Source of the DNA: Verrucomicrobiia bacterium
Lineage (GTDB): Bacteria > Verrucomicrobiota > Verrucomicrobiia > Limisphaerales > DASXHY01
NCBI GenBank assembly: GCA_035629175.1
Contig: DASPIL010000048.1
Location: 1 to 64,000, forward strand
Length of the DNA stretch: 64,000 nucleotides
Direction: 5' to 3'
This document shows positions 1 through 64,000 of the stretch, one piece after another. A program made the position numbers and the translations under genes. How positions within the stretch are numbered: position 1 is the stretch's first letter; each line of letters opens with the position of its first letter. The notes below the pieces were generated by a model, which was not told the DNA's origin, made no database searches, and saw only the letters and a list, made by a program, of their open reading frames with translations.

Positions 1-99
1 CCTACGGCTCCAGGGACTCCGTTCCACCGAAGGGGGTGGTTTCGAAAGGGTTGAAAGATGACACAGAGATGAAAACAAAACCGGCAGGCACAGTGATTT

Positions 100-291
100 C
101 TAATTGTCACTGAAGTGAAGAATAATTGTCATTGAACATCCCATTCTGGTTCCGACCATCTTGGGATCGTTGGTAACCTCCTGAGCATAGCCGCCGACCT
201 CGATTGCACCGGGTTGCAGTGTCATCAGGTCATTGTGGCCAACGGCGAGGACGTCGGCGGCTTGCTCGTCGATGGAGGACGCGACAGACAT
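100..291 (-). CDS. Small phage protein, unknown function
   Basis: A 63-residue protein whose ATG overlaps the TGA stop of the upstream virion gene by one base (TGATG), which favours this short start over a longer reading that only shadows that gene. Composition is mixed, with no signal peptide or membrane segment. It lies directly downstream of the capsid region, where head-tail completion proteins are usual, but nothing in its sequence allows a specific assignment. The stop at 100-102 is followed by about 100 bases without a recognisable gene. Confidence 0.55.
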   Translation of the reverse strand: MSVASSIDEQAADVLAVGHNDLMTLQPGAIEVGGYAQEVTNDPKMVGTRMGCSMTIILHFSDN

Positions 292-695
292 CAGATGCCA
301 GGCTTGTTGCTGTAGCGAATCGTGTTGGTCGCGGCGATCGATCCGCCTACGGAGTAGTGGTCTAGCCGCAAGTAACCCAACCCGCCCACATTGAGATTTG
401 TCACTGCTGCGCGACCCGGAGTAGTGGACGTATCGAACGTGATAACGAACGTGTTCGTTGTGAAGTTGGATCCATCCACCGAGGTTCCGAACCGTGCGAC
501 AATGTTTGTCGCAGAGCTCAACCATTGGATCGTGACGTTGCTCTGATTGCCGACATACAAGACCTGGTTTGTCACCGGCCCACCCGAACCGCCTGCCACG
601 TTCTGAACGGTCAACATCTTCGCGTCATACGCATTCGCCGTCAGCGCCATCGCACTCACGGCCAGAATGCCCGGCATTGATTTCAATTTCTTCAC
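291..695 (-). CDS. Putative phage virion protein (decoration or minor structural)
   Basis: A 134-residue protein starting at a GTG that overlaps the upstream stop (GTGA, 692-695). The first 22 residues look like a short signal-like hydrophobic stretch ending AYDA. The rest is rich in Thr, Asn, Val and Gly, a beta-rich pattern common in phage decoration and fibre-like proteins. It follows the capsid gene by one small gene, where head decoration proteins often sit. I recognise no defined family, so the structural role is inferred from position and composition. Confidence 0.6.
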   Translation of the reverse strand: MKKLKSMPGILAVSAMALTANAYDAKMLTVQNVAGGSGGPVTNQVLYVGNQSNVTIQWLSSATNIVARFGTSVDGSNFTTNTFVITFDTSTTPGRAAVTNLNVGGLGYLRLDHYSVGGSIAATNTIRYSNKPGI

Positions 696-1039
696 TTCTT
701 GCCTTTCTTTTTGTTTGGGGTTTCAGGGCCGGAGTTTTCCGGTTGAGATTGCTTTTCCTTGGCTTCCTTGGCCTGAGCTTCGGCATCAGCCTTCGCTTTA
801 GCTTCCGCTTCTTCGGCGGACTTCACGCGCGCTTCGGCTTGTGCCACGGTGATAAAACGAAGCGTTTTCTTCGCGGGAACTTCTTCGAGCAACGATACGC
901 TTTCGAACTCGTTATTGGTCCGGCTCCGGGCGAGTGTTTTGAACTTATCGATCTGAACGGTCGGCTTCACGTCGCGGCCGCAGATGAGTTCGTCTTTGCC
1001 GGTCTTTCGACTTCTACCGATGAGAATAAATGAGCGCAT
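692..1039 (-). CDS. Phage hypothetical protein with charged Ala/Lys/Glu-rich tail
   Basis: A 115-residue protein. I chose the ATG at 1039 because a longer version would run into the capsid gene end at 1083. The N-terminal half (about 1-60) is compact and mixed; residues about 65-100 are an Ala/Glu/Lys helix likely to form a coiled coil, and the extreme C-terminus is very basic (NKKKGKK). It sits between the capsid gene and a putative decoration protein, so a head-associated role is plausible. No family is recognised. Confidence 0.6.
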   Translation of the reverse strand: MRSFILIGRSRKTGKDELICGRDVKPTVQIDKFKTLARSRTNNEFESVSLLEEVPAKKTLRFITVAQAEARVKSAEEAEAKAKADAEAQAKEAKEKQSQPENSGPETPNKKKGKK

Positions 1040-1082
1040 TGGAAAGAAGCCGGGTGTTTGGCTGTCCACCCGGCACAGGGGG

Positions 1083-3374
1083 TTAACCGTTGGTGATGCG
1101 CTTCGCGGCAGCGGCTTCTCCGGCATTGAAGCCGTAGTTCACCTCCACGATTTCGCGCTCCTCATCCTGGTCAGCATCGCCCCAATAGCGATATTCGAAC
1201 GCGACGCCGGTGGTTGGATCGACAACAACATCGTAGCTGACCAACTGCCGACGAACGCCAGGCCCGGGCGCAATGGGTGATGTGGCGACCAGAGCAGCAG
1301 ATGGCAGGACCGCCAAGCCAACGAGGTTCTCAGAGTTGTTCGGGAACCGTGGGCTGTGATAGATATCGAAACGATCGACCCGGCCCGTCGAGCCTTCACG
1401 CAGCGTCGATTCACTTCCGGACTTGTCGGCGTTCTTCAGGGATGGATCCTTTTTCAGGTTCGTGTGATAGCTCGTCAGCAAGACCAACGACCGACTTGTG
1501 TCCGGCCAGTCTGAATCGTCACAGCTTCCGCCGATGTCGATTACATCATCGGAGTCGAAAGCGTCGGCCTGCTCCAGCTTCACTGTTGCGCCGTAGGTCG
1601 CGAGCGTGAACACGCCGAGAACGTCCAGCCAGACATCCAGCGCCAACTGCTCTGCCTTAAGCTCCATCAACCGCATCGTGTTGAAGTAAGGCTGGCGAGA
1701 AAGCAGGTGACTGTAGAAGTTGAACGGCTGGTATTTACGTTTGTTGATCGTCACGTCCTTGTCGAGCGTGCTGGTGCTGGTGTCGAACTGGTATCCTGTC
1801 CCATCGGAGAAGTCCTTGCTCGTCGTGGTAAACAACGGGTAGTAGGGCACCGCGATCTTGTTGGTTCCCTCGAGCGGGACATTGTTGAATCGCGTGCTGA
1901 AGATGCTCAGCGGAAGAATCCGGCGCTTGAAGGCGCGCATTCCGTCCGAAAGGATGACATTGCGCTGCAGGTCCGAGCTGATGGTGTTTGCGGCGAGTGC
2001 TTCCCTGATCTTGTTGCGGTTTTTCGTGATCATTGCGTTGATCGCGACCGCATTCTTCTGCATCGCTTTGACATCCGGATCATTGCCGGCGAGCAGTGAA
2101 AGGATCGGCTTCCGCATCTGCGCCAATCCAGCTTCGATGTCCTTCACGCTGGCGCTTTCCTCTGAGATTTCGATCGCGACAGGTTCTGCTGGCTCCGGAC
2201 GGACGGGGTTCTGCCCGAGCGCCGCGAGAACCGCGCTGTCCTTCACTTCTCCAGACTCAGACAAAATCGCTGGAAGGGCCTTTTCCGCCTGCGCCTGGGT
2301 GATTTTGTTTGCAGCCACAAGCGCAGCCAGTTGCTTGTCAGCTTCGGCGCGCTTATTCACCTTCGCCATCTCAGCGTTGATTCCCTTCTGAATCTCGGCA
2401 GTGATGTCGATTGTGGTAGCCGGAGCTGCCGCGGCAGGTGCCGCCGGAGCCGAGGCCTGAGGTTTGCCTTTTCCGATCATCGTGACCAACTGCTCGTCGG
2501 TCAGGCTGTCGTTCGTTTCAACGCCCCACGATTTCAGCAGGGCGAGCATTTGGTTTCGGTTCATAACTATGTCTGTTTTTTTGTTTGCCCCGCCTTTAGG
2601 GGCGGAATTCGGATCAGCCGCAGCGGCAGGCAGGTGTTTGGTTTGTCCAGCGGCAGCAAGAATGAGAGAACGGCACGCGAGCGGGATGCGCTTGAAGGCC
2701 TTAGCCTCCATGCCGGAAAAATCGAGAGCGTCGAGAGCCGCAGATTCGTCGTTGACCTCGTCAGCGAGCCCCCACTCAACAGCCTCTTCGCCCGTCAGCC
2801 AGGTTTCCTCCTTCATCGCAGAGCGGATCTGCTTGTCGGTTCGCTTGGTGCGCTCGGTGTAGGCTGCGACAAGAACGTCGCCATGCTTTTCGAGCATGTC
2901 CGCCGACTTGTTGATCAGCTCGGCATACTTGCGCATGTCATCCGCGTCGCCAGAGCACCCCTCAACCCAGCTCCACGGATTGTGAATCATCCAAAGGGCA
3001 GACTTCGGAGAGATGACCTTTGCGGCCGCGAGAGGGAAATAGGAGGCGATCGAAAGCGCATAGCCGTCGATTCTGCAGGTGACGTCGCCTTTTCGCCGGG
3101 AGATGGCGTTGAAAATGGCGAGTCCTTCGTTGACCGATCCTCCCTGGCTGTTGATTCCGACGTTAACCCTTGTTCCCACGGGGACTTTATTGAGAGCATC
3201 CGTGAAGTCCTTTCCGGTAATACCGTCGTCCGACCAAAACGAGCGCCCAATTGGCCCGTGGATCAGAATCTCAGCGTCCTTGTCATCTGTCGCCGCGTTG
3301 AAAACGACCGAATACTTTCCGGCTGAAGATTTCACTCCGGCGGCATCGGCAAAAATGGGAAAATTCGTCTTCAT
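1083..3374 (-). CDS. Phage head maturation protease (ClpP-like) fused to scaffold and major capsid protein
   Basis: A 763-residue polyprotein. Residues about 20-220 match the S14 ClpP-like prohead protease: nucleophile Ser108 in GYALSIAS, His131 in WMIHNP and a likely Asp180 in RTDKQ. Residues about 271-440 are Ala/Lys/Glu-rich, as in scaffolding segments. Residues about 450-763 look like an HK97-fold major capsid protein. ATG overlaps the portal stop (3371-3374). A seven-A run and an in-frame Met271 sit exactly at the protease-capsid border, so the fusion may arise from a homopolymer error, slippage or a true gene fusion. Cleavage in the head would release the mature capsid subunit. The capsid assignment is less certain than the protease. 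Confidence 0.88.
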   Translation of the reverse strand: MKTNFPIFADAAGVKSSAGKYSVVFNAATDDKDAEILIHGPIGRSFWSDDGITGKDFTDALNKVPVGTRVNVGINSQGGSVNEGLAIFNAISRRKGDVTCRIDGYALSIASYFPLAAAKVISPKSALWMIHNPWSWVEGCSGDADDMRKYAELINKSADMLEKHGDVLVAAYTERTKRTDKQIRSAMKEETWLTGEEAVEWGLADEVNDESAALDALDFSGMEAKAFKRIPLACRSLILAAAGQTKHLPAAAADPNSAPKGGANKKTDIVMNRNQMLALLKSWGVETNDSLTDEQLVTMIGKGKPQASAPAAPAAAAPATTIDITAEIQKGINAEMAKVNKRAEADKQLAALVAANKITQAQAEKALPAILSESGEVKDSAVLAALGQNPVRPEPAEPVAIEISEESASVKDIEAGLAQMRKPILSLLAGNDPDVKAMQKNAVAINAMITKNRNKIREALAANTISSDLQRNVILSDGMRAFKRRILPLSIFSTRFNNVPLEGTNKIAVPYYPLFTTTSKDFSDGTGYQFDTSTSTLDKDVTINKRKYQPFNFYSHLLSRQPYFNTMRLMELKAEQLALDVWLDVLGVFTLATYGATVKLEQADAFDSDDVIDIGGSCDDSDWPDTSRSLVLLTSYHTNLKKDPSLKNADKSGSESTLREGSTGRVDRFDIYHSPRFPNNSENLVGLAVLPSAALVATSPIAPGPGVRRQLVSYDVVVDPTTGVAFEYRYWGDADQDEEREIVEVNYGFNAGEAAAAKRITNG
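2562..2582 (-). other. A7 homopolymer and internal ATG at the protease-capsid junction
   Basis: On the coding strand seven adenines (2582 down to 2576) are followed at 2569-2567 by TAG in the neighbouring frame and at 2564-2562 by an in-frame ATG (Met271 of the fusion). Removing one A would end the protease at that TAG after 268 residues, and the capsid gene would start two bases later. This is the arrangement expected for two separate coupled genes. No clear Shine-Dalgarno precedes the ATG. Confidence 0.7.
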
Positions 3375-4858
3375 GCGGGCTGCAAATCCTCCTGGCGCTG
3401 CTTTTCGGTCTCTGCGGCCATCTGCGCCTTCATCGACTCAGCGATTGCGCGACGAATGCGATCAGGCGTAAGCCCGTATTTCTTGGCCGTGATGTCGATG
3501 ACCTGCTCTTCGCGTCCGCGCTGGTCGATTTGCTTCCGCCAGCTCTGGTTGCGCGGCAGATAGATGTCCTTCAGCGTCGTCGCACCTGATTCCAGCTCGG
3601 CAATCATCGCCGCGGAGTTCCGGCCGACGTCCACGTTCGGCGCGCGCGGCGGCAAAACTTCGATTCGGGTCCAGTCGAACGGTGCATCGGCAACGCGCAC
3701 GTCGGAGAATCGTGCGGTGCCCATCGCGAACAGGTAAACTTCGAACGAAGCGCGAGCGAACGTCGCGAAACGCGAACGGAAATAGTTCGTTGCAAGATCG
3801 AGCTCGGAACGCGCAACTGTGCCTTGCAGTGACCACGGGAAAACCAGAAGCTTCGAGACTCCTACGCCGGCGCAAATCAGCGAGGCCATGTAATCCCACA
3901 GCCACTGTGTTGCCGCCGACGGGCTTTCGTTCTTCAACTGCAAAATCTTCTCGCCAGATTTGACGGCAACACTCTTCGGACCGAGCACGCGCTTGATGAA
4001 CTCGTAACGCTGGCTGTCGATGGAATCGGTCGGCGCCGTTTGTGTCGGAAGAAATCTGTTTTGCCGAGCCTGCTGCGGACTGAAAGAGCCCGTCGCGTTT
4101 TCCCAGATGTTCGTGATCTGCGCGTTGTCCTTCGCCTTCTGCATTTCGAACATGCAGAGGTCGTTCCAGTCGTGCAGGAGATTCATCACCGGCGTCAGCT
4201 TCGGAAGCCCTCGGTATTGATTTGGTGCCGATGGCTCGAAGAGGTGAATCACCTCATTCGCCGTGCGTTCGGTGAATCTCTCATCGTCGAAACCTTCCTG
4301 AATGAAGTAGCTTATCGGCCGGCCGCGCTTGTCGATGCGCACACCGTCAATGATCGTGCTGCCTTCCTGGTCGTAAAGGTCGGGAGGCGTTGCAACGCGA
4401 TGGGCCGAGATGCCTTGCAGCCGAGGACGTCCGCGTTCACCGGTCTTCAGGAGGAAAAATTCGCCATCGAAGAACTCGCGCCAGCACGCGGTTGTCATCA
4501 ATCCGCCGTATCCGAACTTCGAATTGAGATCGGCGACTTGTGACCACTCGTCGAGCCAGTCGGACGCGCGAAGGTTCCAATCCTCGTCAGAACTCTCAGG
4601 CGAAACTGTCGGACCAAAGGCACCGACAGTGAATTCGGTGTAAACCTCCGCGATGCGGTTCGCCAGGGCATCGTTCTTCTCGAACCATCGAGACTTACGA
4701 ACCAGCTCCATGCGCGTGCATTGATCCGCGTCGATGTGCGCGTCTTGAACGAACCCGGGAAGGAACGTTCGGCGAGGATTGTAACGGAGACCGGCTTCGT
4801 ATCGCGCGAAGGTCCACATCGCGCGCATGAAACCGAAAGCTTTCGAGAGCGGGTTCAT
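3371..4858 (-). CDS. Phage portal protein, lambda gpB family
   Basis: A 495-residue protein forming the dodecameric ring at the head vertex through which DNA enters and leaves. The N-terminal pattern with an early ARYEAG segment, a central WREFF-GEFF region, an HLFEP segment and the PKLTPVMNLLHDWNDL helix is that of lambda-type portals. The ATG at 4858 overlaps the stop of the upstream gene (ATGA), which is preferred over a GTG three codons earlier. Its own stop overlaps the protease-capsid start. The C-terminus is Gln/Glu-rich. Length is normal for the family. Confidence 0.92.
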   Translation of the reverse strand: MNPLSKAFGFMRAMWTFARYEAGLRYNPRRTFLPGFVQDAHIDADQCTRMELVRKSRWFEKNDALANRIAEVYTEFTVGAFGPTVSPESSDEDWNLRASDWLDEWSQVADLNSKFGYGGLMTTACWREFFDGEFFLLKTGERGRPRLQGISAHRVATPPDLYDQEGSTIIDGVRIDKRGRPISYFIQEGFDDERFTERTANEVIHLFEPSAPNQYRGLPKLTPVMNLLHDWNDLCMFEMQKAKDNAQITNIWENATGSFSPQQARQNRFLPTQTAPTDSIDSQRYEFIKRVLGPKSVAVKSGEKILQLKNESPSAATQWLWDYMASLICAGVGVSKLLVFPWSLQGTVARSELDLATNYFRSRFATFARASFEVYLFAMGTARFSDVRVADAPFDWTRIEVLPPRAPNVDVGRNSAAMIAELESGATTLKDIYLPRNQSWRKQIDQRGREEQVIDITAKKYGLTPDRIRRAIAESMKAQMAAETEKQRQEDLQPA

Positions 4859-5304
4859 CGGTAGCACCCCGCTTCGCTGTAATCGTGTTGGATCTCCGTG
4901 ATCTCGATCAGGTGATCCATCATCCAGACAAACAGGTTCGCGTCGGTCGCCGCGGTAGGAGTTCCGGCGGTGTCTGAGCCGTTCAGCTCTGTTGCCGCTG
5001 GATCGAGGCTTTCGGAAACGCAGTATTCGAGAAACCGCTTCGATGAATCGTAGAGGTCAACAAGTTCACGCCACGCAGCGCGAACGTCTTCAGGGGATGG
5101 AGCGTGGGCTCCTGGTTTAGCGAACTTCGTAGTCCGCCCGTTCATCGACACGAGCTCGATCGCGCCACCGGCCACAGCTTTGCGAGCCGTGGTTTCGTTT
5201 GCGCGGAGTTGAGTGCGAAGATCTGGGGAAGTTGAGTTCGCGACTTTCGCCGCGTCCCAGGCATCCTCCAGAAAACTGCGCTTCAAACTCGTGCTTATCG
5301 CCAC
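4855..5304 (-). CDS. gpW-like head-tail joining protein (tentative)
   Basis: A 149-residue protein between the large terminase side and the portal gene, the place of gpW in lambda. The first 85 residues show a gpW-like pattern: a helix with Arg/Ala, a short strand pair around IELVSMNGRTTKF, then a second helix around AWRELVDLYD. The remaining 60 residues are unlike the short lambda protein. The start is a GTG; no strong ribosome site is visible. The assignment rests on gene order and a loose sequence pattern only. Two 16-bp palindromes lie 38 bases upstream of the start. Confidence 0.6.
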   Translation of the reverse strand: MAISTSLKRSFLEDAWDAAKVANSTSPDLRTQLRANETTARKAVAGGAIELVSMNGRTTKFAKPGAHAPSPEDVRAAWRELVDLYDSSKRFLEYCVSESLDPAATELNGSDTAGTPTAATDANLFVWMMDHLIEITEIQHDYSEAGCYR

Positions 5305-5341
5305 ACATACACTCTGCTTTGCAAGTGGGATGTTTGCCTAC

Positions 5342-5373
5342 TGACACGTTTGTGTCATGACACGTTCGTGTCA
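5342..5373. promoter_or_regulatory. Tandem pair of 16-bp palindromes, candidate operator
   Basis: Two adjacent units, TGACACGTTTGTGTCA (5342-5357) and TGACACGTTCGTGTCA (5358-5373), each have 6-bp arms TGACAC/GTGTCA round a GTTT or GTTC centre. They lie between a LuxR-type HTH gene and the gpW-like gene. Dyad symmetry and tandem spacing suit binding of dimeric regulators; a stem-loop role in RNA is also possible. Binding by the adjacent HTH protein is an inference. Confidence 0.65.
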
Positions 5374-5379
5374 TGGTAC

Positions 5380-5577
5380 TCACAGCCTCTTCCAGCGAAG
5401 CACGGCGCGAATTCTCGACGTCACTCCTAGCCTCGAAAATATTGTTCGAAAGTGGTTTCCGATGGTCTCTTCCGAGATGCCTAAAGTAGATGCGATTTCC
5501 TTGTCGGTTTTGCCTACAGAAACAAGGGTCATAATCTGTCCCTGGCGCTTAGACAGGCGAGGCTTTTTGTATGGCAT
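5380..5577 (-). CDS. Stand-alone LuxR-type helix-turn-helix protein
   Basis: A 65-residue protein that is almost only a LuxR/GerE HTH domain. It starts RLSKRQGQIMTLV, contains the typical GKTDKEIASTLGISEETIGNHFRTIFSRLGV run (recognition helix around SEETIGNHFRTIF) and ends after one more helix. There is no receiver or ligand-binding domain, so activity would depend on expression level or a partner. It sits in the packaging operon between the large terminase and the gpW-like gene, an unusual place for a regulator. Tandem palindromes lie seven bases past its stop. A role in late-gene timing is possible but unproven. Confidence 0.8.
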   Translation of the reverse strand: MPYKKPRLSKRQGQIMTLVSVGKTDKEIASTLGISEETIGNHFRTIFSRLGVTSRIRAVLRWKRL

Positions 5578-5609
5578 TTGGTTCGAGTGGTTCGGGATTT
5601 AACCCGGCA

Positions 5610-7463
5610 TCAATCCCGATGAGGCCGGCCATTTCCATCAACATCGCGATGTAACATTCGCAGACGAAAAGATCGTTTCGCTCTTTGAGTTGCACCCAGG
5701 CGCGCTCGAGTCTGCCGGTCCTTGTTCCGCTGTTCGCGGAGTTCTTCGGCCTCCAAGTGCTTTCGATAATCGTCGCTGACATCTCCGGGTGTCTCGAACG
5801 TCACCACTCCGGCGCCGCCTGATGACAACCACGCGAATCGATCTCGGATGGTGGGCTTGGAATAAAACCAGAACAGCGGCTCGCGATCGTCTCGGACGTG
5901 TTCACCGTTCCGGAGAACGTATTCAAACTTCGGCTGCGCGTTGAGCATTCCGTGCAGCGGCTTCTCGACGCTGAAGACTTTTTTGGAGTTGTCCGGATGC
6001 GGATAGAACACTGCGCCACCGCCTTTGATCGCGTTGAAGCCATGCTGCAAACAGAACTTGTAGACGTGCGTGGTGTCGTCGCCGGAATCCACCGCGACGC
6101 ATTTCGGGTCGACGTTGTGCCGCTTCATCACGTCAGCCGCTTGCTCATCAGTCTCCAGTTTTCCTTCCCACACGAGCAGTGAGTGAATGTGTCCGGTCTG
6201 CTGATCCAGTGCGACGTCGCGAATAACTCCCCACCAGTGCGGCAACTCGCCGCGGAGCAATACGCCTTGCTGGCGATCGAGTGCTCCGAAACGCACGAGC
6301 CGATTCGGCAGTCCGTCGCGATCTTTATTTCGTTCGCTGAGAACAATCTTCTGGAAGAACGGTCGATCTTCGTCGCTCGCAAACCTGCACTCGCGTTCGC
6401 GCAGATACTTTTTCCACGGCTCAAGGTTGTTGTATTTCATCGCCTTGATCGCGGCATGCTTCTGCATGATCAAGTCGAGCCACGAGATGTAATCGATACT
6501 GACTGCCTCCAGCGTGTAACTCGCGATTCCCGCTGCGGCACCAGCGTTGCGTGGATTCCCGTAACGGCCGCTGAGGCTCAACTGTCGCCGTGTGAGCTTG
6601 TCGAGATCGTGCACGGTGTAACCACAAGGGAGTTGATGCCTGACCGTCGCTTGCAACCCGGCGTAATCGTAATCGTTTTCGCCGCGTCGATACTTGTCGC
6701 TGTCGTAACGCAGCCCGCCGAGGTGCGGCTCCTTGTCACTCCACTCGGTTCGCATCGTGTGATACAATCCGCAGCCCGGGCATTTCACTTCCCAGTGTTG
6801 CTGTGTGCCCTGTTCGAATTTCTGATGAAGCTCGGATTCTTTGCGACCGGCATTGCTGATGACCAAAATCGAGTGATCCCAAAATGCGGTCGTGCGTCCG
6901 AAGGCCTGATCGAGTCGCCCTGGCAACCAGCCTTCCTCATCGTGGCATTCCTCGTTGATCTGATACTTGATCGAATCCGATGCGACGTTGCGGTTGGTGA
7001 GAACGCCCTGCATCGTGAAGTTCGCGTGCGGGAACAGCACCTGGCCTTTGATCGCTTTGAACCGCTCCGCCGGCCAGCGCACCATCACCGGATCGCACGC
7101 GCGCAGGATCCGTTCGACTCGTTTGTTCCATCGCGCATCCGCCTGCTCATCGTTCTGCCAGTTGTATTGCACGTCGCCCGAACTCTTGGTTGCGAGCACG
7201 TAGCAGAGCCGCACTTCACCGACGACTGATCCACCCGATTGAATCGGCTTGACGAAGACCGTCTTGCGACGTTCTGGAAGGTCGGTGCTGTCGAGTGGTT
7301 CCTTGATCCAAGGCGTGATGTCTGGATCAAACGTCTTGGACATCGCGGATCCCGGCAGCTTCACGAACTGCTTTCCCCATTCGCAAATCGATCGAACCGA
7401 CTTCCCTGGAATCGATCGGATGAACTGCTGAAGAACCCAGTTGAGTGGTGATGGGTTTGTCAT
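5610..7463 (-). CDS. Phage terminase large subunit, GpA family
   Basis: A 617-residue DNA-packaging motor and nuclease. Near residues 68-82 is the deviant GpA-type ATPase loop (KPIQSGGSVVGE). Further on come NEECHDEEGW, a CPGCG zinc-like motif with a later HQLPCG, and a C-terminal nuclease region with the acidic CVAVDSGDDTTHVY stretch near residue 445. Length is normal for GpA. The ATG overlaps the stop of a 55-residue gene (7460-7463). With the small terminase it cuts concatemeric DNA and drives it through the portal. Confidence 0.93.
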   Translation of the reverse strand: MTNPSPLNWVLQQFIRSIPGKSVRSICEWGKQFVKLPGSAMSKTFDPDITPWIKEPLDSTDLPERRKTVFVKPIQSGGSVVGEVRLCYVLATKSSGDVQYNWQNDEQADARWNKRVERILRACDPVMVRWPAERFKAIKGQVLFPHANFTMQGVLTNRNVASDSIKYQINEECHDEEGWLPGRLDQAFGRTTAFWDHSILVISNAGRKESELHQKFEQGTQQHWEVKCPGCGLYHTMRTEWSDKEPHLGGLRYDSDKYRRGENDYDYAGLQATVRHQLPCGYTVHDLDKLTRRQLSLSGRYGNPRNAGAAAGIASYTLEAVSIDYISWLDLIMQKHAAIKAMKYNNLEPWKKYLRERECRFASDEDRPFFQKIVLSERNKDRDGLPNRLVRFGALDRQQGVLLRGELPHWWGVIRDVALDQQTGHIHSLLVWEGKLETDEQAADVMKRHNVDPKCVAVDSGDDTTHVYKFCLQHGFNAIKGGGAVFYPHPDNSKKVFSVEKPLHGMLNAQPKFEYVLRNGEHVRDDREPLFWFYSKPTIRDRFAWLSSGGAGVVTFETPGDVSDDYRKHLEAEELREQRNKDRQTRARLGATQRAKRSFRLRMLHRDVDGNGRPHRD

Positions 7464-7627
7464 TTGATTTTAGTCGCCCAGTGCGGACAGACGAGCTTGT
7501 GGTTTTGCCAATCCTCAAGGGCGTGCCTCAAAGCCGACCAGCGAGCAATAGGGGACCACCACTTGTTGGCCCTGGCAAAGTTGCGCTTGTGATTGAACAA
7601 GCAATGTTCCCGAGAGCAATTGATCAT
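7460..7627 (-). CDS. 55-residue Cys/His protein in packaging operon
   Basis: A short ORF with four-base ATGA overlaps at both ends, to the upstream gene (7624-7627) and to the large terminase (7460-7463). This coupling on both sides is the main evidence that it is a real gene. It has NCSREHC near the start, several His and Trp residues in the middle (NHKR, NKWW, RHALEDWQNHK) and VCPHW near the end. Three Cys with neighbouring His could hold a zinc ion. No family is recognised. It might be a packaging accessory or a compact zinc-binding protein. Confidence 0.65.
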   Translation of the reverse strand: MINCSREHCLFNHKRNFARANKWWSPIARWSALRHALEDWQNHKLVCPHWATKIK

Positions 7628-8010
7628 TTCGGCATCTCCGGTTTTTCCAGCGTGATGAGTTGCGGTTGAAGCGGGCCGTTGAACGTCAGCACCTGGTGCC
7701 AGAGCTTGCCCGTGAACAGTAGCTTGATGCGTCCGATCATCGTCAGCTTCCAGCAGCAGATGATCTTGCCCTCGGGGTCATTGCGGAACCGATACGCGGG
7801 AAGTGGTCGATACTCCGGTTGATCTTTCGCGATGACTACCGTCTGCTCTGGAAACTCAGTGAGCGTGAGGTGCTCTCGTTCGGTCGGCAACGCGATGATT
7901 CGTTTGTTGCGAAAACGGTTGCAGTGGTAGAGCCCCGGTTCGAGAAACCGCTTCCGGGTCGCGAACCAAAACGGTCCGATCAGGTGTCGCATCATTGCTT
8001 CAGTTTTCAT
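7624..8010 (-). CDS. Conserved-type small phage protein, unknown function
   Basis: A 128-residue protein between the terminase genes, overlapping the small terminase end by 11 bases and coupled to the next gene by ATGA. The middle is basic and aromatic; the C-terminal part (about 86-120) carries CCWKLTMIGRIKLLFTGKLWH followed by LTFNGPLQPQLI. I recall this pattern from short hypothetical proteins of phages but know no function. There are no membrane segments beyond a modest hydrophobic patch around KLLF. Confidence 0.7.
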   Translation of the reverse strand: MKTEAMMRHLIGPFWFATRKRFLEPGLYHCNRFRNKRIIALPTEREHLTLTEFPEQTVVIAKDQPEYRPLPAYRFRNDPEGKIICCWKLTMIGRIKLLFTGKLWHQVLTFNGPLQPQLITLEKPEMPK

Positions 8011-8617
8011 TGGTGGTTCCTTCCGTCAGTTTTTGGAGTTGTGACCCGAGCGATTCCTTAAGCTTTTCAATTTCGCTGCGGGACAAAATTTGCAGCTTCA
8101 CTTCGTCCATCCCTTTGCCGCGGGCCGGGAGTTCGGAAACGAACACGCGGTCGAGCTCGCTGAACAACGTCGACTGCGCTTTCGCGATTCCGTCGGCTAC
8201 CGATCCGCGGTCGATGACTCGCTTCTCTTTCTCCGCGAGCTCAACGCGCTTGAGCAGCACGTCCAGCTTCTTGCTCTCCTCACCCCAGTTCACCGTTGAG
8301 TCGGTCATCATCGTGGTGAACAGCCAGGGCAGGAACTCAGTGAAGTAAACCCGGCCGTGTTTGAACGCCGGACAGCCGAGAGACTTCGCCTGTTTCAGCA
8401 CCGCGATCGGCACCGAAGCCATCGCTGAGCACTGAGTCAGCGTATCGAAGATTGGCCACTCAAATTCCTGCGAACGTGGACGTCCGGCGTTCTCGCGCAA
8501 ACCGCCTCTGGGACGTTCGATGGCTTCAACTTTCTCGCGGTCTTTTCGAGTCGGAGAAACCGTCTTGGTGGCCTTGCCGGGTTTGATTCCGGGCTTTTTT
8601 GGAGTTTTGGTTCTCAT
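8000..8617 (-). CDS. Phage terminase small subunit (Nu1-like, tentative)
   Basis: A 205-residue protein upstream of the GpA-type terminase. The first 45 residues are very basic. Residues about 50-105 resemble a winged-helix DNA-binding unit (SVPIAVLKQAKSLGCPAF, then GRVYFTEFLPWL) like that of Nu1-type small terminases. The C-terminal half is a charged helix (KKLDVLLKRVELAEKEKRV), suiting oligomerisation. The role would be recognition of the packaging site and recruitment of the large subunit. The repeat-rich stretch directly upstream could contain that site. Confidence 0.75.
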   Translation of the reverse strand: MRTKTPKKPGIKPGKATKTVSPTRKDREKVEAIERPRGGLRENAGRPRSQEFEWPIFDTLTQCSAMASVPIAVLKQAKSLGCPAFKHGRVYFTEFLPWLFTTMMTDSTVNWGEESKKLDVLLKRVELAEKEKRVIDRGSVADGIAKAQSTLFSELDRVFVSELPARGKGMDEVKLQILSRSEIEKLKESLGSQLQKLTEGTTNEN

Positions 8618-8624
8618 GGATTCC

Positions 8625-8993
8625 TTAAGCGCCTAGCGGCCCCTGCATCCCGCCAAAAAGTGTAAGAGATTCCTTACAGGGGATTCCCCTAGGCAGCAGT
8701 TGCCGATTTCGAATAAACGGCGGCGTTTTTTGCTGACCTGCCCGAAACTCGTTGCAAGCCCGGATGAGTCGCCGCAGCAATGAGCCAACTGTGCAAATGC
8801 GCGAGGCGGATTGCACCGGTGTATTGCAAAAGATTCGTGTGCAAAATAAATCCCCCCTCCTTAGAGGGGGATTTTGCACACATCTTTTTGCACACCGTGC
8901 AAAGTCCGTGATTTGCACACCAGTTTGCACACTTTGCACACCTTCTTCCTTATTCAGGTTCAAGCTGTCGATTAGATTTGTTGTAAGTGACAT
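8625..8993 (-). CDS. Doubtful ORF across the iteron region
   Basis: A 122-codon reading frame fills the gap between the primase-helicase stop and the small terminase start, so position alone favours it in this tightly packed operon. However its sequence mostly translates the TTTGCACAC repeats (SVQTGVQ, CVQNPP, LFCT) and has an unusual Cys/Arg/Pro-rich composition with no recognisable domain. I consider it more likely that the stretch is a cis-acting site and the frame is open by chance, but a short gene cannot be excluded. Confidence 0.25.
   Translation of the reverse strand: MSLTTNLIDSLNLNKEEGVQSVQTGVQITDFARCAKRCVQNPPLRRGDLFCTRIFCNTPVQSASRICTVGSLLRRLIRACNEFRAGQQKTPPFIRNRQLLPRGIPCKESLTLFGGMQGPLGA
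8791..8941. repeat. DnaA-box-like iteron cluster, candidate phage origin or packaging site
   Basis: TTTGCACAC occurs five times in the same direction (8873, 8887, 8912, 8924, 8933). Inverted copies are GTGTGCAAA at 8837 and GTGCAAA at 8791 and 8897. Three copies read as TTTTGCACA (8872, 8886, and 8838-8846 on the other strand) fit the relaxed DnaA-box consensus TTWTNCACA exactly; the rest differ at the first base. The cluster lies between the primase-helicase and small terminase genes. The phage also encodes a DnaA domain IV protein. A packaging-site role is the main alternative. Confidence 0.75.
8837..8881. other. Large inverted repeat (cruciform) inside the iteron cluster
   Basis: The left arm GTGTGCAAAA-TAAA-TCCCCC (8837-8856) and the right arm GGGGGATTTTGCACAC (8866-8881) match over 16 bp, with only a 4-base TAAA bulge in the left arm and a nine-base loop. 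The arms end in iteron copies, so the structure joins two boxes head to head. The G/C-run core would make a very stable hairpin in single-stranded DNA or RNA. It could be an origin element, a packaging signal or a terminator-like structure. Confidence 0.7.
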
Positions 8994-9005
8994 ACAGGTT
9001 GAGAC

Positions 9006-11114
9006 TTACGCGTTTTTTCCTTTGAAATAGGCATCCTCATGGCAGGTGAGCTTTTCGGACTCGAGCATGAGCTCTATAGCACTTCGGATTGTGCCATCTC
9101 CTACCCCGACCATCCTCTTGGGGCATTCCTTCGATCCTAGCCATGTCTTAAATCGCCTGACGCACTCCCTTAGACTTAAACCCTCACCTGTCGTAGGGAA
9201 TCCAGCCAACAGGGTATGGCTGTTCATGCTGGCAATCTGCTGTGGCTTCGTTGCTTTTTTCTCCTTCGGCTCCTGTGGTTCGGGCTCGTCCGGTGGGAGC
9301 ATCTGTTCCCATTTGATACCGAAGCTGGCATGGCGGAGCCAAATCGACGTTGTGAAGGTTTCGTCCGGGTTCTTGGCCCAGGCGCGCTTTCCGCGTTTTG
9401 CCATCTTTAGCTCGAATTCGGTCTCGGTGACCGGCTTGAGCATCATCACCGCCCGAGCCCAGTTCACCAACTCTGAGGACCCAAGGCCTGCGTATGCCCA
9501 ATCGATGGCGTTCCAGCCGGCGGTCTCCCGGGCCGATTTCGGCTTGCCCGTATGATGAATCCCGATCATCACGACGCCGGTTGTCTCCAGCAGTGGATTG
9601 ATCATCTCGCGCAGAAAGATCGTCACCTCTTTCTGATCGTTCACGCTGATCCCGGCAAACGAAAGCAGGGGGTCAATCCACACGATGTCAGGCTTGTCCT
9701 CTTCGATCATCCGTTGAAGCCGTTTGATGAATTCGGAGCCAACGGAACGCGTCTCGGTGCGAAACAAGATGTTTGAGTTGACCGTTTGAAAAGCCTCCTC
9801 GGCATCAAATTCGCTCAAACTGTGGGCCTTTGCGACGCCTTGAACCATCTCCGCCAGGTCGTATCGATCGTTCTCCGCCTGAACGACTAGGGATCGAAGA
9901 GGCTTGGCGCATTCAATGCCATACGCTGCAAACCCGAGCGCCCAAGCGATCGCAAATTCAAGGATCAGGGACGACTTTCCAATCCCCGACGGGCCGAGTA
10001 GCCAACCGGACTTTCCGCGGCACAGGTATCGGGTCGTTCGGCCGTCATGGAACCCGATGACGCAGTTCGGATCATTCGAGGTGTCTAGTGCCAGGAGGTC
10101 GCTGAACCTGATCGGAGGTGGCAGCCTGTCGTCGCTACTCTCTTTTGCCCACTCCGCAAACGAATCACAACCTACATTGAGTGCCAAGAGCTCCTGTCTG
10201 GCAGCGCCGCGTTCGCAGAACGGCAATCGCGAGAACCGCGACGGGTTCTTGTTCTTCTCATCCGGCTTATAGTCAGCGAAATGCGCGTAGAGCGCTTTGA
10301 CGCGATCATCGAACTCGCGTCGGTCCTTCGCGTCGACCTTCACCCACGCGTGAATTGACTTTTTGCCAGAGCTGATGATTGCCGTGCAGGGAATACGCGA
10401 TTGCAGGATGATGCTGTATTGTTCTTCGCGGCTAATCTCGTCGAACTCCAGCAGCGCGTGGCGGAATGCTGTGACGTCGGCATCCTTGGAGCCGCCGATT
10501 TTCATCGGGTTGACCGACACGAAGATTCCGTTTTTGTCTGACGTCTTGAGGAATCCGTTCGGGTTGCCTTTGTGCGCGTCGAGCTTGCGCAGCCATTCCT
10601 CGCGGGAAAGCGTCACGCCAGCGTCGCGTGGAATCTCTCGACCCTCGTCCCCGGTGCGAGCGATTGCGATCCTGATTCCCTCGGAAGGCTGAAACGCAGC
10701 CCGGAGAAACTGACGTGCTCCATCAGGCATCGGATCAGGAAGCTCGGCTGCGTCTGAGACTTCGTATCGTGGAGCCTTCTTGGCGGGTGTCGGGGCAGCG
10801 GTCGGTCTCGCAGTTGGCGGCGGGACGGCTCGCGACATCTTGTATCGCACCCCGTTCCGAATGAGCTTTCCACGTTTGGCGGGGTCAGCGCGTCGCTCCG
10901 CATCGGCCAGCTTGTGTTCAATCTCGCGCTCAGACCACGCTGGCGAACACCGCGCGGAATACTCAGCCATCAGCGGCCGCGCGTCAGACGGCGAGAGTGC
11001 AAATCCTTCGATCAGCGCCATCGCGACGGCGAACGTCTGATTGTGTCCACCATCGCCAGAGACAGCGGATGGTATTGCGTTAAGGTAACGTTGAGCTTGT
11101 TCGATGACGGTCAT
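9006..11114 (-). CDS. Phage primase-helicase (primase-like N-terminus, RepA/AAA_25 ATPase)
   Basis: A 702-residue replication protein. The N-terminus (about 1-75) has the GGH...GF.LS...CSPAWSE..IEHK pattern seen in phage primases. A middle region resembles archaeo-eukaryotic primases: an acidic LLEFDEIS motif near 223 and SGKKSIHAWV near 250 (sxH motif), then SRLPFCER. A RecA-like helicase follows with Walker A GPSGIGKSS at about 374-382 and an IVWIDPLLSF Walker B. I chose Met at 11,114 because homology-like sequence begins there; a start at 11,153 is possible. It probably unwinds the phage origin and primes synthesis. Confidence 0.88.
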   Translation of the reverse strand: MTVIEQAQRYLNAIPSAVSGDGGHNQTFAVAMALIEGFALSPSDARPLMAEYSARCSPAWSEREIEHKLADAERRADPAKRGKLIRNGVRYKMSRAVPPPTARPTAAPTPAKKAPRYEVSDAAELPDPMPDGARQFLRAAFQPSEGIRIAIARTGDEGREIPRDAGVTLSREEWLRKLDAHKGNPNGFLKTSDKNGIFVSVNPMKIGGSKDADVTAFRHALLEFDEISREEQYSIILQSRIPCTAIISSGKKSIHAWVKVDAKDRREFDDRVKALYAHFADYKPDEKNKNPSRFSRLPFCERGAARQELLALNVGCDSFAEWAKESSDDRLPPPIRFSDLLALDTSNDPNCVIGFHDGRTTRYLCRGKSGWLLGPSGIGKSSLILEFAIAWALGFAAYGIECAKPLRSLVVQAENDRYDLAEMVQGVAKAHSLSEFDAEEAFQTVNSNILFRTETRSVGSEFIKRLQRMIEEDKPDIVWIDPLLSFAGISVNDQKEVTIFLREMINPLLETTGVVMIGIHHTGKPKSARETAGWNAIDWAYAGLGSSELVNWARAVMMLKPVTETEFELKMAKRGKRAWAKNPDETFTTSIWLRHASFGIKWEQMLPPDEPEPQEPKEKKATKPQQIASMNSHTLLAGFPTTGEGLSLRECVRRFKTWLGSKECPKRMVGVGDGTIRSAIELMLESEKLTCHEDAYFKGKNA

Positions 11115-11502
11115 TGAGAGTGGTGAAGAATTCCTCGATTGAACGAACGACATGGACGGTATGACCGAGCTTCGCAGCCCACGCTTTGATCGCGAGCTGA
11201 TCGGGCGACAGTTTTCCAGTTGCAGTTTTACACTCGATCAAAAGCACGCGACCTGAGTCGCACAGGATGATGAAATCCGGCTCTCCTGCTGTTCGATGCG
11301 TGCGCTCTGACATCGCGCCGTGGAACACAACCCATCCGCGGCGACGACACTCGCAGAATATTTGTTCGTGCAGTTCAGCCTCGCGTTTGATCTTTGGTGC
11401 GAACGCGATTTCAGGGCCGTCTTTGACCGGAACCTTGATGATTCGTGAATTGTGCCGGGCGACATCGGCATCAGACCAATTGGCGAAAGGATTGCGGCTC
11501 AT
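11080..11502 (-). CDS. VRR-NUC domain nuclease
   Basis: A 140-residue protein with the compact PD-(D/E)XK fold of VRR-NUC nucleases. Candidate catalytic residues are Asp76 in GEPDFIIL and Glu90/Lys92 in LLIECKT, with HGAMSERTHRTAG just before. Stand-alone VRR-NUC proteins are common in phage replication modules and cut branched DNA. The ATG at 11,502 overlaps the helicase stop (ATGA), which decides against a 69-residue upstream extension. The downstream gene begins inside its 3' end. It probably works with the adjacent DEAD helicase as a processing pair. Confidence 0.87.
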   Translation of the reverse strand: MSRNPFANWSDADVARHNSRIIKVPVKDGPEIAFAPKIKREAELHEQIFCECRRRGWVVFHGAMSERTHRTAGEPDFIILCDSGRVLLIECKTATGKLSPDQLAIKAWAAKLGHTVHVVRSIEEFFTTLNDRHRTSSTLP

Positions 11503-13094
11503 ATCATCTGTGGTTGCTTCTTGCGCTCCTTGAGAGCTTTGAAAAATCGTCCTGCCTGCGCGGCGGTGACGTTGTCGAAATCGGTGATGCCGACCTGAGC
11601 GGACAGGCCACGCATGCGCTTCATAAGGCCGATCGCCTTCGGGGCCGCAAGCCGCGGCCGAAGGTTCTTGAAGTGCAGGTCGAGCAGTTTTGTCGCGTGT
11701 CCAAAACACGTCACAGTTGAAGGATCAATCTTGGCTCGCTTGAGCAGCTTCTCTTGCGCAACGCTGACGGCGGCAGTTTCCCACCCCATCGTGGGCTCGT
11801 AGTCGGCGGCTTCGAATGCACCATGATCGATCGCAAACTCGGCGGCTGAAAACTCGAAATTATTGGACTTCTTGTTCCGCTGTTCTTCCAACCTCTTCCT
11901 AAGTGCGATCTCACGTTGGCCGACAGCGTCGTTTGATACTTCGATCAAATCGACTTGGAGTCCTTCAGCGATATCACCCGGAATCGCTCCGGTCTTTTGC
12001 ATTGCAAGTTCGGTGATGATCTCGGCCTCGGCTTCAGTCTTTGCGACCAGGTGCGCCGGGCGGCAGACCATGTTTTTGCCTGACTGATACAGGAAGTCCA
12101 ACAGCAGCAGGTCCTCCTTTCCGGGGCAGATGCGGGTCCCTCGTCCAACGCACTGCATATAGAGTGAGATGGACTTTGTGGGACGCAGCATGACAATGCA
12201 GTCGATGGACGGCTCGTCATAACCACGGGTCAGTAGCGCTGAGTTGCAAAGGATGTCGAATTCTCCACGAGCGAAGCGCTTCAGCTTTTCGTCCCGATCT
12301 TCCGATTCGCCGTCAATGTGCTCGGCGTTCAGTCCAAGGTCCTGACAGATCGAAACGAACTTCTGAGATGTCTTGATAAGAGGCAGGAACACCATTGTCT
12401 TGCGGAACATCGCGTGGTCGACGATTCCGCGGGCGACGGCCTCCAAGTAGGGCTCGATTGCTTCGTGCAACTGATTCTTGTCGTAGTCGGAGCCGTTCTC
12501 TGTCCGCGCCATTCCGACGTTCTTCAAGTCGATCGGGAGCGGCAGCATCTGAATCTTGATGCGCGACAGAAATCCCTGATTGATCAAATCCAGCAGCTTG
12601 ATCTCGCACGCGACATTCTCATAGAAGCTGCCGAGCTCCTTCTGATCAGTCCGCCAGGGCGTAGCAGTAAAGCCACACGTGCGCGCATCGAAGTGCTTCA
12701 AGACCTTCTGCCAGATGTCTGAGACGGATTTGTCTGCCTCGTCGGCAATGACGAGTGAGAAGTGATTCTTGGACCAGTTGTCCAGTCGCCGAACCATGCT
12801 TTGCACCGTGGACACAACGACAGGCGCAGAGTGGGACGCCGAGAACTCAGCCTTTTCGGCGTCGCCGCGGATTCCAGATGTTCGCTCCAGCTTCTCCAGC
12901 GCTTGCCAGACGAGTTCGTTTTGATCGACAAGGATCAGCGTGCGCTGACTGCGCTGCCATTCGATCTTTGCCAGGTGCGAGAAGCAGACCGTCTTTCCGG
13001 ATCCAGTGGGCGAAACAACCAGCTGGCGCGAGAACTCAGCCCAGCCTTTGTTTACGGCCTCGACGATCTGCTGTTGGTAGGGACGGAGGTTCAT
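11499..13094 (-). CDS. Superfamily 2 DEAD/DEAH-box helicase
   Basis: A 531-residue DNA helicase of the phage DEXD/H type. It starts with RPYQQQIVEAV (Q-like motif), Walker A SPTGSGKT at 28-35, DEAD at 118-121, motif III TATPWR at about 143-148, and a C-terminal helicase half with LTRGYDEP and the motif VI-like QCVGRGTRICPGK. This family resembles type I restriction R-subunit and UvrB-like helicases and is frequent beside VRR-NUC and primase genes in phages. Start and stop are coupled by four-base overlaps to the methyltransferase and the nuclease. Confidence 0.9.
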   Translation of the reverse strand: MNLRPYQQQIVEAVNKGWAEFSRQLVVSPTGSGKTVCFSHLAKIEWQRSQRTLILVDQNELVWQALEKLERTSGIRGDAEKAEFSASHSAPVVVSTVQSMVRRLDNWSKNHFSLVIADEADKSVSDIWQKVLKHFDARTCGFTATPWRTDQKELGSFYENVACEIKLLDLINQGFLSRIKIQMLPLPIDLKNVGMARTENGSDYDKNQLHEAIEPYLEAVARGIVDHAMFRKTMVFLPLIKTSQKFVSICQDLGLNAEHIDGESEDRDEKLKRFARGEFDILCNSALLTRGYDEPSIDCIVMLRPTKSISLYMQCVGRGTRICPGKEDLLLLDFLYQSGKNMVCRPAHLVAKTEAEAEIITELAMQKTGAIPGDIAEGLQVDLIEVSNDAVGQREIALRKRLEEQRNKKSNNFEFSAAEFAIDHGAFEAADYEPTMGWETAAVSVAQEKLLKRAKIDPSTVTCFGHATKLLDLHFKNLRPRLAAPKAIGLMKRMRGLSAQVGITDFDNVTAAQAGRFFKALKERKKQPQMI

Positions 13095-14674
13095 GACCGC
13101 TGCGTCAAGGCGGCTCGGACAAGCGCTTTTGCGAGGTTCTTTGGAACGGCGTTGCCGATCTGCTTTACGACCTGCGTAGTGTTGCCGGTGAACTTGTAGC
13201 CACGCGGGAAGCCTTGAGCGGCTGCAAGCTCGTGCGGTTTCAACATGCGAAAACGAATGTCGAGCAGGTATTTCTCGCCGTGAATTTCGACGGTCGGCAT
13301 CACGAGTCCGAAGCGGTCTTTCGTGGTGACAGTTGGGAGCGGCTTATCGACGCTCTGTGCGTCCCCCTTGCCGTAGAAGGAAACCAGGCATGGCTGAACC
13401 AGCCTTATGCCGCGCGACGTCGTCGTGATTGTCCCGAGTGGTTCGTGAACGCTTTGGGGTGCAGCCCCGTTGAACTGGGGCACAATGAACGGCTGAACGA
13501 GTGAGATGGCGCCCGACGTTGCTACGGTTGGCAAGGGCTCAGATGCGGGACGTGGTTGTGCCCCCGATTGCTGGCCGATGACGAACGGCTCGCACAGTGC
13601 CCACTCGCCGCGATTCCCCGCCACGGTTGGCAGCGGGACATGCGTGCCGCGCACACGGCGACCGTCCCCGTTTATGTCACCTCCATTTCCGTGGGCGCAC
13701 TGAATGAGGTAAGGCTCGCACAAACCGAGGTGACCACCGCCTGCCGTCAGCGCTGGCGCTGGCTTGTCCAAATCTTTCGCGTCGCAATTGCCACGTAGAT
13801 GAACCAAGTAAGGCTCTGCTACCGCCATCGCTCCACCTTTCGCGGTGGTGATGGTTGGCAGCGGTAGATCAAAGCTTCGGACGCTGCCTTGATGCTCCAT
13901 GTGGATCGTGAACGGCTTGAGGCCAAACCTCTCAAGCCCGATCATGATCCGGTTCAGTGTCTTGTCAGCGAGCGGCTTTTTGCGGCCGTAGATGGATTTG
14001 CCTTCAAGCTTCCAATCAATGATATCCCTGGCTGGCACCCATCGCTTCCTGGCGCCGAACATATCTTCGGTCGCAACTGGGGCGTGTGTCGGCTCTGGCC
14101 AGACGATCTTGCGACGACCGCGCACCGCGTAGACAAAAAGCCGTTTCCGTGTCGTTGGGTCGCCGTAGTCCGCAGCGCAGAGAACACGCCAGTCGACGCG
14201 ATAGCCGAGCGACTCAAGGCAGCTCACCCAGGCTGAGAAGACTTCGCCCTTTTTCGTCTTGAGCGGCCGGCCGTCAGTCCCGATCGCGCCCCACGAAACA
14301 AACTCCTTCACGTTTTCGATCAGGATGATCGACGGCCGCAGAGCTTCAGCCCATCGAACGACACACCACGCGGTTGCGCGGGACTGATCATTGATTGGCT
14401 TTCCACCGCGAGCGATCGAGTGATGGGTGCATTCCGGTGAGGCCCAGAGGATGTCCAGCTCGCCTTCCCCGTAGAGATCGCGAGGGTTCAGCGCGTCGAG
14501 CGATGCGCAGAGATGGCGCGCGTCCGGATGGTTTTGCGTGTGCGTCGCTACGGCAACCTCCCAATGATTTATTGCGGTAAGGTCGCACTCGTGGCCGAGT
14601 TCCTGACAGGCTTCAACAAGGCCCGTGGACGTTCCACCAGCTCCGCAGAAAAGGTCGGCAGCTTTGAGTTTCAT
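13091..14674 (-). CDS. DNA (cytosine-5) methyltransferase with repeated target-recognition region
   Basis: A 527-residue C5 methyltransferase. Motif I DLFCGAGG is at 7-14, catalytic Cys82 lies in SPECTHHS, motif VI ENV at 120-122, motif VIII TTRKR at 174-178 and motif X GNAVP at 507-511. Between motifs VIII and IX/X, residues about 270-460 hold six repeats of 32-42 residues, each beginning with a P-L-P-T-(I/V)-T-T-like turn and most continuing to an EP(Y/F)-like step. Phages use such enzymes to protect DNA from host restriction; no matching endonuclease is adjacent. Overlaps couple it to both neighbours. Confidence 0.92.
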   Translation of the reverse strand: MKLKAADLFCGAGGTSTGLVEACQELGHECDLTAINHWEVAVATHTQNHPDARHLCASLDALNPRDLYGEGELDILWASPECTHHSIARGGKPINDQSRATAWCVVRWAEALRPSIILIENVKEFVSWGAIGTDGRPLKTKKGEVFSAWVSCLESLGYRVDWRVLCAADYGDPTTRKRLFVYAVRGRRKIVWPEPTHAPVATEDMFGARKRWVPARDIIDWKLEGKSIYGRKKPLADKTLNRIMIGLERFGLKPFTIHMEHQGSVRSFDLPLPTITTAKGGAMAVAEPYLVHLRGNCDAKDLDKPAPALTAGGGHLGLCEPYLIQCAHGNGGDINGDGRRVRGTHVPLPTVAGNRGEWALCEPFVIGQQSGAQPRPASEPLPTVATSGAISLVQPFIVPQFNGAAPQSVHEPLGTITTTSRGIRLVQPCLVSFYGKGDAQSVDKPLPTVTTKDRFGLVMPTVEIHGEKYLLDIRFRMLKPHELAAAQGFPRGYKFTGNTTQVVKQIGNAVPKNLAKALVRAALTQRS

Positions 14675-15096
14675 ATCGCAGCAGGTGCCGACTTGATCTT
14701 GTTCCGCAAATGCTCCACGTCAGAGCGATCCCCAGCGCATGTCTCGCATCTATCGCTTACGGTTTGGATTGCATGAAGGACGGTTCCATGATCGCGATGG
14801 AATTGACGCCCAACCTCGCTGATGCTTTGGTTCGTGAATTCACAACTCAAAGCCATTGCAACCTGTCGAGCCCACGCGACTCTTGGCGTTCGGTTGCGGA
14901 CATCAATCACGGTCACGGATAACCCGTAGTGATGCGCGACGAGCTTTTTGATCTCGTCGATTGGCTGCGGGTTGCTCGCCGGAGTGCGTCGCCTGAGCCA
15001 TTTTGTGAGGGCGGCTTCATATCTCTCCGCTGCGGCGGTTAATTCCGCTGTCGCAACGCGGACAGACTCGATGGAGCGTGAGGCTGTGATGGTCAT
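14671..15096 (-). CDS. Stand-alone DnaA domain IV-like DNA-binding protein
   Basis: A 141-residue protein. Residues about 45-125 match the C-terminal DNA-binding domain of DnaA: IKKLVAHHYGLSVTVIDVRNR, WARQVAMALSCEFTNQSISEVGRQF, and the signature RDHGTVLHAI at about 101-110. The AAA+ ATPase of DnaA is missing; the first 40 residues are an Ala/Glu/Arg helix. It may therefore bind DnaA-type boxes without ATP control, either to mark the phage origin or to compete with host DnaA. A set of TTWTNCACA-like boxes lies in the same prophage at 8791-8941. Coupled to the methyltransferase by ATGA. Confidence 0.88.
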   Translation of the reverse strand: MTITASRSIESVRVATAELTAAAERYEAALTKWLRRRTPASNPQPIDEIKKLVAHHYGLSVTVIDVRNRTPRVAWARQVAMALSCEFTNQSISEVGRQFHRDHGTVLHAIQTVSDRCETCAGDRSDVEHLRNKIKSAPAAI

Positions 15097-15097
15097 G

Positions 15098-15304
15098 CTA
15101 ATAGCCTCTCCCTGTGTTCTTCGCGTTCTCGACGGCGGCGATTACTTCCCGCGCAACCAGCGTGACTTCTTGATCAAGAACCTTCAGCACGATTAGGTCG
15201 CGATCGTTCCAATGACTCTCGATTCGCACGTGCGGCAAGCTTTCGAGTTGCTCCCGAGACTGGCCGTGAGACTCGACGACTGTCAGCTCGCTGGATGTTT
15301 TCAT
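15098..15304 (-). CDS. Small phage protein, unknown function
   Basis: A 68-residue protein between the helicase-methyltransferase fusion (ATGA overlap at 15,301-15,304) and the DnaA-like gene (one base gap). The second half (IVLKVLDQEVTLVAREVIAAVENAKN) looks like a strand plus an amphipathic helix. It has no Cys cluster, membrane segment or known domain. Tight packing supports it as a real gene. Confidence 0.65.
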   Translation of the reverse strand: MKTSSELTVVESHGQSREQLESLPHVRIESHWNDRDLIVLKVLDQEVTLVAREVIAAVENAKNTGRGY

Positions 15305-17829
15305 GTTCCCACCACCTCCTGACCGGCGCGTTGAAGATCGAAGAGCGTCGGCATGCAGCGCTCAGCTTCAGCCTGCTCGCAGTAGCCAACACCGCAGCGC
15401 CAATACTCCGGTGAAAGCTCAATCCCCCAGCCGATGCGATGCAGGTGAACCGCGCAGTATGGCACCGTGAAGATTCCAGCGAACGGATCCAGAACGATCT
15501 CGCCCGGGTTGCTGTAGCGGTTGATCAGCCGGTTGACGATGTCCAGTTGCAGCGGGCAGACGTGGTTCTCTTCGTTGCGCTTCTGCTGCTCGCTGTTCAG
15601 ACAGTTGATTCGGCTGATGTCGGTCCAGATTCCAGGGTGCAGAGATATCGGCGGAAACAGCATGAAGCTGGCAGGCAGGTAGTCACGCGCCTCCAAAGCG
15701 GCCGCAATATCGACATGCTCCTGCCAGTCGTAAACGTGATTCTTGGAATGCTCCTGCCAGAGCTTCCGCACATTATCCATCGGCATGTTGACGAGCAGTT
15801 CAGGGTCAGGAAGGCGGTTGCCGTTGGACTTCCAAAACCCGGCGGCATCGACCTGCCAATGCGCGCGGAGGTAGATATTTTTGTCCTTCGTGACGGGCAG
15901 GTCGGCGTAGGCGTTCGACAGATCGGTGTGAGGCTTCCGAAAGAGCAGAACGTACTCAGGCATGCCAACGCCCATCTTCGTGGAGTCTTTCGCGTTCTCG
16001 CTCCAACCGAGTCGGTAGGTCTGCGCGTTCTCGCGGACGACGTCGGTGTCGATCGTGATTCGACCGAGGAAGAAGAAGCCGTGCTTTTCAAAGCAATCCG
16101 CTGTCTTGTCACTGAAACGATCAACGGTCGGAACTCCAGTCCCATGCTGGCCACCGAAACGGATTCTGTCTTTGACGTGAATGCAGGCCAGACGCCCTGG
16201 CTTCAGCACGCGGAGCAGATGCGGCACAAGGAAGTCCATCTGCTTGAAGAAATCCGAGTTGTCAGGATTGTGGCCGAAGTCGTTGAAGTTCGGTGAATAC
16301 TCATACTGGTTCCCGAACGGTATTGAAGTGACGATCTGATCAACCCGGTTGTCAGTCCATGTTTGCAGTTCGAGAACGCAGTCGTTGTGGATGGCTCGGA
16401 ACTTTTCGCTGGCCGATTCGACGCGGTCGCAGCCGATTGAACGTTTGATTTCCATAGTTTTGAGGTCGAGGCGGAATTTGCGGAGAAGCTCGGACATCTT
16501 GGCAACCAGCTCGTTGTGCTGTGCCCATTTCTGTTTCAAGACTTCAACGACTGGGTCCTCGGACTCGGTGTAAATGAAGTGGATGTTGACCTGTCGCGGC
16601 TGCTGGAAGCGCTGAATCCGATGCACAGCCTGAATGACGTCGTTGAACTTGTAGCTCGCTCCAAGGAAGATGGCGTCGCAGCAATGCCGCTGGAGATTGC
16701 AGCCCGAGCCAGCAAGGACGGGCTTCGAGGCGAAGTGTTGAAAGTCGTCGGAGAATTCGCCGCGCGAGAACCGCAGGATGATTTCTTCTCGTTCGTCGAG
16801 GTCCTGCGAGCCGTAAACGGTTCTAACGGCCGGTACCAGTTGCTCGATTGCGCGTCGCTCGTCTTCGAGGTCGTGCCAGATGATCCAGTGCGCGTCACGA
16901 TTCTGCGCGATGATTTCTTGCGCCTTCGCGAGTCGAGACACAATGCTGTCGCGCTTCACCTCGGCCAGCTCTTTTAGACCGCTGGACTTGTCGAGGAAGA
17001 GCGCGTGCTGTCCAGCGCGATCGACCATTGCCCAGGCTTTCTTGTGATCGACTGCGACCGAGTGCCAGTGAACTCGAAGCGGTGGAAGCTCGTAACCCTC
17101 ATCGCTGTAACCGAGGTCCGAAGGCCGCTGCATGAACACAGCCCACGATGCGAGCCACGTCCAGAACTGTTCCTCCATGTGCGGGTGCAGGGTGAGGTCG
17201 CCAGCCTTTTTCGGGTTGCGTTTGAAGAACCTGGTAAGCGCCTGCCCGGTGTCCATCACTCCGAGAAAGCCGCCGTAATGGATCAGCTCTTTGTGGCGGT
17301 TTGGCGAAGGCGTCGCGGTGAAGACGAATCGATATGGAATCGCCGAGCCGATCTGGAGAAAGGTCTGATACGTCTTCGATCCGAAAGAACGCAGGACCGA
17401 AGACTCGTCCAAGCCCCAGCCGCAGAACCGGCCGTCGAGCGTGATCTTCCCATCTCGCACCGGCTCGTAATTGCAAATGACGACCCGCGTCTGCGCTGCG
17501 TCGATTTCCGCATCGGTCTGGCAGAAGGTCATTGCAACGTCCATGACCGGCCCGTCTTCGTGGATGAACTGATGCCGGACGCCGAGCGGGCACGTGATCA
17601 GGAACTTCTTTCCCGGGTTGGCTTCTACTGTCCACTTGGCGACCTGCAGGTGCGTGCGAGTCTTACCAAGACCGAAGGCCTTGAAGCATGCACGGCGACC
17701 TCCGCGGACCATCCATTCAGCGATATCCCGCTGATGCGGAAATAGCGACGGGTGCGCTTCGCTCGGAGGCGAGAAACCTTGATGCTGCGCGCGCGGCATC
17801 TTGGACAGAATGAAGTCTTGGTAGGTCAT
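15301..17829 (-). CDS. SNF2-type helicase fused to N4/N6 DNA methyltransferase
   Basis: An 842-residue two-part enzyme. The N-terminal half is a SNF2-like translocase: LFPHQRDIAEW near 30-39, Walker A AFGLGKT at 51-57, degenerate box II DES at 141-143, TATP at 171-174 and motif VI-like QAVHRIQRFQQ at 400-410. The C-terminal half is a beta-class amino-methyltransferase with SIPF (502-505) in place of the usual (D/S/N)PP(Y/F), LLRVLKPGRLACIHVKD, and the SAM-binding LDPFAGIFT near the C-terminus. I recall similar fusions in other phages. A start at 17,922 is rejected because 17,829 overlaps the upstream stop (ATGA). It probably methylates phage DNA while moving along it. Confidence 0.9.
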   Translation of the reverse strand: MTYQDFILSKMPRAQHQGFSPPSEAHPSLFPHQRDIAEWMVRGGRRACFKAFGLGKTRTHLQVAKWTVEANPGKKFLITCPLGVRHQFIHEDGPVMDVAMTFCQTDAEIDAAQTRVVICNYEPVRDGKITLDGRFCGWGLDESSVLRSFGSKTYQTFLQIGSAIPYRFVFTATPSPNRHKELIHYGGFLGVMDTGQALTRFFKRNPKKAGDLTLHPHMEEQFWTWLASWAVFMQRPSDLGYSDEGYELPPLRVHWHSVAVDHKKAWAMVDRAGQHALFLDKSSGLKELAEVKRDSIVSRLAKAQEIIAQNRDAHWIIWHDLEDERRAIEQLVPAVRTVYGSQDLDEREEIILRFSRGEFSDDFQHFASKPVLAGSGCNLQRHCCDAIFLGASYKFNDVIQAVHRIQRFQQPRQVNIHFIYTESEDPVVEVLKQKWAQHNELVAKMSELLRKFRLDLKTMEIKRSIGCDRVESASEKFRAIHNDCVLELQTWTDNRVDQIVTSIPFGNQYEYSPNFNDFGHNPDNSDFFKQMDFLVPHLLRVLKPGRLACIHVKDRIRFGGQHGTGVPTVDRFSDKTADCFEKHGFFFLGRITIDTDVVRENAQTYRLGWSENAKDSTKMGVGMPEYVLLFRKPHTDLSNAYADLPVTKDKNIYLRAHWQVDAAGFWKSNGNRLPDPELLVNMPMDNVRKLWQEHSKNHVYDWQEHVDIAAALEARDYLPASFMLFPPISLHPGIWTDISRINCLNSEQQKRNEENHVCPLQLDIVNRLINRYSNPGEIVLDPFAGIFTVPYCAVHLHRIGWGIELSPEYWRCGVGYCEQAEAERCMPTLFDLQRAGQEVVGT

Positions 17830-18101
17830 ACCACGAAAAGCTTCTGCACCCGGATGAAAGCAAACCGCGCTGTTTTGGTGTTCCGCACCGTGTCGCCTGC
17901 AAGCAGTTTGGCTCTGTGGCACGCTTGCTCCTGAGATTCAAACGGGATCGGGAGCCCTTTTTCTTTCCGGAAGAATTCGATGCAAGGCTTCCGCGTGCGC
18001 AAATCGATTGCCGTCACAATCCAGGCTTCGACATCCTTGAGAACAGGCTCCGGAACGCGAGTTACATCGCATTCTTCAACGGCATGAGTTTCAATGTGCA
18101 T
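17826..18101 (-). CDS. Small phage protein, unknown function
   Basis: A 91-residue protein overlapping the helicase-methyltransferase start by four bases. It contains a mixed strand/helix pattern (EAWIVTAIDLRTRKPCIEFFR, then a helix SQEQACHRAKLLAG) and ends in a hydrophobic FAFIRVQKLFVV. No known domain is recognised. The 100-base gap upstream (18,102-18,201) holds only a possible 20-codon frame starting GTG at 18,205, too short to call. Confidence 0.65.
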   Translation of the reverse strand: MHIETHAVEECDVTRVPEPVLKDVEAWIVTAIDLRTRKPCIEFFRKEKGLPIPFESQEQACHRAKLLAGDTVRNTKTARFAFIRVQKLFVV

Positions 18102-18201
18102 AGTTTTGAAAGTTCGCTCGCGAGTCCCGGCGATGCGGCTGGCTAAAGATAACGAAGAGACTTTGCCTGTTGCATTTCCGGGTTGTTCGCGAGCGTAAGG
18201 G

Positions 18202-18696
18202 TCACCAAGGTTCCTCTTCGCTTTTGACCGGCTCCGAAAACGGGATTGGTGCGGGCGTGTTTCGTGGCAGCTTTTCCTTGTTCGTGATCCACGCGGCCAC
18301 GTAGTTGAATCGCTTCTCCTTGTCCTGCGTGCCAGCCTTGTTTCGCACGCTGGCCCAGCCTCGCAGACCCTTCACCGTGGCTTCGGTGTATTCAATTTCC
18401 TCGCCGTCGGCCGGAACCTTCCCGTTCACGAGCATGTTCGCGCACTTGGTAAACACGGACAGCTTCCATTCGGTTGAGGGATGAAAAATGAACGTCTCCG
18501 TCCACTGGGCGGCTTTCTTCTCGAACGCCTTATCCCTGAAGAAGGCGACCTTGCATTCCATAGTCTCCGAGCCATTGGTTTTGTTTCCGGTGCTGAGCGC
18601 AAAGTCCACGGCGACAATCTCGAACGGATAATCGCCGTCGGGTAACATCTCAAACTGGGTGAACTCTGCTTTGGAATCGAATTTTACGGATGGCAT
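18202..18696 (-). CDS. DUF669-like phage recombination/ssDNA-associated protein
   Basis: A 164-residue protein of the DUF669 type: an early DGDYPFEIVAVDFALSTGNKTNGSETMECKVAF core, a central ETFIFHPSTEWKLSVFTKCANML stretch, then KGLRGWASV and an acidic Pro/Glu-rich tail ending EEEPW. DUF669 genes sit in phage recombination modules and are thought to act on or near single-stranded DNA. An acidic C-terminal tail is also typical of SSB-like proteins. It lies with the exonuclease, coiled-coil and RecT-like genes, in line with that role. Confidence 0.75.
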   Translation of the reverse strand: MPSVKFDSKAEFTQFEMLPDGDYPFEIVAVDFALSTGNKTNGSETMECKVAFFRDKAFEKKAAQWTETFIFHPSTEWKLSVFTKCANMLVNGKVPADGEEIEYTEATVKGLRGWASVRNKAGTQDKEKRFNYVAAWITNKEKLPRNTPAPIPFSEPVKSEEEPW

Positions 18697-18708
18697 AATA
18701 GGTTCTGG

Positions 18709-19767
18709 TTATTCGTTGTCGTCATCATGGTCCCCGCCTTTGGTTGCGGAGAGGGTAAGCGTGTCCTTGGTTCGTTGGATCAAGTCACCAAGCTTCTGCA
18801 CTACCTTGCGCTTGGCAGATGCAATCGACTTCTCTTCAAGCTTAGCTTTGAAGAGCTGATCAAGCCCGAGTCGGTCAGGATACTTCTTAGACGTGTTCAG
18901 GCGGACCTCGCAGGCCTTCAGAAACTCGTCTGCGCTCAACCCGCTGGCTGCGAATGCTGCGGCGACATCGCTGACGAATTGCCGGCCAGATTTCGATTTG
19001 AGCTCGTATCCAGGGAGTTGAAGCCCTCTCTTGGTAGCAGCTTCCATGGCGTGGAACTCAACGGACTCGCCCCATTTCTTCAGCACCTTGCGCCAGAGCG
19101 TCAGAGCGAACGCCAGGTGCTCGGGATTGTCCATCATCTCGGATGGTCGCCATGTCGCAAGGTCGAGCAATCCCGGCTCTTGGTATCCATCAGCAACGAT
19201 CGTGGCTGGCTTAGTAAGCGCAGGACAGATCAGGCGCTTGGCGCACCAACCGCAGTAGTCGCAAGGCTTCGGATGTGGGCTCTCAGCGTTTTCGAGAATC
19301 GGGTTAATGATCTTTTCGCAAGCCTCGGCATCGAATTGAAGAACCTCAGGCTTGCGAGTTGCGCCGAAAAGAAGATGCACTGTCACCACTCCGTCGGCGC
19401 AAAGCGAATAAGCATAGTCCGCCATCTGCGCGGTGTAATCGCGGTGCCGCCACTTGAAGTCGAAGATCGTGCGACCGTTTACAACATCCGGAGTTCCTTC
19501 AGCTTCCGAGAAATCTGGTCGTGTCCACTGGCGTTTTATCTCCCACTCGACGGGGTAACTGTCCGTGGTGTGTGCTCGGATATAATCTGCGGCCCAACGA
19601 ACTGCCTGTTGACTCTCGTCGTCGAGCAACACGAGTTCTGAGTCGTCGCCGTGGTAGTAGAGTCGCAGAGCTGAGTGCCGATCGGTTCCATCCTCGGCGA
19701 ATGTTGTTGATGAACCCTGAAATGATGGGCACTGCGCCACCATTGGTAGTGACGATGGCCGGATCAT
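18709..19767 (-). CDS. RecB/Cas4-like exonuclease with probable Fe-S cluster
   Basis: A 352-residue PD-(D/E)XK nuclease. The catalytic pattern is Asp94 (EGTPDVV) and Asp103-X-Lys105 (IFDFKW). A Cys at 13 near the N-terminus and Cys169, 172, 175 and 181 in the CDYCGWCAKRLICP region match the Cas4/AddB layout that binds a 4Fe-4S cluster. The C-terminal 150 residues resemble DUF2800-type phage proteins. As 5'-3' exonuclease it would make single strands for the RecT-like protein two genes upstream. ATG at 19,767 overlaps the preceding stop, so the 16 extra N-terminal residues are rejected. Confidence 0.83.
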   Translation of the reverse strand: MIRPSSLPMVAQCPSFQGSSTTFAEDGTDRHSALRLYYHGDDSELVLLDDESQQAVRWAADYIRAHTTDSYPVEWEIKRQWTRPDFSEAEGTPDVVNGRTIFDFKWRHRDYTAQMADYAYSLCADGVVTVHLLFGATRKPEVLQFDAEACEKIINPILENAESPHPKPCDYCGWCAKRLICPALTKPATIVADGYQEPGLLDLATWRPSEMMDNPEHLAFALTLWRKVLKKWGESVEFHAMEAATKRGLQLPGYELKSKSGRQFVSDVAAAFAASGLSADEFLKACEVRLNTSKKYPDRLGLDQLFKAKLEEKSIASAKRKVVQKLGDLIQRTKDTLTLSATKGGDHDDDNE

Positions 19768-20594
19768 GAGCGCACCTCGGTCTTGGTTTCGGAGTAGATG
19801 CGAAGCCCCGGGCAACCGCGCATTCCCCCGCGGATCGCCTCGTTGATGGCGGCTGTGTTCGGCTCGATTCTGACGAGATCGCGGTTATCTCTTGCGAGCA
19901 CCCAAATGTCTTCAACATCGAACTTCCAGACCTCCTTCGTGACGAGCCCGGAGACCTTTGCCGGCGCAGCAACTGTGCTTTGTGCTGCGCGGCGTTGCTC
20001 TTCCAGTTGAGCCAGTCGCAATCGTTCCGCCTCCGCCGCCGCTTCGGCTTCCCGCTTCCTCTCTGCAGCTTCGGCTGCCGCGGCAGCAGCAGTTGATTCC
20101 TCGGTCTCATCGAACGATGCTTCCGCCTTGTCGAGTTCCTGCTGACGTTTCAACTCGGCAGCTTCTGCTTCACGCCGAAGCCGTTCCTGTTCTTCCGCGG
20201 CCCTGCGTTTCTCAGCCTCGATTCTAACTAACTCCGCTTGCCGTGCGCTCTCAGCCGCCGCGGCGATGCGTCGCTGTTCAGCCTGGTATTCTGTGACCAA
20301 TCGGTTGATGCGCGTTGCTTCGGCTTCGACCTGGGACACAAACTCCTTGGCTTTGGCATCGATCGCGCGGCCGAGGTCGAGGACCGGTGATTTGACTTCT
20401 GTTCGCGACTTCTCGACGCTCTTGACCAAGCCTTGCAAGGTGCGGAGATGGCCAACAGCTTCTTCGAGCGACCATTCGTCGGACACCACTGCTATCGACT
20501 TGGCCTCTGCTAGCAGGGCATCCCGCTTTGACAGGACATCCGGGGTCAGCTCGACCGAGACATCGGCCAGCTTTGATACGACAAGCGCTTTCAC
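19764..20594 (-). CDS. Coiled-coil phage protein of recombination module
   Basis: A 276-residue protein. Residues about 30-95 are helical (VGHLRTLQGLVKSVEKSRTEVKSPVLDLG), residues about 95-205 are an extreme Glu/Arg/Ala coiled coil, and residues 215-276 form a separate mixed domain (EVWKFDVEDIWVLARDNRDLVRIEP, NEAIRGG, ending with GLRIYSE). The layout recurs in phage proteins encoded beside RecT/Erf annealing proteins, where the C-terminal part is conserved. The function is not known; scaffold or annealing accessory is plausible. Overlaps couple it to both neighbours. Confidence 0.75.
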   Translation of the reverse strand: MKALVVSKLADVSVELTPDVLSKRDALLAEAKSIAVVSDEWSLEEAVGHLRTLQGLVKSVEKSRTEVKSPVLDLGRAIDAKAKEFVSQVEAEATRINRLVTEYQAEQRRIAAAAESARQAELVRIEAEKRRAAEEQERLRREAEAAELKRQQELDKAEASFDETEESTAAAAAAEAAERKREAEAAAEAERLRLAQLEEQRRAAQSTVAAPAKVSGLVTKEVWKFDVEDIWVLARDNRDLVRIEPNTAAINEAIRGGMRGCPGLRIYSETKTEVRS

Positions 20595-21457
20595 TTAGTC
20601 CCCTTGATGTGCTGAATGAATCCAGCCGGGTTCTTCATGATCTTCTTGGCGCGGTCTACCGATAGATCGCTCAGCCCGGTTTGAATCCAAGGCTGAGGGT
20701 GCCGAGCCTTAAGCCATGCGATCGCCGCCTCGATGTTTTCCTCTCCGATGGACTCAGCGATACCCTTGACACTTTCAGCTGTCAGTTTCCCGCGCTCCGT
20801 CAACGCAATGTCGTTAATCGAGAATGGCGCAGCAGCTTTGTTTACCACGGGATTTGTCGGCGCGTCCTGCGGGGGTTGTTGAGTCGGGGAAACGTCGATG
20901 ACTGGCGCGGCTGGTTCCTGCTTGGCTTCAACCTTTTGCTTCTTTAGCAACGGTTCGCTAGAAGCTGCGGGTTGAATATCCTCATCACTGCTATCTCCGG
21001 CGTAAATCTCGGGTGCCAGCATGGCAACTCCATTGGAGATCGCCCTGGCGCGGAGCATGTTGGCTGGCGTCTTTTCCCAGTTCGACTTTGGCCGGATCAA
21101 ACCCTGCGCCTTGGCCTCTTCGATCGTGAACTTCGACGTAATCGTGTTCCCTTCCAGCGCCAGTTCGAGAACGGCCTCCTTGCCATCCGTGCCGTCCTTG
21201 ACCCATTTATGCTTTCCGCCCATTTGCCGAAATTCAGCGAGCGCAGCGAGAGCCTTTTTGGAGAGCTTGTTGTCGAGGATGTGATAAGTCCTCGCGATGA
21301 CAGAAGGCGGTTTGCCCGTTGCGAGACACTCCATCGCAAGCACCTGTCCTTGCTCTACTTTCTCGCAGCCGAACATGCCTGACTTGGCAAGGAATTGGCC
21401 GATGCGTTCGATGGCTTCGACGGGATTGTTGATCTTTGAATACAGTTCGATTTCCAT
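20591..21457 (-). CDS. RecT-like single-strand annealing protein
   Basis: A 288-residue protein. Residues about 1-160 carry the RecT-type core with MECLATGKPPSVIARTYHIL, LSKKALAALAEFRQMGG and the late signature NMLRARAISNGVAMLAPEIYAG at about 133-154. A Pro/Gln-rich linker (about 165-210) joins a small C-terminal helical part. Such proteins anneal complementary single strands made by the partner exonuclease and support phage recombination and concatemer formation. The ATG at 21,457 is preceded by a 55-base gap, so this may begin its own translation unit. Confidence 0.87.
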   Translation of the reverse strand: MEIELYSKINNPVEAIERIGQFLAKSGMFGCEKVEQGQVLAMECLATGKPPSVIARTYHILDNKLSKKALAALAEFRQMGGKHKWVKDGTDGKEAVLELALEGNTITSKFTIEEAKAQGLIRPKSNWEKTPANMLRARAISNGVAMLAPEIYAGDSSDEDIQPAASSEPLLKKQKVEAKQEPAAPVIDVSPTQQPPQDAPTNPVVNKAAAPFSINDIALTERGKLTAESVKGIAESIGEENIEAAIAWLKARHPQPWIQTGLSDLSVDRAKKIMKNPAGFIQHIKGTK

Positions 21458-21512
21458 AGGGTGCTTTCTTTCGTGTTTTGCGGGTTTTACCTACCCGATG
21501 AGGGAAAATTTT

Positions 21513-21731
21513 TTAGTCAGCGAGAATCTTGTCGTGCTCCGAGGACAATTCTTCTGTTGTCATCGCGTGGAATTTGGTCGCGTTACTCAGCGTCCGACCG
21601 TGAATCGCAAGCAGCGTGTCGATAGTCATTCGACGGGCGTGATCCTCGATGCGCAAATATGGATCGCGGTCTCGAGCTGTGACTGGTAGCGCAGAGGTTG
21701 CGTGAACCGTTGTGCTTTGTTCAGTTTTCAT
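21513..21731 (-). CDS. Small phage protein, unknown function
   Basis: A 72-residue protein whose start overlaps the radical SAM gene end by 11 bases. It has a Thr/Ala-rich first third, then RIEDHARRMTIDTLLAIHGR and a short acidic helical end. No known domain. It is kept because it fits the close packing and the frame is otherwise free of competing genes. Confidence 0.55.
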   Translation of the reverse strand: MKTEQSTTVHATSALPVTARDRDPYLRIEDHARRMTIDTLLAIHGRTLSNATKFHAMTTEELSSEHDKILAD

Positions 21732-22728
21732 CGTTCACCTCCGCGTTGAGGTTTTCCGGGCGATAGTTCGCAGCCTCCCATTGCTCCCACGTGAAGCGCT
21801 TATCGTAGGCGCCAATTAGCCAGCGCTGGAACCCGACAAGCTCAGGGGTGCGAACAAATGGCATTGGGTATGGCCGCGCTCCCCATTCCCGTAGCTTGCG
21901 CACCCGGTAAAGCCTGTCCTCCGAGGTCTCTCCAGGCCAAAAGCCAACGAGCATGTAAACCATGACGTGATCCGGCTTCACCCCGTATTTTTTAAGCCTG
22001 TCCAATCCCTCAAACAGCCTGGCTTCGTCTTTACGATTGTCCCAAGCGGTATAGATGCGCTTGGCCTTCATGTCGTCGGCCCGGTAATCGATGCTCGCGA
22101 GTGCTTCCGCTGCCTCATCTGTCAGGAACCGGGCATTGATACCCTGATTGAAACTGACCTTGAAACCGCCTTCGCGAATCTCCGCGATCCGATCGCGCCA
22201 GTGCGGTTGCCCAAAGAAGTCATTATCCAACAGAATCAACTCACGCGGCCACGGTTCGCCCCGCCAAATATCATGGATCGTGTTTTCCTCGCGCATCGCG
22301 CCTTCCTTGCGAGGAACCACGCAGAACGAACAGCGAAGCCGACATCCGCGTTGAGTAAACCCAATGCTTTGTCGGCAGTTCGGGTAAATCGAATAATCCT
22401 GCTTGGTTGTTGTGATCCCGTGCGCTTCCAGAGTAGAAGCCACATCAACACCAGTTCCGCCGACAACCGCATTCGGAAAATGCTCAATGAGTTTTGAGAC
22501 GGATGGGCGGGACTTTTCGAAGATTGCGGAGCCGTAAACGTGGGTAGGCGCATCCCACAACTGGCGCTCAGGGTTTCCAGTCCATCGCAGTTCGACCGAA
22601 TCCCCGCGCTGCTTGTGGTGTGCAGCGATCCGCATCGCCGCAATATTGGGTACCTTTCCGTCAAGTTGAAACACCAGGACGCGGGAAGGCGCACCGTTCC
22701 CGTTCTCCGTTGGCTTTTCAGTGGGCAT
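21721..22728 (-). CDS. Phage-encoded radical SAM enzyme
   Basis: A 335-residue protein with the radical SAM cluster motif CX3CX2C at Cys129, Cys133 and Cys136 (RGCRLRCSFC). Residues about 15-110 resemble the N-terminal Rossmann-like, cobalamin-binding-type region often joined to radical SAM domains (VFQLDGKVPNIAAMRIAAHHK, VVGGTGVD). Later strands include ILLDNDFF and VSFNQGINARFL. The layout resembles B12-binding radical SAM proteins. The substrate is unknown; base, tRNA or protein modification are all possible. It lies among small early genes next to the recombination module. No 7-deazaguanine or other base-modification genes are nearby. Confidence 0.88.
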   Translation of the reverse strand: MPTEKPTENGNGAPSRVLVFQLDGKVPNIAAMRIAAHHKQRGDSVELRWTGNPERQLWDAPTHVYGSAIFEKSRPSVSKLIEHFPNAVVGGTGVDVASTLEAHGITTTKQDYSIYPNCRQSIGFTQRGCRLRCSFCVVPRKEGAMREENTIHDIWRGEPWPRELILLDNDFFGQPHWRDRIAEIREGGFKVSFNQGINARFLTDEAAEALASIDYRADDMKAKRIYTAWDNRKDEARLFEGLDRLKKYGVKPDHVMVYMLVGFWPGETSEDRLYRVRKLREWGARPYPMPFVRTPELVGFQRWLIGAYDKRFTWEQWEAANYRPENLNAEVNDEN

Positions 22729-23029
22729 TCACTACCTCCTTCAATCGCGAAACGCTGTCTGTGTATTTGCCGCTCCTCGGGTAAGCCGCGAGCAGCACAC
22801 GACCGTCGCGCAAAGTCATCTCCAACCGCTTGCCGTTGAACGCTTCAAACAACTTGCATTCGAAGGCGCACCCCCGCCATTCATCACTCCCCATCAGGTG
22901 GACCCATATTTGACCGCTGCTTTCCGGCCGAACACAGAAGGAGGTAACTTTGTGCCTCACCATGATCTTTTTAACGCGCTGGAGGTAATGCGCATCGGTC
23001 GCGTTGAACGTTGTCTCTTTATTGTCCAT
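22718..23029 (-). CDS. Small phage protein, unknown function
   Basis: A 103-residue protein overlapping the radical SAM start by 11 bases and the next gene upstream by 11 bases. It shows alternating strands (TSFCVRPESSGQIWVHLMG, RLEMTLRDGRVLLAAY) and a short helix at each end, suggesting a small alpha/beta fold. No family is recognised. Co-translation with the radical SAM gene is likely from the overlap. Confidence 0.65.
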   Translation of the reverse strand: MDNKETTFNATDAHYLQRVKKIMVRHKVTSFCVRPESSGQIWVHLMGSDEWRGCAFECKLFEAFNGKRLEMTLRDGRVLLAAYPRSGKYTDSVSRLKEVVNAH

Positions 23030-23222
23030 TCGTCCCTCCTGTGATTCGCTCGATGAGCATCTTGCGTTCAGCAGCAGTGGGGTTGTTGAGAAGGTTGGAA
23101 AGGGCTGCGGCTAGCGTGCCGGTCGCAAATGCGTATTGATCTGATACGTCACCAAGCCCACGCTCCTTAGCTGTGGCTGTGGCCCATTCCATGACCTGCC
23201 CAGCAGTGATTGGATCATTCAT
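23019..23222 (-). CDS. Small helical phage protein, unknown function
   Basis: A 67-residue, mostly helical protein (AGQVMEWATATAKERG, FATGTLAAALSNLL, TAAERKMLIERI). No motif is recognised. Its stop and start overlap the neighbouring genes, so it belongs to the same translation unit. Confidence 0.6.
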   Translation of the reverse strand: MNDPITAGQVMEWATATAKERGLGDVSDQYAFATGTLAAALSNLLNNPTAAERKMLIERITGGTNGQ

Positions 23223-23428
23223 CGTTTCGCTCCTTTCGCAGTTCCTTCAATGAATGTGCGCGGATGAATCCGCACCATCTTGCGACCGCGGATAATGACG
23301 CCTGGCAATTGCGCTTTGCGGGCCGTAAGCCAGTGCCGCTCGACCTGCTGCCATGTGCAGAACTGTTCCGGTGTAAGCATCGAATCCAAGTCGAAGCCGG
23401 TTGGCAGGCATCCGGGTTTCTGATTCAT
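23219..23428 (-). CDS. Excisionase-like winged-helix protein (tentative)
   Basis: A 69-residue protein. After a short lead it reads LTPEQFCTWQQVERHWLTARKAQLPGVIIRG, then KMVRIHPRTFIEG. The order helix, helix, wing, with PG before the wing and an IHPRTF end, resembles small excisionase-type DNA-binding proteins of phages. The Met at 23,428 overlaps the upstream stop (ATGA). Excisionase-like proteins also act as transcription factors, so its role is open. Confidence 0.6.
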   Translation of the reverse strand: MNQKPGCLPTGFDLDSMLTPEQFCTWQQVERHWLTARKAQLPGVIIRGRKMVRIHPRTFIEGTAKGAKR

Positions 23429-23679
23429 TCCGTGACCTTGATTTCCCCGCACTGAATGCAGGTGTGAAAGTTTGGGGAATCGCAGCGCCAGGTGTGATCG
23501 CATGGAGTTGAATCGCGGAGGTCTTCTGGTTCAGTGACCGTCTTCACGTCGACACGAAAACCATGCTCGTCTTGCGTTGCAATTGGAGCCTTGGTGATTC
23601 GCAGTCCGAAAAACAGACCTGCACATCCGCCGACCACTATGCCGAGCAAAAGCTGAATGATCGTAAACTTCGCGTTCAC
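23425..23679 (-). CDS. Small membrane protein with possible zinc-binding tail
   Basis: An 84-residue protein starting at GTG 23,679, which overlaps the preceding stop (GTGA). Residues about 5-27 form one membrane segment (FTIIQLLLGIVVGGCAGLFFG). The C-terminal part has Cys at CDHTWRC and CIQCG with a His between, a likely zinc-ribbon-like knuckle. Topology and role are unknown. Confidence 0.6.
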   Translation of the reverse strand: MNAKFTIIQLLLGIVVGGCAGLFFGLRITKAPIATQDEHGFRVDVKTVTEPEDLRDSTPCDHTWRCDSPNFHTCIQCGEIKVTE

Positions 23680-23993
23680 GCTTCCACCTCCGCCCACTCC
23701 TGCTTGCCCTTGCGAGCGACCTTCTTGCTGGCCTTCATCGCGTCCGAGCCGAAAGCAATCGCGCACAGGATCAGAATCAGCATCGTGCCGCCGTAATACT
23801 TCCGGCGGACTTCCTTGAGCTGCACCGCCAGCTCCGGGTGCTTCACCTCAGCACCGGCGAGCACGAGCTTGCGCACGAACTCACCAACACTCTTGCAACC
23901 TTCGCGAACGGCTGCTCGGCCCAGCTCGGAGCGTTCATCGAGCGGGATGTTGATCGATAGATTCGCGGTTCCGGTTCCGATGGCGTTGGTCAT
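23676..23993 (-). CDS. Ribbon-helix-helix-like protein with C-terminal membrane segment
   Basis: A 105-residue protein. Residues about 10-50 (ANLSINIPLDERSELGRAAVREGCKSVGEFVRKLVLAG) look like an RHH or CopG-type DNA-binding unit: one strand then two helices. Residues about 70-84 are hydrophobic (MLILILCAIAFG), followed by a basic tail. A membrane-tethered RHH protein would be unusual. I chose the internal Met at 23,993 rather than the one three codons earlier; either is possible. Confidence 0.6.
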   Translation of the reverse strand: MTNAIGTGTANLSINIPLDERSELGRAAVREGCKSVGEFVRKLVLAGAEVKHPELAVQLKEVRRKYYGGTMLILILCAIAFGSDAMKASKKVARKGKQEWAEVEA

Positions 23994-24048
23994 AGGCGGC
24001 AATCTTGTTAAGGGTTCCGACTTGTGCGGGTGTGCGGGTGTGCTTTAC

Positions 24049-24282
24049 TCAGGCCGATTCGAACGCGGCATCCTTGGGAAGTGTGATTCCGTGCGATTTG
24101 ATCATCGCCTTGGCGCGCTGATCGACTGCGTTCGAAATGAAATCCGTGACATTCTCATTATCGATGATCGAGGTGATGATCTGCGCCCGTCGGAGAGATA
24201 CCGGGCGAATGGAGATCGTTCGTTTGCCTTCGCCTTCGCGGGAATCCGACTCCTTGTTAAGAACCTGTGTTTTGTTTCGCAT
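24049..24282 (-). CDS. Putative small RHH-type regulator
   Basis: A 77-residue protein. After a charged N-terminal 20 residues it reads KRTISIRPVSLRRAQIITSIIDNENVTDFISNAVDQRAKAMI, a strand followed by two helices as in ribbon-helix-helix DNA-binding proteins. It is the first leftward gene next to a divergent rightward gene, with GCATGC-containing repeats between them, which is the usual place for a phage repressor. I chose the ATG at 24,282 because the upstream extension translates the repeat region. Confidence 0.6.
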   Translation of the reverse strand: MRNKTQVLNKESDSREGEGKRTISIRPVSLRRAQIITSIIDNENVTDFISNAVDQRAKAMIKSHGITLPKDAAFESA

Positions 24283-24317
24283 ACTCGTTTGTCTGTGTGC
24301 GAGTGTTATGGCATACA

Positions 24318-24360
24318 CTTGCATGCAGTTGCAAGCATGAGAATGCATTTGCATGCAGTT
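24318..24360. promoter_or_regulatory. Divergent control region with TTGCATGCAGTT repeats
   Basis: TTGCATGCAGTT occurs at 24,319-24,330 and again at 24,349-24,360, a 30-base spacing close to three helix turns. CTTGCA (24,318) and TGCAAG (24,330-24,335) form a further inverted pair, and GCATGC is itself palindromic. The sites lie between a leftward RHH-type gene and a rightward gene, so they may be operators controlling both promoters. No clear -10/-35 pair was identified. Confidence 0.55.
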
Positions 24361-24373
24361 TTCAGCCAACCTT

Positions 24374-24823
24374 ATGGAGAAGATTCAGGACGATAAGAAG
24401 CCCGAAGGTTCAACGAGCCTTCGGGTGAATCGGGAGCTGTTTGCTCGAATTCAAGAAACAGGCGCGCGTTTGCACATGTCCGCAAATGCGTTTGGGGTTG
24501 CTGCAATCGAAGCAATCCTCGACTTGATCGATCAGGAGGAAAGCAACAGGGCTGTGCCGGACATCATTCGGATGCACGACACAGTCAAGGGGAGTAAGAC
24601 GCCGTTTGGCCGCGGGGTGACTAATTCCACTTCAGCTTCCATGGCGGAACACGGCGCAAAGCTTGTCGCCGAGGTGGAGCGGCGAAAGCGCGCCGGTTCT
24701 TTTTCCGAATCACAACCTTCATCTTCAGCTGATGCTTCCAGCGGCCAAACATCTCCGACATCTCGAGACAATACTCGTCTGTCCAATCGGAAGACATCTC
24801 CTCCAAAACAGGTTCCAGAATGA
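24374..24823 (+). CDS. Putative RHH-like phage protein, rightward
   Basis: A 149-residue protein. Residues about 12-50 (GSTSLRVNRELFARIQETGARLHMSANAFGVAAIEAIL) fit a ribbon-helix-helix or Arc-type pattern. The rest is Ser/Thr/Arg-rich and probably disordered. The ATG at 24,374 is chosen because an earlier start at 24,353 would begin within the operator-like repeats. As the gene facing the leftward RHH gene it could be the opposing regulator. Confidence 0.55.
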   Translation: MEKIQDDKKPEGSTSLRVNRELFARIQETGARLHMSANAFGVAAIEAILDLIDQEESNRAVPDIIRMHDTVKGSKTPFGRGVTNSTSASMAEHGAKLVAEVERRKRAGSFSESQPSSSADASSGQTSPTSRDNTRLSNRKTSPPKQVPE

Positions 24824-24938
24824 TTTTTGTTCCTTGGTTCTTAGGTCCTTGCAACTTCATACGCGAGGATGATCTCGCGGGAGGTAGGACTTTGGATGTC
24901 CAACCCTGCCTGAAACTTATTCACAGTGTTCACACTCA

Positions 24939-25463
24939 ATGAAAGCGTTCGCACTTTTATCGATACTCCTTGCTGTCGCCGGATGCGCCATGATCCCAGA
25001 GATGCCGGGCTCCGTTTCTACGAACTTATCCAAGTTCGATGGCGCGAGCGAGATCAGCGTCTCTCCGGCGTGGGTGCAAACCAGTCGCTGGGTTGCAAGC
25101 ATTCGCCTTGGTGCTTACCGCTCATCCAAAATGGAGCCTGGTGCCATTGTTATCAAAGCCGTCTATGAAGGAGTTGAATCAATAGAGCGTTTGCGCTTCA
25201 ACATCGACGGCACTTTTGAAGAACTGAAGCCGCTCGACTCTTCCACAACCTACGAGGAAGACGACCGCAATCCAGGCCTTCTGTCTGTTCGCAGATTCCA
25301 TGCGACCGACGATCTGATCAGACGGGCAGTCAATGCGACGAACACGATCGTGCGAATGGACTTTCGAGGAACATACCTCGACGGCGAATTCGGTCTCAAC
25401 CAAGCGCATTTCGCCAAACCCGCGTTCAAGAAGTTCCTGACTGCATTGGAGAACCAGCCATGA
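24939..25463 (+). CDS. Small lipoprotein, possible lysogenic cargo
   Basis: A 174-residue protein with a clear lipoprotein signal: MKAFALLSILLAVAGC, lipobox A-G-C with Cys16 as the acylation site. The mature part is mixed alpha/beta with no recognised domain (ISVSPAWVQTSRWVASIRLG, GTFEELKPLDSSTTYEEDD). It is oriented opposite to most phage genes and lies near attR. That is the usual position of genes expressed from the lysogen that alter the host surface. Coupled to the next gene by ATGA. Confidence 0.65.
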   Translation: MKAFALLSILLAVAGCAMIPEMPGSVSTNLSKFDGASEISVSPAWVQTSRWVASIRLGAYRSSKMEPGAIVIKAVYEGVESIERLRFNIDGTFEELKPLDSSTTYEEDDRNPGLLSVRRFHATDDLIRRAVNATNTIVRMDFRGTYLDGEFGLNQAHFAKPAFKKFLTALENQP

Positions 25464-26131
25464 ATCCCCACGCACCGGAAGAATGGCGCAACGGTCCACC
25501 CAGCGAGAAGCAGATACGAAGGTTGCGCTGGTGGGGAACGAAGATGCAGCTTCAGATACCCGCCCCTCGAACCAAGGGCGAGGCGAGCGAGATCATTGAT
25601 CAGTGGCTCAATGCGCGCCCTGATCTTGAAGATGAATGGCGCGAGGAGTCTGATCGATTGGAGCAAGTGGACTGGGACAGAAGAGAGGCAGAAGAAGCTG
25701 CGGAAGATGAGCGCCGTGACTTTGAACACCTTTGCGATGTGGTCGACGAGTGGCGGGATATCCACCCGTGCCCGCCGGTGTCTCAGGAACAAGTGAGGCG
25801 AGTGCTCGAAAGAGTAGGATCGCAGCCCAATTCGGAAGATCGTGGCAAATATATGGGTCGTTTCTTCGCTGAGCTGAAGCGACAGTTTCCTTCCCTGTTC
25901 ACGCTTGAATCGGAAATGAAATACCACCAAGAGCAACTCGAAAACACCAAAGCCAATTTTCTGGAAATGGTTCGCGTGAAAGCGGCGAAGCGAGGGATCG
26001 AGATTAAAGATTGGGAACTGGTGTGGAGTGTTTTTAGACAATTTCCCCACCATCCAAACGAAGATTCATCTGAGATGGAACTTAGGTTTTTTGCCGCGAT
26101 AAAACATGCAGAAGATCGCAAATCTCAATGA
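25460..26131 (+). CDS. Highly charged hypothetical protein next to attR
   Basis: A 223-residue, Glu/Arg/Trp-rich protein. It starts with PPSEKQIRRLRWWG, a motif resembling the short DNA-binding-like segment of some phage and plasmid proteins, then has a long acidic helix (about 50-90) and a second helical half. No enzyme motif or integrase signature is seen. It ends 70 bases before the tRNA fragment. Its role is unknown. Confidence 0.65.
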   Translation: MNPHAPEEWRNGPPSEKQIRRLRWWGTKMQLQIPAPRTKGEASEIIDQWLNARPDLEDEWREESDRLEQVDWDRREAEEAAEDERRDFEHLCDVVDEWRDIHPCPPVSQEQVRRVLERVGSQPNSEDRGKYMGRFFAELKRQFPSLFTLESEMKYHQEQLENTKANFLEMVRVKAAKRGIEIKDWELVWSVFRQFPHHPNEDSSEMELRFFAAIKHAEDRKSQ

Positions 26132-26135
26132 AAAA

Positions 26136-26158
26136 GTGGCAACAAACGTGGCAACAAA
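26136..26158. repeat. Tandem GTGGCAACAAA repeat beside the attachment site
   Basis: GTGGCAACAAA is found at 26,136-26,146 and 26,148-26,158, one base apart, about 45 bases left of the tRNA fragment. Short direct repeats near an att core are typical of integrase arm-binding sites. Only two copies are present, so this is a suggestion. Confidence 0.45.
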
Positions 26159-26200
26159 ATCGACACCATTGAAAAACCCCAGCAAATCGAGACTTTCACG

Positions 26201-26250
26201 GTGCCTTGACACGGTAGGGGTCACAGGTTCGAAACCTGTATCGCGCACCA
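26201..26250 (+). other. 3' fragment of tRNA-Val(GAC), probable attR
   Basis: The sequence has a 3' anticodon half with loop TTGACAC (anticodon GAC), a variable loop, a full T arm ACAGG-TTCGAAA-CCTGT, then ATCGCGC, discriminator A and CCA. No matching 5' half (expected to begin GCGCGAT) exists upstream; the identity stops at about position 26,201. A 3' tRNA fragment at the edge of a phage region is the classic result of integration into a tRNA gene. It should not be annotated as a functional tRNA. Confidence 0.85.
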
Positions 26251-26253
26251 TCT

Positions 26254-27069
26254 TCAAAATCCCCGCAAAATCGTACTGCTTCGCGGAGGCAAACCTGGAG
26301 CGGGAGCCCGCTTCAAAACCACGTATTCAATCCCCATCTTCTCGCAATACTCGCGTTTACCGCCCTTGTCCCCGTCCTCGTTAACTATGTAATAGTCGGG
26401 TTTGATCCGCCGAATCTCAGGGTCAGCATCCACCCAACCCGTTCCTGTCGTGACCAGCGCCTGCTTCACATAACGGATTGAGCCCACAACATATCGTCGC
26501 TCCTGCTCTGACAGCAACGGATGCCCCTCTCCCTTCAATAATCGCACGTTCGCGTCGCTGCCCAGGCAAAGATACAAATCCCCGAAGGCGGACGCCTCTT
26601 CCGTGAATCTGACATGGCCGGAATGAAACCAATCGTAGCAACCCGTGGCGATTGCCTTCTTGCGTCCTGGCGCCGAGGGCATGGGCGGCGGCTCGGGAAA
26701 TCCCTTCAATTCGTCGCTCGAAAACACGCGATAGGTGATTCCCCTTTCCTTCGCGACCCCCGCGCGTTCCGGGCTCGCTGACGGCTCGTAATCGGCCCAA
26801 GAAACGGCATCGATCTCGGGCACGGTTTTCGCATCCGCGCTGTCGGGGAGGGCGAGCACCGACTGCACGTAACGAACTGCCTGGAGAAAGTAGCGACGCT
26901 CTGCGAAGGGGAACTTTGGCGCCTGCCCGTGGATCTTGTGAAAAACAACGTCAGACCACAATGCCACGGTAACGGGTCCGAGCTTCGCCGCCTCTTCCAG
27001 GAAACGGAGATCGCGCGCGCGGATGTCATCGAAGCCTCCGCAAACGATTACGGGTAATGCCGCATTCAT
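26254..27069 (-). CDS. Tandem-domain nucleotidyltransferase (cytidylyltransferase-like)
   Basis: A 271-residue protein with two copies of the HIGH-type nucleotidyltransferase fold. The second (about 138-271) is intact: GCYDWFHSGHVRF with HSGH at 149-152, YLCLGSDANVRLLKG, and a late PPRSST motif. The first (about 5-130) reads GGFDDIRARDLRF with the HxGH motif lost, so it is probably structural. Enzymes of this type join CMP or AMP to sugar or polyol phosphates. It overlaps the GHMP kinase gene by ATGA, so the pair probably makes an activated sugar. A 64-residue upstream extension is rejected on that basis. Confidence 0.83.
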   Translation of the reverse strand: MNAALPVIVCGGFDDIRARDLRFLEEAAKLGPVTVALWSDVVFHKIHGQAPKFPFAERRYFLQAVRYVQSVLALPDSADAKTVPEIDAVSWADYEPSASPERAGVAKERGITYRVFSSDELKGFPEPPPMPSAPGRKKAIATGCYDWFHSGHVRFTEEASAFGDLYLCLGSDANVRLLKGEGHPLLSEQERRYVVGSIRYVKQALVTTGTGWVDADPEIRRIKPDYYIVNEDGDKGGKREYCEKMGIEYVVLKRAPAPGLPPRSSTILRGF

Positions 27070-27857
27070 GCTGAAGCCGTTCGTACGTTCACTTGAAAGG
27101 CGCCAGGAACAGGCCGATCTGACGCGACGATCAGGTAGCCGCCGCCGCATCCGGAGTACATCGCGCCTGGATATTCCCGCTGGTAAGCACCCAGCAACGC
27201 CAGGAGATCGACACGCAGCAAGGGATGCCGCACCACCCCGGGGAGCAACTTCTCCCAGCATTTCATATTCTCATTGAGGGACGCGCCGAGTGCCTTCACA
27301 TCCTTCCGCACAATTGCGTCGAAGCATTGCCGCCCTGCCTCACCCAGCCGTGCGACCCATGGGGGCTTGAGGTTCTTAATCGCGAGCGGGTTGTATCCTT
27401 CGGGGCGGGGTTCGACAGGGAGAAGATGCAGCCTGGATTCCAGCCATCGAGCGACGGCGCGTGAGTTGCACGATTCGATGTGGGCAGGAAATATGCCCCC
27501 TTCGAAGTTGAAATCATAATCCAGCCGGTTGATGCCTGGATACAGAAGGCCGATCATATCCTGTGAACCGCTCGGTTCGGCTTTGCCATGGTTCTCAGCC
27601 TCGTAAAGCTCCCGGACGAGGTCCGCGCCAGGGCGTTTCGGCAACTTGCCCCCCCAAAGTTTCAGCGCAACAGCACGCGTTCCGCTTGCAATGCCTGAAC
27701 GATCCATGGGGCGGAAATTCGGTTCAATCTGCACTACAACCATCGACCCAGGCGGCCGTGGGTTGTGCTGTGAAACAAACGGCTGATCGATCCAGCCGCC
27801 AGCGAGTTGCAGGCGGTTGGGAATCGACCCGAGCAAGCGGTTGAGAGGCGATTTCAT
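27066..27857 (-). CDS. GHMP-family sugar kinase (HddA/fucokinase-like)
   Basis: A 263-residue protein with GHMP kinase features: an N-terminal RLQLAGGWIDQP near 15-26 (in place of the usual GE-H-D-Y), GSQDMIGLLYPGINRLDY near 98-115 as in heptose and fucose kinases, and the glycine-rich third motif SGCGGGYL near 234-241. The ATP-binding second motif is less clear and the protein is shorter than typical (about 320-350), so a central part may be reduced. With the downstream nucleotidyltransferase it suggests synthesis of a nucleotide-activated sugar for cell-surface glycans. Confidence 0.75.
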   Translation of the reverse strand: MKSPLNRLLGSIPNRLQLAGGWIDQPFVSQHNPRPPGSMVVVQIEPNFRPMDRSGIASGTRAVALKLWGGKLPKRPGADLVRELYEAENHGKAEPSGSQDMIGLLYPGINRLDYDFNFEGGIFPAHIESCNSRAVARWLESRLHLLPVEPRPEGYNPLAIKNLKPPWVARLGEAGRQCFDAIVRKDVKALGASLNENMKCWEKLLPGVVRHPLLRVDLLALLGAYQREYPGAMYSGCGGGYLIVASDRPVPGAFQVNVRTASA

Positions 27858-28108
27858 CGGTTACCCGGCATCTGCGCAGCGTCCAATCCGGCACCAAGTG
27901 CCTCCTTGATGCCCTTCATTGTCGCGGTCGGAGTTGGTTGAACATTTCGGTCGCGGATCCGGTTTCATGCCGCCCGCGCAACTCGCGGCGGCCAAAATCG
28001 TAGTGCCCGTTCCTCATTACTCCAGCCTTTTCACCGCCCTGGGAACTTTCCCGGGCACATTGGTGGCATTCGCCGATTTGTCCATTGACTGGAGGTAATG
28101 TGCTGACG

Positions 28109-29680
28109 ATGGTAACCGGCGCTATGGCAAAAATTGAACGCGCACTGCTTTCAGTTTCGGATAAAACCGGCCTTGTTCCGTTCGCTCAGGCTCTTTCAAA
28201 CGCCGGCGTGGAACTGATCTCAACCGGCGGAACGGCCAAAGCATTGCGCGATGCAGGACTTCGAGTCAAAGACATCAGCGAGCATACCGGATTTCCGGAA
28301 ATGCTTGATGGTCGTGTAAAGACCCTTCACCCCAAGGTTCATGGGGGATTGCTGTATATCCGCGGCAATGCGGCTCACGAAACCGCAGTAAGGGAGCATC
28401 AGATCGACGCAATAGACCTCGTCGTGGTGAACCTCTATCCGTTCGAACAGACCGTGGCGAAGCCAAACGTTTCCTTGCACGACGCGATTGAGAATATCGA
28501 TATTGGCGGTCCCTCAATGCTTCGCAGCGCTGCGAAGAACCATGAGACGGTGACAGTCATTGTTGATCCAGCAGATTACGAGGAAGTCGCGCGGCAGATC
28601 GCTGCTTCTGGAGACACTTCGCTTGAATCACGTCGCCGATTGGCCACGAAGGTTTATTCGAGAACAGCGGCTTACGACGCGGCGATTGCAGCGCATCTTG
28701 AAAAGGCATTCTCCGATGGCTGTGGCAAACAGGCATTGCCGGCAGAGCTGACGTTATCGGCGCCGCTGGCGCAGACATTGCGCTACGGCGAGAATCCGCA
28801 TCAGGAAGCGGCGTTGTATGGCGCGTTTTCGGATTACTTTCAGCAACTTCACGGCAAGGAGCTTTCCTACAACAACATTCTTGATCTGACAGCAGCCGCG
28901 CAATTGATCGCGGAATTTGAGAACGATCAACCCACTCTGGCGATCCTGAAGCACACCAATCCTTGCGGTGTCGGCCAGGGAACGAGCCTGCGCGATGCAT
29001 GGGAGGCAGCCTTTGCGACCGACAAACAGGCTCCCTTCGGCGGGATTATTGCAGTCAACCACGCATTGAACGGTCCGTGCGCGGAAGCCATTGCGGAGAT
29101 CTTCAGCGAAGTGATTGTCGCGCCGGAATTCACGCCAGAAGCGCTGGCGATCCTTCAGAAGAAAAAAAACCTGCGGTTACTGAGGATGTTGCGGTCAACG
29201 TCCTCGGGCCAATCGTGGGATATCCGAAGCGTGGGATGCGGTTCCTACCTTGTCCAGGGTCGCGACATCAAGTTGACCACGCGCGGAGATCTCAAGATTG
29301 TCACGAAACGCAAGCCGAGCGCCGACGAGTTGGATGCCATGTTGTTTGGGTGGCGGGTCGTAAAACATGTAAAATCGAATGCCATTGTGTATGTCACGGC
29401 GGCGCGGACGCTCGGAATCGGCGCGGGGCAGATGAGCCGGGTGGATGCCAGCCGCATCGCGGTTTGGAAAGCGCGTGAGGCTGCACTCTCATTGAAAAAC
29501 AGCGTGGTTTGCAGCGACGCTTTCTTTCCGTTTGCTGATGGATTGATCGCCGCAGCGGAGGCCGGGGCCACCGCTGCGATTCAACCAGGAGGTTCTGTCC
29601 GGGACGCCGAGGTGATTGCCGCGGCCGACGAGCGGAACATGGCGATGGCATTTACAGGGCACCGGCACTTCCGCCATTGA
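28109..29680 (+). CDS. purH: Bifunctional AICAR transformylase / IMP cyclohydrolase
   Basis: A 523-residue enzyme for the last two steps of IMP synthesis. The N-terminal MGS-like cyclohydrolase domain (about 10-145) has [36 protein letters not shown] and [10 protein letters not shown]. The transformylase part contains [28 protein letters not shown] and APFGGIIA, ending GHRHFRH. A GGAGG at 28,091-28,095 precedes several starts; ATG 28,109 is chosen, with GTG 28,100 and ATG 28,124 possible. About 250 bases upstream are free of genes and must contain the promoter. Confidence 0.96.
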
Positions 29681-29699
29681 ACAGTGGCAGAGGTGCTAA

Positions 29700-30089
29700 T
29701 CAGTCGATCAGGCTGTAGATCATCCAGAATTGTGCCGCAACAACCGCGGCCATTATCGCCCAAAAGAAACTCTCGCGCGAACTGAGGCTTTTCTGTGGAG
29801 CTTGGGCCAGCCAGAAACGCAATGACGCGGCTCCGAACTGAATGTGATCTCCATTTCGCAGGACCGAACGCTTCACAGCGTGTGAGTTCACGGTAATGAG
29901 AGCCTCTCCCTGGGGTTGGATGAGAAACCCTGCAGCGGGATCCAATTCAACGATGAAATGTTGATCCCAGACTCCGGGAGCATTGATCTGCACATCTGCA
30001 TCATCAGCCCGTCCCACACGAAAAGGAAAACGGCGGGGTGACCACTTGGTTCCCGCCGTTGTGCCTGAGAGCGATTCCAGTTGAATCAT
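29700..30089 (-). CDS. FHA-domain protein with C-terminal membrane anchor
   Basis: A 129-residue protein. Residues about 15-95 form a forkhead-associated domain: [16 protein letters not shown], then a [10 protein letters not shown] stretch (where SxxH is usual) and [16 protein letters not shown]. Residues about 108-128 are one membrane segment ([21 protein letters not shown]). FHA domains bind phosphothreonine. Its ATG overlaps the Wza-like stop (TGATG), so it is co-translated with the export genes. It may read the phosphorylation state of the system, although the partner tyrosine kinase makes phosphotyrosine. Confidence 0.82.
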
Positions 30090-30700
30090 CAGTAGAGACT
30101 GCGCCGGATGTAGATCTTGTCGCCTGGAAATACAGAAATATTGTGCTTCGGTTCGCGAATGGCGCGTTGATAATCGACCACCACCTGCTCCCCGTTTGGA
30201 CGAATCAGCCGGACCTGGCTTTTCTTGGCGAATTCCGTAAACCCGCCCGCTGCGGAAATCGCACTCAGAATGTCAGTTTCACCGAGGTAGGTTTTTGGGC
30301 CCGGCGTTTTGACCTCCCCTTCGACGTAGTAGTAACGCAGCTCCGACTTCACCGTTATCGTCATGTTCTGGTAGAGCTTGTTATACTCCTTCTGCAGCTC
30401 CTGCTGAAGTTCGCCCGTGGTCTTGCCTAACGCCTTCACGGAGCCAATTTCCGGAGGGGTGATGGTGCCATCATCCTTCACCCGTTCCTCATGAGGCTTG
30501 CGTTCCGGGAGGCCAGGGCTGGAGAAGCTGATAATCACCAGGTCGCCGCGGTAGAACACATTGGCCGGCGGGCGCGGGTTCGATTCACCATCGCCGTCGT
30601 CGAACCTATGCCCCGCCGTGCCGCAGCCGCTGAGCAGAAGGCCAGAGGTCACAACGACCAATCCCAGACACAGCATCAAAAAGTTCCTGAGTAGTTTCAT
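30089..30700 (-). CDS. Wza-like polysaccharide export lipoprotein (SLBB)
   Basis: A 203-residue outer-membrane protein for exopolysaccharide export. The N-terminus is a lipoprotein signal ending LLLSGC. Then comes the polysaccharide-export domain (YRGDLVIISF, DGTITPPEIGSVKALGKTTGELQQELQKEY) and an SLBB domain with YYVEGEVKTPGPKTYLGETDILSAISAAGGFTEFA. The protein is short, with one SLBB repeat, as in minimal Wza relatives. It follows the Wzc-like gene by 30 bases in the same direction. The ATG at 30,700 is chosen over one eight codons earlier. Confidence 0.9.
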   Translation of the reverse strand: MKLLRNFLMLCLGLVVVTSGLLLSGCGTAGHRFDDGDGESNPRPPANVFYRGDLVIISFSSPGLPERKPHEERVKDDGTITPPEIGSVKALGKTTGELQQELQKEYNKLYQNMTITVKSELRYYYVEGEVKTPGPKTYLGETDILSAISAAGGFTEFAKKSQVRLIRPNGEQVVVDYQRAIREPKHNISVFPGDKIYIRRSLY

Positions 30701-30730
30701 TTTCTTCCAGTGAAAAGCCCGCAAATCAAA

Positions 30731-32890
30731 TCAATACTTGGGTTTGATATCCAGCTTTGATTTGTCCCCGCCATCGGCGGCCGCCACGGCGTCATCGTCC
30801 TCATCCTTAGAGTAGTATTCGTGGTAGTAACCGCTGTAGTAGTAGTAGCTTTCGTCCTGCGACATGTTGATGTTATTCAGCACGATTCCCAGCAGGTTGC
30901 CGCCAACCTTCTCGATCATCTGTTTCGCGCGGATGTTCATCGGCTGCGGATACCTGCGGTATTGGATGACCTGGAGGGTGATGTCCACTTCGCTTGCAAG
31001 AATCGAAGCGTCACTCACGCCCATGATCGGCGGGGAGTCAAAGAACACATAGTCGTAGCGCTGCTTCAGTTCGTGGATGAGATTCTTCATCTGAGCCGAA
31101 CTCAGGACGCCCATCGAACTGCTCGGCAACTTGCCGCTCGCCATGAAGTCCAAGGTGGGCAAGTTGCTCGTTTGAATGACCTCCTCGAGCGTGTTTTGCT
31201 TGAGGAGATAATTGGTCAGACCAATGTTATTCGTCACGCGCATGATCTTGTGCAGCGTGGGACGCCGAAGGTCAGAATCAACCACTACGACGCGGGCGCC
31301 GTTCTGAGCGAAAACGGTGGCCAGGTTAAGGATCGTGGTCGACTTGCCTTCGCCGGCGCCTGCGCTCACCACCGCGATGGAGTTCAGTTTGTCATCCTTT
31401 CGGGAGAAAAGGAGGTTCGTTCTGAGCACTCGATAAGCTTCCGCATGCGGGCTATCCGCGCCTTCCTCCATCAGGAAGCCGACGTTCTGCGGAATGACGC
31501 CGAGCACGGGTGCCTGCAGCGTGCGTTCCACGTCATCGATCGTCTTCACGCTCGTGTCCAGATATTCAATGAAGAACGCGAGACCCACTCCAACGACCAG
31601 GCCGATTACAACACCCAGCGCGATGTTCAGGCCCTTCTTCGGCTTTACGGGATCGCGATTCTCAATCGCCCTGTCGGTGATCGTCACCATCGACGTGCGG
31701 GGAAGTCGATAGTCGGCGCTGCTGGATGCGATCTTCACGGACAGGATGTTGTTAAACTGCTCCAACTCGGAAAGGCGGCGCTTTGCAGCGTAGTAGGGAC
31801 GGCTTTTTTCCACCAGGGCCAGGTATTCTGTCCGCGAGGTTTCGAGGCGATGGGCAAGCTCCTCGGCTGCGGCTTTGGCAGCATCCAGCCGGTTTTGCAG
31901 CCCAATCAAAATCCCGTCGACCGCGTCCGAGATGCTGCGCGCGATTGACTCAACATTCTCCTGCGCGTTCTTATAAAGCGGATGGTCGTCCTTGTAGATC
32001 GCCTTCATCGAGCGAAAGCTCTGGTCGGCGAGTTCATACTGGTTGAAGAGGCTGGCCAATCGCTGGTCGGGTTGGCCGAGCGCGATTTGGATGGCGTCCC
32101 TCAACTGCGATTTTTCGAGGCTCCGAAGATGACTGATTGCAGTCTCGCGCATGACGACCTCGTTCTTCAGCATGATCAATTGCGCCTGGATCTGCTTCTC
32201 GACGTCAGCCGAGATCGGCGGTGTCGGCATCGATTCCATCGGGTTCAGGTCGGTGATGCCGAACTTCGTGCGCAGCTGATCAACCTCCTGTTGTGCCGCT
32301 TCGGTTTTTCTGCGGTATTCCACCTGTTGCTCTTCCAAGGCTTTGATGCTGCTCGCGAGCTGTTCGAGACTTACCTCGAGGCGATGCTGCTTGTAGGTAT
32401 CGACAATTTCGTTGGCAATCTGGGCGGCTTCATCGGGCTTGTCGCTGAAAACTTCCACTTCAATCAAGCTGGCGTTACGAACCGGAGTGAGGCGGATCGA
32501 TTTCTTGAAAATCTCGAGGGTCTCGGAACGTTTGAGAGGTTGTCCGCTCGCGTACTTCTCGCCCCACTTTTCGTTCAACTTCAACTTGTCGATCACTCGT
32601 CCCAGGATCAACTCGGACTGGATGACTTCGAACTCGGTCTGGATGAAATAGGGATCGTAGCCTTTCTGGCTGTATTGCTCGAACGATCCAGCGTCAGGGC
32701 TGTCGTTCGTCACTTTCATCCTGGCCGTACCTGAAAACGTTTCTGGCAAGATGTAAGTGACGACCGTCGCCGTAATCACAACAAGGAGGAACACGGCAAG
32801 AATGACTGTTTTGCGAATGCGGATGATCCGCCAATAATCCAGGAAATGAAGCTTGGTTTCCTGCGGTGTAGAGCTCTTAGTTGAATCCAT
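30731..32890 (-). CDS. Wzc-like polysaccharide co-polymerase and tyrosine autokinase
   Basis: A 719-residue inner-membrane protein. It has an N-terminal Wzz domain with membrane segments near 28-48 and 422-442, a long coiled coil between (about 170-380), a GNVR-like region, then a BY-kinase domain: Walker A SAGAGEGKSTT at 509-519, A' VVVVDSDLRRP at 535-545 and FFDSPPIMG. The C-terminus has a dense tyrosine cluster (SYYYYSGYYHEYY near 675-690), the autophosphorylation site. With the Wza-like protein it sets chain length and export of exopolysaccharide. Confidence 0.94.
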   Translation of the reverse strand: MDSTKSSTPQETKLHFLDYWRIIRIRKTVILAVFLLVVITATVVTYILPETFSGTARMKVTNDSPDAGSFEQYSQKGYDPYFIQTEFEVIQSELILGRVIDKLKLNEKWGEKYASGQPLKRSETLEIFKKSIRLTPVRNASLIEVEVFSDKPDEAAQIANEIVDTYKQHRLEVSLEQLASSIKALEEQQVEYRRKTEAAQQEVDQLRTKFGITDLNPMESMPTPPISADVEKQIQAQLIMLKNEVVMRETAISHLRSLEKSQLRDAIQIALGQPDQRLASLFNQYELADQSFRSMKAIYKDDHPLYKNAQENVESIARSISDAVDGILIGLQNRLDAAKAAAEELAHRLETSRTEYLALVEKSRPYYAAKRRLSELEQFNNILSVKIASSSADYRLPRTSMVTITDRAIENRDPVKPKKGLNIALGVVIGLVVGVGLAFFIEYLDTSVKTIDDVERTLQAPVLGVIPQNVGFLMEEGADSPHAEAYRVLRTNLLFSRKDDKLNSIAVVSAGAGEGKSTTILNLATVFAQNGARVVVVDSDLRRPTLHKIMRVTNNIGLTNYLLKQNTLEEVIQTSNLPTLDFMASGKLPSSSMGVLSSAQMKNLIHELKQRYDYVFFDSPPIMGVSDASILASEVDITLQVIQYRRYPQPMNIRAKQMIEKVGGNLLGIVLNNINMSQDESYYYYSGYYHEYYSKDEDDDAVAAADGGDKSKLDIKPKY

Positions 32891-32895
32891 AAATT

Positions 32896-32932
32896 AAAAA
32901 AGGGGGGCGGATCGTTATGAACCCGGCCCCCC
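32896..32932 (-). terminator. Rho-independent terminator after the beta-barrel gene
   Basis: On the minus strand the six C/G pairs between 32,932-32,927 and 32,907-32,902 form a strong stem, extended by a few more pairs with one bulge. Directly after it come six Ts (complement of 32,901-32,896). It lies between the beta-barrel stop and the Wzc-like ATG only six bases past the T run, so it may also act as an attenuator for the export operon. Confidence 0.8.
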
Positions 32933-32952
32933 GCATAAACGTTCAGGGTAGA

Positions 32953-34191
32953 TTAATACGTGGCGGTCACGCCCAAGTAAACCCTATTTCTATCAAATTC
33001 ACGGCCATCAACGTCAGAGTCGAGCTTGTCGAATGAATAACCGACGTGAGTGGAGAGGAAGCGATTGATCTCGTATCGCAGGCTGGTATCGATGGAATAG
33101 AAATTATCTTTCCCACCATCAAGATCACCGTTTTGGAACTCAGAGTTTTGGTACTGGCCACCGAGATGCCAGAACAAACGTGCCGCCAGCCGATGGTCCA
33201 AGCCAACATAAAATGCGACTGACTGTGCATCCGTGACCAGGTCTGTTCCAGTCCCGATGACGTCTGTGGCCGTGCGATCATAAGAGACGCGGAGCATGAC
33301 CTGGCTCTGCGGCGCATAGCTGTAGCTCAGAGTGACTTTGCCGTAAGGGCTGACTTCTGCATCGCTATCGTCAGGATCGTTGTAGTAGTCGTTGATACGA
33401 GCACCACCACGAACGGACCCGCTCAACTCAGGGGTGAAGCGGTGATCGGCTCCCAAGTAAATGTAATGTGAACGATTGTTACGATGCTCAGGCAACCCGC
33501 CACCTGCAAAAGCCTCGTCTTCCGTGTAGTCAATCATGCCGAACTGATAACCGACAATTCCGGTTGTGACGGGCCGGAGCAGAAGCCGGTTTTCGAACGT
33601 CACGTAGTGTTCAACGCGGTCGAGGACCAGCGAATTCTCCTGTGCCTCGTAATCGAACAATGCGTTGTTATACCCCAAAGTAATGCCGTAAACGGGGGTC
33701 AGGTCGGCTTCGAACAAAACGTCGGCAAAGTTGCGGATGTTGTCGCCCTCCACAGTTTGGAACCCTCCGAAACCGCTACCGGTTCGGAAAAGGTCAGCTT
33801 CCTGGCCGATGGCAAATGAATCCGACACCGAAATGCGATAGCGTTCCGAAAACGCGTGCGAAAGACCCAGATCGAACAGGTGTGTCTGCGCGATGTCGTC
33901 AAAAACTTCCGGCTCGTCCGCGTACCACTTCATTGAATACACGTATCCGAGGCTCAGGGTCGTCTGATCCATGGGAAGCACGAGGCGAACTGATGGCCTG
34001 GCTTCGATACCGAAGCTCTCGTGCTCATTATCAGCGGCCGTAAGAACGTTGTCGTCGTAGAAGCCACGCAACGTAGCGGATACGCTCCAGGGCTTGTCCG
34101 AACCGCCACCCAACGGCTCTTGAGCCGATACAGTCTGGAGAGCGGAGGCGCCGACGGCAGCCATTCCGATTGAGGCAACAATTTTCTTCAT
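32953..34191 (-). CDS. Outer-membrane beta-barrel protein of the exopolysaccharide locus
   Basis: A 412-residue protein with a signal peptide (about 1-24, ending SAQE). The mature part is a series of amphipathic strands with aromatic girdles (TTLSLGYVYSMKWYAD, YRISVSDSFAIGQ, HYVTFENRLLLRPVTTGIVGYQFG) and ends in an aromatic residue (LGVTATY), the usual barrel assembly signal. The pattern resembles putative beta-barrel porin 2 proteins found with exosortase systems. It lies upstream of the Wzc/Wza genes and probably takes part in glycan passage or anchoring at the outer membrane. Confidence 0.85.
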   Translation of the reverse strand: MKKIVASIGMAAVGASALQTVSAQEPLGGGSDKPWSVSATLRGFYDDNVLTAADNEHESFGIEARPSVRLVLPMDQTTLSLGYVYSMKWYADEPEVFDDIAQTHLFDLGLSHAFSERYRISVSDSFAIGQEADLFRTGSGFGGFQTVEGDNIRNFADVLFEADLTPVYGITLGYNNALFDYEAQENSLVLDRVEHYVTFENRLLLRPVTTGIVGYQFGMIDYTEDEAFAGGGLPEHRNNRSHYIYLGADHRFTPELSGSVRGGARINDYYNDPDDSDAEVSPYGKVTLSYSYAPQSQVMLRVSYDRTATDVIGTGTDLVTDAQSVAFYVGLDHRLAARLFWHLGGQYQNSEFQNGDLDGGKDNFYSIDTSLRYEINRFLSTHVGYSFDKLDSDVDGREFDRNRVYLGVTATY

Positions 34192-34455
34192 AGTTATTTA
34201 ACTTTTTTCACCCAAGAGGCCAGTGCCAACCGTAAAACGGCAACTTTTTAGCCGAAACGCGCCGAAGCTGTCAACGGATTCTTCCGGCTCCCTCTCGCAG
34301 CATCAGATTGCTTTCCTTCCAATTTAAAAGACCTCACCCCATCCACACCCGGCTCGTAGCCTCATGCAGACCTCAGCCCCAACCTGGCTGAACAATTGAC
34401 CAGCGACGCCAGCCGCCGTTCAAATTTCCCCCGGAGACTAGGAAGTTCTCCCCCT

Positions 34456-35217
34456 CTAGGGAAGAACAATAATTTGACCCGGCCGCATCCGTCGGGGATC
34501 AATTCCGGGGTTCGCCGCGGCTAACGCTCCCAACCTGACGCCATACCGCCGCGAAATAGACGCCATTGTGTCGCCGGACTGAACAGTGTGCGTGCGCCGC
34601 GACCCCGGAATCGGCCGGCTGATGAGTGGGGCCTGCCGGTTCGTAACGGCTGCAGGTTGTGGGGGAAGCGGCGTCACTTGTGGGGACTCCCTGCGGGTGG
34701 GAAGGGGTTGTGGCGCGACAATATTGGTCGCGGGCCGCGATGCTAAAAACAACCTGAACCTCTCGTTTTCTTCTTTGAGTCGTCGATTTTCGTCGAGCAG
34801 TTGCTCAAGCTGTTTTTGCATGCCAGGCGCGATAGGCAGCGGCCACACACTCTTGGCGAGGTCCTGCTTGCAATTCATAATGCGCTGCCGAATGACCTCC
34901 GCATTGTCCGAACCGGGCCGCAATTTCAGATAGCGTTCATAGTGATAAATCGCAGCCGCGGCATCATTTTCCTTGGTCTCGTAAAGCCAGCCGAGTTGCG
35001 AGTGCGCTTTGGAATTATGCGGATTGACTTCAAGGGCGCGATGGAACTCCTCGATCGCGCCGCGATAATCCAGGACATTGATCGCCTTCTTCCCAGCGAG
35101 AAAATGCGGCTCCTTCTCCTCGTCCAGTTCGCTCTGTCCCTGGGGAACGCAGCCGCTCATGCCCACAAGGAGCACAAAGGCGGTCATTGCGCGAAAAAGC
35201 CACACCGGGACAGTCAT
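34456..35217 (-). CDS. TPR and LysM domain lipoprotein
   Basis: A 253-residue protein. The signal ends in a lipobox (LLVGMSGC). Two TPR-like helices follow (about 35-110: YRGAIEEFHRALEVNPHNSKAHSQLGWLYE, AIYHYERYLKLRPGSDN), then a short coiled coil (KQLEQLLDENRRLKEENERF), a Pro-rich linker and a C-terminal LysM domain (HTVQSGDTMASISRRYGVRLGALAAANPG) that binds peptidoglycan. It is likely a periplasmic scaffold. The 264 bases between it and the beta-barrel gene (34,192-34,455) show no other gene and probably contain promoters. Confidence 0.85.
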   Translation of the reverse strand: MTVPVWLFRAMTAFVLLVGMSGCVPQGQSELDEEKEPHFLAGKKAINVLDYRGAIEEFHRALEVNPHNSKAHSQLGWLYETKENDAAAAIYHYERYLKLRPGSDNAEVIRQRIMNCKQDLAKSVWPLPIAPGMQKQLEQLLDENRRLKEENERFRLFLASRPATNIVAPQPLPTRRESPQVTPLPPQPAAVTNRQAPLISRPIPGSRRTHTVQSGDTMASISRRYGVRLGALAAANPGIDPRRMRPGQIIVLP

Positions 35218-35274
35218 CGCGCCGACACTAAACGAACGCACATGACGGTGCAACACGACTTCGGACCGAACGCG

Positions 35275-36147
35275 TCAGGGGTTTGCCGACGGCGGACTAA
35301 ACGGATTTTTCGGCTTGGCATCGCGCTCCACGCTGACTCCCTTCTTCTGAATGTCGAAGGGATTGGCCACGACGTCACTCGCAGGCGGTCGCGCGAGCAG
35401 CCCGCCAATGCAGTAAGCCCATCCCACGATCCAATGAATCACCTGCAGGACCAGGAACTCGACCAGAGAAATGACTCCAAAGCCGTAGGCGAATATACCA
35501 ACGATCATCATCAAGGCACCCGGGATGAAGGAGGCGCTTGCCAGTTTCCAGCTCGATGCCCAACCCATTCGCCGGTCGCGGAGCAACGCTGCAATCCAAA
35601 GGGGAATTGAATACGCCAACGCGAGCATCCACCAGGTGGCAATCAAGCCAAACAGAACGGAACCGAACAAAATCCAGAGCAGCGGCGGGCGCCACGCACC
35701 CCACCACGGTTCCAGTGCTGTGCGGTTGAATTCGATCGTGTAGTCGTTCCGATAATGGAGAAATGCTGTGCCAAGCAGCGATCGAAAGTGTACATCGCGC
35801 CGCCCAAATTCCACCTGCACATGCGCCGGCACGCGTGCCAGGCCCGTGTGAAGAAGATCCAGGGAAAAGGCCAGCATGCGCGATTCAGCCAAAAAACGCG
35901 GCTCTGTTTCGGGCGAGTGCAGGATGCCGCCGCGTATTTGGCCGGTTTCCGGCAATCGATCGATCGCGCGCGACACGATCGGACACCACGCCGAGTTGAC
36001 GAACCACACCACTGCCCATGCCGCCATGAGTGCCACGACAAACTGCATCAGGACTATGCGATTGCAGGATGCATCGGCAAAGGCTGCGACCCCACGGAAC
36101 GTGAGGGGCTGGCAAGGCCCTCGATTTTTTAGCCACTCCCATTTCAT
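35275..36147 (-). CDS. Multi-pass membrane protein, unknown function
   Basis: A 290-residue protein with hydrophobic segments at about 33-53, 155-188 and 205-250, separated by a long periplasmic-type region (about 55-150). The C-terminus is a basic, Pro-rich tail. The central membrane part (LLWILFGSVLFGLIATWWMLALAYSIPLWIAALL) resembles YIP1-like helical bundles, but I cannot name the family. A later start at Met34 is possible, which would remove a Cys-containing N-terminal tail. Confidence 0.7.
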   Translation of the reverse strand: MKWEWLKNRGPCQPLTFRGVAAFADASCNRIVLMQFVVALMAAWAVVWFVNSAWCPIVSRAIDRLPETGQIRGGILHSPETEPRFLAESRMLAFSLDLLHTGLARVPAHVQVEFGRRDVHFRSLLGTAFLHYRNDYTIEFNRTALEPWWGAWRPPLLWILFGSVLFGLIATWWMLALAYSIPLWIAALLRDRRMGWASSWKLASASFIPGALMMIVGIFAYGFGVISLVEFLVLQVIHWIVGWAYCIGGLLARPPASDVVANPFDIQKKGVSVERDAKPKNPFSPPSANP

Positions 36148-36190
36148 GAACAGAGACGGGAACGTCAGCCGGGCGGCTGATTGGATTGGA

Positions 36191-36637
36191 TTATTGGGCC
36201 GGCGGCGCGGGCTGCTGCTGTTCCGGCGCGCCCTGGCCCTGCTGCGGCGCGAGAATCAACGGCACCGGGTAGCGAAGCTTCATCACATCATCGACCAAAA
36301 CTTCGACGTAATACGTTCCTGCCACCTTGAATTCAACCTGGCCAAAAACAGTGACGTTGGTTGCGTGCAGATTTGCGTCCTGCAACGCGAACTTCACCTC
36401 GCCCTTGCGCAGCACCGTGGTCTGGTCCGGTGCGATCAATCGAACGTTCTCCGTGAACTGCCCAAGACCAGCCGTCCATCGGTTGAACACGCTCAATTTG
36501 AGTGCAACCACAGGCAACTGGGGAACGCGAATGAAGTTGATCACCCCAATAAGGAAAAAATTCCCGGAAATCTCCTGTCGAATTTCTTCGCACAGGAGTG
36601 AACATTGGAGGTCAGGTAAAATGCGGGTGGGTTGCAT
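36191..36637 (-). CDS. Hypothetical protein with beta-sandwich-like core
   Basis: A 148-residue protein. Residues about 1-30 (MQPTRILPDLQCSLLCEEIRQE) precede alternating strands such as FFLIGVINFIRVP, VALKLSVFNRW, GEVKFALQDANL and FKVAGTYYVEVLVDDVMKLRYPVPLIL, which suggest an immunoglobulin-like or sandwich fold. The tail is Gln/Pro/Ala-rich. The pattern is similar to DUF6941-type proteins, but that link is from memory only. There is no signal peptide. Confidence 0.6.
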   Translation of the reverse strand: MQPTRILPDLQCSLLCEEIRQEISGNFFLIGVINFIRVPQLPVVALKLSVFNRWTAGLGQFTENVRLIAPDQTTVLRKGEVKFALQDANLHATNVTVFGQVEFKVAGTYYVEVLVDDVMKLRYPVPLILAPQQGQGAPEQQQPAPPAQ

Positions 36638-36688
36638 GATTGTGTAGGGTTAAGCGATTTTCGAAATGAAACGTTTATTATCGGTGTC

Positions 36689-37579
36689 CTAGGCGTTTGA
36701 ACTTCTCTCCGCAGCAGAAACAGTATTCTGCATCAGCATGGCAATGGTCATCGGCCCAACGCCGCCCGGATTGGGCGTGATCCTGCCCGCTATGGGCTGG
36801 ACCGCGGCGAAGTCGACGTCGCCCACCAGTCGTGAGCCGGATTTCGAAGCCGGGTCCGGAATTCGATTCACCCCCACATCAATAACAACAGCGCCCGGTT
36901 TCACCATATCCGCCTTCACGAATTCAGCGACGCCAATGGCCGCGATCAGGATATCCGCGTGGCGGCAATGCGCGGCGACGTTGCGGCTTGCGGAATGGCA
37001 CACCGTGACCGTTGCATTGGCGCCTTTCTCCTTCTGGATCAACATCGCAGCCATCGGTTTCCCGACAATGTTGCCGCGTCCCAGGACGACCACCTCGGCA
37101 CCCCGTGTCTCAACCGCCGAACGAACCAGCAACTCGCGAATCCCCGCGGGCGTGCAGGGATGAAAACCGTCGGGATCTCCGAGCATCAACTTTCCGACGT
37201 TGATCGGATTGAAGCCGTCGACGTCCTTGTGGGGGGCAACAGTTGAATAAATAACGGTTTCGCGAATCTGTTTTGGCAAAGGCGCCTGAACCAGAATGCC
37301 ATGGAGCCTGGGGTCACTGTTCAATCGATTGATCAGCGTCAGCAGATCGCTTTCGGTGGTGTTCTCCGCAAGCACGTGGGTTTCGGAAAAGATGCCGAGC
37401 TCCGCACAGGCTTTCTCCTTGCGGCCAACGTAAACCTTCGAAGCGGCGTCCTCCCCAACTCGCACAAACGCCAGGCCAGGCTGGATACCATGCGACTTAA
37501 GGTTGGCGACTCGTTGAGCCAATTCGCCCTGGATCCTGGCCGCGATCGCTTTTCCGTCGATAAGATTGTCGAGCGCCAT
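36689..37579 (-). CDS. folD: Methylenetetrahydrofolate dehydrogenase / cyclohydrolase
   Basis: A 296-residue bifunctional enzyme linking methylene- and formyl-tetrahydrofolate. It contains GLAFVRVGEDAASKVYVGRKEKACAELG, with the active-site Lys in the YVGRKEKAC run, then GILVQAPLPKQI, KDVDGFNPINVGKL, the NADP-binding VVLGRGNIVGKPMA, and the end PITPNPGGVGPMTIAMLM-type motif. Length is standard. Its ATG overlaps the stop of the SH3 gene by one base, so the two are co-translated. It supplies formyl groups used by PurH among others. Confidence 0.97.
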   Translation of the reverse strand: MALDNLIDGKAIAARIQGELAQRVANLKSHGIQPGLAFVRVGEDAASKVYVGRKEKACAELGIFSETHVLAENTTESDLLTLINRLNSDPRLHGILVQAPLPKQIRETVIYSTVAPHKDVDGFNPINVGKLMLGDPDGFHPCTPAGIRELLVRSAVETRGAEVVVLGRGNIVGKPMAAMLIQKEKGANATVTVCHSASRNVAAHCRHADILIAAIGVAEFVKADMVKPGAVVIDVGVNRIPDPASKSGSRLVGDVDFAAVQPIAGRITPNPGGVGPMTIAMLMQNTVSAAERSSNA

Positions 37580-38592
37580 TATTCCAGCACCCGGATCTGC
37601 TGAATCGTGAGAACCGGAGTGTTCTTCCAGCGTTCGTCCAAACCTTCCTCGCCGGTTACGAGGATGCGCAACCCCTTATAGCGCCGGAGATCCAGATTGG
37701 GCGAGCTCGTGAAGAGATAATTGATCGCACGGTAAGTCTCGGTGCTGACCAGTTCGAAATCCGTGGGAGCCTGGATGCTCAACGTGCTGCGAACAATTCC
37801 TTCGCGCTGAACGATTCGCGGCGGCAATGCTTCCTCAACAGCCGCGGTTTCTTCCGATTGCGTTGCCGGCTCAGCTTGTGCGACTTCGGTTGACTCGGCG
37901 TTCGCGGACGGCTGGTCCGATGCGGTCGCGACCGGCGGCGTCTCGGTGACGTTGGCCAGCGTTGTTGGAGCAGGGTCTTCCGGCAAGGTGGTGGCGACCT
38001 GCGGCGTGCTGTCCTGTCTCAAATATTGTGCAGCAACAAAAGCGAACGCGTTGTCAGGGGCGTTGATTTGAATCCAATCGCCGCGGGTCTGCAATTCCTG
38101 CAGGGAATCGCCTCTCACAAGCGTTCCCAGAACGCTGTAATTCTCGCCGGGTCCGCCGCGAAGGTTCAGCCGATTGGCTTTTACCGTCATGCTGCTCCGA
38201 TCCACAAATCCGGAATGGACCCAGACCGCAATGGAATCCGGAAGCGCGATCTTTGCCCAGGCCGAAGGCTCGTCGGGCTTCGAATTGCGCAGGGTCACCT
38301 CCTCAATCACGGTGACAGGCTCGCCATTCGTCAATTTTCCAATAACCTCGCCGATCAGCCCTGCGCGGCCGCGGACATTCACGCGGTTGGCAACAACCGT
38401 TGCCTGCCCGGGAACCAGAGGTTCGGAGCGAAGGGTGGAACCAGGAGAGGTGCGCGACGCGGGAGGAGGGCTGGACATTGCGGGCGCAGCGACATTGGGG
38501 CTGCCGTTGGTGCCGCTCAGAAGCGCTGGTTGATCGGCCAGAACACTCACTGAAAACATTGCCGCGACAAACGTCCACACTTTCATGTTCAT
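37579..38592 (-). CDS. Secreted protein with two SH3-like domains
   Basis: A 337-residue protein with a signal peptide (about 1-19). Two bacterial SH3 domains follow: VVANRVNVRGRAGLIGEVIGKLTNGEPVTVIEE (about 65-130) and VKANRLNLRGGPGENYSVLGTLVRGDSLQEL (about 137-190). An acidic, Thr/Ala/Glu-rich linker leads to a C-terminal region of about 80 residues (APTDFELVSTETYRAINYLFTS) of unknown type. SH3b domains often bind cell-wall peptides. A periplasmic cell-envelope role is likely. Confidence 0.83.
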   Translation of the reverse strand: MNMKVWTFVAAMFSVSVLADQPALLSGTNGSPNVAAPAMSSPPPASRTSPGSTLRSEPLVPGQATVVANRVNVRGRAGLIGEVIGKLTNGEPVTVIEEVTLRNSKPDEPSAWAKIALPDSIAVWVHSGFVDRSSMTVKANRLNLRGGPGENYSVLGTLVRGDSLQELQTRGDWIQINAPDNAFAFVAAQYLRQDSTPQVATTLPEDPAPTTLANVTETPPVATASDQPSANAESTEVAQAEPATQSEETAAVEEALPPRIVQREGIVRSTLSIQAPTDFELVSTETYRAINYLFTSSPNLDLRRYKGLRILVTGEEGLDERWKNTPVLTIQQIRVLE

Positions 38593-38595
38593 ATC

Positions 38596-39300
38596 TCAGC
38601 CCAGTAGAGATTTAATCTCCGCATCTGTCAATGTTCGCCATTTTCCCGGTTTCAACTCACCCAGCTTGATCCGTCCGACCTGAACGCGTTGCAGGCGTTT
38701 CACAGCTCTGCTCTGCGATTCGAAGAGCCTGCGCACCTCGCGGTTCTTCCCTTCGGCGAGCTCGAGTTCCACGGTGCTGCGCGTGGAGTTTGCGGTGATG
38801 ACATGCGCGCGTTCCGCCTTGAGACGCTCGCCCTGGTGGAACACACCGCGCGTGAATTTCTGAACCATCTCCCCATCAACCTTTCCTTCCACCATCGCGA
38901 CGTACTTCTTCCGAACCCCGTAGCGGGGATGCGTCAGGCGCAACGCGAAATCACCGTCATTAGTGAGAAAGAGAAGACCTTCCGTGTCGTAGTCGAGGCG
39001 GCCCACCGTGTAAACGTTGCTCCACTCCTTGGGCAGGAACTCGTAAACCGTGGGGTGTCCGTGCTCGTCTTTCCGGGAGCAGACGCAGCCGCGCGGCTTG
39101 TGCAAGGCGACATACAGCTTCTTGCGGATGCGCACCAACTCGCCGTCCACCGTCACCTTATCGTGCAGGGGATCCACCTTGGAGCCCAGGAGCCGCACGG
39201 GTTGGCCATTCACCTGGACGCGTCCTCCCGTGATCATCTGCTCGCTGGCGCGGCGTGAAGCCACTCCTGCGTCTGCGAGAAATTTTTGGAGCCGAACCAT
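38596..39300 (-). CDS. 23S/16S rRNA pseudouridine synthase, RsuA/RluB family
   Basis: A 234-residue enzyme. An S4 RNA-binding domain (about 1-60: RLQKFLADAGVASRRASEQMITGGRVQVNG) precedes the catalytic domain with KPRGCVCS, the motif GRLDYDTEGLLFLTNDG containing the catalytic Asp, and KKYVAMVEGKV, ending with GKNREVRRLFE and VKRLQRVQVGRIKLG. Length and order match RluB/RsuA. Met at 39,300 begins the S4 domain; a 50-codon upstream extension has no such character and is rejected. Confidence 0.93.
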   Translation of the reverse strand: MVRLQKFLADAGVASRRASEQMITGGRVQVNGQPVRLLGSKVDPLHDKVTVDGELVRIRKKLYVALHKPRGCVCSRKDEHGHPTVYEFLPKEWSNVYTVGRLDYDTEGLLFLTNDGDFALRLTHPRYGVRKKYVAMVEGKVDGEMVQKFTRGVFHQGERLKAERAHVITANSTRSTVELELAEGKNREVRRLFESQSRAVKRLQRVQVGRIKLGELKPGKWRTLTDAEIKSLLG

Positions 39301-39395
39301 CGTGAACAGGCCGTTAAAAAGCAGAAGGTCAGGGCGAAGCAATCCGCTCCACGCCTGACGCTTGAAAACGAACACCCGGTCTGCCGGGCAGGACT

Positions 39396-39551
39396 CTAGG
39401 CCTCGGGTTTGGTCTTGCGGAGGCCGGTGATCCGGTCGCCCTCTTTCCATTGCCCTCGTTTCTTGAGCAATTCAGTGCGCTCAAAACGTTTCAGAACGTT
39501 CCGCTTGCCACCCAGGGTGGAAGCCGCGCGCAGACTACGATGCTGTGACAT
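39396..39551 (-). CDS. Small basic protein of the Verrucomicrobia/Chlamydiae type
   Basis: A 51-residue, Lys/Arg-rich protein starting MSQHRSLRAAS and running GGKRNVLKRFERTELLKKRGQWKEG, ending GLRKTKPEA. This matches my memory of a short conserved family restricted to Verrucomicrobia and Chlamydiae, proposed to be ribosome-associated. The internal ATG at 39,551 is chosen because similarity starts there. It is the best phylum marker in the window. The 216 bases upstream (39,552-39,767) separate it from the divergent TonB-like gene and show no other gene. Confidence 0.82.
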   Translation of the reverse strand: MSQHRSLRAASTLGGKRNVLKRFERTELLKKRGQWKEGDRITGLRKTKPEA

Positions 39552-39767
39552 AAATCTAAATGCGTTAAGTTTTACCCGCTCTCCAATGAAAAGCGGACGC
39601 TGCATATACCACGGCGGCGGCCCGAAAGCCAACCGTTATTTTCGTTTGGAAGCGTCTCCCAACGGATTCACACGCTGAACGGCACGATGATCGAATGTTG
39701 CGTGTCGCGCGTTCACGTCCCAGTCCCGTATTGCTCCATCCGTCCTGCTGCGGCATTGTAGGGTCGC

Positions 39768-40757
39768 ATGGCTCCCCGCAGAGTCCCCGACGCATCGTTG
39801 CGCCCGGATCAGCCCGAATTTTCGAGGCTGTTCTGGGCTCTTTTGATTTCGATCGTGGTTCATGCTCTAGCCTTCGGGGGCTACAAGGCGGGACAGCGAT
39901 ATGGATTGTGGAACGTCGCGCGTCTGCCTCAATGGATGCAACGGGTGATCACGGCGGCGGCGGTCGAACCACCGAAACAGCCCGAGGCGCGCGAAGTGCC
40001 GTTGATGTTTGTCGATGTGAATCCGCAACTGGCCACCGCCGAACCGCCCAAGGACGCGCAATTCTATTCCAATGCGAATTCACAGGCCGCCAATCGTGAA
40101 GCTGACCAGGAAGCAGCAGTCCCCAAAATCACAGGAACCCAGACCGACATGGTGAAGGCGGAGGATGTCGAACGATCGCCGCTGGACCGTTTGCAACCAA
40201 ACATTCAGCGTGCGGCAACCGAGCAGGAACCCGAGCAGGCGCGGCGCAGCACGCCGATTCAGCAGGGAGACATCGCCATTGCGCGGCCTGAAGCTGAACT
40301 GCGCGACAGCGACGGCACCGCAGAGCGCGCGCGGCCGCGAACGGTGCGCGAAGCCATGCTGCGGCAAAATCGAAATCAACTGGCCGGTCAGCGCATGAAG
40401 CAGGAAGGCGGCGTGCGGCGCCACACCGACTTCACCTCGCTCGACGCCAAGCAAACGTCGTTCGGCGACTACGACGCGGCCTTTATCGCCGCGGTCGAAA
40501 GCCGCTGGTTCGCGTTGCTCGAGAACAATCCCACCCTGAATTATCGGAATGGGCGCGTTGTTCTTCGCTTTCGGCTGTCTTACGACGGGCGCATCACCGC
40601 GATGGAAGTCGTGGAGAACAACGTCGGCGAAACCTTGGGCCTGATCTGCCAGAAAGCGATCCTGGATCCCGCGCCGTTCGAGCGGTGGCCCCGCGAGATG
40701 CGCTTGATGATGCAAAAGGAATTTCGCGAAATTCAGTTCGCTTTCTATTACTACTGA
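39768..40757 (+). CDS. TonB/TolA-like energy transducer
   Basis: A 329-residue protein with one N-terminal membrane anchor (about 20-42: LFWALLISIVVHALAFGGYKAG, with the His typical of TonB), a long Gln/Glu/Arg-rich periplasmic stretch and a C-terminal domain (about 235-329) with YRNGRVVLRFRLSYDGRITAMEVVENN, like TonB and TolA C-termini. It starts a three-gene set with ExbB and ExbD, 28 bases apart. The set couples proton motive force to outer-membrane transport. Whether it is functionally TonB or TolA is unclear. Confidence 0.8.
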   Translation: MAPRRVPDASLRPDQPEFSRLFWALLISIVVHALAFGGYKAGQRYGLWNVARLPQWMQRVITAAAVEPPKQPEAREVPLMFVDVNPQLATAEPPKDAQFYSNANSQAANREADQEAAVPKITGTQTDMVKAEDVERSPLDRLQPNIQRAATEQEPEQARRSTPIQQGDIAIARPEAELRDSDGTAERARPRTVREAMLRQNRNQLAGQRMKQEGGVRRHTDFTSLDAKQTSFGDYDAAFIAAVESRWFALLENNPTLNYRNGRVVLRFRLSYDGRITAMEVVENNVGETLGLICQKAILDPAPFERWPREMRLMMQKEFREIQFAFYYY

Positions 40758-40785
40758 CGAAACGCAAAGCACCCTTTTAAGAATC

Positions 40786-41382
40786 ATGGAACTGGCTGTT
40801 TACATTCTGCTCATAGCGACGTCTGTCGTCGGTCTGGCGTTCATCGTTGAACGTGGGATCGCCCTGCGCTGGAACAAGGTCGTTCCCCCCGCGGTAGCTG
40901 CCGCTGTGGAATCCTGCCAGGCCCCGGAAGACGTTCCGATGCTCAAGCGTGTCTGCCAGCAGCACGATTCACCGCTGAGCCGTTTGTTGCTCGTCGCCGC
41001 GCAACATCTGGACTGGCCCAAGGCGGAAAGTGTCGATGCACTGCAAACCCGCGCACGGCGCGAAATCGTCAAGCTGGAACGCGGACTGGTCGTGCTGGAA
41101 GTCATTGTCGGCATCGCTCCACTCCTCGGCCTGGTCGGCACGATTCTCGGCATGATGACGGTGTTTGGGGATGTCGGGCAGGCTGGTCTCAATGATGCCG
41201 CGCGGCTGGCGCATGGGATTGCCGTCATCCTGCACGCAACGCTCATCGGCCTCTTGATCGCAATTCCTGCTTTGGTTTTCTGGAGCTACTACACCAAGAA
41301 AATCGAAATCCTCGCCGTCGAGATGGAAACGCTCTGTGACGAATTCGTCCGCCGCCAATACCGTGAAGTAATGGGAAAGTAG
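40786..41382 (+). CDS. exbB: MotA/TolQ/ExbB proton channel protein
   Basis: A 198-residue inner-membrane protein of the ExbB/TolQ family. Three membrane segments are visible: about 3-22, 100-125 and 140-165. The conserved region LEVIVGIAPLLGLVGTILGMMTVF is at about 103-126, and HGIAVILHATLIGLLIAIPALVFWSYY at about 145-171. With ExbD it forms the proton channel that drives the TonB-like protein encoded just upstream. It is followed two bases later by exbD. Confidence 0.92.
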   Translation: MELAVYILLIATSVVGLAFIVERGIALRWNKVVPPAVAAAVESCQAPEDVPMLKRVCQQHDSPLSRLLLVAAQHLDWPKAESVDALQTRARREIVKLERGLVVLEVIVGIAPLLGLVGTILGMMTVFGDVGQAGLNDAARLAHGIAVILHATLIGLLIAIPALVFWSYYTKKIEILAVEMETLCDEFVRRQYREVMGK

Positions 41383-41384
41383 CG

Positions 41385-41810
41385 ATGCACTTTTACGTTC
41401 GCAAACGCAGGGGGGCGCCAGCGGTTATCATCGTAGCGCTGATCGATGTATTGATCGTGATGCTGATCTTCCTCATGGTCACAACCACCTTCAAGCAGCA
41501 GCCCGCGCTGAAGCTGGCCTTGCCTGAATCGTCCCAGGCGCAGAAGGAAGGCGCGAGCGAAACGGCGCCGCTCATGGTGAGCATCGATGCGAAGGGCGCC
41601 TTGCGTTGGGGTTTGGACAGCACACCGGTCACGGAAACGCGGCTCAAGGAGGAGTTGGTCAAAGCCGTGGCAACAAATCCGGATCAGCGCCTGGCGTTGA
41701 GCGCCGATCAAGCGGCGCCGTTTGGCCAGATCGTAAAGGTGATGGATGCTGCGAAGGAAGCAAACGTGAAGATCGTGAGCGCATTTACGCGTGAGTCGGG
41801 AAAGCAGTAG
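41385..41810 (+). CDS. exbD: ExbD/TolR biopolymer transport protein
   Basis: A 141-residue protein with a short cytoplasmic head (MHFYVRKRRG), one membrane helix (about 14-36: AVIIVALIDVLIVMLIFLMVTTTF) containing the key Asp in ALIDVLIV, and a periplasmic domain (LALSADQAAPFGQIVKVMDAAKEANV). This is the standard ExbD layout. It is the last gene of the TonB-ExbB-ExbD set; the cobalt/nickel transporter starts 82 bases downstream and may share the transcript. Confidence 0.92.
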   Translation: MHFYVRKRRGAPAVIIVALIDVLIVMLIFLMVTTTFKQQPALKLALPESSQAQKEGASETAPLMVSIDAKGALRWGLDSTPVTETRLKEELVKAVATNPDQRLALSADQAAPFGQIVKVMDAAKEANVKIVSAFTRESGKQ

Positions 41811-41892
41811 GACTTTGAGCAAACCGCCTTGCCGTCATTGCTGTCGAGTGTTACGGTCGCGCGCACCTGATAACCTGAACGGCTGAGGGTCC

Positions 41893-42831
41893 ATGCACAT
41901 TCCCGATGGTTTTATAGATGGCAAGACGGCAGGCGTCACAACGGCGCTTGCGGTCGTCGGCGTAGGAATTGCCCTGCGGCAATTGAAACGAACTTTGCCG
42001 CCGCGCAAGGCTCCGCTGTTGGGACTCTCCGCTGCCTTTCTGTTCGCCGCCCAAATGGTGAACTTCCCCGTCGCTGCTGGCACCTCCGGGCACTTGATCG
42101 GAGGCATCCTGGTCGCCGCATTGCTCGGTCCCGCGGCCGGAGCCGTGGTGGTAACAGCCGTGTTGATCGTCCAATGTTTCCTGTTTGCCGACGGTGGCGT
42201 GCTGGCTCTTGGAGCCAATGTTTTCAACATGGCAATCCTGGGGGCAGGCGGCGGATTTGTCGTGTTGCGCGGCCTCCAGCGATTGTTACCCGGCCAGGCC
42301 GGCGCAATCACGGCCGTGGCGTTTGCCGCGTGGTGCTCCGTCGTTTTCGCGGCGGCGGGCTGCGCCGGGCAACTGGCCTGGTCAGATACGGTGCATTGGC
42401 GTGCGGCATTCCCGGCAATGACCGTGACGCATATGATCATTGGGATTGGTGAAGGTTTGATCAGTGCCCTGGTTGTGTGGTTCGTGAGGAGGACCCGGCC
42501 GGAGATGATCCTTCAAGATTCGCAACCCGCTCCGCTGCGCGAAGTTTTGATTTTCGGTTCCCTGGCGACGATCGGACTCGTCGTGTTTGTGGCTCCGTTC
42601 GCCAGCCCTTTGCCTGACGGCCTGGAACGCGTCGCCCTGCAACTTGGATTTGAACATCGTGCAACAGCGTTCGCGGCTCCGATTCCCGATTATGAAATGC
42701 CGGGAATGTCGTGGGCGGTTGGTGCAACGGCATTGGCCGGAGTCATTGGCGCATTCCTCGTCTTCGCAATGGCCTGGGCGTTGGGACGGGTTCTCGTTCC
42801 CTCCGCCGCAGCGTCCGAGCGAACAAAATGA
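41893..42831 (+). CDS. cbiM: Cobalt/nickel ECF transporter substrate-binding protein CbiM (with CbiN-like C-terminus)
   Basis: A 312-residue membrane protein. It starts with MHIPDGF, the motif whose His2 and neighbouring residues bind the metal in CbiM/NikM. AAFLFAAQMVNFPVAAGTSGHLIGG and ALGANVFNMAILG follow as in the family. The C-terminal part has PLPDGLERVALQ (PDGLE motif), meaning that the CbiN-like component is fused. It overlaps cbiQ by ATGA. No cobalamin riboswitch was recognised in the 82 bases upstream. Confidence 0.93.
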   Translation: MHIPDGFIDGKTAGVTTALAVVGVGIALRQLKRTLPPRKAPLLGLSAAFLFAAQMVNFPVAAGTSGHLIGGILVAALLGPAAGAVVVTAVLIVQCFLFADGGVLALGANVFNMAILGAGGGFVVLRGLQRLLPGQAGAITAVAFAAWCSVVFAAAGCAGQLAWSDTVHWRAAFPAMTVTHMIIGIGEGLISALVVWFVRRTRPEMILQDSQPAPLREVLIFGSLATIGLVVFVAPFASPLPDGLERVALQLGFEHRATAFAAPIPDYEMPGMSWAVGATALAGVIGAFLVFAMAWALGRVLVPSAAASERTK

Positions 42832-43442
42832 GCGCCAGGCTCCTGACGCATCATCACGGAATTCCGCGCAGCCCCATTCACCGCGCTCCAGTTGGATGGA
42901 AACTGCTGGCTGGCCTTGCCGTCATCACCACGACTGTCCTGGTGCCACCGCATTGGACAGGGTGGTATGCAACCGCGGGAACGCTTCTCGTGCTTGCCAT
43001 TGCCATCAGCAGGCTGCCATTGCTCTTTCTTTTGAAGCGTCTCCTGTTGTTGTCTCCCTTTGTCTTGGGCGTCGCGCTGGTCAACGCTTGGGAACCCACG
43101 GGACGGATGCGCTGGGAAATCCTGGCGTTACGCAGCGTGATTTGTTTGGTCACGGTCATTCTCATCGCCAACACGACGCCATTCAGCCGAACCCTGCAGG
43201 TGCTTCGCACGGTCCGTGTGCCAGAACTGCTCGTGACAACGATCGCCCTGATGCATCGGTACCTGTTCGTCCTCGCCGAGGAAGCCGAACGCATGCGCCG
43301 CGCGCGCTCAAGCCGGACCTTCACAGCGAGCCGCCGATTTCAATGGAAAACCTTGTCAACTGTGCTGGGCCAGTTGTTCATCCGCGCATCGGAACGGGCT
43401 GAACGCATCTACGACGCCATGTGCGCCCGAGGATGGAAATAA
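42828..43442 (+). CDS. cbiQ: Energy-coupling factor membrane protein CbiQ
   Basis: A 204-residue T-component of the cobalt/nickel transporter. Several membrane helices lie between about 23 and 110 and two Ala-Arg-type coupling motifs near the C-terminus (ERMRRARSSRTF and RASERAERIYDAMCARGW) connect to the ATPase. ATG at 42,828 overlaps the cbiM stop; 39 extra upstream codons in the same frame are rejected. It overlaps the ATPase gene by 10 bases. Confidence 0.9.
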   Translation: MSARLLTHHHGIPRSPIHRAPVGWKLLAGLAVITTTVLVPPHWTGWYATAGTLLVLAIAISRLPLLFLLKRLLLLSPFVLGVALVNAWEPTGRMRWEILALRSVICLVTVILIANTTPFSRTLQVLRTVRVPELLVTTIALMHRYLFVLAEEAERMRRARSSRTFTASRRFQWKTLSTVLGQLFIRASERAERIYDAMCARGWK

Positions 43443-44188
43443 TCCCCGTCATCCAGGTTTCAGATCTCCGGTACCGTTATCACGATGGCACTGAGGCGTT
43501 GCGGGGGATTGGCTTCGATGTGCAACCGGGCGAATGTGTCGCGCTTCTGGGGCCCAATGGATCGGGCAAGTCCACGCTCCTGCTTCATTTGAACGGCATA
43601 CTCCCGGAAAAGGCCGCGTCACACGAATCGATCCGCATGTTTGGGCAGACGCTGAATCCCGACAATGTCTGGCAGGTCCGACGGCGCGTGGGATTGCTGT
43701 TCCAGGATCCCGATGACCAATTATTTTGCCAGACGGTGGAGGAGGACGTGGCTTTTGGCCCGCAGCAACTCGGACTGACCCCGGAGCAGGTGTCGCAACG
43801 CGTGGTGACGTCGCTGGAACAGGTGCACCTGTCTGGTTTTGAACAGCGAGCCACCCATCACCTTAGCCATGGGGAAAAACGACGGGTCTGCCTGGCGGGG
43901 GTGCTCGCCTGTGAACCGGAACTGCTGGTTTTGGACGAACCGACGAGCGACCTTGATCCCCGGGGACGTCGCGAGTTCAAGGCTCTGTTGCGGCAGATTC
44001 CAGCGACCAAGCTGATTGCAACGCATGACCTGGAGCTCGCCGTGGAACTGTGCAGCCGCGCGATTGTGCTCGATCGGGGCGAAATCGTTGCCGATGGACC
44101 AACGCGGGAGCTCCTCAACGACGAGGCCCTGATGCTCGCTCACGGCCTCGAGCGGCCCCATATTTTACGGCACGTGCATCCGCATTAA
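43433..44188 (+). CDS. cbiO: Cobalt/nickel ABC transporter ATPase CbiO
   Basis: A 251-residue ABC ATPase. Walker A GPNGSGKST is at about 38-46, the Q-loop in GLLFQDPDDQLF, the signature reads LSHGEKRRV, Walker B LLVLDEPTSDLDP and the switch His lies in ATHDLELA. QDPDDQLF is characteristic of CbiO/EcfA. It completes the CbiM-CbiQ-CbiO transporter. The Met at 43,433 is chosen over a GTG-type start four codons earlier. Confidence 0.94.
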   Translation: MEIIPVIQVSDLRYRYHDGTEALRGIGFDVQPGECVALLGPNGSGKSTLLLHLNGILPEKAASHESIRMFGQTLNPDNVWQVRRRVGLLFQDPDDQLFCQTVEEDVAFGPQQLGLTPEQVSQRVVTSLEQVHLSGFEQRATHHLSHGEKRRVCLAGVLACEPELLVLDEPTSDLDPRGRREFKALLRQIPATKLIATHDLELAVELCSRAIVLDRGEIVADGPTRELLNDEALMLAHGLERPHILRHVHPH

Positions 44189-44253
44189 TCACAGCCGATT
44201 TTGTTTGAGCAAGATGCGCCGCTTCTGTATCCAATAGCCTGCATTAATATCGC

Positions 44254-45282
44254 ATGGAACAGCCGACCACCCTCAGCCCGGTAATATCTGCCCCCGCAGG
44301 GCATCCCATTGCCGCCGAACCATCTCTTGAGAAATCGAATGTCGGCATTCTCGATGAGTTCCAGAACGAGTTGGTGATCTTCTGGCGGCAGCTGCCGAAC
44401 AAGGCCTTCTTCTTTTTGATCCTCGGGGCGTGGCTTGCCTTGTTCCAGTTTCGCGGGAGTTCCGTGCTCGGATACATCCACAGTTCATCGTTGTTTGCAT
44501 GGATGCTGGAGGCTTACAACTCTCCCAACACGGCGGCCGATGACAAGATTGGCAACCTGATCCCGTTTTTGGTGCTGGGGATCATGTATTGGAAGCGCAA
44601 GGAACTGCTCGCCACGGGTCCGCGGATCTGGTGGCCCGCCATTTTCATCCTGGCTTTCGCCGTCCTCATACACATCGTCGGTTTCATCATCCAGGAACCG
44701 CGCGTCTCGATTATTGCGCTGTTTACTGGAATCTACGGGCTGACTGGCCTTGCGTGGGGCTGGCGCTGGATGTTGAAGAGTTTCTTCCCGTTCTTTCTGT
44801 TTGTGTTTTCGATTCCGCTGGGCAATCACGCGGACATCATCACGACGCGGCTCCAGTTGCTGGTCTGCTGGCTGGTGGAACTCGTGTCACACAACATTTT
44901 CGGCATCGGAGTGATTCGCCGCGGCGCCCTGCTCTTTGACCCCGCCGGGCAATATCAATACGAGGTCGCGGCGGCGTGCAGCGGCATTCGCAGTCTGTTC
45001 AGCATTTTCCTGCTGGCGACCGCGTATGGATTCCTGAACTTCAAGGCGCTCTGGAAGCGGCTCCTGATGATGGGATTGGCGTTCCCGTTTGCTGTCATTG
45101 GCAACCTCGTTCGCATGTTGTTCATCATCCTCGCTGCGGCGATTTTTGGGCAGAAGGGCGGCGATTACGTGCATGATGATGCGCTGTTCAGCCTCGTTCC
45201 GTACATCCCGGCGATCCTTGGACTGCTCTGGGTTGGAGGCTGGCTGGAAAAGCACGAGCGAAAGAAAGCAGAACGGCCATGA
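44254..45282 (+). CDS. Exosortase (protein-sorting transpeptidase-like membrane protease)
   Basis: A 342-residue integral membrane protein with about eight helices. The catalytic set is visible: Cys242 in AAACSGIRSL, Arg287 in IGNLVRMLFI and His307 in DYVHDD. These match the exosortase/archaeosortase triad that cleaves C-terminal sorting signals and passes substrates to surface glycans. The gene overlaps an EpsI-like gene (ATGA) and precedes a sugar transferase, the usual context. No PEP-CTERM-like substrate was recognised in this window. Confidence 0.93.
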   Translation: MEQPTTLSPVISAPAGHPIAAEPSLEKSNVGILDEFQNELVIFWRQLPNKAFFFLILGAWLALFQFRGSSVLGYIHSSSLFAWMLEAYNSPNTAADDKIGNLIPFLVLGIMYWKRKELLATGPRIWWPAIFILAFAVLIHIVGFIIQEPRVSIIALFTGIYGLTGLAWGWRWMLKSFFPFFLFVFSIPLGNHADIITTRLQLLVCWLVELVSHNIFGIGVIRRGALLFDPAGQYQYEVAAACSGIRSLFSIFLLATAYGFLNFKALWKRLLMMGLAFPFAVIGNLVRMLFIILAAAIFGQKGGDYVHDDALFSLVPYIPAILGLLWVGGWLEKHERKKAERP

Positions 45283-46016
45283 AGACTGGAAAAATCGTTG
45301 TTGGCATTTTGGTTGTTGGATTGATCGCAACGGCGGGCTTCAGCCTTAACTGGCTCAAGACACAACAACGGCTCGGAACACCTGGAGTTGTCGCAAAACC
45401 GACTGACCATCCAGTCATCATGGAAATCGCGTTTCCTTCCGATCTTCCAGGCTTCACGTCTTCAAATCTTCCCCAGAGCGAGGTCGTTCTTGGATATCTG
45501 CCCAAGGACACCAGCTACGCACAACGAGTTTACTGGGCGGAGGATGGATTTGCGGTGACCGCGAACATCATTCTTCAGGGCACCGACCGGTCCAGCATCC
45601 ACAAGGCAGATTATTGCCTGGCTGGCCAGGGATTTCAGACGGTTAAAAAGGAAACTGTCATGGTGACCATTCCGGGGCCAGTGCCTTACGAGATGCCCAT
45701 TGCTAAATGGACGATCAAGGGATCGCTGCCCGGTTCCGATGGCCAGAAGCGTGAAGTGTACGGGGTTTACTCTTTTTGGTTCGTGGCTGACGGCGAGCAA
45801 ACTGTCGACAACACACAACGAATTCTCTGGTTCTATCGCGACCTGCTCACGCGGCGCGTGCTCCAGCGCTGGGCCTATGTCAGCTATCAGGCGTTTTGCC
45901 ATCCCGGCCAGGAGGATCTCGTTTTTGATCGGATGAAGGAATTGATCGTGGCGTCGGTGCCGCAGTTCCAGGTTCCCCTGGCATCGCAAGGCAGCGCCCT
46001 GGCAGCACGCGATTGA
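45279..46016 (+). CDS. EpsI-like exosortase-associated protein
   Basis: A 245-residue protein with one N-terminal membrane anchor (about 5-24) and a periplasmic EpsI/DUF3485-type domain: LPSDLPGF-like start, SEVVLGYLPKDTSYAQRVYW, then HKADYCLAGQGF and IAKWTIKG. EpsI proteins accompany exosortases; in some bacteria the two are fused. Its start overlaps the exosortase stop. The precise biochemical role in glycan or protein sorting is not established. Confidence 0.85.
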   Translation: MKTGKIVVGILVVGLIATAGFSLNWLKTQQRLGTPGVVAKPTDHPVIMEIAFPSDLPGFTSSNLPQSEVVLGYLPKDTSYAQRVYWAEDGFAVTANIILQGTDRSSIHKADYCLAGQGFQTVKKETVMVTIPGPVPYEMPIAKWTIKGSLPGSDGQKREVYGVYSFWFVADGEQTVDNTQRILWFYRDLLTRRVLQRWAYVSYQAFCHPGQEDLVFDRMKELIVASVPQFQVPLASQGSALAARD

Positions 46017-46081
46017 AGCGGCAGCCATTGATCCCCATCGCGCCTTTTTGTTACATCTGATCACGACTTTGAGCCACTGAT

Positions 46082-47473
46082 ATGCTGAGACGCGATCGAC
46101 AGGTGCGAATGCAGGTTCACCAACTGGTGGACGCATGCATCTTTGCGTTCAGCTTCTGGATCACCTACCACGTCCGCGCGCATCCACTCGTGGTGGAGCA
46201 GTTCCAGTTGGTTAGCATTCCCGCATTTAAGGATTTCGCATGGCTTCTGGTCGTGATCATTCCCGCTGCACCTCTTGTGCTTGAAGCGCAGGGTTTCTAT
46301 GACCGGCCGATCGCGTGTTCCCGGCTGCAGACGATGTGGTCGCTTTTCAAGAGCTGCATCATCATGGGTATCGGGCTGATTCTCCTGCTGTTCCTCGGCA
46401 AAGCAGCGTTTTCACGAATCGCCGCCGTCTGGTTCGGCATCACGTGTTTTGTGCTCATGATCCTGAAAGAGGAGATTCTGCGCGTGGTTTATTACAGCCA
46501 GATCGCCAGGGCGCAGCGGAAACGCTATTTCGTTCTGGTCGGCACCGAAGATGAAACCGCCAAGATGCGTCAGGAACTGCGCGGCAAGGCCGCAGAAGAC
46601 ATCGCAGTACTGGCGGAGCTGAACCTCAACGATACCCCCATCGAAAAGTTGTCCGGCCTGCTGCACGAGCATTCCGTGAATGGCGTGATCATCAACGCAA
46701 AACATTCGTACTTCGAACAGATCGAGGCCGCCATTCGGGCCTGCGAACTGGAAGGAGTGGAGGCATGGCTTGTCGCGGACTTCTTCAAAACACAAATTTC
46801 GCGGACAACATTCGACGACTTTTTCGGGCGCCCGATCATGGTGTTTCGCACAACGCCGGAAGCCTCGTGGCAGAGCGTTTCCAAGCAGCTCATCGACTTT
46901 TTTGGCGCGGTCATTTTGCTTCTGTTGACGTCGTGGCTTCTGGCCGCAGTCGCGCTCGCGATACGGCTGACGTCTCCCGGTCCAATCCTTTTCCGGCAGC
47001 AACGGTCAGGACTGAACGGCCGGCCGTTCACAATCTACAAATTTCGGACCATGGTGACGGACGCCGAACAGCGCAAGCATGAGCTCGCGGCGATGAATGA
47101 GATGTCTGGGCCCGTCTTTAAGATGACGCACGACCCTCGCATCACGCCGGTTGGACGCATCCTTCGCAAGTTCAGCATCGATGAACTCCCGCAGTTGTTT
47201 AATATCATCCGCGGCGAAATGAGCCTTGTTGGGCCGCGTCCGCTGCCGGTTGATGAAGTAAAGCGCTTCAACGACTTCGCGCATCGGCGCCGCCTGAGCG
47301 TCAAGCCGGGCCTGACGTGCCTGTGGCAGATCAGCGGCCGCAACCAGGTGACCGACTTCAACGACTGGGTGCGGCTCGACCTTGAGTACATCGACAACTG
47401 GTCGATCTGGCTCGACCTCCGCATTCTCTTCCGGACGGTGCCCGTCGTTATCGCAGGAACAGGCGCCAAGTAG
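46082..47473 (+). CDS. Polyprenyl glycosylphosphotransferase (exopolysaccharide initiating sugar transferase)
   Basis: A 463-residue membrane enzyme that starts glycan synthesis by transferring a sugar-1-phosphate to undecaprenyl phosphate. It has several N-terminal helices (about 15-120), a CoA-binding-like Rossmann middle region, one more helix (about 278-298) and the catalytic C-terminal domain with GLNGRPFTIYKFRTM, KFSIDELPQLFNIIRGEMSLVGPRPLP and KPGLTCLWQISGRN. The frame is the usual length. It follows the EpsI-like gene by 65 bases and is probably in the same operon. Confidence 0.93.
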   Translation: MLRRDRQVRMQVHQLVDACIFAFSFWITYHVRAHPLVVEQFQLVSIPAFKDFAWLLVVIIPAAPLVLEAQGFYDRPIACSRLQTMWSLFKSCIIMGIGLILLLFLGKAAFSRIAAVWFGITCFVLMILKEEILRVVYYSQIARAQRKRYFVLVGTEDETAKMRQELRGKAAEDIAVLAELNLNDTPIEKLSGLLHEHSVNGVIINAKHSYFEQIEAAIRACELEGVEAWLVADFFKTQISRTTFDDFFGRPIMVFRTTPEASWQSVSKQLIDFFGAVILLLLTSWLLAAVALAIRLTSPGPILFRQQRSGLNGRPFTIYKFRTMVTDAEQRKHELAAMNEMSGPVFKMTHDPRITPVGRILRKFSIDELPQLFNIIRGEMSLVGPRPLPVDEVKRFNDFAHRRRLSVKPGLTCLWQISGRNQVTDFNDWVRLDLEYIDNWSIWLDLRILFRTVPVVIAGTGAK

Positions 47474-47493
47474 TTCGTCGCGTCGGAACGCGA

Positions 47494-49575
47494 TCAAACT
47501 GGTTTGTTGCCGGCCACGGATGCCGCAGTGGGATCGCTCAACGGAGTCGGCGGATTGCTTTTCCGTGAAATTGGGATGCGCAGGGTGAAGCACGCCCCCT
47601 GACCGAGGCCATCGCTATGCGCCGCCACGTCCCCGCCGAGTTCACGCGCAGCCAGCGCCGAACTGTGCAATCCAAAACCGTGGCCGTCCTTCTTGGTCGT
47701 GAATCCGTATTCAAAAAGGCGCTTGAAATGCTCGGCATCGATTCCGACTCCGTTATCCGTGACGGAGAGAGCCACGAAGCCGTTCGACGAGACGGCGCGC
47801 ACCACGAGCTTCTTGCCCGTGCGCTCCACCGCTCTCAATGCGTGTTTCGCATTCCGAACGAAGTTTACGAGAATCTGCAGAACCTTGTTTTTCTCGACCC
47901 AGACCTTCGGCAGGTCGGGGCTGTAATCCCGGACAACTTCAATGCCGTGACGGGACAGGGACCCCAGGTGGAACCGGAGCGAATCCTCCAAAATTGCCAA
48001 TGGATCCATCTGTTCGATCATGCTCCCCGGACTGGCATAGGTTTGCTGCATGCAAACGATCTCTTTGATGTGATCCACGCTCCCGCGAAATTGCTTCAAT
48101 TCCAGGAGAATCGCAGCGCGTTGCGCGGTGAGGCTGCGGGCGAGCTGATCCAGGTATCCCGGCAACAGCTTGCCTTTTGGATCGTTCGTCAAATACGCGG
48201 AAAGATCGCCTGAATGCTCGGTCAGGAGCGCGGCTGCTTTCGCGAGGCCAGTGCCGGGTAATTGATTCACTTCGCTTTCGATCAAGGCCGCCGACACGTT
48301 CATGCTGTTGATGACGTTCTTCACATTGTGCAGAACCCCTGTTGCGACCTCGGCGATTCCAGCCTCGCGCGATGCTTTGAGCAATTCCTTGTGAACACGC
48401 TCCAACTCACCCTCTGCCTGCTTGCGATCGGTGACGTCCAGCGCCGTTCCAACCCTTCCCGTCACATTCCCATCTGCTGAACGCAGCACTGCCGCGCGGG
48501 AATGCACCCATCGTATTTGTCCGTCCGAGCCGACAAAACGATATTCACATTCGAAGTCAGAGCCCTCGCGGCAACTGCGCGCTATGGTTTCCTGAACCCG
48601 CGCTCGGTCATTCGGGTGGATGCTTTGCATCCAGAGACTTGCGGTGGCCGATTCCGACTCGCTGCCCGTGAAGCGGCGGCAATAGGGATTGCTGTAAAGG
48701 ATTGTTCCCTTTCCGTCGGTGAGAAACACGCCAACGGGCGCTGAATCGCTGAGCGTGCGGAATCGGGCTTCGCTGCCACGCAGTCGTTCGTGGGCAGCGG
48801 AAAGTTCCAGTGCTGAAGCCCGGAGTTCTTCGTTGGCCCGCTTGAGGTCCGAGGTGCGTTCCGCGACATGGCGTTCCAGTTCTTCGCGGGTGTTTTCGAG
48901 CGCCGTCAACCTGCCCCGCGCTTCAATCTCGCGAAGCAGCCCGCGGCTGACAAATGCCGCGATCGCGGCGGCCAGGCTGGTGCCGATCGCGACAAGGGAG
49001 ATCAACTGGCCGCGGACCGTGATAAACTGGCCTTCAATTTCGTCCGTGATCGCCATGACCTCGCTTCCCTGAAAGGCACGGAAGGCTTCCCACGCAGCGT
49101 GGTAATCATTCAAGAGCGGCAGTACCTGTGAAATCATTCTGCCTCGCGCTTCCTCGTTGCGACCTCCCTCCATCATTATTCGCGTGGCCTCCCGGTATGC
49201 CGCCACGTAGGCGGCCCGCCGTTTTTCAACCGCATCAAGTAGTTGTTGTTCCGCAGCCGTTTCAGCGGTTTCAGTGGCACGCGACAGAAGAGCGGAGATG
49301 CGTGCGCTGTTTGATTCCCTTTGCTTGAGCAGAGCTTCGATTTGCGCTGAATCGTCGATTAGAAGGATGGTGAGCGTGATGCGGTTGTTTGCGGACGAAA
49401 GCTGCAGGGCGTCAATTGACAATTCAGCATGCTCCCAGCGTTGGGAAACAATCTTGTTCAGCTCATGCCGCATGCCGCTCATTCGGGCAAGACCCAGCCA
49501 CCCGACCGCCACCAGCACAAGCATCAGCCCGATAAACGCGACGCAGAGTTTCAGGACGATTCGCTTTGGATCCAT
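47494..49575 (-). CDS. PAS-domain sensor histidine kinase
   Basis: A 693-residue membrane kinase. The first helix (about 5-28) and second (about 195-215) flank a four-helix sensor region like chemoreceptor ligand domains. A coiled coil leads to a PAS domain with PAC (about 270-395: VGVFLTDGKGTILYSNPYCRRFTGSE). The phosphoacceptor is likely His in GVLHNVKNVINS, followed by an ATPase domain (NFVRNAKHAL, DNGVGI, GFGLHSSALAARELGG). No response regulator lies beside it. Convergent with the sugar transferase, 20 bases apart. Its 5' end is divergent to tyrS. Start at 49,575 is chosen over one seven codons earlier. Confidence 0.9.
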   Translation of the reverse strand: MDPKRIVLKLCVAFIGLMLVLVAVGWLGLARMSGMRHELNKIVSQRWEHAELSIDALQLSSANNRITLTILLIDDSAQIEALLKQRESNSARISALLSRATETAETAAEQQLLDAVEKRRAAYVAAYREATRIMMEGGRNEEARGRMISQVLPLLNDYHAAWEAFRAFQGSEVMAITDEIEGQFITVRGQLISLVAIGTSLAAAIAAFVSRGLLREIEARGRLTALENTREELERHVAERTSDLKRANEELRASALELSAAHERLRGSEARFRTLSDSAPVGVFLTDGKGTILYSNPYCRRFTGSESESATASLWMQSIHPNDRARVQETIARSCREGSDFECEYRFVGSDGQIRWVHSRAAVLRSADGNVTGRVGTALDVTDRKQAEGELERVHKELLKASREAGIAEVATGVLHNVKNVINSMNVSAALIESEVNQLPGTGLAKAAALLTEHSGDLSAYLTNDPKGKLLPGYLDQLARSLTAQRAAILLELKQFRGSVDHIKEIVCMQQTYASPGSMIEQMDPLAILEDSLRFHLGSLSRHGIEVVRDYSPDLPKVWVEKNKVLQILVNFVRNAKHALRAVERTGKKLVVRAVSSNGFVALSVTDNGVGIDAEHFKRLFEYGFTTKKDGHGFGLHSSALAARELGGDVAAHSDGLGQGACFTLRIPISRKSNPPTPLSDPTAASVAGNKPV

Positions 49576-49780
49576 AAGGTTACGGTGGCGACGCACGGTC
49601 GGCGCACCAGCCGTTATCGGACGTTATCGGCGGTTCCGTTGTGAAACTTTTTGGCCTTCGCTACACCGATCTTGTCCTTCTCAAGCCACGGCGACCGGCG
49701 AATCACGCCAAAAACCTGCTTGGGACGGACGGGCTCCGGGATTGGCAACGGCCACTGCCGTGCTTAGGCTGGGCGCTCTC

Positions 49781-51058
49781 ATGAGCATTCTTGAAGAATT
49801 GCAATGGCGCGGGCTGGTGGCGGATTGCACAGATGCCGCCGAGTTGGCAAAGAAGACCTCGGCGCCTGTCACCCTCTACTGCGGCTTCGATCCCACCGCC
49901 GACAGCCTGCACGTCGGCCATCTGGTGCCGCTGCTCGGGTTGCGACGTTTTCAGAATGCAGGCCACTTTCCCATCGCAGTGGCAGGCGGCGCGACGGGAA
50001 GCATCGGCGATCCCAGTGGCAAATCCGCCGAGCGCCAGCTCCTCACGAAGGAACAGATTCGTGCGAACGTGGAATCTGTCCGCCCGCAACTCGCTCGCCT
50101 CCTCGATTTCGAAACCACGGTCAACCCTGCGAAACTCGTTGATAATGCAGACTGGACCGCGGGGATGAGCTACCTGGACTTTCTTCGCGACATTGGAAAA
50201 CACTTCTCCGTAAACCAGATGGTGGGGAAGGAAAGCGTGCGCGCACGCATGGAGGATCGGGAAACCGGCATCAGCTACACGGAATTCAGCTACATGCTCC
50301 TGCAGGCATTCGATTTTTATGTGCTTTGCCGCGACCACAATTGCGAACTGCAAATCGGCGGCAGCGATCAATGGGGAAACATCACCGCAGGGATTGATCT
50401 CGTTCGCAAAAAGCTCGGCCGACAGGGATATGGCCTGACGCTGCCGCTGATCACGAAGGCCGACGGCACGAAATTCGGCAAGACTGAATCCGGCGCGATC
50501 TGGCTGAATCGAAACAAGACCAGCGTCTACCGGTTTTACCAGTTCTGGATCAACGCAGACGATCGCGACGTGGTGCGTTATCTGAAGTTTTTCACATTCC
50601 TGCCGCAGGAGGAAATCGCGGACCTTGAGGCGAAGCATGCGCAGAATCCCGGGACACGCGAAGCTCACAAGGCCCTTGCCAAGGCCGCAACCAACCTCAT
50701 CCACGGCGAGTCCGCAACCGCGGAAGCTGTGCGGGCGAGCGAGATCCTCTTCGGCGGAAATCTCGACGGGGTCACGGAAAACACGTTCAACGAAATCGTT
50801 GGCGAAGTTCCCACACGGGATCTGGAAAAGAACAAGCTCGATGGCGCGGGGCTCCCGCTGGTCGAACTGCTTGTAGTTTCCGGCCTGTGCGGCTCAAAAG
50901 GTCAGGCCCGCAAGGATATCGAAGGCGGCGGCGTGAACATCAACAACGTGCGCGAAACGAATTTCCAGCGCGCCGTCACGTCGAACGACCTTCTGTTCGG
51001 CAAGCACGTCCTGCTGCGCAAAGGCCGCAAGAACTACGTGGTTCTTAGCGCCCGCTGA
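49781..51058 (+). CDS. tyrS: Tyrosyl-tRNA synthetase
   Basis: A 425-residue class I aminoacyl-tRNA synthetase. The HIGH motif is HVGH at 44-47 following YCGFDPTADSL; the KMSKS-like motif is KFGKT within TKADGTKFGKTESG. GGSDQWGNITAG, a tyrosine-binding region, and a C-terminal S4-type domain (LPLVELLVVSGLCGSKGQARKDIEGGGVNINN) are all present. The ATG at 49,781 begins the canonical N-terminus; 169 upstream codons in frame overlap the kinase gene and are rejected. Confidence 0.97.
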   Translation: MSILEELQWRGLVADCTDAAELAKKTSAPVTLYCGFDPTADSLHVGHLVPLLGLRRFQNAGHFPIAVAGGATGSIGDPSGKSAERQLLTKEQIRANVESVRPQLARLLDFETTVNPAKLVDNADWTAGMSYLDFLRDIGKHFSVNQMVGKESVRARMEDRETGISYTEFSYMLLQAFDFYVLCRDHNCELQIGGSDQWGNITAGIDLVRKKLGRQGYGLTLPLITKADGTKFGKTESGAIWLNRNKTSVYRFYQFWINADDRDVVRYLKFFTFLPQEEIADLEAKHAQNPGTREAHKALAKAATNLIHGESATAEAVRASEILFGGNLDGVTENTFNEIVGEVPTRDLEKNKLDGAGLPLVELLVVSGLCGSKGQARKDIEGGGVNINNVRETNFQRAVTSNDLLFGKHVLLRKGRKNYVVLSAR

Positions 51059-51084
51059 AACGACTTGCCACAAACCCGTATTGA

Positions 51085-52341
51085 TCAGCGCCCGGCTTTC
51101 GCCACTTCGACGATGAATGAGTGCGATGCGCCGAACAGGTTCGCGCGAAAAGCAATCCACTTTCCGTCCGGCGTGAACTGCACGTTCGGTTCCAGCGCGT
51201 AATTGTGATTTTTCATGTTTACCAACCGCTCGGATCGGAACACGCCGGTTTGGATCAGCTTCCGATCTTCGCTTAATGGGCCATTGGGAATGGCCGTCAT
51301 TTCCGGGCGAAACAGGTAAATCCATTTTCCGTCCTGCGCCTTCGCAACTGATCCTTCGTGTCCGCCGTCACCCGCGAACAGTTTTCCATCAGGTGAAATG
51401 TTGTAGTGCACTGACCATTCATCGCGCTGCAACTGATACCATGTCCGCGCGCCCGTCTCGATTTCATAACCCGCCAGCCAAAACACCTGGCCTCTCGGCG
51501 TTTGCAGGTCGTACCAGATGGTTTTACCATCGGCACTGAAGAATTCATGCCCCGCAATCTCCATCTGCATGGTGCGCGGGTGAATGGCTTTCAAGCCCGT
51601 GCCATCCGCCCGGATGGTCCAAAGCCGGTCAAGCAGGTGCCATGGCCCTTCATGGCAGAACAGGATCAATTGCGGATCCATCGGTGACATTTGAACGTGG
51701 TTCAACCAGTCGGTTGAAGAATGGAATGTTCGGCTTGCGCCATCACTCACATTCATTACAAACATCTGCATCGGCAAACGCGCGCGCAGGCGGCGCAGCA
51801 TCCATGTCCCCTTGCCTTCGTCCGGGCGGCGGAACATCGCGTCCCGTTCGGCATCCGATTGCGGCGGGCGTTCGACGAAGCTCCCCGCCAGCAATGTCTC
51901 ATCTGCATTGATGGCCAGCATGGAGCCGCGGCCGGTTCCCGGCACATTGCCAACCCGGCGGGTGATTTTCGTATCAAGGTGCGTGCAGTATACCGTTGCG
52001 GCATCACCTTCCCGTTTTACATAAAACACCTGGCGGGTCTTGCGGCCCACAATGATGCCGCTCTGGTTCGTCGAAAACCTTGTGTCAGGCACCACCAACG
52101 CGATTTCCCGGTTCTGCAGGTTAACGGTGGAAATTCCGCCAGGCGTGGTCATCACCATCTTGTCGCCGCTCGCGGTGAACGCGTTCTGATGAAAATAAAG
52201 GCTTTCGCTTCCCGGTTCAGTGGACAGCCGCACCACCCGGTGCCCGGTGTCTCGATCGATCCATTCGCGGGGCGGCTCTTCCGCAGCGTTGACAACAGGG
52301 ACCAGCAAACAACAAGCGATGGAAACGAAACGAAGTCGCAT
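51085..52341 (-). CDS. Secreted oligogalacturonate lyase-like protein (PL22)
   Basis: A 418-residue protein with a signal peptide (about 1-19, VVNA). The mature part is a seven-bladed beta-propeller type with REWIDRDTGHRVVRLSTEPGSESLYFHQNAFT, GHEFFSADGKTIWYDLQTPRG and NPQ-like MSPMDPQLILFCHEGPWHLLDRLW, patterns of oligogalacturonate lyase. This family cleaves short pectin fragments and is usually cytoplasmic, so export is notable. It is divergent to a GH105-like hydrolase, 220 bases away, supporting pectin use. The later Met at 52,341 is chosen because it starts the signal peptide. Confidence 0.88.
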   Translation of the reverse strand: MRLRFVSIACCLLVPVVNAAEEPPREWIDRDTGHRVVRLSTEPGSESLYFHQNAFTASGDKMVMTTPGGISTVNLQNREIALVVPDTRFSTNQSGIIVGRKTRQVFYVKREGDAATVYCTHLDTKITRRVGNVPGTGRGSMLAINADETLLAGSFVERPPQSDAERDAMFRRPDEGKGTWMLRRLRARLPMQMFVMNVSDGASRTFHSSTDWLNHVQMSPMDPQLILFCHEGPWHLLDRLWTIRADGTGLKAIHPRTMQMEIAGHEFFSADGKTIWYDLQTPRGQVFWLAGYEIETGARTWYQLQRDEWSVHYNISPDGKLFAGDGGHEGSVAKAQDGKWIYLFRPEMTAIPNGPLSEDRKLIQTGVFRSERLVNMKNHNYALEPNVQFTPDGKWIAFRANLFGASHSFIVEVAKAGR

Positions 52342-52561
52342 AAATTTTTGAAGCGGGGCTGAACAGCGTGACGCCGGGTGCGGGCAAAAGGTGTCAGCAA
52401 ATCGGCTCGACAATCATCCCCAAAAATGGCGAGTGCTGACTAGGGGATTTTCCATAGACAGAAAAGTCCCGGCCGTTATTGTTCCCGCACCCGCTGCCTG
52501 GAAATGCGCGACAAAATCGCGACTCTCCGGCGCGACATTTCCACATCAACGCGAGCGAATC

Positions 52562-53698
52562 ATGAAAACAACACGCCGTGCCGGGCTGGCGATCGGATCA
52601 ACACTTCTCTGCGTCCTCACAGGCCTCGGCTGTGCCACAGGAACCGGGAAGCCGGAAGCATTTCAGCAGTGGCCCGCTGGAGCCGCGCCGGCCGAAGTTG
52701 GCAGGCGTATCGCCGAGAATTTCGCCGCCCGAAAATTTGATTTCGAGACCAATCCACGCCGCCAGTATGTCATCTATCCCGAGGTGTGCGCGTGGTACGG
52801 TTCCTTGACAACCACCAAGCTCAGCGGCGCCGATGAGTTGCGTCAAACCTTCATCCGGAAATTCGATCGCTTCCTCAATGAGGACGCAAATCGCATCTCC
52901 CCAAGTGCGCATGTTGATTATCGAGTTTTCGGCGCGGTCCCGCTGGAACTTTACCTTCAGACCGGGGACAAAAAATACCTGAACATTGGCAAACCCCTCG
53001 CTGACAAGCAGTGGGAGAACCCCACGCCCGACGGGGTCACGGCTGAGGCGCGGTATTGGGTCGATGACATTTACATGATCTCCGCGGTGCAGGTTCAGGC
53101 GTATCGGGCGACAAAGGATCCCGTGTATCTGGATCGCGCTGCGCTGACAGCGGCGACGTATCTCGATAAACTCCAGCAACCCAACGGGCTGTTCTTCCAT
53201 GCTGAAGATTCTCCATTCTATTGGGCTCGCGGAAATGGCTGGTACGCGGCCGGAATGGCCGAATTGCTGAGCGAGCTGCCTTCAAGCCATCCCCGGCACG
53301 CCCGCATCGTGCAGGGATTCCGCACCATGATGGCGTCCCTGCTCAAGTATCAAAGCAAGGAAGGCTTGTGGCGCCAAATCATCGATCGCGAGGAATCGTG
53401 GCTGGAGACATCGGGCACGGGCATGTTCGCGTTTGCAATGGTGACGGGCGTCAAACGCGGTTTCCTGGATGAGAACACTTACGGCCCCGCGGCTCGGAGA
53501 GCGTGGCTGGCGCTGGTGGATCGGCTCGATGAAAACGCGAATGTAAAAGACGTCTGCATCGGGACAGACAAGGCTTTCAAGGTGGTGGGTGAAGATAAGG
53601 ACGCCCAGCTCAAGTTTTATCTCGAACGGGGGCGGCGCACTGGAGATCTGCACGGGCAGGCTCCGATGCTGTGGACCGCGTCAGCGTTGCTGCGTTGA
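52562..53698 (+). CDS. Glycoside hydrolase GH105/GH88-like (unsaturated uronyl hydrolase), lipoprotein
   Basis: A 378-residue protein with a lipoprotein signal ending LTGLGC. An alpha/alpha-barrel with catalytic Asp168/Asp169 in YWVDDIYM, then WARGNGWYAAGM, LWRQIIDREESWLETSGTGMFAFAM and HGQAPMLWTASALL, is typical of GH105. Such enzymes remove unsaturated galacturonyl residues made by pectate or rhamnogalacturonan lyases. It pairs with the divergent lyase-like gene. The ATG at 52,562 begins the lipoprotein signal; 57 upstream codons are rejected. Confidence 0.9.
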   Translation: MKTTRRAGLAIGSTLLCVLTGLGCATGTGKPEAFQQWPAGAAPAEVGRRIAENFAARKFDFETNPRRQYVIYPEVCAWYGSLTTTKLSGADELRQTFIRKFDRFLNEDANRISPSAHVDYRVFGAVPLELYLQTGDKKYLNIGKPLADKQWENPTPDGVTAEARYWVDDIYMISAVQVQAYRATKDPVYLDRAALTAATYLDKLQQPNGLFFHAEDSPFYWARGNGWYAAGMAELLSELPSSHPRHARIVQGFRTMMASLLKYQSKEGLWRQIIDREESWLETSGTGMFAFAMVTGVKRGFLDENTYGPAARRAWLALVDRLDENANVKDVCIGTDKAFKVVGEDKDAQLKFYLERGRRTGDLHGQAPMLWTASALLR

Positions 53699-53716
53699 GC
53701 GCTGAGCGCTAACGCA
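53691..53716. terminator. Inverted repeat between convergent genes, possible bidirectional terminator
   Basis: TGCGTTGAGCGC (53,691-53,702) pairs with GCGCTAACGCA (53,706-53,716) with one bulge. The hairpin overlaps the stop codons of both convergent genes. No T run follows on either side, so termination would need another factor. Confidence 0.35.
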
Positions 53717-53906
53717 ATCCGCTGCCACTCTTGGTGCCCGAATCAATTCCTGTCTGCGTGGCGGTGTCGCTTCCGACACCCAACCCAGTCGTTCCGTGCA
53801 CGCGAATGGAATCGTGTGTCTCTGCGGGGGCATCTGCGCCGCCCTGGAATGTGGAGCAACCGGTAAGGGAGAGAAGCACTGCAGTGATAAGTGCGAAGGT
53901 TTTCAT
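53709..53906 (-). CDS. Small lipoprotein, unknown function
   Basis: A 65-residue protein with a lipoprotein signal (MKTFALITAVLLSLTGC). The mature 49 residues are Gly/Ser/Thr-rich and probably disordered. The Met at 53,906 begins the signal, so the 55 upstream codons are rejected. Its role is unknown. Confidence 0.7.
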   Translation of the reverse strand: MKTFALITAVLLSLTGCSTFQGGADAPAETHDSIRVHGTTGLGVGSDTATQTGIDSGTKSGSGLR

Positions 53907-54181
53907 GGTCTTTGTTTCCGTTCTAGTTTGAGCTGGGACTGTTCCGGCAGTCACTCCCGGAACAGTCCCTACGCTCAACCGGCTTCCCCCTTTTCCCAAG
54001 CCGATCTTCCCCACCCCATATAGACCTCTTCGTAACGCCATCAATCTATCGCTGGCGGATTTTGCGGCCATGGGGAAAAAGAAGTAAAACGCACGAAAGA
54101 ACTACTGCGGGTGAACACCCCGGGGAAATCGCCCCAAGAGCGGCATCATTGCTTTGGGGCACACCTGTGCCAGTCTTCTCT

Positions 54182-54721
54182 ATGCGAACGAAACTGACGA
54201 AACAAACCGTTCGAAAGCGCGCCCCGCGCCGGAAGCGCGCCGCAACGGCGGATATCCTCGGTAGCGGTCCGCCCGAGGACAGACCAATCCCGGCCAGGTG
54301 GAAACGCCATTACCAGCGGCTTTTGCAGGTTCGCGCCTACCTGACGTCGCGGCAGGACGACCTCGTGAAAGACGCGAAGGAAGATCAGAGCAGCTTCAGC
54401 CTCCATATGGCGGACGCCGCCACAGACAGCTTTGATCGCGACTTTGCGCTAAGCCGCGCCTCGTCGGAACAGGAGGCGTTATATGAGATCGATGAAGCCA
54501 TTGATCGCATCCGGGAGCGCACCTACGGCATTTGCGAGTTGACTGGGAAACCGATCGACGAAGCGAGGCTCGAGGCAATTCCCTGGACCCGCTTTTCATT
54601 GGAAGCTGAGGAAATACTCGAACGTGAAGGTCGCGTTCAGCGCGCTCACCTGGCACCCAGGGCAGCCGTGCCCCGGCATTCAGGCGACGAACGCGGGCCT
54701 TCGGAAAAAGAATCGGAGTGA
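54182..54721 (+). CDS. DksA/TraR-like protein with eroded zinc finger
   Basis: A 179-residue protein. The first 25 residues are very basic. Residues about 40-110 form the DksA-type helical hairpin (RWKRHYQRLLQVRAYLTSRQDDLVKDAK, DSFDRDFALSRASSEQEALYEIDEAIDRI). The zinc-finger region reads RTYGICELTGKPI...RLEAIPWTRFSLEAEE. Only Cys118 remains of the four Cys, the others being Thr, Trp/Ala and Ser. DksA proteins act in the secondary channel of RNA polymerase with ppGpp. Start at 54,182 is chosen to begin the basic N-terminus. Confidence 0.83.
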   Translation: MRTKLTKQTVRKRAPRRKRAATADILGSGPPEDRPIPARWKRHYQRLLQVRAYLTSRQDDLVKDAKEDQSSFSLHMADAATDSFDRDFALSRASSEQEALYEIDEAIDRIRERTYGICELTGKPIDEARLEAIPWTRFSLEAEEILEREGRVQRAHLAPRAAVPRHSGDERGPSEKESE

Positions 54722-54724
54722 TCC

Positions 54725-55285
54725 TTGCAGGAAACTCGAGGAACTTCAGAGGCGCGCCGACTGCGTGGCGACAATCTGCAGACCATGCGGGTTGTCGAAC
54801 GCAATATTCGCGCGTTGCTCGACCACAGAAAAGTCGAAGAGAAATCGCGTTCCCTGGAATCGCGCTGCGCGGACTGCATCACGCAATTCGCCGGCAGCAT
54901 GAAGTTCGTTTACATCCACCTTGTGGTTTTCGGCCTTTGGATATTCGTGAACCTAGGATGGATACCGTTCATCCCGCGCTTCGATCCAACATTTGTGGCC
55001 TTGGCGATGGTGGCGTCCGTTGAGGCCATCTTCCTTTCGACCTTTGTGTTGATCACCCAGAATCGCATGGCCGAGATGGCGGACCGCCGCGCCGACCTGG
55101 ACCTGCAGGTGAGTTTGCTTTCGGAGCATGAAATCACCCGCATGATTACCCTGTTGCGGGCTGTCGCGGATCGATTGGGAGTCAAAGAGGCGGCCAACCC
55201 TGAATTAAACGAACTCGAGCAGGACGTGCATCCCGAGCGCGTTCTCGACACGATCCAGGAACACACTAACCGCCGATCCCGCTGA
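54725..55285 (+). CDS. DUF1003 membrane protein
   Basis: A 186-residue protein. Residues about 65-115 have two membrane helices (FVYIHLVVFGLWIFVNLGWIPFIPRFDP and FVALAMVASVEAIFLSTFVLITQNRM) followed by ADRRADLDLQVSLLSEHEITRMI, the DUF1003 pattern. The TTG start is supported by GGAG six bases before it, at 54,715-54,718, inside the preceding gene. It is likely co-translated with the DksA-like gene. Function is unknown. Confidence 0.85.
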   Translation: MQETRGTSEARRLRGDNLQTMRVVERNIRALLDHRKVEEKSRSLESRCADCITQFAGSMKFVYIHLVVFGLWIFVNLGWIPFIPRFDPTFVALAMVASVEAIFLSTFVLITQNRMAEMADRRADLDLQVSLLSEHEITRMITLLRAVADRLGVKEAANPELNELEQDVHPERVLDTIQEHTNRRSR

Positions 55286-55486
55286 GCCCTGCCGCGCCCC
55301 GGCCGCGCAATTTCTGCGCTGCAGGATACTGAAACTGAGCAGGCGTTGCGCGATCCCTCCGTTTCCGAGGGCGAAAAGGCCCAAAATGCCGATTGGCACG
55401 ACGGCTGCATTGAAGACCAGGCTCGCCGGCGCGATGTTCCGGCGAAAACCAAAACCCAGAACACATAGAACACAGGAGTGGCAATA

Positions 55487-56047
55487 ATGAAACTGAGCAA
55501 AGCTTTATCAATCGCCGCGATGGCCCTGACCATCGCGACGACCGGCGCGATCGCGCAGAATGAAGGCGGCAATCAGGGAAATCGCCAGCGCCAGGGCGGA
55601 GGAAACGGTGGTGGTGGTGGTGGATTCGGAGGCGGCAACTTTGATCCCGCCGAGTTCCAGCAACGCCGGCTCGAACGCCTGCGCGAAAGCATGGGTGCAA
55701 GCGATGACGGCGAATGGAAGGTGATCCAGGAACGCGCCCAAAAGGTTTGGGAAGCGCAGTTGAGCGTCGGCGCGATGCGGATTCGCGGCGGCGGCCGCGG
55801 CGGTGGTGGCGGCGGCGGCGGATTTGGCGGCGGACGCGGGAATTTCCAACCCAGTCCAGAGGCCGAAGCCCTGCGCAATGCCATCGACAACAATGCGCCC
55901 ACCGAACAATTGAAGGCAGCGCTCCAAAAATATCGCGACGCCCGCAAAAGCCGCGAAGCTGCACTGGAGAAAGCCCAGGCTGATCTCAAGCAGATCCTCT
56001 CGGTGAAACAGGAAGCCGTTGCCGTGAGCCAGGGATTGCTGGATTGA
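55487..56047 (+). CDS. Secreted glycine-rich protein
   Basis: A 186-residue protein with a signal peptide (about 1-24, AIAQ). Two Gly-rich linkers (about 40-48 and 100-120) flank helical parts: EFQQRRLERLRESMGASDDGEWKVIQERAQKVWEA and LRNAIDNNAPTEQLKAALQKYRDARKSREAALEKAQADLKQIL. The pattern recalls periplasmic helical proteins in Verrucomicrobia and Planctomycetes of unknown role. GGAG ten bases before ATG 55,487 fixes the start. It lies 67 bases upstream of the type II secretion operon. Confidence 0.75.
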   Translation: MKLSKALSIAAMALTIATTGAIAQNEGGNQGNRQRQGGGNGGGGGGFGGGNFDPAEFQQRRLERLRESMGASDDGEWKVIQERAQKVWEAQLSVGAMRIRGGGRGGGGGGGGFGGGRGNFQPSPEAEALRNAIDNNAPTEQLKAALQKYRDARKSREAALEKAQADLKQILSVKQEAVAVSQGLLD

Positions 56048-56114
56048 TCCGTTCGTGCATCAATCACCACTCTGAAGTTTTGCGGCGGCTTCCGGGCCGC
56101 CGCATCCCATTTAA

Positions 56115-57872
56115 ATGAGCCCCGTTGCCAATCAGGAACCCGCCTTGAATGCCTTGCTCGATCGCATGGTCGCAGCACGACAACTATCGTCCAGCGACGC
56201 AGAGTTGCTGGCCGGGCAAAGCCAGGGAGCGACCCTCAAAACCGAAGAGGATGTCCTGCGCTGGCTGGCAGCGGAATACGGACTGGATTTCACGACTCTC
56301 GATGACGTGGAACCCGACCGGCAATTGCTCTCACTTTTCCCCGCTCGAATTCTTCTCAAAGAGGAGCTGCTGCCGCTCCAGCGCATCGATGGCACGGTTC
56401 ACATCGCCACCAGCCGGTTGTTCGCCACGCAGGGCTTGGATGCGTTGAAGTCGCTTACCGGCCTCAACCTGAAACCCGTGCTCGCATCGAGCGAAGTCAT
56501 TCAGCGCGAAATGAAGAAGCGCCTGGGTGTGGGCGCTGACACCATCGGCACACTGGGCGAAGAGAAGGGATTTGAGGTTGTCGATGAAGGCGCCGACGAA
56601 ACTGATCTCGACAACGCCGCCGAGGATGCTTCGATCATTCGGTTCGTCAACCAAGTGCTGAAGGATGCGATCGAGTTGCGCGCGTCAGACATTCACCTCG
56701 AGCCGTTTGAAGATGAATTTCGCATTCGTTACCGTATCGACGGCGTCCTCCAGGAAGTTCCCGTTCCCGCCCAATTGAAGCGATTCCAGCCGGCCATCGT
56801 GTCGCGCGTCAAAATTCTCAGTCATCTCAATATCGCCGAAAAGCGGCTGCCGCAGGACGGCCGCATCAAGATTCGCGTGGAAGACGCGGAGGTGGATATT
56901 CGCGTGTCCGTGATCCCGATGTTGCACGGCGAGGCTGTCGTCATGCGCTTGTTGCGTCAGAACTCCACGCTGCGGGGTTTGAAGGAAATCGGCATGGACA
57001 AGCGGGAACTCGACTCGTTCCAGCACGTTCTTCAGTTGCCGCACGGGATCATCCTGGTCACAGGCCCAACCGGCAGCGGCAAGACGTCGACGCTTTACAC
57101 GGCGCTGAACGAGATCAACGACGCCGATCGCAAGATCATCACGATCGAAGATCCCGTGGAATACCAACTGAAGGGCGTGAACCAGATCCAGGTTTCCGAA
57201 AAGGCGGGGCTGACCTTTGCGCGCGGATTGCGATCCATTCTGCGGCACGATCCCGACGTCATTCTGGTGGGTGAAATCCGAGACCAGGAAACCGCACAGA
57301 TTGCAGTGCAGGCGTCGCTGACGGGCCATCTTGTGTTCTCCACGCTGCATACCAATGACGCTCCGGGAGCTGTGACGCGCCTCGTCGACATGGGTGTCGA
57401 ACCTTATCTTGTCGCATCCTCGCTGGAAGCCGTGCTGGCGCAGCGCCTGGTGCGCGTTTTGTGCCGCCACTGCAAGCAGCCCGACACGTCAGCAACATCG
57501 CGCGCACTGAAGGCGCAGCTGGGAATTCCTGAAGACACGACCATTTACCGGTCTGTCGGATGCCGCGAATGCCGCAACACGGGGTTCTTCGGCCGCCACG
57601 CCATTTTCGAATGGATGGATATCGACAACGCCATTCGGCAGATGGTGCTGCAAAGTGGGTCGACGGACCAGATTCGCGAGGCAGCCCGAAAGCTGGGAAT
57701 GAAAACCCTGGCTGAAGACGGCTGGCGCCTGGTGCGACTCGGCGTAACCACGGTTGAAGAAGTGTTGAGCGTGACCACCGCGAAGGAAGTCGCGCGCACC
57801 ACGCACAACGATTCCATGGATTCAGCGGCTGAGGCGGCGAACCCCGCCACCCTGGCCCTTGACAGGAAGTAA
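56115..57872 (+). CDS. gspE: Type II secretion ATPase GspE (PilB-like)
   Basis: A 585-residue hexameric ATPase that powers pseudopilus assembly. An N-terminal MshEN-type domain (about 1-150) is followed by the motor: ASDIHLEPFEDEFRIRYRIDGVL, Walker A GPTGSGKTST, Asp and His boxes (TIEDPVEYQLKGVNQIQV), Walker B ILVGEIRDQETAQIA, and the tetracysteine region (CRHCKQ and CRECRNTGFFGR). It is the first of eight genes encoding the secretion apparatus; gspF starts three bases after its stop. Confidence 0.95.
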   Translation: MSPVANQEPALNALLDRMVAARQLSSSDAELLAGQSQGATLKTEEDVLRWLAAEYGLDFTTLDDVEPDRQLLSLFPARILLKEELLPLQRIDGTVHIATSRLFATQGLDALKSLTGLNLKPVLASSEVIQREMKKRLGVGADTIGTLGEEKGFEVVDEGADETDLDNAAEDASIIRFVNQVLKDAIELRASDIHLEPFEDEFRIRYRIDGVLQEVPVPAQLKRFQPAIVSRVKILSHLNIAEKRLPQDGRIKIRVEDAEVDIRVSVIPMLHGEAVVMRLLRQNSTLRGLKEIGMDKRELDSFQHVLQLPHGIILVTGPTGSGKTSTLYTALNEINDADRKIITIEDPVEYQLKGVNQIQVSEKAGLTFARGLRSILRHDPDVILVGEIRDQETAQIAVQASLTGHLVFSTLHTNDAPGAVTRLVDMGVEPYLVASSLEAVLAQRLVRVLCRHCKQPDTSATSRALKAQLGIPEDTTIYRSVGCRECRNTGFFGRHAIFEWMDIDNAIRQMVLQSGSTDQIREAARKLGMKTLAEDGWRLVRLGVTTVEEVLSVTTAKEVARTTHNDSMDSAAEAANPATLALDRK

Positions 57873-57875
57873 ACC

Positions 57876-59135
57876 ATGCCTGTCTTTCAATACAGGGCAG
57901 TTCGCGCGAATGGCGGCATGACGGAAGGGCAGCTTGAAGCCTCGGGGCGCCACGATGCGTTCAGGCAGATTGAAATCCTCGGGCTGCGGCCTGTCAGCCT
58001 GGCCGAGAAGAACGGCACACCCGCTAAAACAAACGGCCAGTCCGCCCCAGCGAAGTCCGCAGACGCCGGCGCGCTCTCGCTGAATTTCCAATCGAAAAAG
58101 GTCAGCGCCAAGGATCTCGAGAATTTCACGCGCCTGCTTTCGAGCCTGCTCGCCGCGGGTGTTCCCCTCAGCCGCGCCCTCGTCATTCTTTACCGCGAAT
58201 CCTCCAACCCGATGGTGTCCGCCAAGTGGAAGGAAATTCACGATCGCGTTGTGGACGGCATGTCGCTCGCCGATGCCATGGCGAAGTCGCCGGAAACGTT
58301 TCCACGGGTTTATACCGCAATGGTGCAGGCGGGGGAGACGGGCGGGTTCCTTGACCTCGTGCTGTCGCAGATTTCGGATTTCCAGGCGCGCGAGAAGGAC
58401 CTGAAGTCCAAGGTCATGACGGCCATGCTGTATCCGATGATCCTGCTGGTCCTCGCGTTGGGAGTGCTGGTTTTCCTGATGGTGTTTTTCATTCCGCGAT
58501 TTCAGAAAATATTCGCTGGCTTTGGCGGGGACCTTCCCTTGATCACGCAGGTAATCGTCGGCACCAGCCACGTCATTCGATCCTACGGATTGTTCGTGGC
58601 GTTTGGCGTGGTGCTGCTGGCCTTGCTGTTGCGGAACTGGTTCACCTCGGAAACCGGACGGCGTGTCTGGGAAGGCGTGATGCTGCGCTCGCCGATCGTT
58701 GGGCCGCTGGCGGCTCGATTTGCGATGGCCCGCTTCTGCCGCATGCTTGGGACGTTGCTGGGAGCCGGGGTCCCGCTCGTTCAGGCGCTGAATGTCGCGC
58801 GCAAATCGATTGGAAACCAGATTCTCGTCGATGCCGTTTCACGCGCGATTGAGCGCGTCCAGGAAGGCGGACGGCTCGGCGAAAGCCTGGCGGAATGCCG
58901 CGGCCTGTTTCCCGGTTCCGTGTTGGAGATGATTTCTGTCGCGGAGGAGAGCGGGCGGCTCGATGTGGAGCTTGTGCGCATTGCGAACGTCACGGAGGGC
59001 GATTTGGATCGCCAATTAAAAACAGCGGTGGCCTTTGCCGAACCGGCCATGTTGTTTCTGATCGCGGGTTTCATCGGAACGATTTTTATCGGCATGTTGC
59101 TGCCGATCTTTTCGCTTCAGGATCACATCAAATAA
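57876..59135 (+). CDS. gspF: Type II secretion inner-membrane protein GspF
   Basis: A 419-residue protein with two GspF domains and three membrane segments. It starts MPVFQYRAVRANGGMTEGQLEA, has DLENFTRLLSSLLAAGVPLSRAL, then MVQAGETGGFLDLVL. The second repeat contains FARMLGTLL-like ARFCRMLGTLLGAGVPLVQAL and EESGRLDVELVRIA, ending with FIGTIFIGMLLPIFSL. It is the platform that pairs with the GspE ATPase. Three bases separate it from gspE. Confidence 0.95.
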   Translation: MPVFQYRAVRANGGMTEGQLEASGRHDAFRQIEILGLRPVSLAEKNGTPAKTNGQSAPAKSADAGALSLNFQSKKVSAKDLENFTRLLSSLLAAGVPLSRALVILYRESSNPMVSAKWKEIHDRVVDGMSLADAMAKSPETFPRVYTAMVQAGETGGFLDLVLSQISDFQAREKDLKSKVMTAMLYPMILLVLALGVLVFLMVFFIPRFQKIFAGFGGDLPLITQVIVGTSHVIRSYGLFVAFGVVLLALLLRNWFTSETGRRVWEGVMLRSPIVGPLAARFAMARFCRMLGTLLGAGVPLVQALNVARKSIGNQILVDAVSRAIERVQEGGRLGESLAECRGLFPGSVLEMISVAEESGRLDVELVRIANVTEGDLDRQLKTAVAFAEPAMLFLIAGFIGTIFIGMLLPIFSLQDHIK

Positions 59136-59151
59136 CGCAAACAAAACGGAT

Positions 59152-59598
59152 ATGAAATTAATCACTCAACGCATCAGGAGCCGCAGCGCCTCTGCAGCAT
59201 TCACTCTGATCGAGCTGCTGCTCGTGCTCGCAATCCTTGGAATTCTCGCTGCGATTGTTGTGCCCAAAATGGCGGGGCGAACCCAGGACGCGCAACTCCG
59301 CGCAGCTGCGACACAAATCTCTGTGTTCAAGACGTCGCTCAGCACGTTCGAGCTCGATAATGGTTATTATCCCCGCGGCCAGAACGGCCTGCAGGATTTG
59401 ATTCAACGGCCGCGCGATGCCCAGAATTGGAAGGGGCCCTACCTCGACACCGATGTCCTGCCGAAGGATCCGTGGGGCCACGATTACGTTTACACGTCGC
59501 CCGGCCGCTACAATACGACAGGATACGACATTTCCTCCAATGGGCCCGATGGGCAGCCCGGGACGGATGACGACATCACAAGCTGGACGAAGAGGTAG
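59152..59598 (+). CDS. gspG: Major pseudopilin GspG
   Basis: A 148-residue prepilin. Leader residues 1-15 end at A|FTLIELLLVLAILGILAAIVVPKMAGR, with Phe+1 and Glu+5 conserved but Ala instead of Gly at -1. The C-terminal part has GYYPRGQNGLQDLI, WKGPYLDTDVLPKDPWGHDYVYTSPG and the DISSNGPDGQPGTDDDI Ca-binding loop of GspG. It forms the shaft of the pseudopilus. Confidence 0.96.
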   Translation: MKLITQRIRSRSASAAFTLIELLLVLAILGILAAIVVPKMAGRTQDAQLRAAATQISVFKTSLSTFELDNGYYPRGQNGLQDLIQRPRDAQNWKGPYLDTDVLPKDPWGHDYVYTSPGRYNTTGYDISSNGPDGQPGTDDDITSWTKR

Positions 59599-59603
59599 TC
59601 TCG

Positions 59604-60173
59604 ATGACGACGCTTCAATTTGAACGCATTCGCAGCGCTCACGGGACGTCCTTGGTAGGGCGAACCGCTGGCCGTCGCGCCGCGTTCACGTTGATTGAAC
59701 TAATCCTCATTCTGGCATTGCTGGCAATCGTTACGTCCCTCGCAGCGCCTTCCCTGTCGAAATTCTTTCGTGGTCGCGCGTTGAGTTCCGAAGCGCGGCA
59801 ACTGCTGTCGCTAACGCACGCCGGACAGAGCCGCGCGATTTCGGAAGGATTTCCCGTTCTCCTCTGGATCGACAGCCAGGCGGGCGAGTACGGCTTGCAA
59901 CTGGAAGATGCCTCAAAGGCTGCAGGTTCAATTGAACCCGATCCCAAGGCGGAGTCCTTTTCGCACGATTCGAGCCTGAAGCTTGAAGCGATGGACGCGG
60001 CGCCGATCTCGCTGAACGGCCGGAGCGTCGCGGCAATTCGGTTTCTGCCGGACGGCACTGCCGACGAGGCGAGCCCCACGCAAGTGCGCATCATGTCGGC
60101 CACGGGCGAGACACTCTGGCTGATGCAATACACAAACCGTCTGGGATATGAGATTCGCGCAGGCCAATTTTAA
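59604..60173 (+). CDS. gspH: Minor pseudopilin GspH-like
   Basis: A 189-residue prepilin with leader cleavage at A|FTLIELILILALLAIVTSLAAPSL. The periplasmic part has several strands with FPVLLWIDSQAGEYGLQLED and AAIRFLPDGTADEASPTQVRI, consistent with GspH. The gene is five bases after gspG. The identification rests mainly on operon position and the prepilin leader. Confidence 0.85.
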   Translation: MTTLQFERIRSAHGTSLVGRTAGRRAAFTLIELILILALLAIVTSLAAPSLSKFFRGRALSSEARQLLSLTHAGQSRAISEGFPVLLWIDSQAGEYGLQLEDASKAAGSIEPDPKAESFSHDSSLKLEAMDAAPISLNGRSVAAIRFLPDGTADEASPTQVRIMSATGETLWLMQYTNRLGYEIRAGQF

Positions 60174-60195
60174 GCGGGCGCGCGCGCCATTCCCG

Positions 60196-60588
60196 ATGCG
60201 GAAACGCCAATCGGCGTTCACGCTGGCAGAGGTCCTCGCGGCCATGCTGTTCATGGCGATTGTCATTCCCGTTGCGGTGGAGGCCTATCGCGTCGCGAGT
60301 CTCGCGGGCGAGGTGAGCGTGCGCAAATCCGAAGCCACGCGCGTCGCGGACCGTGTATTGAACGAAACCATCGTGATGACGAACTGGTTGCAATCAGCGT
60401 TGAGCGGGACCGTGATCGAAAACGGATTGGAATATCGCTGGAACATCAAAAATGAAAACTGGCCCGTCGATTCGGTGATGCGCCTTCTCATTGCAGAGGT
60501 GGAATTCAATGCGGGCGGGCGGCCATACAATGTCCGCCTCAATACGCTCGCGAACGCACCGGGGCTCGGAGGAATGGCCCTCCCATGA
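60196..60588 (+). CDS. gspI: Minor pseudopilin GspI-like
   Basis: A 130-residue prepilin. The leader MRKRQSA is followed by FTLAEVLAAMLFMAIVIPVAVEAYRVA with Glu at +5, as in GspI (small, short leader). The rest contains NWLQSALSGTVIENGLEYRWNI. An ATG at 60,148 in the same frame would overlap gspH by 26 bases; I chose 60,196 to give a normal leader length. It overlaps gspJ by four bases. Confidence 0.82.
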   Translation: MRKRQSAFTLAEVLAAMLFMAIVIPVAVEAYRVASLAGEVSVRKSEATRVADRVLNETIVMTNWLQSALSGTVIENGLEYRWNIKNENWPVDSVMRLLIAEVEFNAGGRPYNVRLNTLANAPGLGGMALP

Positions 60589-61301
60589 ACTGGGTTCGCG
60601 ATCACCACAGCAGCGCCACAAACCCGCGCCGATCCAACGGGTTCACGCTGATTGAACTGCTCCTGGGAATTGCCATCATGGCCACGGTCATTGTTGCGAT
60701 CAACGCAGTGTTCTTTACCACGCAACGCCTTCGTGAGAGGACGATCAGCGCCGTCGAGGAGTCGCTGCCAATTCAACAAACCATGGCCACAATGCGGCGC
60801 GATTTGCAGGGAATCGTGCCTCCCACTGCCGGCGGCCTGATCACGGGAACCTTCAAAGCCGGCAACGTGACGAGCCTTGGGGTCAGCATGCCAGTCGATA
60901 TCGAATTCAACACGACCACGGGAATTGTCCGCGATGACCAACCGTGGAGCGAAGTTCAGAAAGTCAGCTACGGATTGCGGATGGGCGGTAATCGGCAAGT
61001 ACCGGGAAGCGACCTTTACCGGACTATTACGCGGAACCTGCTTGCGACAATTACTCCCCAACCCGAAGAGCAATGGCTGCTCAGCGGCGTCGAAAGCCTT
61101 CAGTTTTCCTGTTATGACGGACAGCAATGGCGGGATTTCTGGGATACTTCCGTCATGGACACCAACCTGCCCAGCGCCATTCGAATGCGGATCACGCTCG
61201 CCAGCCACGATGGGCAGTCGGACCCGCGCCAGTTGGAAATGGTGGTGCCGATTTCATCACAGGTGCGAAGCAACCAGGTAGCGGCAGGAAGCACCCAATG
61301 A
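60585..61301 (+). CDS. gspJ: Minor pseudopilin GspJ-like
   Basis: A 238-residue prepilin. The leader ends SNG|FTLIELLLGIAIMATVIVAINAVFF, here with Gly at -1 unlike its neighbours. The body has IQQTMATMRRDLQGIVPPTAGG and FSCYDGQQWRDFWDTS, matching GspJ. ATGA at 60,585-60,588 couples it to gspI. It forms the pseudopilus tip with GspI and GspK. Confidence 0.86.
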   Translation: MNWVRDHHSSATNPRRSNGFTLIELLLGIAIMATVIVAINAVFFTTQRLRERTISAVEESLPIQQTMATMRRDLQGIVPPTAGGLITGTFKAGNVTSLGVSMPVDIEFNTTTGIVRDDQPWSEVQKVSYGLRMGGNRQVPGSDLYRTITRNLLATITPQPEEQWLLSGVESLQFSCYDGQQWRDFWDTSVMDTNLPSAIRMRITLASHDGQSDPRQLEMVVPISSQVRSNQVAAGSTQ

Positions 61302-62665
61302 ATTTGCCGCTCTGTCCATTATTGGCGCGCCGCCCGCATACCAGCAGGGGTTCGGTGCTTGTCATCGTCTTGATGATCACAATCGGGATGATCAGCATTT
61401 CAATCTACTTTGCGAATTCGATGTCGCTTGAAATGCGCGCCGCGGACAATCGTTCGTCCGGCTTTGCGGCCGAGCAGGCCATCGAAGGCGGCGCCCGCTA
61501 CGTCGCCATGATTCTCGGGGTTTATGGCACCAACGGGATTTTTCCCGAGGTCGGCGAGTATGCCGCTGAGGCGGTGTCGCTCGGATTGTCGCTGGTGCCG
61601 GAGGAGAATGCGCATTTCTGGCTGGTGGGTCGCAACAACGGCACAACCATCAGCACGGAGCCGCACTTCGCCCTCGCGGACGAATGCGCCAAACTGGACC
61701 TGAACGCTCCCTGGCTTACGGCAGAAATGCTGGTGTCCAACGTGCCGAACATGACTTACGAATTTGCGGAAGCGATCATCGATTGGCGGAGCACCAACGA
61801 TGTGAATGGGTCTTCGCTGAATTACAGCCAGAACGGTTACCTGCCCAAGCATGCGCCGTTCGAAACAGTAGGCGAACTGCGCCTTCTTTATGGTGCGCTG
61901 CCGCAATGGCTGAAAGGCGAGGACCTGAACCAGAACGGAATCCTGGATGCCAACGAAGAAGACTTGAACGGCAATGGCGTGGCGGATCCGGGCTGGACCG
62001 AGTACTTCACGGTCCATAGTTACCAGCCCAACACGCGTCCTGACGGATCGGCGCTCACCAACGTCAATAACGCAGCCCAGTTGGTCGCCTTGCTCGAGAT
62101 GCGCCTCGGAGTCTCGCGTGCCCGCGAAATTACGAATGCAGTGGGAGCCCTCGGACAGGACGGCACGGTCCCGCCTGTTGCCAGCCTCCTGCAGTTCTAT
62201 ACGCGCAGCCGCATGAACGCGGACGAGTTTGCGATGGTTTATGATGATCTTACGGCCAGCACCAACGACTTTACGATCGGGCGGGTCAACGTAAACACCG
62301 CGCCCGTCAGCGTGCTCGCCTGCTTGCCTGGAATGAACTATGACACCGCCCTACAGCTGGTGAATTTCCGGGAATCCACGCTCGTGGATTATCGAACCTT
62401 CGCGTGGGTGGTTGACGCATTGGGTTCAGGCAACAGCAGCCTGCAGGCTCTCGCACAGGGCGATTACATCACGGCCCGCACCTACCAGGTGAGTGCGGAT
62501 ATTGCAGCGCTCGGCCCGTTCGGTCGTGGTTATCGTCGCGTTCGCGTCGTGTTCGATACAAGCGAAGGATTCCCAAAGGTGATTTATCGCCAGGATCTCA
62601 GCCGGCTGGGATGGGCATTGGGCCGCGAGGTGCGGCAAACCTGGGTCACGCGAAACACACGATGA
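61298..62665 (+). CDS. gspK: Tip pseudopilin GspK
   Basis: A 455-residue protein. After a short N-terminal stretch it has a hydrophobic helix (SVLVIVLMITIGMISISIYFANSM) without the usual Glu+5, as is normal for GspK. A large periplasmic domain follows, with LDLNAPW, WRSTNDVNGS, GELRLLYG and NVNTAPVSVLACLPGMN. The start at 61,298 overlaps the gspJ stop (ATGA); 57 codons upstream in frame are rejected. Larger than the Proteobacterial protein (about 320-330), perhaps from an inserted acidic loop near DLNQNGILDANEEDLNGNGVADPG. Confidence 0.88.
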   Translation: MNLPLCPLLARRPHTSRGSVLVIVLMITIGMISISIYFANSMSLEMRAADNRSSGFAAEQAIEGGARYVAMILGVYGTNGIFPEVGEYAAEAVSLGLSLVPEENAHFWLVGRNNGTTISTEPHFALADECAKLDLNAPWLTAEMLVSNVPNMTYEFAEAIIDWRSTNDVNGSSLNYSQNGYLPKHAPFETVGELRLLYGALPQWLKGEDLNQNGILDANEEDLNGNGVADPGWTEYFTVHSYQPNTRPDGSALTNVNNAAQLVALLEMRLGVSRAREITNAVGALGQDGTVPPVASLLQFYTRSRMNADEFAMVYDDLTASTNDFTIGRVNVNTAPVSVLACLPGMNYDTALQLVNFRESTLVDYRTFAWVVDALGSGNSSLQALAQGDYITARTYQVSADIAALGPFGRGYRRVRVVFDTSEGFPKVIYRQDLSRLGWALGREVRQTWVTRNTR

Positions 62666-62696
62666 GCAAATTCGAACTTCAACGCACCGAGCCCTG

Positions 62697-64000
62697 ATGA
62701 ACAAAGTCATTGCAGTCAATTTCCTGAAACGGAAGACGCCGTCCAGCGTGCTGGGTCTTTCGATCGATGGCAGCCGCCTGGAAGGTGTCGTCCTGCGGCG
62801 CCATAATGGATCGTTGCAGGTGTTGCAGCGGTTTTCCGCCACGCTGGCGCTCGATCCGATGACTGCGGAGACGGAACTCGCCGGGCGCGAAATCTTGAAT
62901 CACCTGCAAGCCGCCAACGTTCGCGAAAGGCATTGCGTCGTTGCATTGCCCTTGCGGTGGGCGCTTGCAGCACATACCGAGATTCCGAAAATTCCGGAGG
63001 CCGACATTGCCGACTTTCTCGAGCTTGAATTGGAGCGTGGTTTCCCAACCGACGTCGCGACCCTGCAACTCTCCACCTCGCGAATCAACTCGGCGTCGGG
63101 ACAGCAGCACGCAACGTTCATAGGCATCCCGCGCGTCCAGGTGGAGCGCCTGGAATTAGTGTTGCGCAACGCCCGACTGCGCCCGGTCAGCTTTTCCTTC
63201 GGCCTGACCGCTCTCCATGCGGGAATGGCGGCCGACGCTGGCGTGCTCGCGCTGTCGATTGAGGAAACCCACGTGGGCCTCCTGGTAGCCGCGGGCGGCG
63301 GAGTCGCAGCCTTGCGGGCGCTCGAAAGCACCCTCGATGATGGCAACGGCGGACGCGTGCTGCACGGCGACCTGATCGGACGCGAGGCGCGCATCACGCT
63401 CGGACAGTTGCCGGCTGACTTGCGTGAATCCGTAAAAGCCATCCGGGTTTACGGCCCGCGCGACCTCGCCCGCCGGTTGGCAGATGACCTTCGTCCGCGC
63501 TTCGAACCCGCGGGACTCAAAGTGGAAGCCATCGCTGTGTATCCGCCGGATCAATTCGGCCGCACGCTGCCTGCCGACACCGCCGTGGGGAGCGCGTTCA
63601 ACCTGGCGGCCCTTTACCTGACGCGGCGCACGTCAGGCTTCGAATTCCTTCCGCCCAAGGTATCGGCATGGCAGAGGGTTACTTCGAAATACGCGCCCGG
63701 CCGGCTGCGCAAGCTGGCTGCCGTTGCGGCGCTGCTGCTGTTCGGAATTGCGGGAGCTTTCGGATACCAGGAATGGCGCCTCAGTTCGTTGCGTGGACAA
63801 TGGCAGGCCATCGAACCGAAAGTCCGTTCGCTGGAAAGCATGACCGCCAAGATCAGCCAGTATCGGCCGTGGTTCGACGAGAACTTCCGCTGCCTCACCA
63901 TCATCCGACAGCTAACCTCGGCGTTTCCGGAGGACGGAAGCGTCACCGCGCGAACCTTGGAGATTCGCGACATGAACCAGGTGAACTGCTCGGGCAATGC
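62697..64000 (+). CDS. gspL: GspL/PilM-like secretion protein, cut by window edge
   Basis: The frame from ATG 62,697 stays open to the end of the window (434 codons read). It starts MNKVIAVNFLKRKTP. The first 300 residues look like the actin-like cytoplasmic domain of GspL/PilM (SVLGLSIDGSRLEGVVL, HCVVALPLRWALAAH, LELELERGFPTDVATLQLS), with one membrane helix near residue 345 (LAAVAALLLFGIAGAFGY) and the start of a periplasmic part. It is 31 bases after gspK, in the normal operon order. The stop lies beyond position 64,000. Confidence 0.87.
   Translation, partial: MNKVIAVNFLKRKTPSSVLGLSIDGSRLEGVVLRRHNGSLQVLQRFSATLALDPMTAETELAGREILNHLQAANVRERHCVVALPLRWALAAHTEIPKIPEADIADFLELELERGFPTDVATLQLSTSRINSASGQQHATFIGIPRVQVERLELVLRNARLRPVSFSFGLTALHAGMAADAGVLALSIEETHVGLLVAAGGGVAALRALESTLDDGNGGRVLHGDLIGREARITLGQLPADLRESVKAIRVYGPRDLARRLADDLRPRFEPAGLKVEAIAVYPPDQFGRTLPADTAVGSAFNLAALYLTRRTSGFEFLPPKVSAWQRVTSKYAPGRLRKLAAVAALLLFGIAGAFGYQEWRLSSLRGQWQAIEPKVRSLESMTAKISQYRPWFDENFRCLTIIRQLTSAFPEDGSVTARTLEIRDMNQVNCSGN

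Follow-up and report, generated by a model that had tools for sequence, protein, structure and literature searches.

A putative capsid start nested in frame inside a protease-scaffold-capsid fusion gene from Verrucomicrobiia

Nested scaffold starts and protease-capsid fusions in phages

In phage lambda, the start of the Nu3 scaffold is nested in frame in the protease gene C. The two genes, C and nu3, are listed in the accessible text of PMC10695390, and an in-frame scaffold start inside the head protease gene is described for Mu-like phages in the accessible text of PMC4378225. The locus analyzed here resembles lambda C/Nu3 and Mu in that the in-frame start of a predicted second product lies inside a protease gene. 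However, in those systems the nested product is the scaffold only and the capsid gene is separate, whereas here the ORF runs into the capsid domain, and the predicted product is not a scaffold without capsid as in Nu3- or Mu-like starts. The predicted product is closer in composition to HK97 gp5, in which a scaffold (delta) domain precedes an HK97-fold capsid, although in HK97 protease and capsid are encoded by two genes, gp4 and gp5 (accessible text of PMC8508860).

Fusions of the protease with the capsid have also been described. The type defined by the NF045540 profile (scaf_prot_MCP1, "ClpP-like prohead protease/major capsid protein fusion") includes Pseudomonas phage MD8 gp5 (accessible text of PMC8508860), and the "major capsid and protease fusion protein" of Microbacterium cluster EE phages (BurtonThePup gp5) is a protease-scaffold-capsid fusion (accessible text of PMC7302621). 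Our search, mostly of open literature, recovered fusions and nested scaffold starts and no case of a capsid start nested within such a fused gene. The words "internal" and "Shine-Dalgarno" are absent from the accessible text of the MD8 paper, as is "internal" from that of the Microbacterium paper. Protease-capsid fusions and nested scaffold starts are already known, and a fused gene with its own internal capsid start would be new by the literature searched.

The fused gene and its relatives

The window, i.e., the whole stretch of 64,000 nucleotides that was analyzed, begins at base 1 of an 84.8-kb contig. At 1083-3374, one uninterrupted minus-strand ORF of 763 amino acids encodes a full-length protease-scaffold-major capsid protein, in agreement with the sequence-only reading, which had described protease and capsid as fused in one frame. 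Residues 34-209 (2748-3275, minus strand) form a ClpP-like (S14) head maturation protease domain matching the NF045542 profile with 154.5 bits (cut-off 120), as in NF045540 fusions, and PF00574 with E = 1.9e-24. The "capsid" half of the ORF really consists of a scaffold/delta-like region (residues about 271-460; 1995-2564, minus strand), mostly helical in an AlphaFold2 model, followed by a major capsid domain of the HK97 fold (residues about 461-763; 1083-1994, minus strand; phrog_283, E = 3.7e-16). Residues 506-678 match phrog_283, a major head protein family. The model of residues 271-763, obtained from a 20-sequence alignment with a mean pLDDT of 79.2, retrieved HK97-fold capsids with Foldseek; the best match in the PDB was 8zdm, mycobacteriophage Douge gp8 (E = 5.5e-13). 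Protease and HK97-fold capsid thus lie in one uninterrupted ORF that is kept in relatives, as in phage protease-scaffold-capsid fusions in general.

The genes upstream encode the portal protein (3371-4867, minus strand), whose stop codon overlaps the protease ATG, and the terminase large subunit. The contig edge is located about 1 kb past the capsid gene (window 1-1100). Since window and contig share their first base, most of the genes expected after the capsid gene fall outside the contig; the remaining structural genes are missing on that side, which means that the phage is truncated or spread over more than one contig. Elsewhere on the minus strand, an 873-aa ORF (15301-17922) combines an SNF2-like part (PF00176, weak) with an N6/N4 DNA methylase domain (PF01555), and a C-5 cytosine methylase (13091-14674) contains "PLPT(V/I)TT...VQP"-type repeats in the middle of the protein.

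We searched for relatives in viral contigs, species genomes, and relatives' genomes and found two arrangements, with protease and capsid in separate ORFs at 60 loci and in one ORF at 18 loci. The latter corresponded to 15 distinct loci, or 14 once L056, a near-copy of L055, was dropped; these 14 and L206 make up our distinct window-type set (n = 15, window included). All 15 ORFs were fused in one frame, as expected from the true fusion that the sequence-only reading had listed among its options. The fused relatives were mostly 25-45% identical to the window, and a Pedosphaera genome carries one such ORF (L135, the same gene as L007; 39-40% identity). No DNA match to the fused gene was found in phage records. 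The closest protease relative, L156 (L156:3329-5317), was 59.5% identical to the window in the protease and only 22% in the capsid domain, with an ATG present at the boundary; the boundary has thus been kept while the capsid module differs, which points to a capsid module swapped inside the fused gene.

The start codon and the A7 run at the junction

The scaffold part of the fused proteins opens with a sequence resembling M-N-K/R-x-x-I-x-A-L-L, after a variable linker. A start codon was present at the protease/scaffold junction in 15/15 distinct window-type fusions; in one of them (L059) GTG (Val) takes the place of the Met codon, and AAGGAG lies a few bases upstream. For statistical comparisons we used a junction set of 29 of the 134 protease ORFs, which we selected by the presence of a start codon where the scaffold begins and which share ancestry, the starts being placed by the protein motif and not by the leader sequence. 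The placement is less certain in L058, L162, L192, L195, and L198, and three members (L059, L063, and L163) run off their contigs. The set includes L158; both L158 and L159 are protease-scaffold genes that show an MNRTEM start-like motif at the boundary and are followed by a different, separate capsid-like gene. A clear nested start was absent from some fused ORFs (L189, L193, L229, L233, and L216, the last being an NF045540 member).

In the window, the junction codon is the in-frame ATG of Met271 (2562-2564, minus strand), from which a product of 493 aa comprising the scaffold/delta region and the capsid (residues 271-763; 1083-2564, minus strand) is predicted. A run of seven A (T7 on the plus strand; 2576-2582, minus strand) occupies positions -18 to -12 of this start. 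The geometry noted in the sequence-only reading proved exact: with one A removed, a protease of 268 residues would end in KKQT at a TAG (2567-2569, minus strand), and the capsid ATG follows this TAG by two bases. The minus-strand ORF of the neighboring frame (2567-2779) indeed ends in KKQT before the TAG, a stop codon that is reached only if one A is lost and for which no function is supported. A/T runs of seven or more were seen twice in the window, about 9 being expected from a first-order Markov estimate; an A7-type run is thus not rarer than chance in the window, nor are such runs enriched. The other one, an A8 on the plus strand (29162-29169), is the longest A/T run in the window and lies within an open frame (28085-29680).

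This geometry has suggested two explanations that we consider highly improbable. If the run were an assembly error for A6, protease and scaffold-capsid would be two coupled genes, both intact and tightly spaced, and A6 is indeed found in the matching stretch of L057 (same contig as L157). However, this relative is still fused in frame (GGGGCAAACAAAAAACAG against GGGGCAAACAAAAAAACAG in the window) since the missing A is offset by a difference in base number after the run, and all 14 distinct window-type ORFs other than that of the window, from other assemblies, are fused. Moreover, A6 and A7 would leave the nested start at one and the same ATG. On the evidence of these relatives we rejected the homopolymer error; very probably, A7 is the correct sequence and the fusion is genuine. 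Programmed slippage of polymerase or ribosome on A7, producing a free 268-residue protease and a capsid restarting at the ATG past the TAG, would suit the exact geometry of the window, but a run of at least seven was present upstream of the start in just 1/29 junctions (in L055 an A7 follows the start codon), the codons C AAA AAA ACA do not have the phase of the A AAA AAN heptamer of -1 slippage, and the alternative-frame stops vary among relatives. With the slippery run not kept and its phase wrong, slippage was rejected as well. The A7 run is very probably part of the leader of a nested start instead.

An A-rich leader in front of the nested start

The putative internal initiation region, which spans -30 to +18 relative to the nested ATG (2547-2594, minus strand), is A-rich. 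Such leaders are known to promote initiation in the absence of a Shine-Dalgarno (SD) sequence in Escherichia coli (accessible text of PMC7043885), and in Flavobacterium johnsoniae the same effect is reported for A at -3, -6, and -12/-13 (accessible text of PMC6847099). Junction starts (n = 28) were richer in A than the remaining in-frame ATGs of their ORFs (n = 469; fraction 0.44 vs 0.23, p = 6e-14) and less structured (folding energy -2.95 vs -11.3 kcal/mol, p = 9e-16). They did not differ from control ATGs in SD strength within the window's group (mean -2.81 vs -2.60, p = 0.85), and we thus rejected SD as the general signal of this group.

Codons were also redrawn from each ORF's own synonymous usage. 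Junction starts exceeded the synonymous draws by 2.2 A per 30 nt (p = 2e-8), against -0.24 at control ATGs, and their structure was 1.35 kcal/mol weaker than in the draws (p = 0.002), although the junctions of L164, L166, and L198 were more folded than their synonymous variants. In a test by five-codon blocks on 29 sequences (the 28 junction starts and L009), the A excess was limited to codons -10 to +4 (z of 5.6, 6.7, and 7.0), the remaining blocks ranging from -1.8 to 1.9. The excess was positive in 29/29 junctions and in all 15 members of the window-type core (Wilcoxon p = 6e-5). Position -3 was an A in 20/29 junction starts, compared with 23% of 482 controls, and the junction start was the least structured in-frame ATG in 20/29 ORFs and the most A-rich in 15/29. 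A conserved in-frame start codon and initiation signals thus coincide at the protease/scaffold boundary.

The leader of the window itself contains 14 A in 30 nt, against a synonymous expectation of 10.8; a count this high came up in 1% of 200 draws. The A excess over 14 codons at the junction ranks in the top 1.4% of such stretches along the ORF. The window is nevertheless not the strongest case, as its leader has no SD (+0.4) and carries a G at -3, although positions -6, -12, and -13 are A. Its folding was no weaker than that of synonymous variants (-6.3 vs -5.1), and the junction ATG ranked 2nd of 15 in-frame ATGs on both A-richness and structure.

The relatives with a separate capsid gene provided a comparison with real starts. 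Their 55 genuine capsid starts were A-rich (0.41), unstructured (-1.9), and without SD (mean +1.15), while the internal Met in the protease-scaffold genes of 32 such relatives, our working negative control, in which sequences are close to each other, displayed no such A-rich/low-structure signal. The leader thus goes with the capsid, standing before the gene when it is separate and inside the ORF when it is fused.

Nested starts in other fusions and a model for the locus

NF045540-type fusions were initially taken as a negative control and dropped, as they turned out to have their own conserved ATG with an SD. From 88 loci, 75 with a suitable ORF were retained, and 26 after removal of near-duplicates; 21/26 fitted the first boundary motif, and all 26 were used for the SD analysis. 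The ATG at the protease/scaffold boundary was kept in 26/26 non-redundant members, with an SD of -5 kcal/mol or better in 25/26, against 52/575 control ATGs, and stronger than the synonymous expectation (-2.11 vs +0.36, p = 6e-12). These fusions, including MD8 gp5, resemble the window in that a single ORF encodes a ClpP-like protease, the scaffold, and the capsid, with a conserved boundary ATG, but their boundary start has an SD whereas that of the window has none. In addition, the NF045540 profile misses the capsid part of the window, which scored 174.2 bits over residues 34-373 only, below the 475-bit whole-protein cut-off.

The actinophage fusions that we examined (n = 7, from Microbacterium and Curtobacterium) were our own pick from the 60 rows listed, plus BurtonThePup, and include close relatives; in 7/7 the boundary ATG was preceded by GAGGA or GGAGG (SD of -5.8 to -10.3) in a weakly folded context (-1.1 to -4.3). 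The cluster EE fusion is thus similar to the window in its protease-scaffold-capsid order and low-structure boundary ATG and differs by its GAGGA-type SD before the start and by its HK97-type protease (TIGR01543, carried by the two actinophage fusions tested). The predicted nested start is Met166 of gp5 in BurtonThePup and Met220 of gp5 in MD8. In the actinophage ORFs (L317:3795-5381, L319-L324), the peptide that precedes the boundary Met, often R-E-D, has GAGAGGAC-like coding DNA and looks like a translated SD.

Two readings without a functioning nested start remain to be weighed. The fusion could be obligate, only the 763-residue chain being made and cutting itself, with the junction ATG and its A-rich stretch incidental; several phages are indeed annotated with single protease-capsid fusion proteins. 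We consider this unlikely, given that the synonymous-site signal is localized at the start codon, that GTG stands in place of ATG in L059, and that the signal recurs as an SD in two other lineages. Even less likely, the A-rich junction could be an unused relic from the start of a once-separate capsid gene, since separate-capsid relatives use the same kind of leader, but among fused relatives mostly 25-45% identical an unselected synonymous bias should have vanished, and yet it was positive in 29/29 junctions.

The conservation of the start codon, the local synonymous A excess, and the likeness to genuine capsid starts together indicate that the ORF most likely holds a nested gene. We thus favor, with a probability of about 0.8, a true in-frame fusion of protease and scaffold/delta-capsid with a second in-frame gene, that of the capsid precursor, nested inside. 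Translation from the protease ATG (3374), overlapping the portal stop, would yield a small amount of the 763-residue protein, and the nested ATG, aided by its A-rich leader without SD, A7 included, a large amount of the 493-residue precursor. Long and short chains would co-assemble, and the protease, carried in by the few long chains, would then cut off the scaffold part. Initiation at the nested ATG, the product ratio, co-assembly, and maturation are what we infer from the sequence signal. The sequence-only reading was thus probably right in suggesting that protease and capsid precursor are made in a set ratio, the means being a nested start codon rather than slippage; the extra product would be a free capsid precursor instead of the free protease that it had proposed.

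A fusion with one protease per capsid subunit would place hundreds of proteases in each shell, and a nested start would explain how few proteases and many capsid subunits are obtained from one ORF. With odds slightly better than even, most phage "protease/major capsid fusion" genes may be two in-frame nested genes, an internal start setting the protease:capsid ratio through the initiation signal favored by the host in at least three lineages (Verrucomicrobia-type, A-rich; NF045540-type, SD; Microbacterium/Curtobacterium-type, with a different protease family). The nested start predicts a second product where public annotation has only a fusion protein, and this could be tested in phages already cultured, those of Microbacterium cluster EE and Pseudomonas phage MD8.

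Follow-up and report, generated by a model that had tools for sequence, protein, structure and literature searches.

The iteron array and its neighbourhood

The window, i.e., the whole stretch of 64,000 bp analysed here from a Verrucomicrobiia contig, contains a prophage with a cluster of short repeats at 8789-8941. As the first-pass annotation had it, the cluster lies between two minus-strand genes, a primase-helicase gene (9006-11153) and a putative small terminase gene (8000-8617). The latter had no Pfam match and was assigned from its position and from tblastn relatives adjoining large terminases. The iteron TTTGCACAC is present in five exact direct copies on the plus strand (8873-8881, 8887-8895, 8912-8920, 8924-8932 and 8933-8941). 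The three inverted copies counted earlier resolved into an exact one at 8837-8845 and two degenerate ones, TTTGCACAG at 8789-8797 and TTTGCACGG at 8895-8903, all on the minus strand. The three matches to the relaxed DnaA-box consensus TTWTNCACA reported before were also recovered: TTTTGCACA is a full match and occurs at 8872-8880, at 8886-8894 and in reverse at 8838-8846, and the other three direct copies differ from the consensus at base 1 only. TTWTNCACA is present in three of seven copies and the shorter TNCACA in all seven. Exact copies of TTTGCACAC occur six times in 64 kb, five direct and one inverted, all inside the cluster at 8837-8941, while shuffling of the first 24 kb yielded a mean of 0.28 copies and never two together. 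Pairs of TTTGCACA at most 30 bp apart were confined to the cluster at 8789-8941 in the whole 5.4-Mb genome. The iteron cluster is real and beyond chance. An Rfam search gave zero matches at gathering score.

Within the array, a hairpin of the form GTGTGCAAAATCCCCCTC-TAAG-GAGGGGGGATTTATTTTGCACAC was identified at 8837-8881 (minus strand), C-rich in one arm and G-rich in the other and capped by the innermost inverted iteron pair. Its outer arms are the inverted iteron at 8837-8845 and the direct iteron at 8873-8881, and as single-stranded DNA it folds with -17.7 kcal/mol (z -8.5). An AT-rich stretch adjoins the iterons at 8930-9019, a local minimum with a GC content of 0.38-0.40, and is a candidate unwinding element. 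The hairpin and the layout common to relatives had both been overlooked in the first-pass annotation. Elsewhere in the window, the early genes of the prophage include one for a radical SAM protein (21721-22728, minus strand), and a protein of 763 amino acids (1083-3374, minus strand) combines a ClpP-like protease with a probable major capsid protein, its Pfam match being limited to the protease part.

The layout in relatives and a separate cos-like site

In a scan with the helicase domain, viral relatives numbered 80 and genomic ones 11, and within the phylum a relative of the helicase was present in 41 of 388 genomes. Removal of near relatives at 70 % identity left 50 independent helicase lineages. 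Most relatives have short repeats behind the helicase gene with a lineage-specific sequence, e.g., GTGCGCGGAAA in L087, GTGGGTAAA in L088, GTGGGCGGAAA in L089, GTGTCCCA in L091 and TAGTGCAGTAA in the L135 group. A strict test asked for a C-rich/G-rich hairpin just behind the gene, bordered by an inverted pair of a repeat that occurs at least three times: 26 of the 50 lineages passed, about half failed, and among 250 shuffled regions a single one passed. The hairpin tips were mostly TTAA, TAAA, TTTA, TTA or CGTA. Matching hairpins in L007, L013 and L094 fold equally strongly with different inner stems. A C-rich motif resembling CCCCCTACCCC follows just past the hairpin in L087-L089, L091, L093 and L076, and is absent from the window, L007 and L013.

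A hairpin at the boundary of early and late genes may also be read as a transcription element, a terminator accompanied by iterons that act as the operators of a phage regulator. Read on the minus strand, the window hairpin is followed by ATTTATTTTG and obtains a terminator-like score. However, a T-rich stretch follows the hairpin in just 6 of 31 hairpins of relatives, so most of these are not intrinsic terminators, and terminator-like sites were no commoner than in shuffled sequences. Several iterons and the inverted caps would be left unexplained as well, and we regard this function as quite improbable.

The element is associated with the helicase gene and not with the terminase gene. In L007 it occupies the same place next to a primase-helicase of 62 % identity, with a terminase of 25 % identity. 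In L013 (7549-9162) and L053 (6137-7750), an apparent DnaB-type N-terminal domain has replaced the AEP primase part, without loss of the helicase, of its C-terminus or of the proposed iteron origin; the element of L013 lies behind this altered helicase gene. The 9-kb fragment L011 encodes a related terminase, and neither iterons nor a relative of the primase-helicase were found on it. These arrangements reveal that the terminase changes while the element stays with the helicase.

This bears on a possible role of the repeats as a cos or pac packaging site recognised by the small terminase, as their position shortly upstream of the gene for the putative small terminase might suggest. The element remained with the primase after replacement of the terminase, and a separate motif, AAGGAATCTYTT, lies nearer to the terminase, with contig ends mapping there. 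Of 127 family loci, 27 contain this motif, with a single copy in each record; control loci totalling 0.97 Mb yielded one occurrence. It sits ahead of the late genes, at 12472 in L007, 9399 in L013, 11647 in L086, 12467 in L091 and 8488 in L098, besides other records, and in the window as AAGGAATCTCTT at 8664-8675 (minus strand), where it is a neighbouring element and not part of the proposed origin. Seven contigs, several of them from related phages, terminate 44-45 bases from the start of AAGGAATCTYTT. Two contigs from one metagenome, L098 and L012, have an exact overlap of 14 bases, AGGTAGTCCGACAT, at this point, as cohesive ends would. The region of AAGGAATCTYTT, which marks the cos side in relatives, is likely a cos site with 14-nt cohesive ends that is common to phages with different terminases. 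By analogy with L012 and L098, a cos site with a 14-nt cohesive end is predicted for the window near 8632-8645 (minus strand), which would place it immediately ahead of the gene for the putative small terminase and at a distance of about 200 bp from the iterons. A packaging site at the repeats was largely refuted by the separate cos-like site and by the linkage of the element to the primase, and is to be seen as highly improbable.

Two candidate readers of the iterons

The primase-helicase, the proposed initiator, combines an AEP-like primase part with a RepA-like AAA_25 helicase. AAA_25 was its only Pfam match (70.3 bits), and the protein matched PHROG 2597, DNA primase, with an E-value of 1e-48. 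The iteron element is placed directly downstream of its gene, next to the coding sequence of a C-terminal domain (9009-9320, minus strand). An AlphaFold model of this domain (pLDDT 88.7) displays helices followed by a two-stranded wing, in the order H-H-H-H-E-E. The best Foldseek matches were winged helices (Fur, IclR, GntR and AraR), with weak E-values all above 0.07. Six phages, including the window prophage, have iterons of the TGTGCAA type. Among all 1716 six-member subsets of 13 phages, these six are the most alike in their C-terminal 62 residues and, at the same time, the least alike in their helicase cores. Thus the C-terminal domain and the iteron type co-vary against the phylogeny of the core. 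One of the six, L076, has TGTGCAA iterons and a C-terminus of weak similarity. Since the C-terminal coding sequence adjoins the iterons, both may have recombined jointly without any contact between protein and repeat. Still, from the co-variation and a strong precedent in SaPI Rep and SCCmec Cch2, we hold that the main reader of the iterons is probably the winged-helix C-terminus.

The second candidate is a protein of 141 amino acids encoded at 14671-15096 (minus strand). Its description as a DnaA DNA-binding domain without ATPase was upheld: PF08299, the DNA-binding domain IV of DnaA, matched residues 46-113 with 73.6 bits (cut-off 31.5), and an AAA+ domain is absent. Hereafter, the protein is referred to as DnaA-IV. 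It has 46 % identity to domain IV of Escherichia coli DnaA over 69 residues. Alignment to this domain for the box-contact residues, as proposed in the first-pass annotation, revealed the retention of R399, R407, Q408, R432, D433, H434 and T436. K415 is replaced by C and T435 by G, the latter being present also in the DnaA of the host, which is encoded in full length on another contig. The helix RDHGTV is identical in both proteins. In E. coli DnaA, the exchanges T435M and R399A impair box binding (PMC5742627). Beside the DnaA-IV gene are genes for a C5-cytosine methyltransferase and for a large protein in which an SNF2-like helicase is fused to an N6/N4 methyltransferase (13091-14674 and 15301-17922).

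The distribution of DnaA-IV was compared with that of the iterons. Four of the six TGTGCAA phages encode it (the window, L007, L053 and L092); in the other two, L013 and L076, the iterons stand alone, and neither Pfam nor a home-made profile detected DnaA-IV. Among the other records of the helicase family searched, no DnaA-IV was detected, and none lies beside the helicase in 29 genomes with other-iteron relatives; these absences are soft because many records are fragments. At the level of genes, DnaA-IV is associated with the TGTGCAA iteron type, with a Fisher p of 0.0002 for an approximate lineage count (0/31) and of 0.0025 for a conservative one (0/15). The DnaA-IV gene lies at three different places across its carriers, and the window protein is closer to bacterial DnaA (44-46 % identity) than to the proteins of L007, L053 and L092, which resemble one another. 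These similarities suggest at least two acquisitions. The three positions and the probable two or more sources speak against hitch-hiking of DnaA-IV by linkage.

Outside the family, an unrelated pair of phages, L036 and L042, has TGTGCAA iterons together with DnaA-IV. In a sample of phages with TGTGCAA arrays drawn blind to the gene, DnaA-IV was present in 3 of 50 and, for a scrambled iteron, in 0 of 39, a difference that was not significant. Unrelated phages with a free DnaA-IV (L003-L006 and L180-L186) had no DnaA-box clusters in the stretches read, and a general rule that DnaA-IV means own boxes was rejected. L187 was excluded as a carrier, being a piece of a bacterial chromosome filed as phage.

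The first-pass annotation had proposed a two-part origin system in which DnaA-IV fires the origin from its own boxes. The origin reading, the identity as a true DnaA-IV and the association of gene and iteron stood; the part of DnaA-IV as initiator did not. In that role the protein would be the main iteron binder, marking the origin and bringing in the helicase, like RepC of RSF1010. The PF08299 score far over the cut-off, the conserved contact residues, the helix shared with the host DnaA, the association with TGTGCAA iterons and the DnaA-box character of the repeats (TTWTNCACA in three of seven, TNCACA in all) are in its favour. But the layout is present in dozens of relatives, the majority, without DnaA-IV, and two phages have TGTGCAA iterons and lack the gene. 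In L092, D433 and H434, the two chief recognition residues in E. coli DnaA, are replaced by S and P, and in L007 H434 is replaced by V, with unchanged iterons in both. The helicase C-terminus tracks the iteron better, and we consider DnaA-IV unlikely as the true initiator. It looks accessory because it is not universal and because one of its carriers has a degenerate recognition helix; most likely, it acts on the same boxes and is not the sole initiator. Binding of DnaA-IV to the iterons of the window is about as likely as not.

Alternatively, the repeats may capture the host DnaA as initiator or titrate it, with DnaA-IV tuning the competition. The window has three sites that match the relaxed box, next to an AT-rich flank, and the recognition helix is common to the host DnaA and the phage protein. 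Relatives with repeats unlike DnaA boxes keep the layout, however, and seven boxes are few for a titration. A DnaA-box consensus of the host was not derivable, as close pairs of TTATNCACA were missing in the genome. Capture or titration of host DnaA has, in our estimate, a low probability.

The proposed origin and known systems

The iteron element is very probably the replication origin of the prophage. The primase-helicase would be the initiator, and the origin would follow its gene directly. The winged-helix C-terminus may bind the TGTGCAAA iterons and gather the helicase there, upon which the adjoining AT-rich stretch would open and the helicase could load. On the exposed strand, the iteron-capped hairpin may form and offer a site for landing or priming. 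The DnaA-IV of the prophage would have an accessory part, binding to these same DnaA-box-like iterons and assisting or regulating initiation independently of ATP control. The analysis revealed the sequence anatomy, the layout kept with other iterons, the co-variation of C-terminus and iteron and, within the family, the restriction of DnaA-IV to the TGTGCAA type; origin activity, binding by either protein, unwinding and priming at the hairpin are our inferences. The full model for the region 8789-9005, comprising the origin, the helicase C-terminus as reader and an accessory DnaA-IV, has a reasonable though smaller probability than the origin itself. The GC skew of L007 has a turning point 11 bp from the hairpin, with a sign opposite to the expected one; in the window no such coincidence was observed. 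A further step is possible and rather speculative: the iteron may have drifted to a DnaA-box-like sequence, DnaA-IV may have been captured at least twice, and both readers may share or compete for the boxes, forming an ATP-independent switch shielded from or directed against the host DnaA.

Among the open-access papers, we found none on this origin family or on a phage DnaA-IV. The layout is recurring and apparently undescribed, and apparently works like known origins with iterons downstream of a helicase gene. The helicases Rep of SaPI and Cch2 of SCCmec use their C-terminal domains to bind iterons that immediately follow the genes encoding them (PMC7581432). The position of the iterons is the same in the window, and the C-terminal binding known there is proposed here. 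The helicases differ: the present one is of the AAA_25 kind, fused in the window to an AEP-like primase part and in L013 and L053 to an apparent DnaB-type N-terminus, and does not belong to the helicase families of SaPI Rep or Cch2. The iteron-capped hairpin and, in some phages, DnaA-IV are additions of the present family. The window system would work like the origins of SaPI Rep and Cch2, but has a helicase of another family and so is not a member.

RSF1010 divides the work between RepC, which binds the iterons, RepA, which unwinds the DNA, and RepB', which primes at the ssi stem-loops (PMC4234260). A RepA-like AAA_25 helicase, an AEP-type primase, iterons and stem-loops, the priming sites of RSF1010, are common to its oriV and the window, whereas in the window helicase and primase are united in one protein and a single hairpin is embedded among the iterons. 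Most relatives of the window system have no identifiable separate iteron-binding protein. By analogy, DnaA-IV could be a stand-in for RepC; this RepC-like candidate is absent from two of the six TGTGCAA phages. The plasmid pRN1 requires a stem-loop that lies downstream of its primase-helicase gene (PMC4234260). The position directly downstream and a gene product with a C-terminal winged helix are alike in both systems, but pRN1 has an SF3 helicase and a 100-nt stem-loop without iterons, and the window an AAA_25 helicase with iterons.

A short PF08299 protein near replication or recombination genes is also encoded by the Olleya phage Harreka_1 and the Tenacibaculum phage Gundel_1; unlike the window, the stretches read of these phages had no DnaA-box cluster. 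The AEP primase/RepA-helicase modules of the distant Firmicutes phage relatives EFC-1, FP_Lugh and Javan85 have the same gene order and an HTH-like C-terminus, and behind the primase gene, likewise, short repeats within 244-319 bp of noncoding DNA. In EFC-1, a small hairpin is flanked by an inverted repeat pair. The iterons of these modules differ from those of the window, protein identity is about 30 %, and no DnaA-IV was noted in the regions shown.

These comparisons define a recurring origin layout in phages and prophages of Verrucomicrobiota, with repeats of a similar type in some Firmicutes phages. The repeat sequence shifts between lineages together with a small recognition domain. Such matched pairs of initiator and origin are suited to study the evolution of specificity and to make compatible replicons. 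The captured DnaA-IV presents a testable case of a phage that would borrow the DNA reader of the host initiator minus its ATP switch. The phage contig L041 (157 kb) has six separate triple arrays of GTGTGCAA over 2 kb, a number far above that of any other record.
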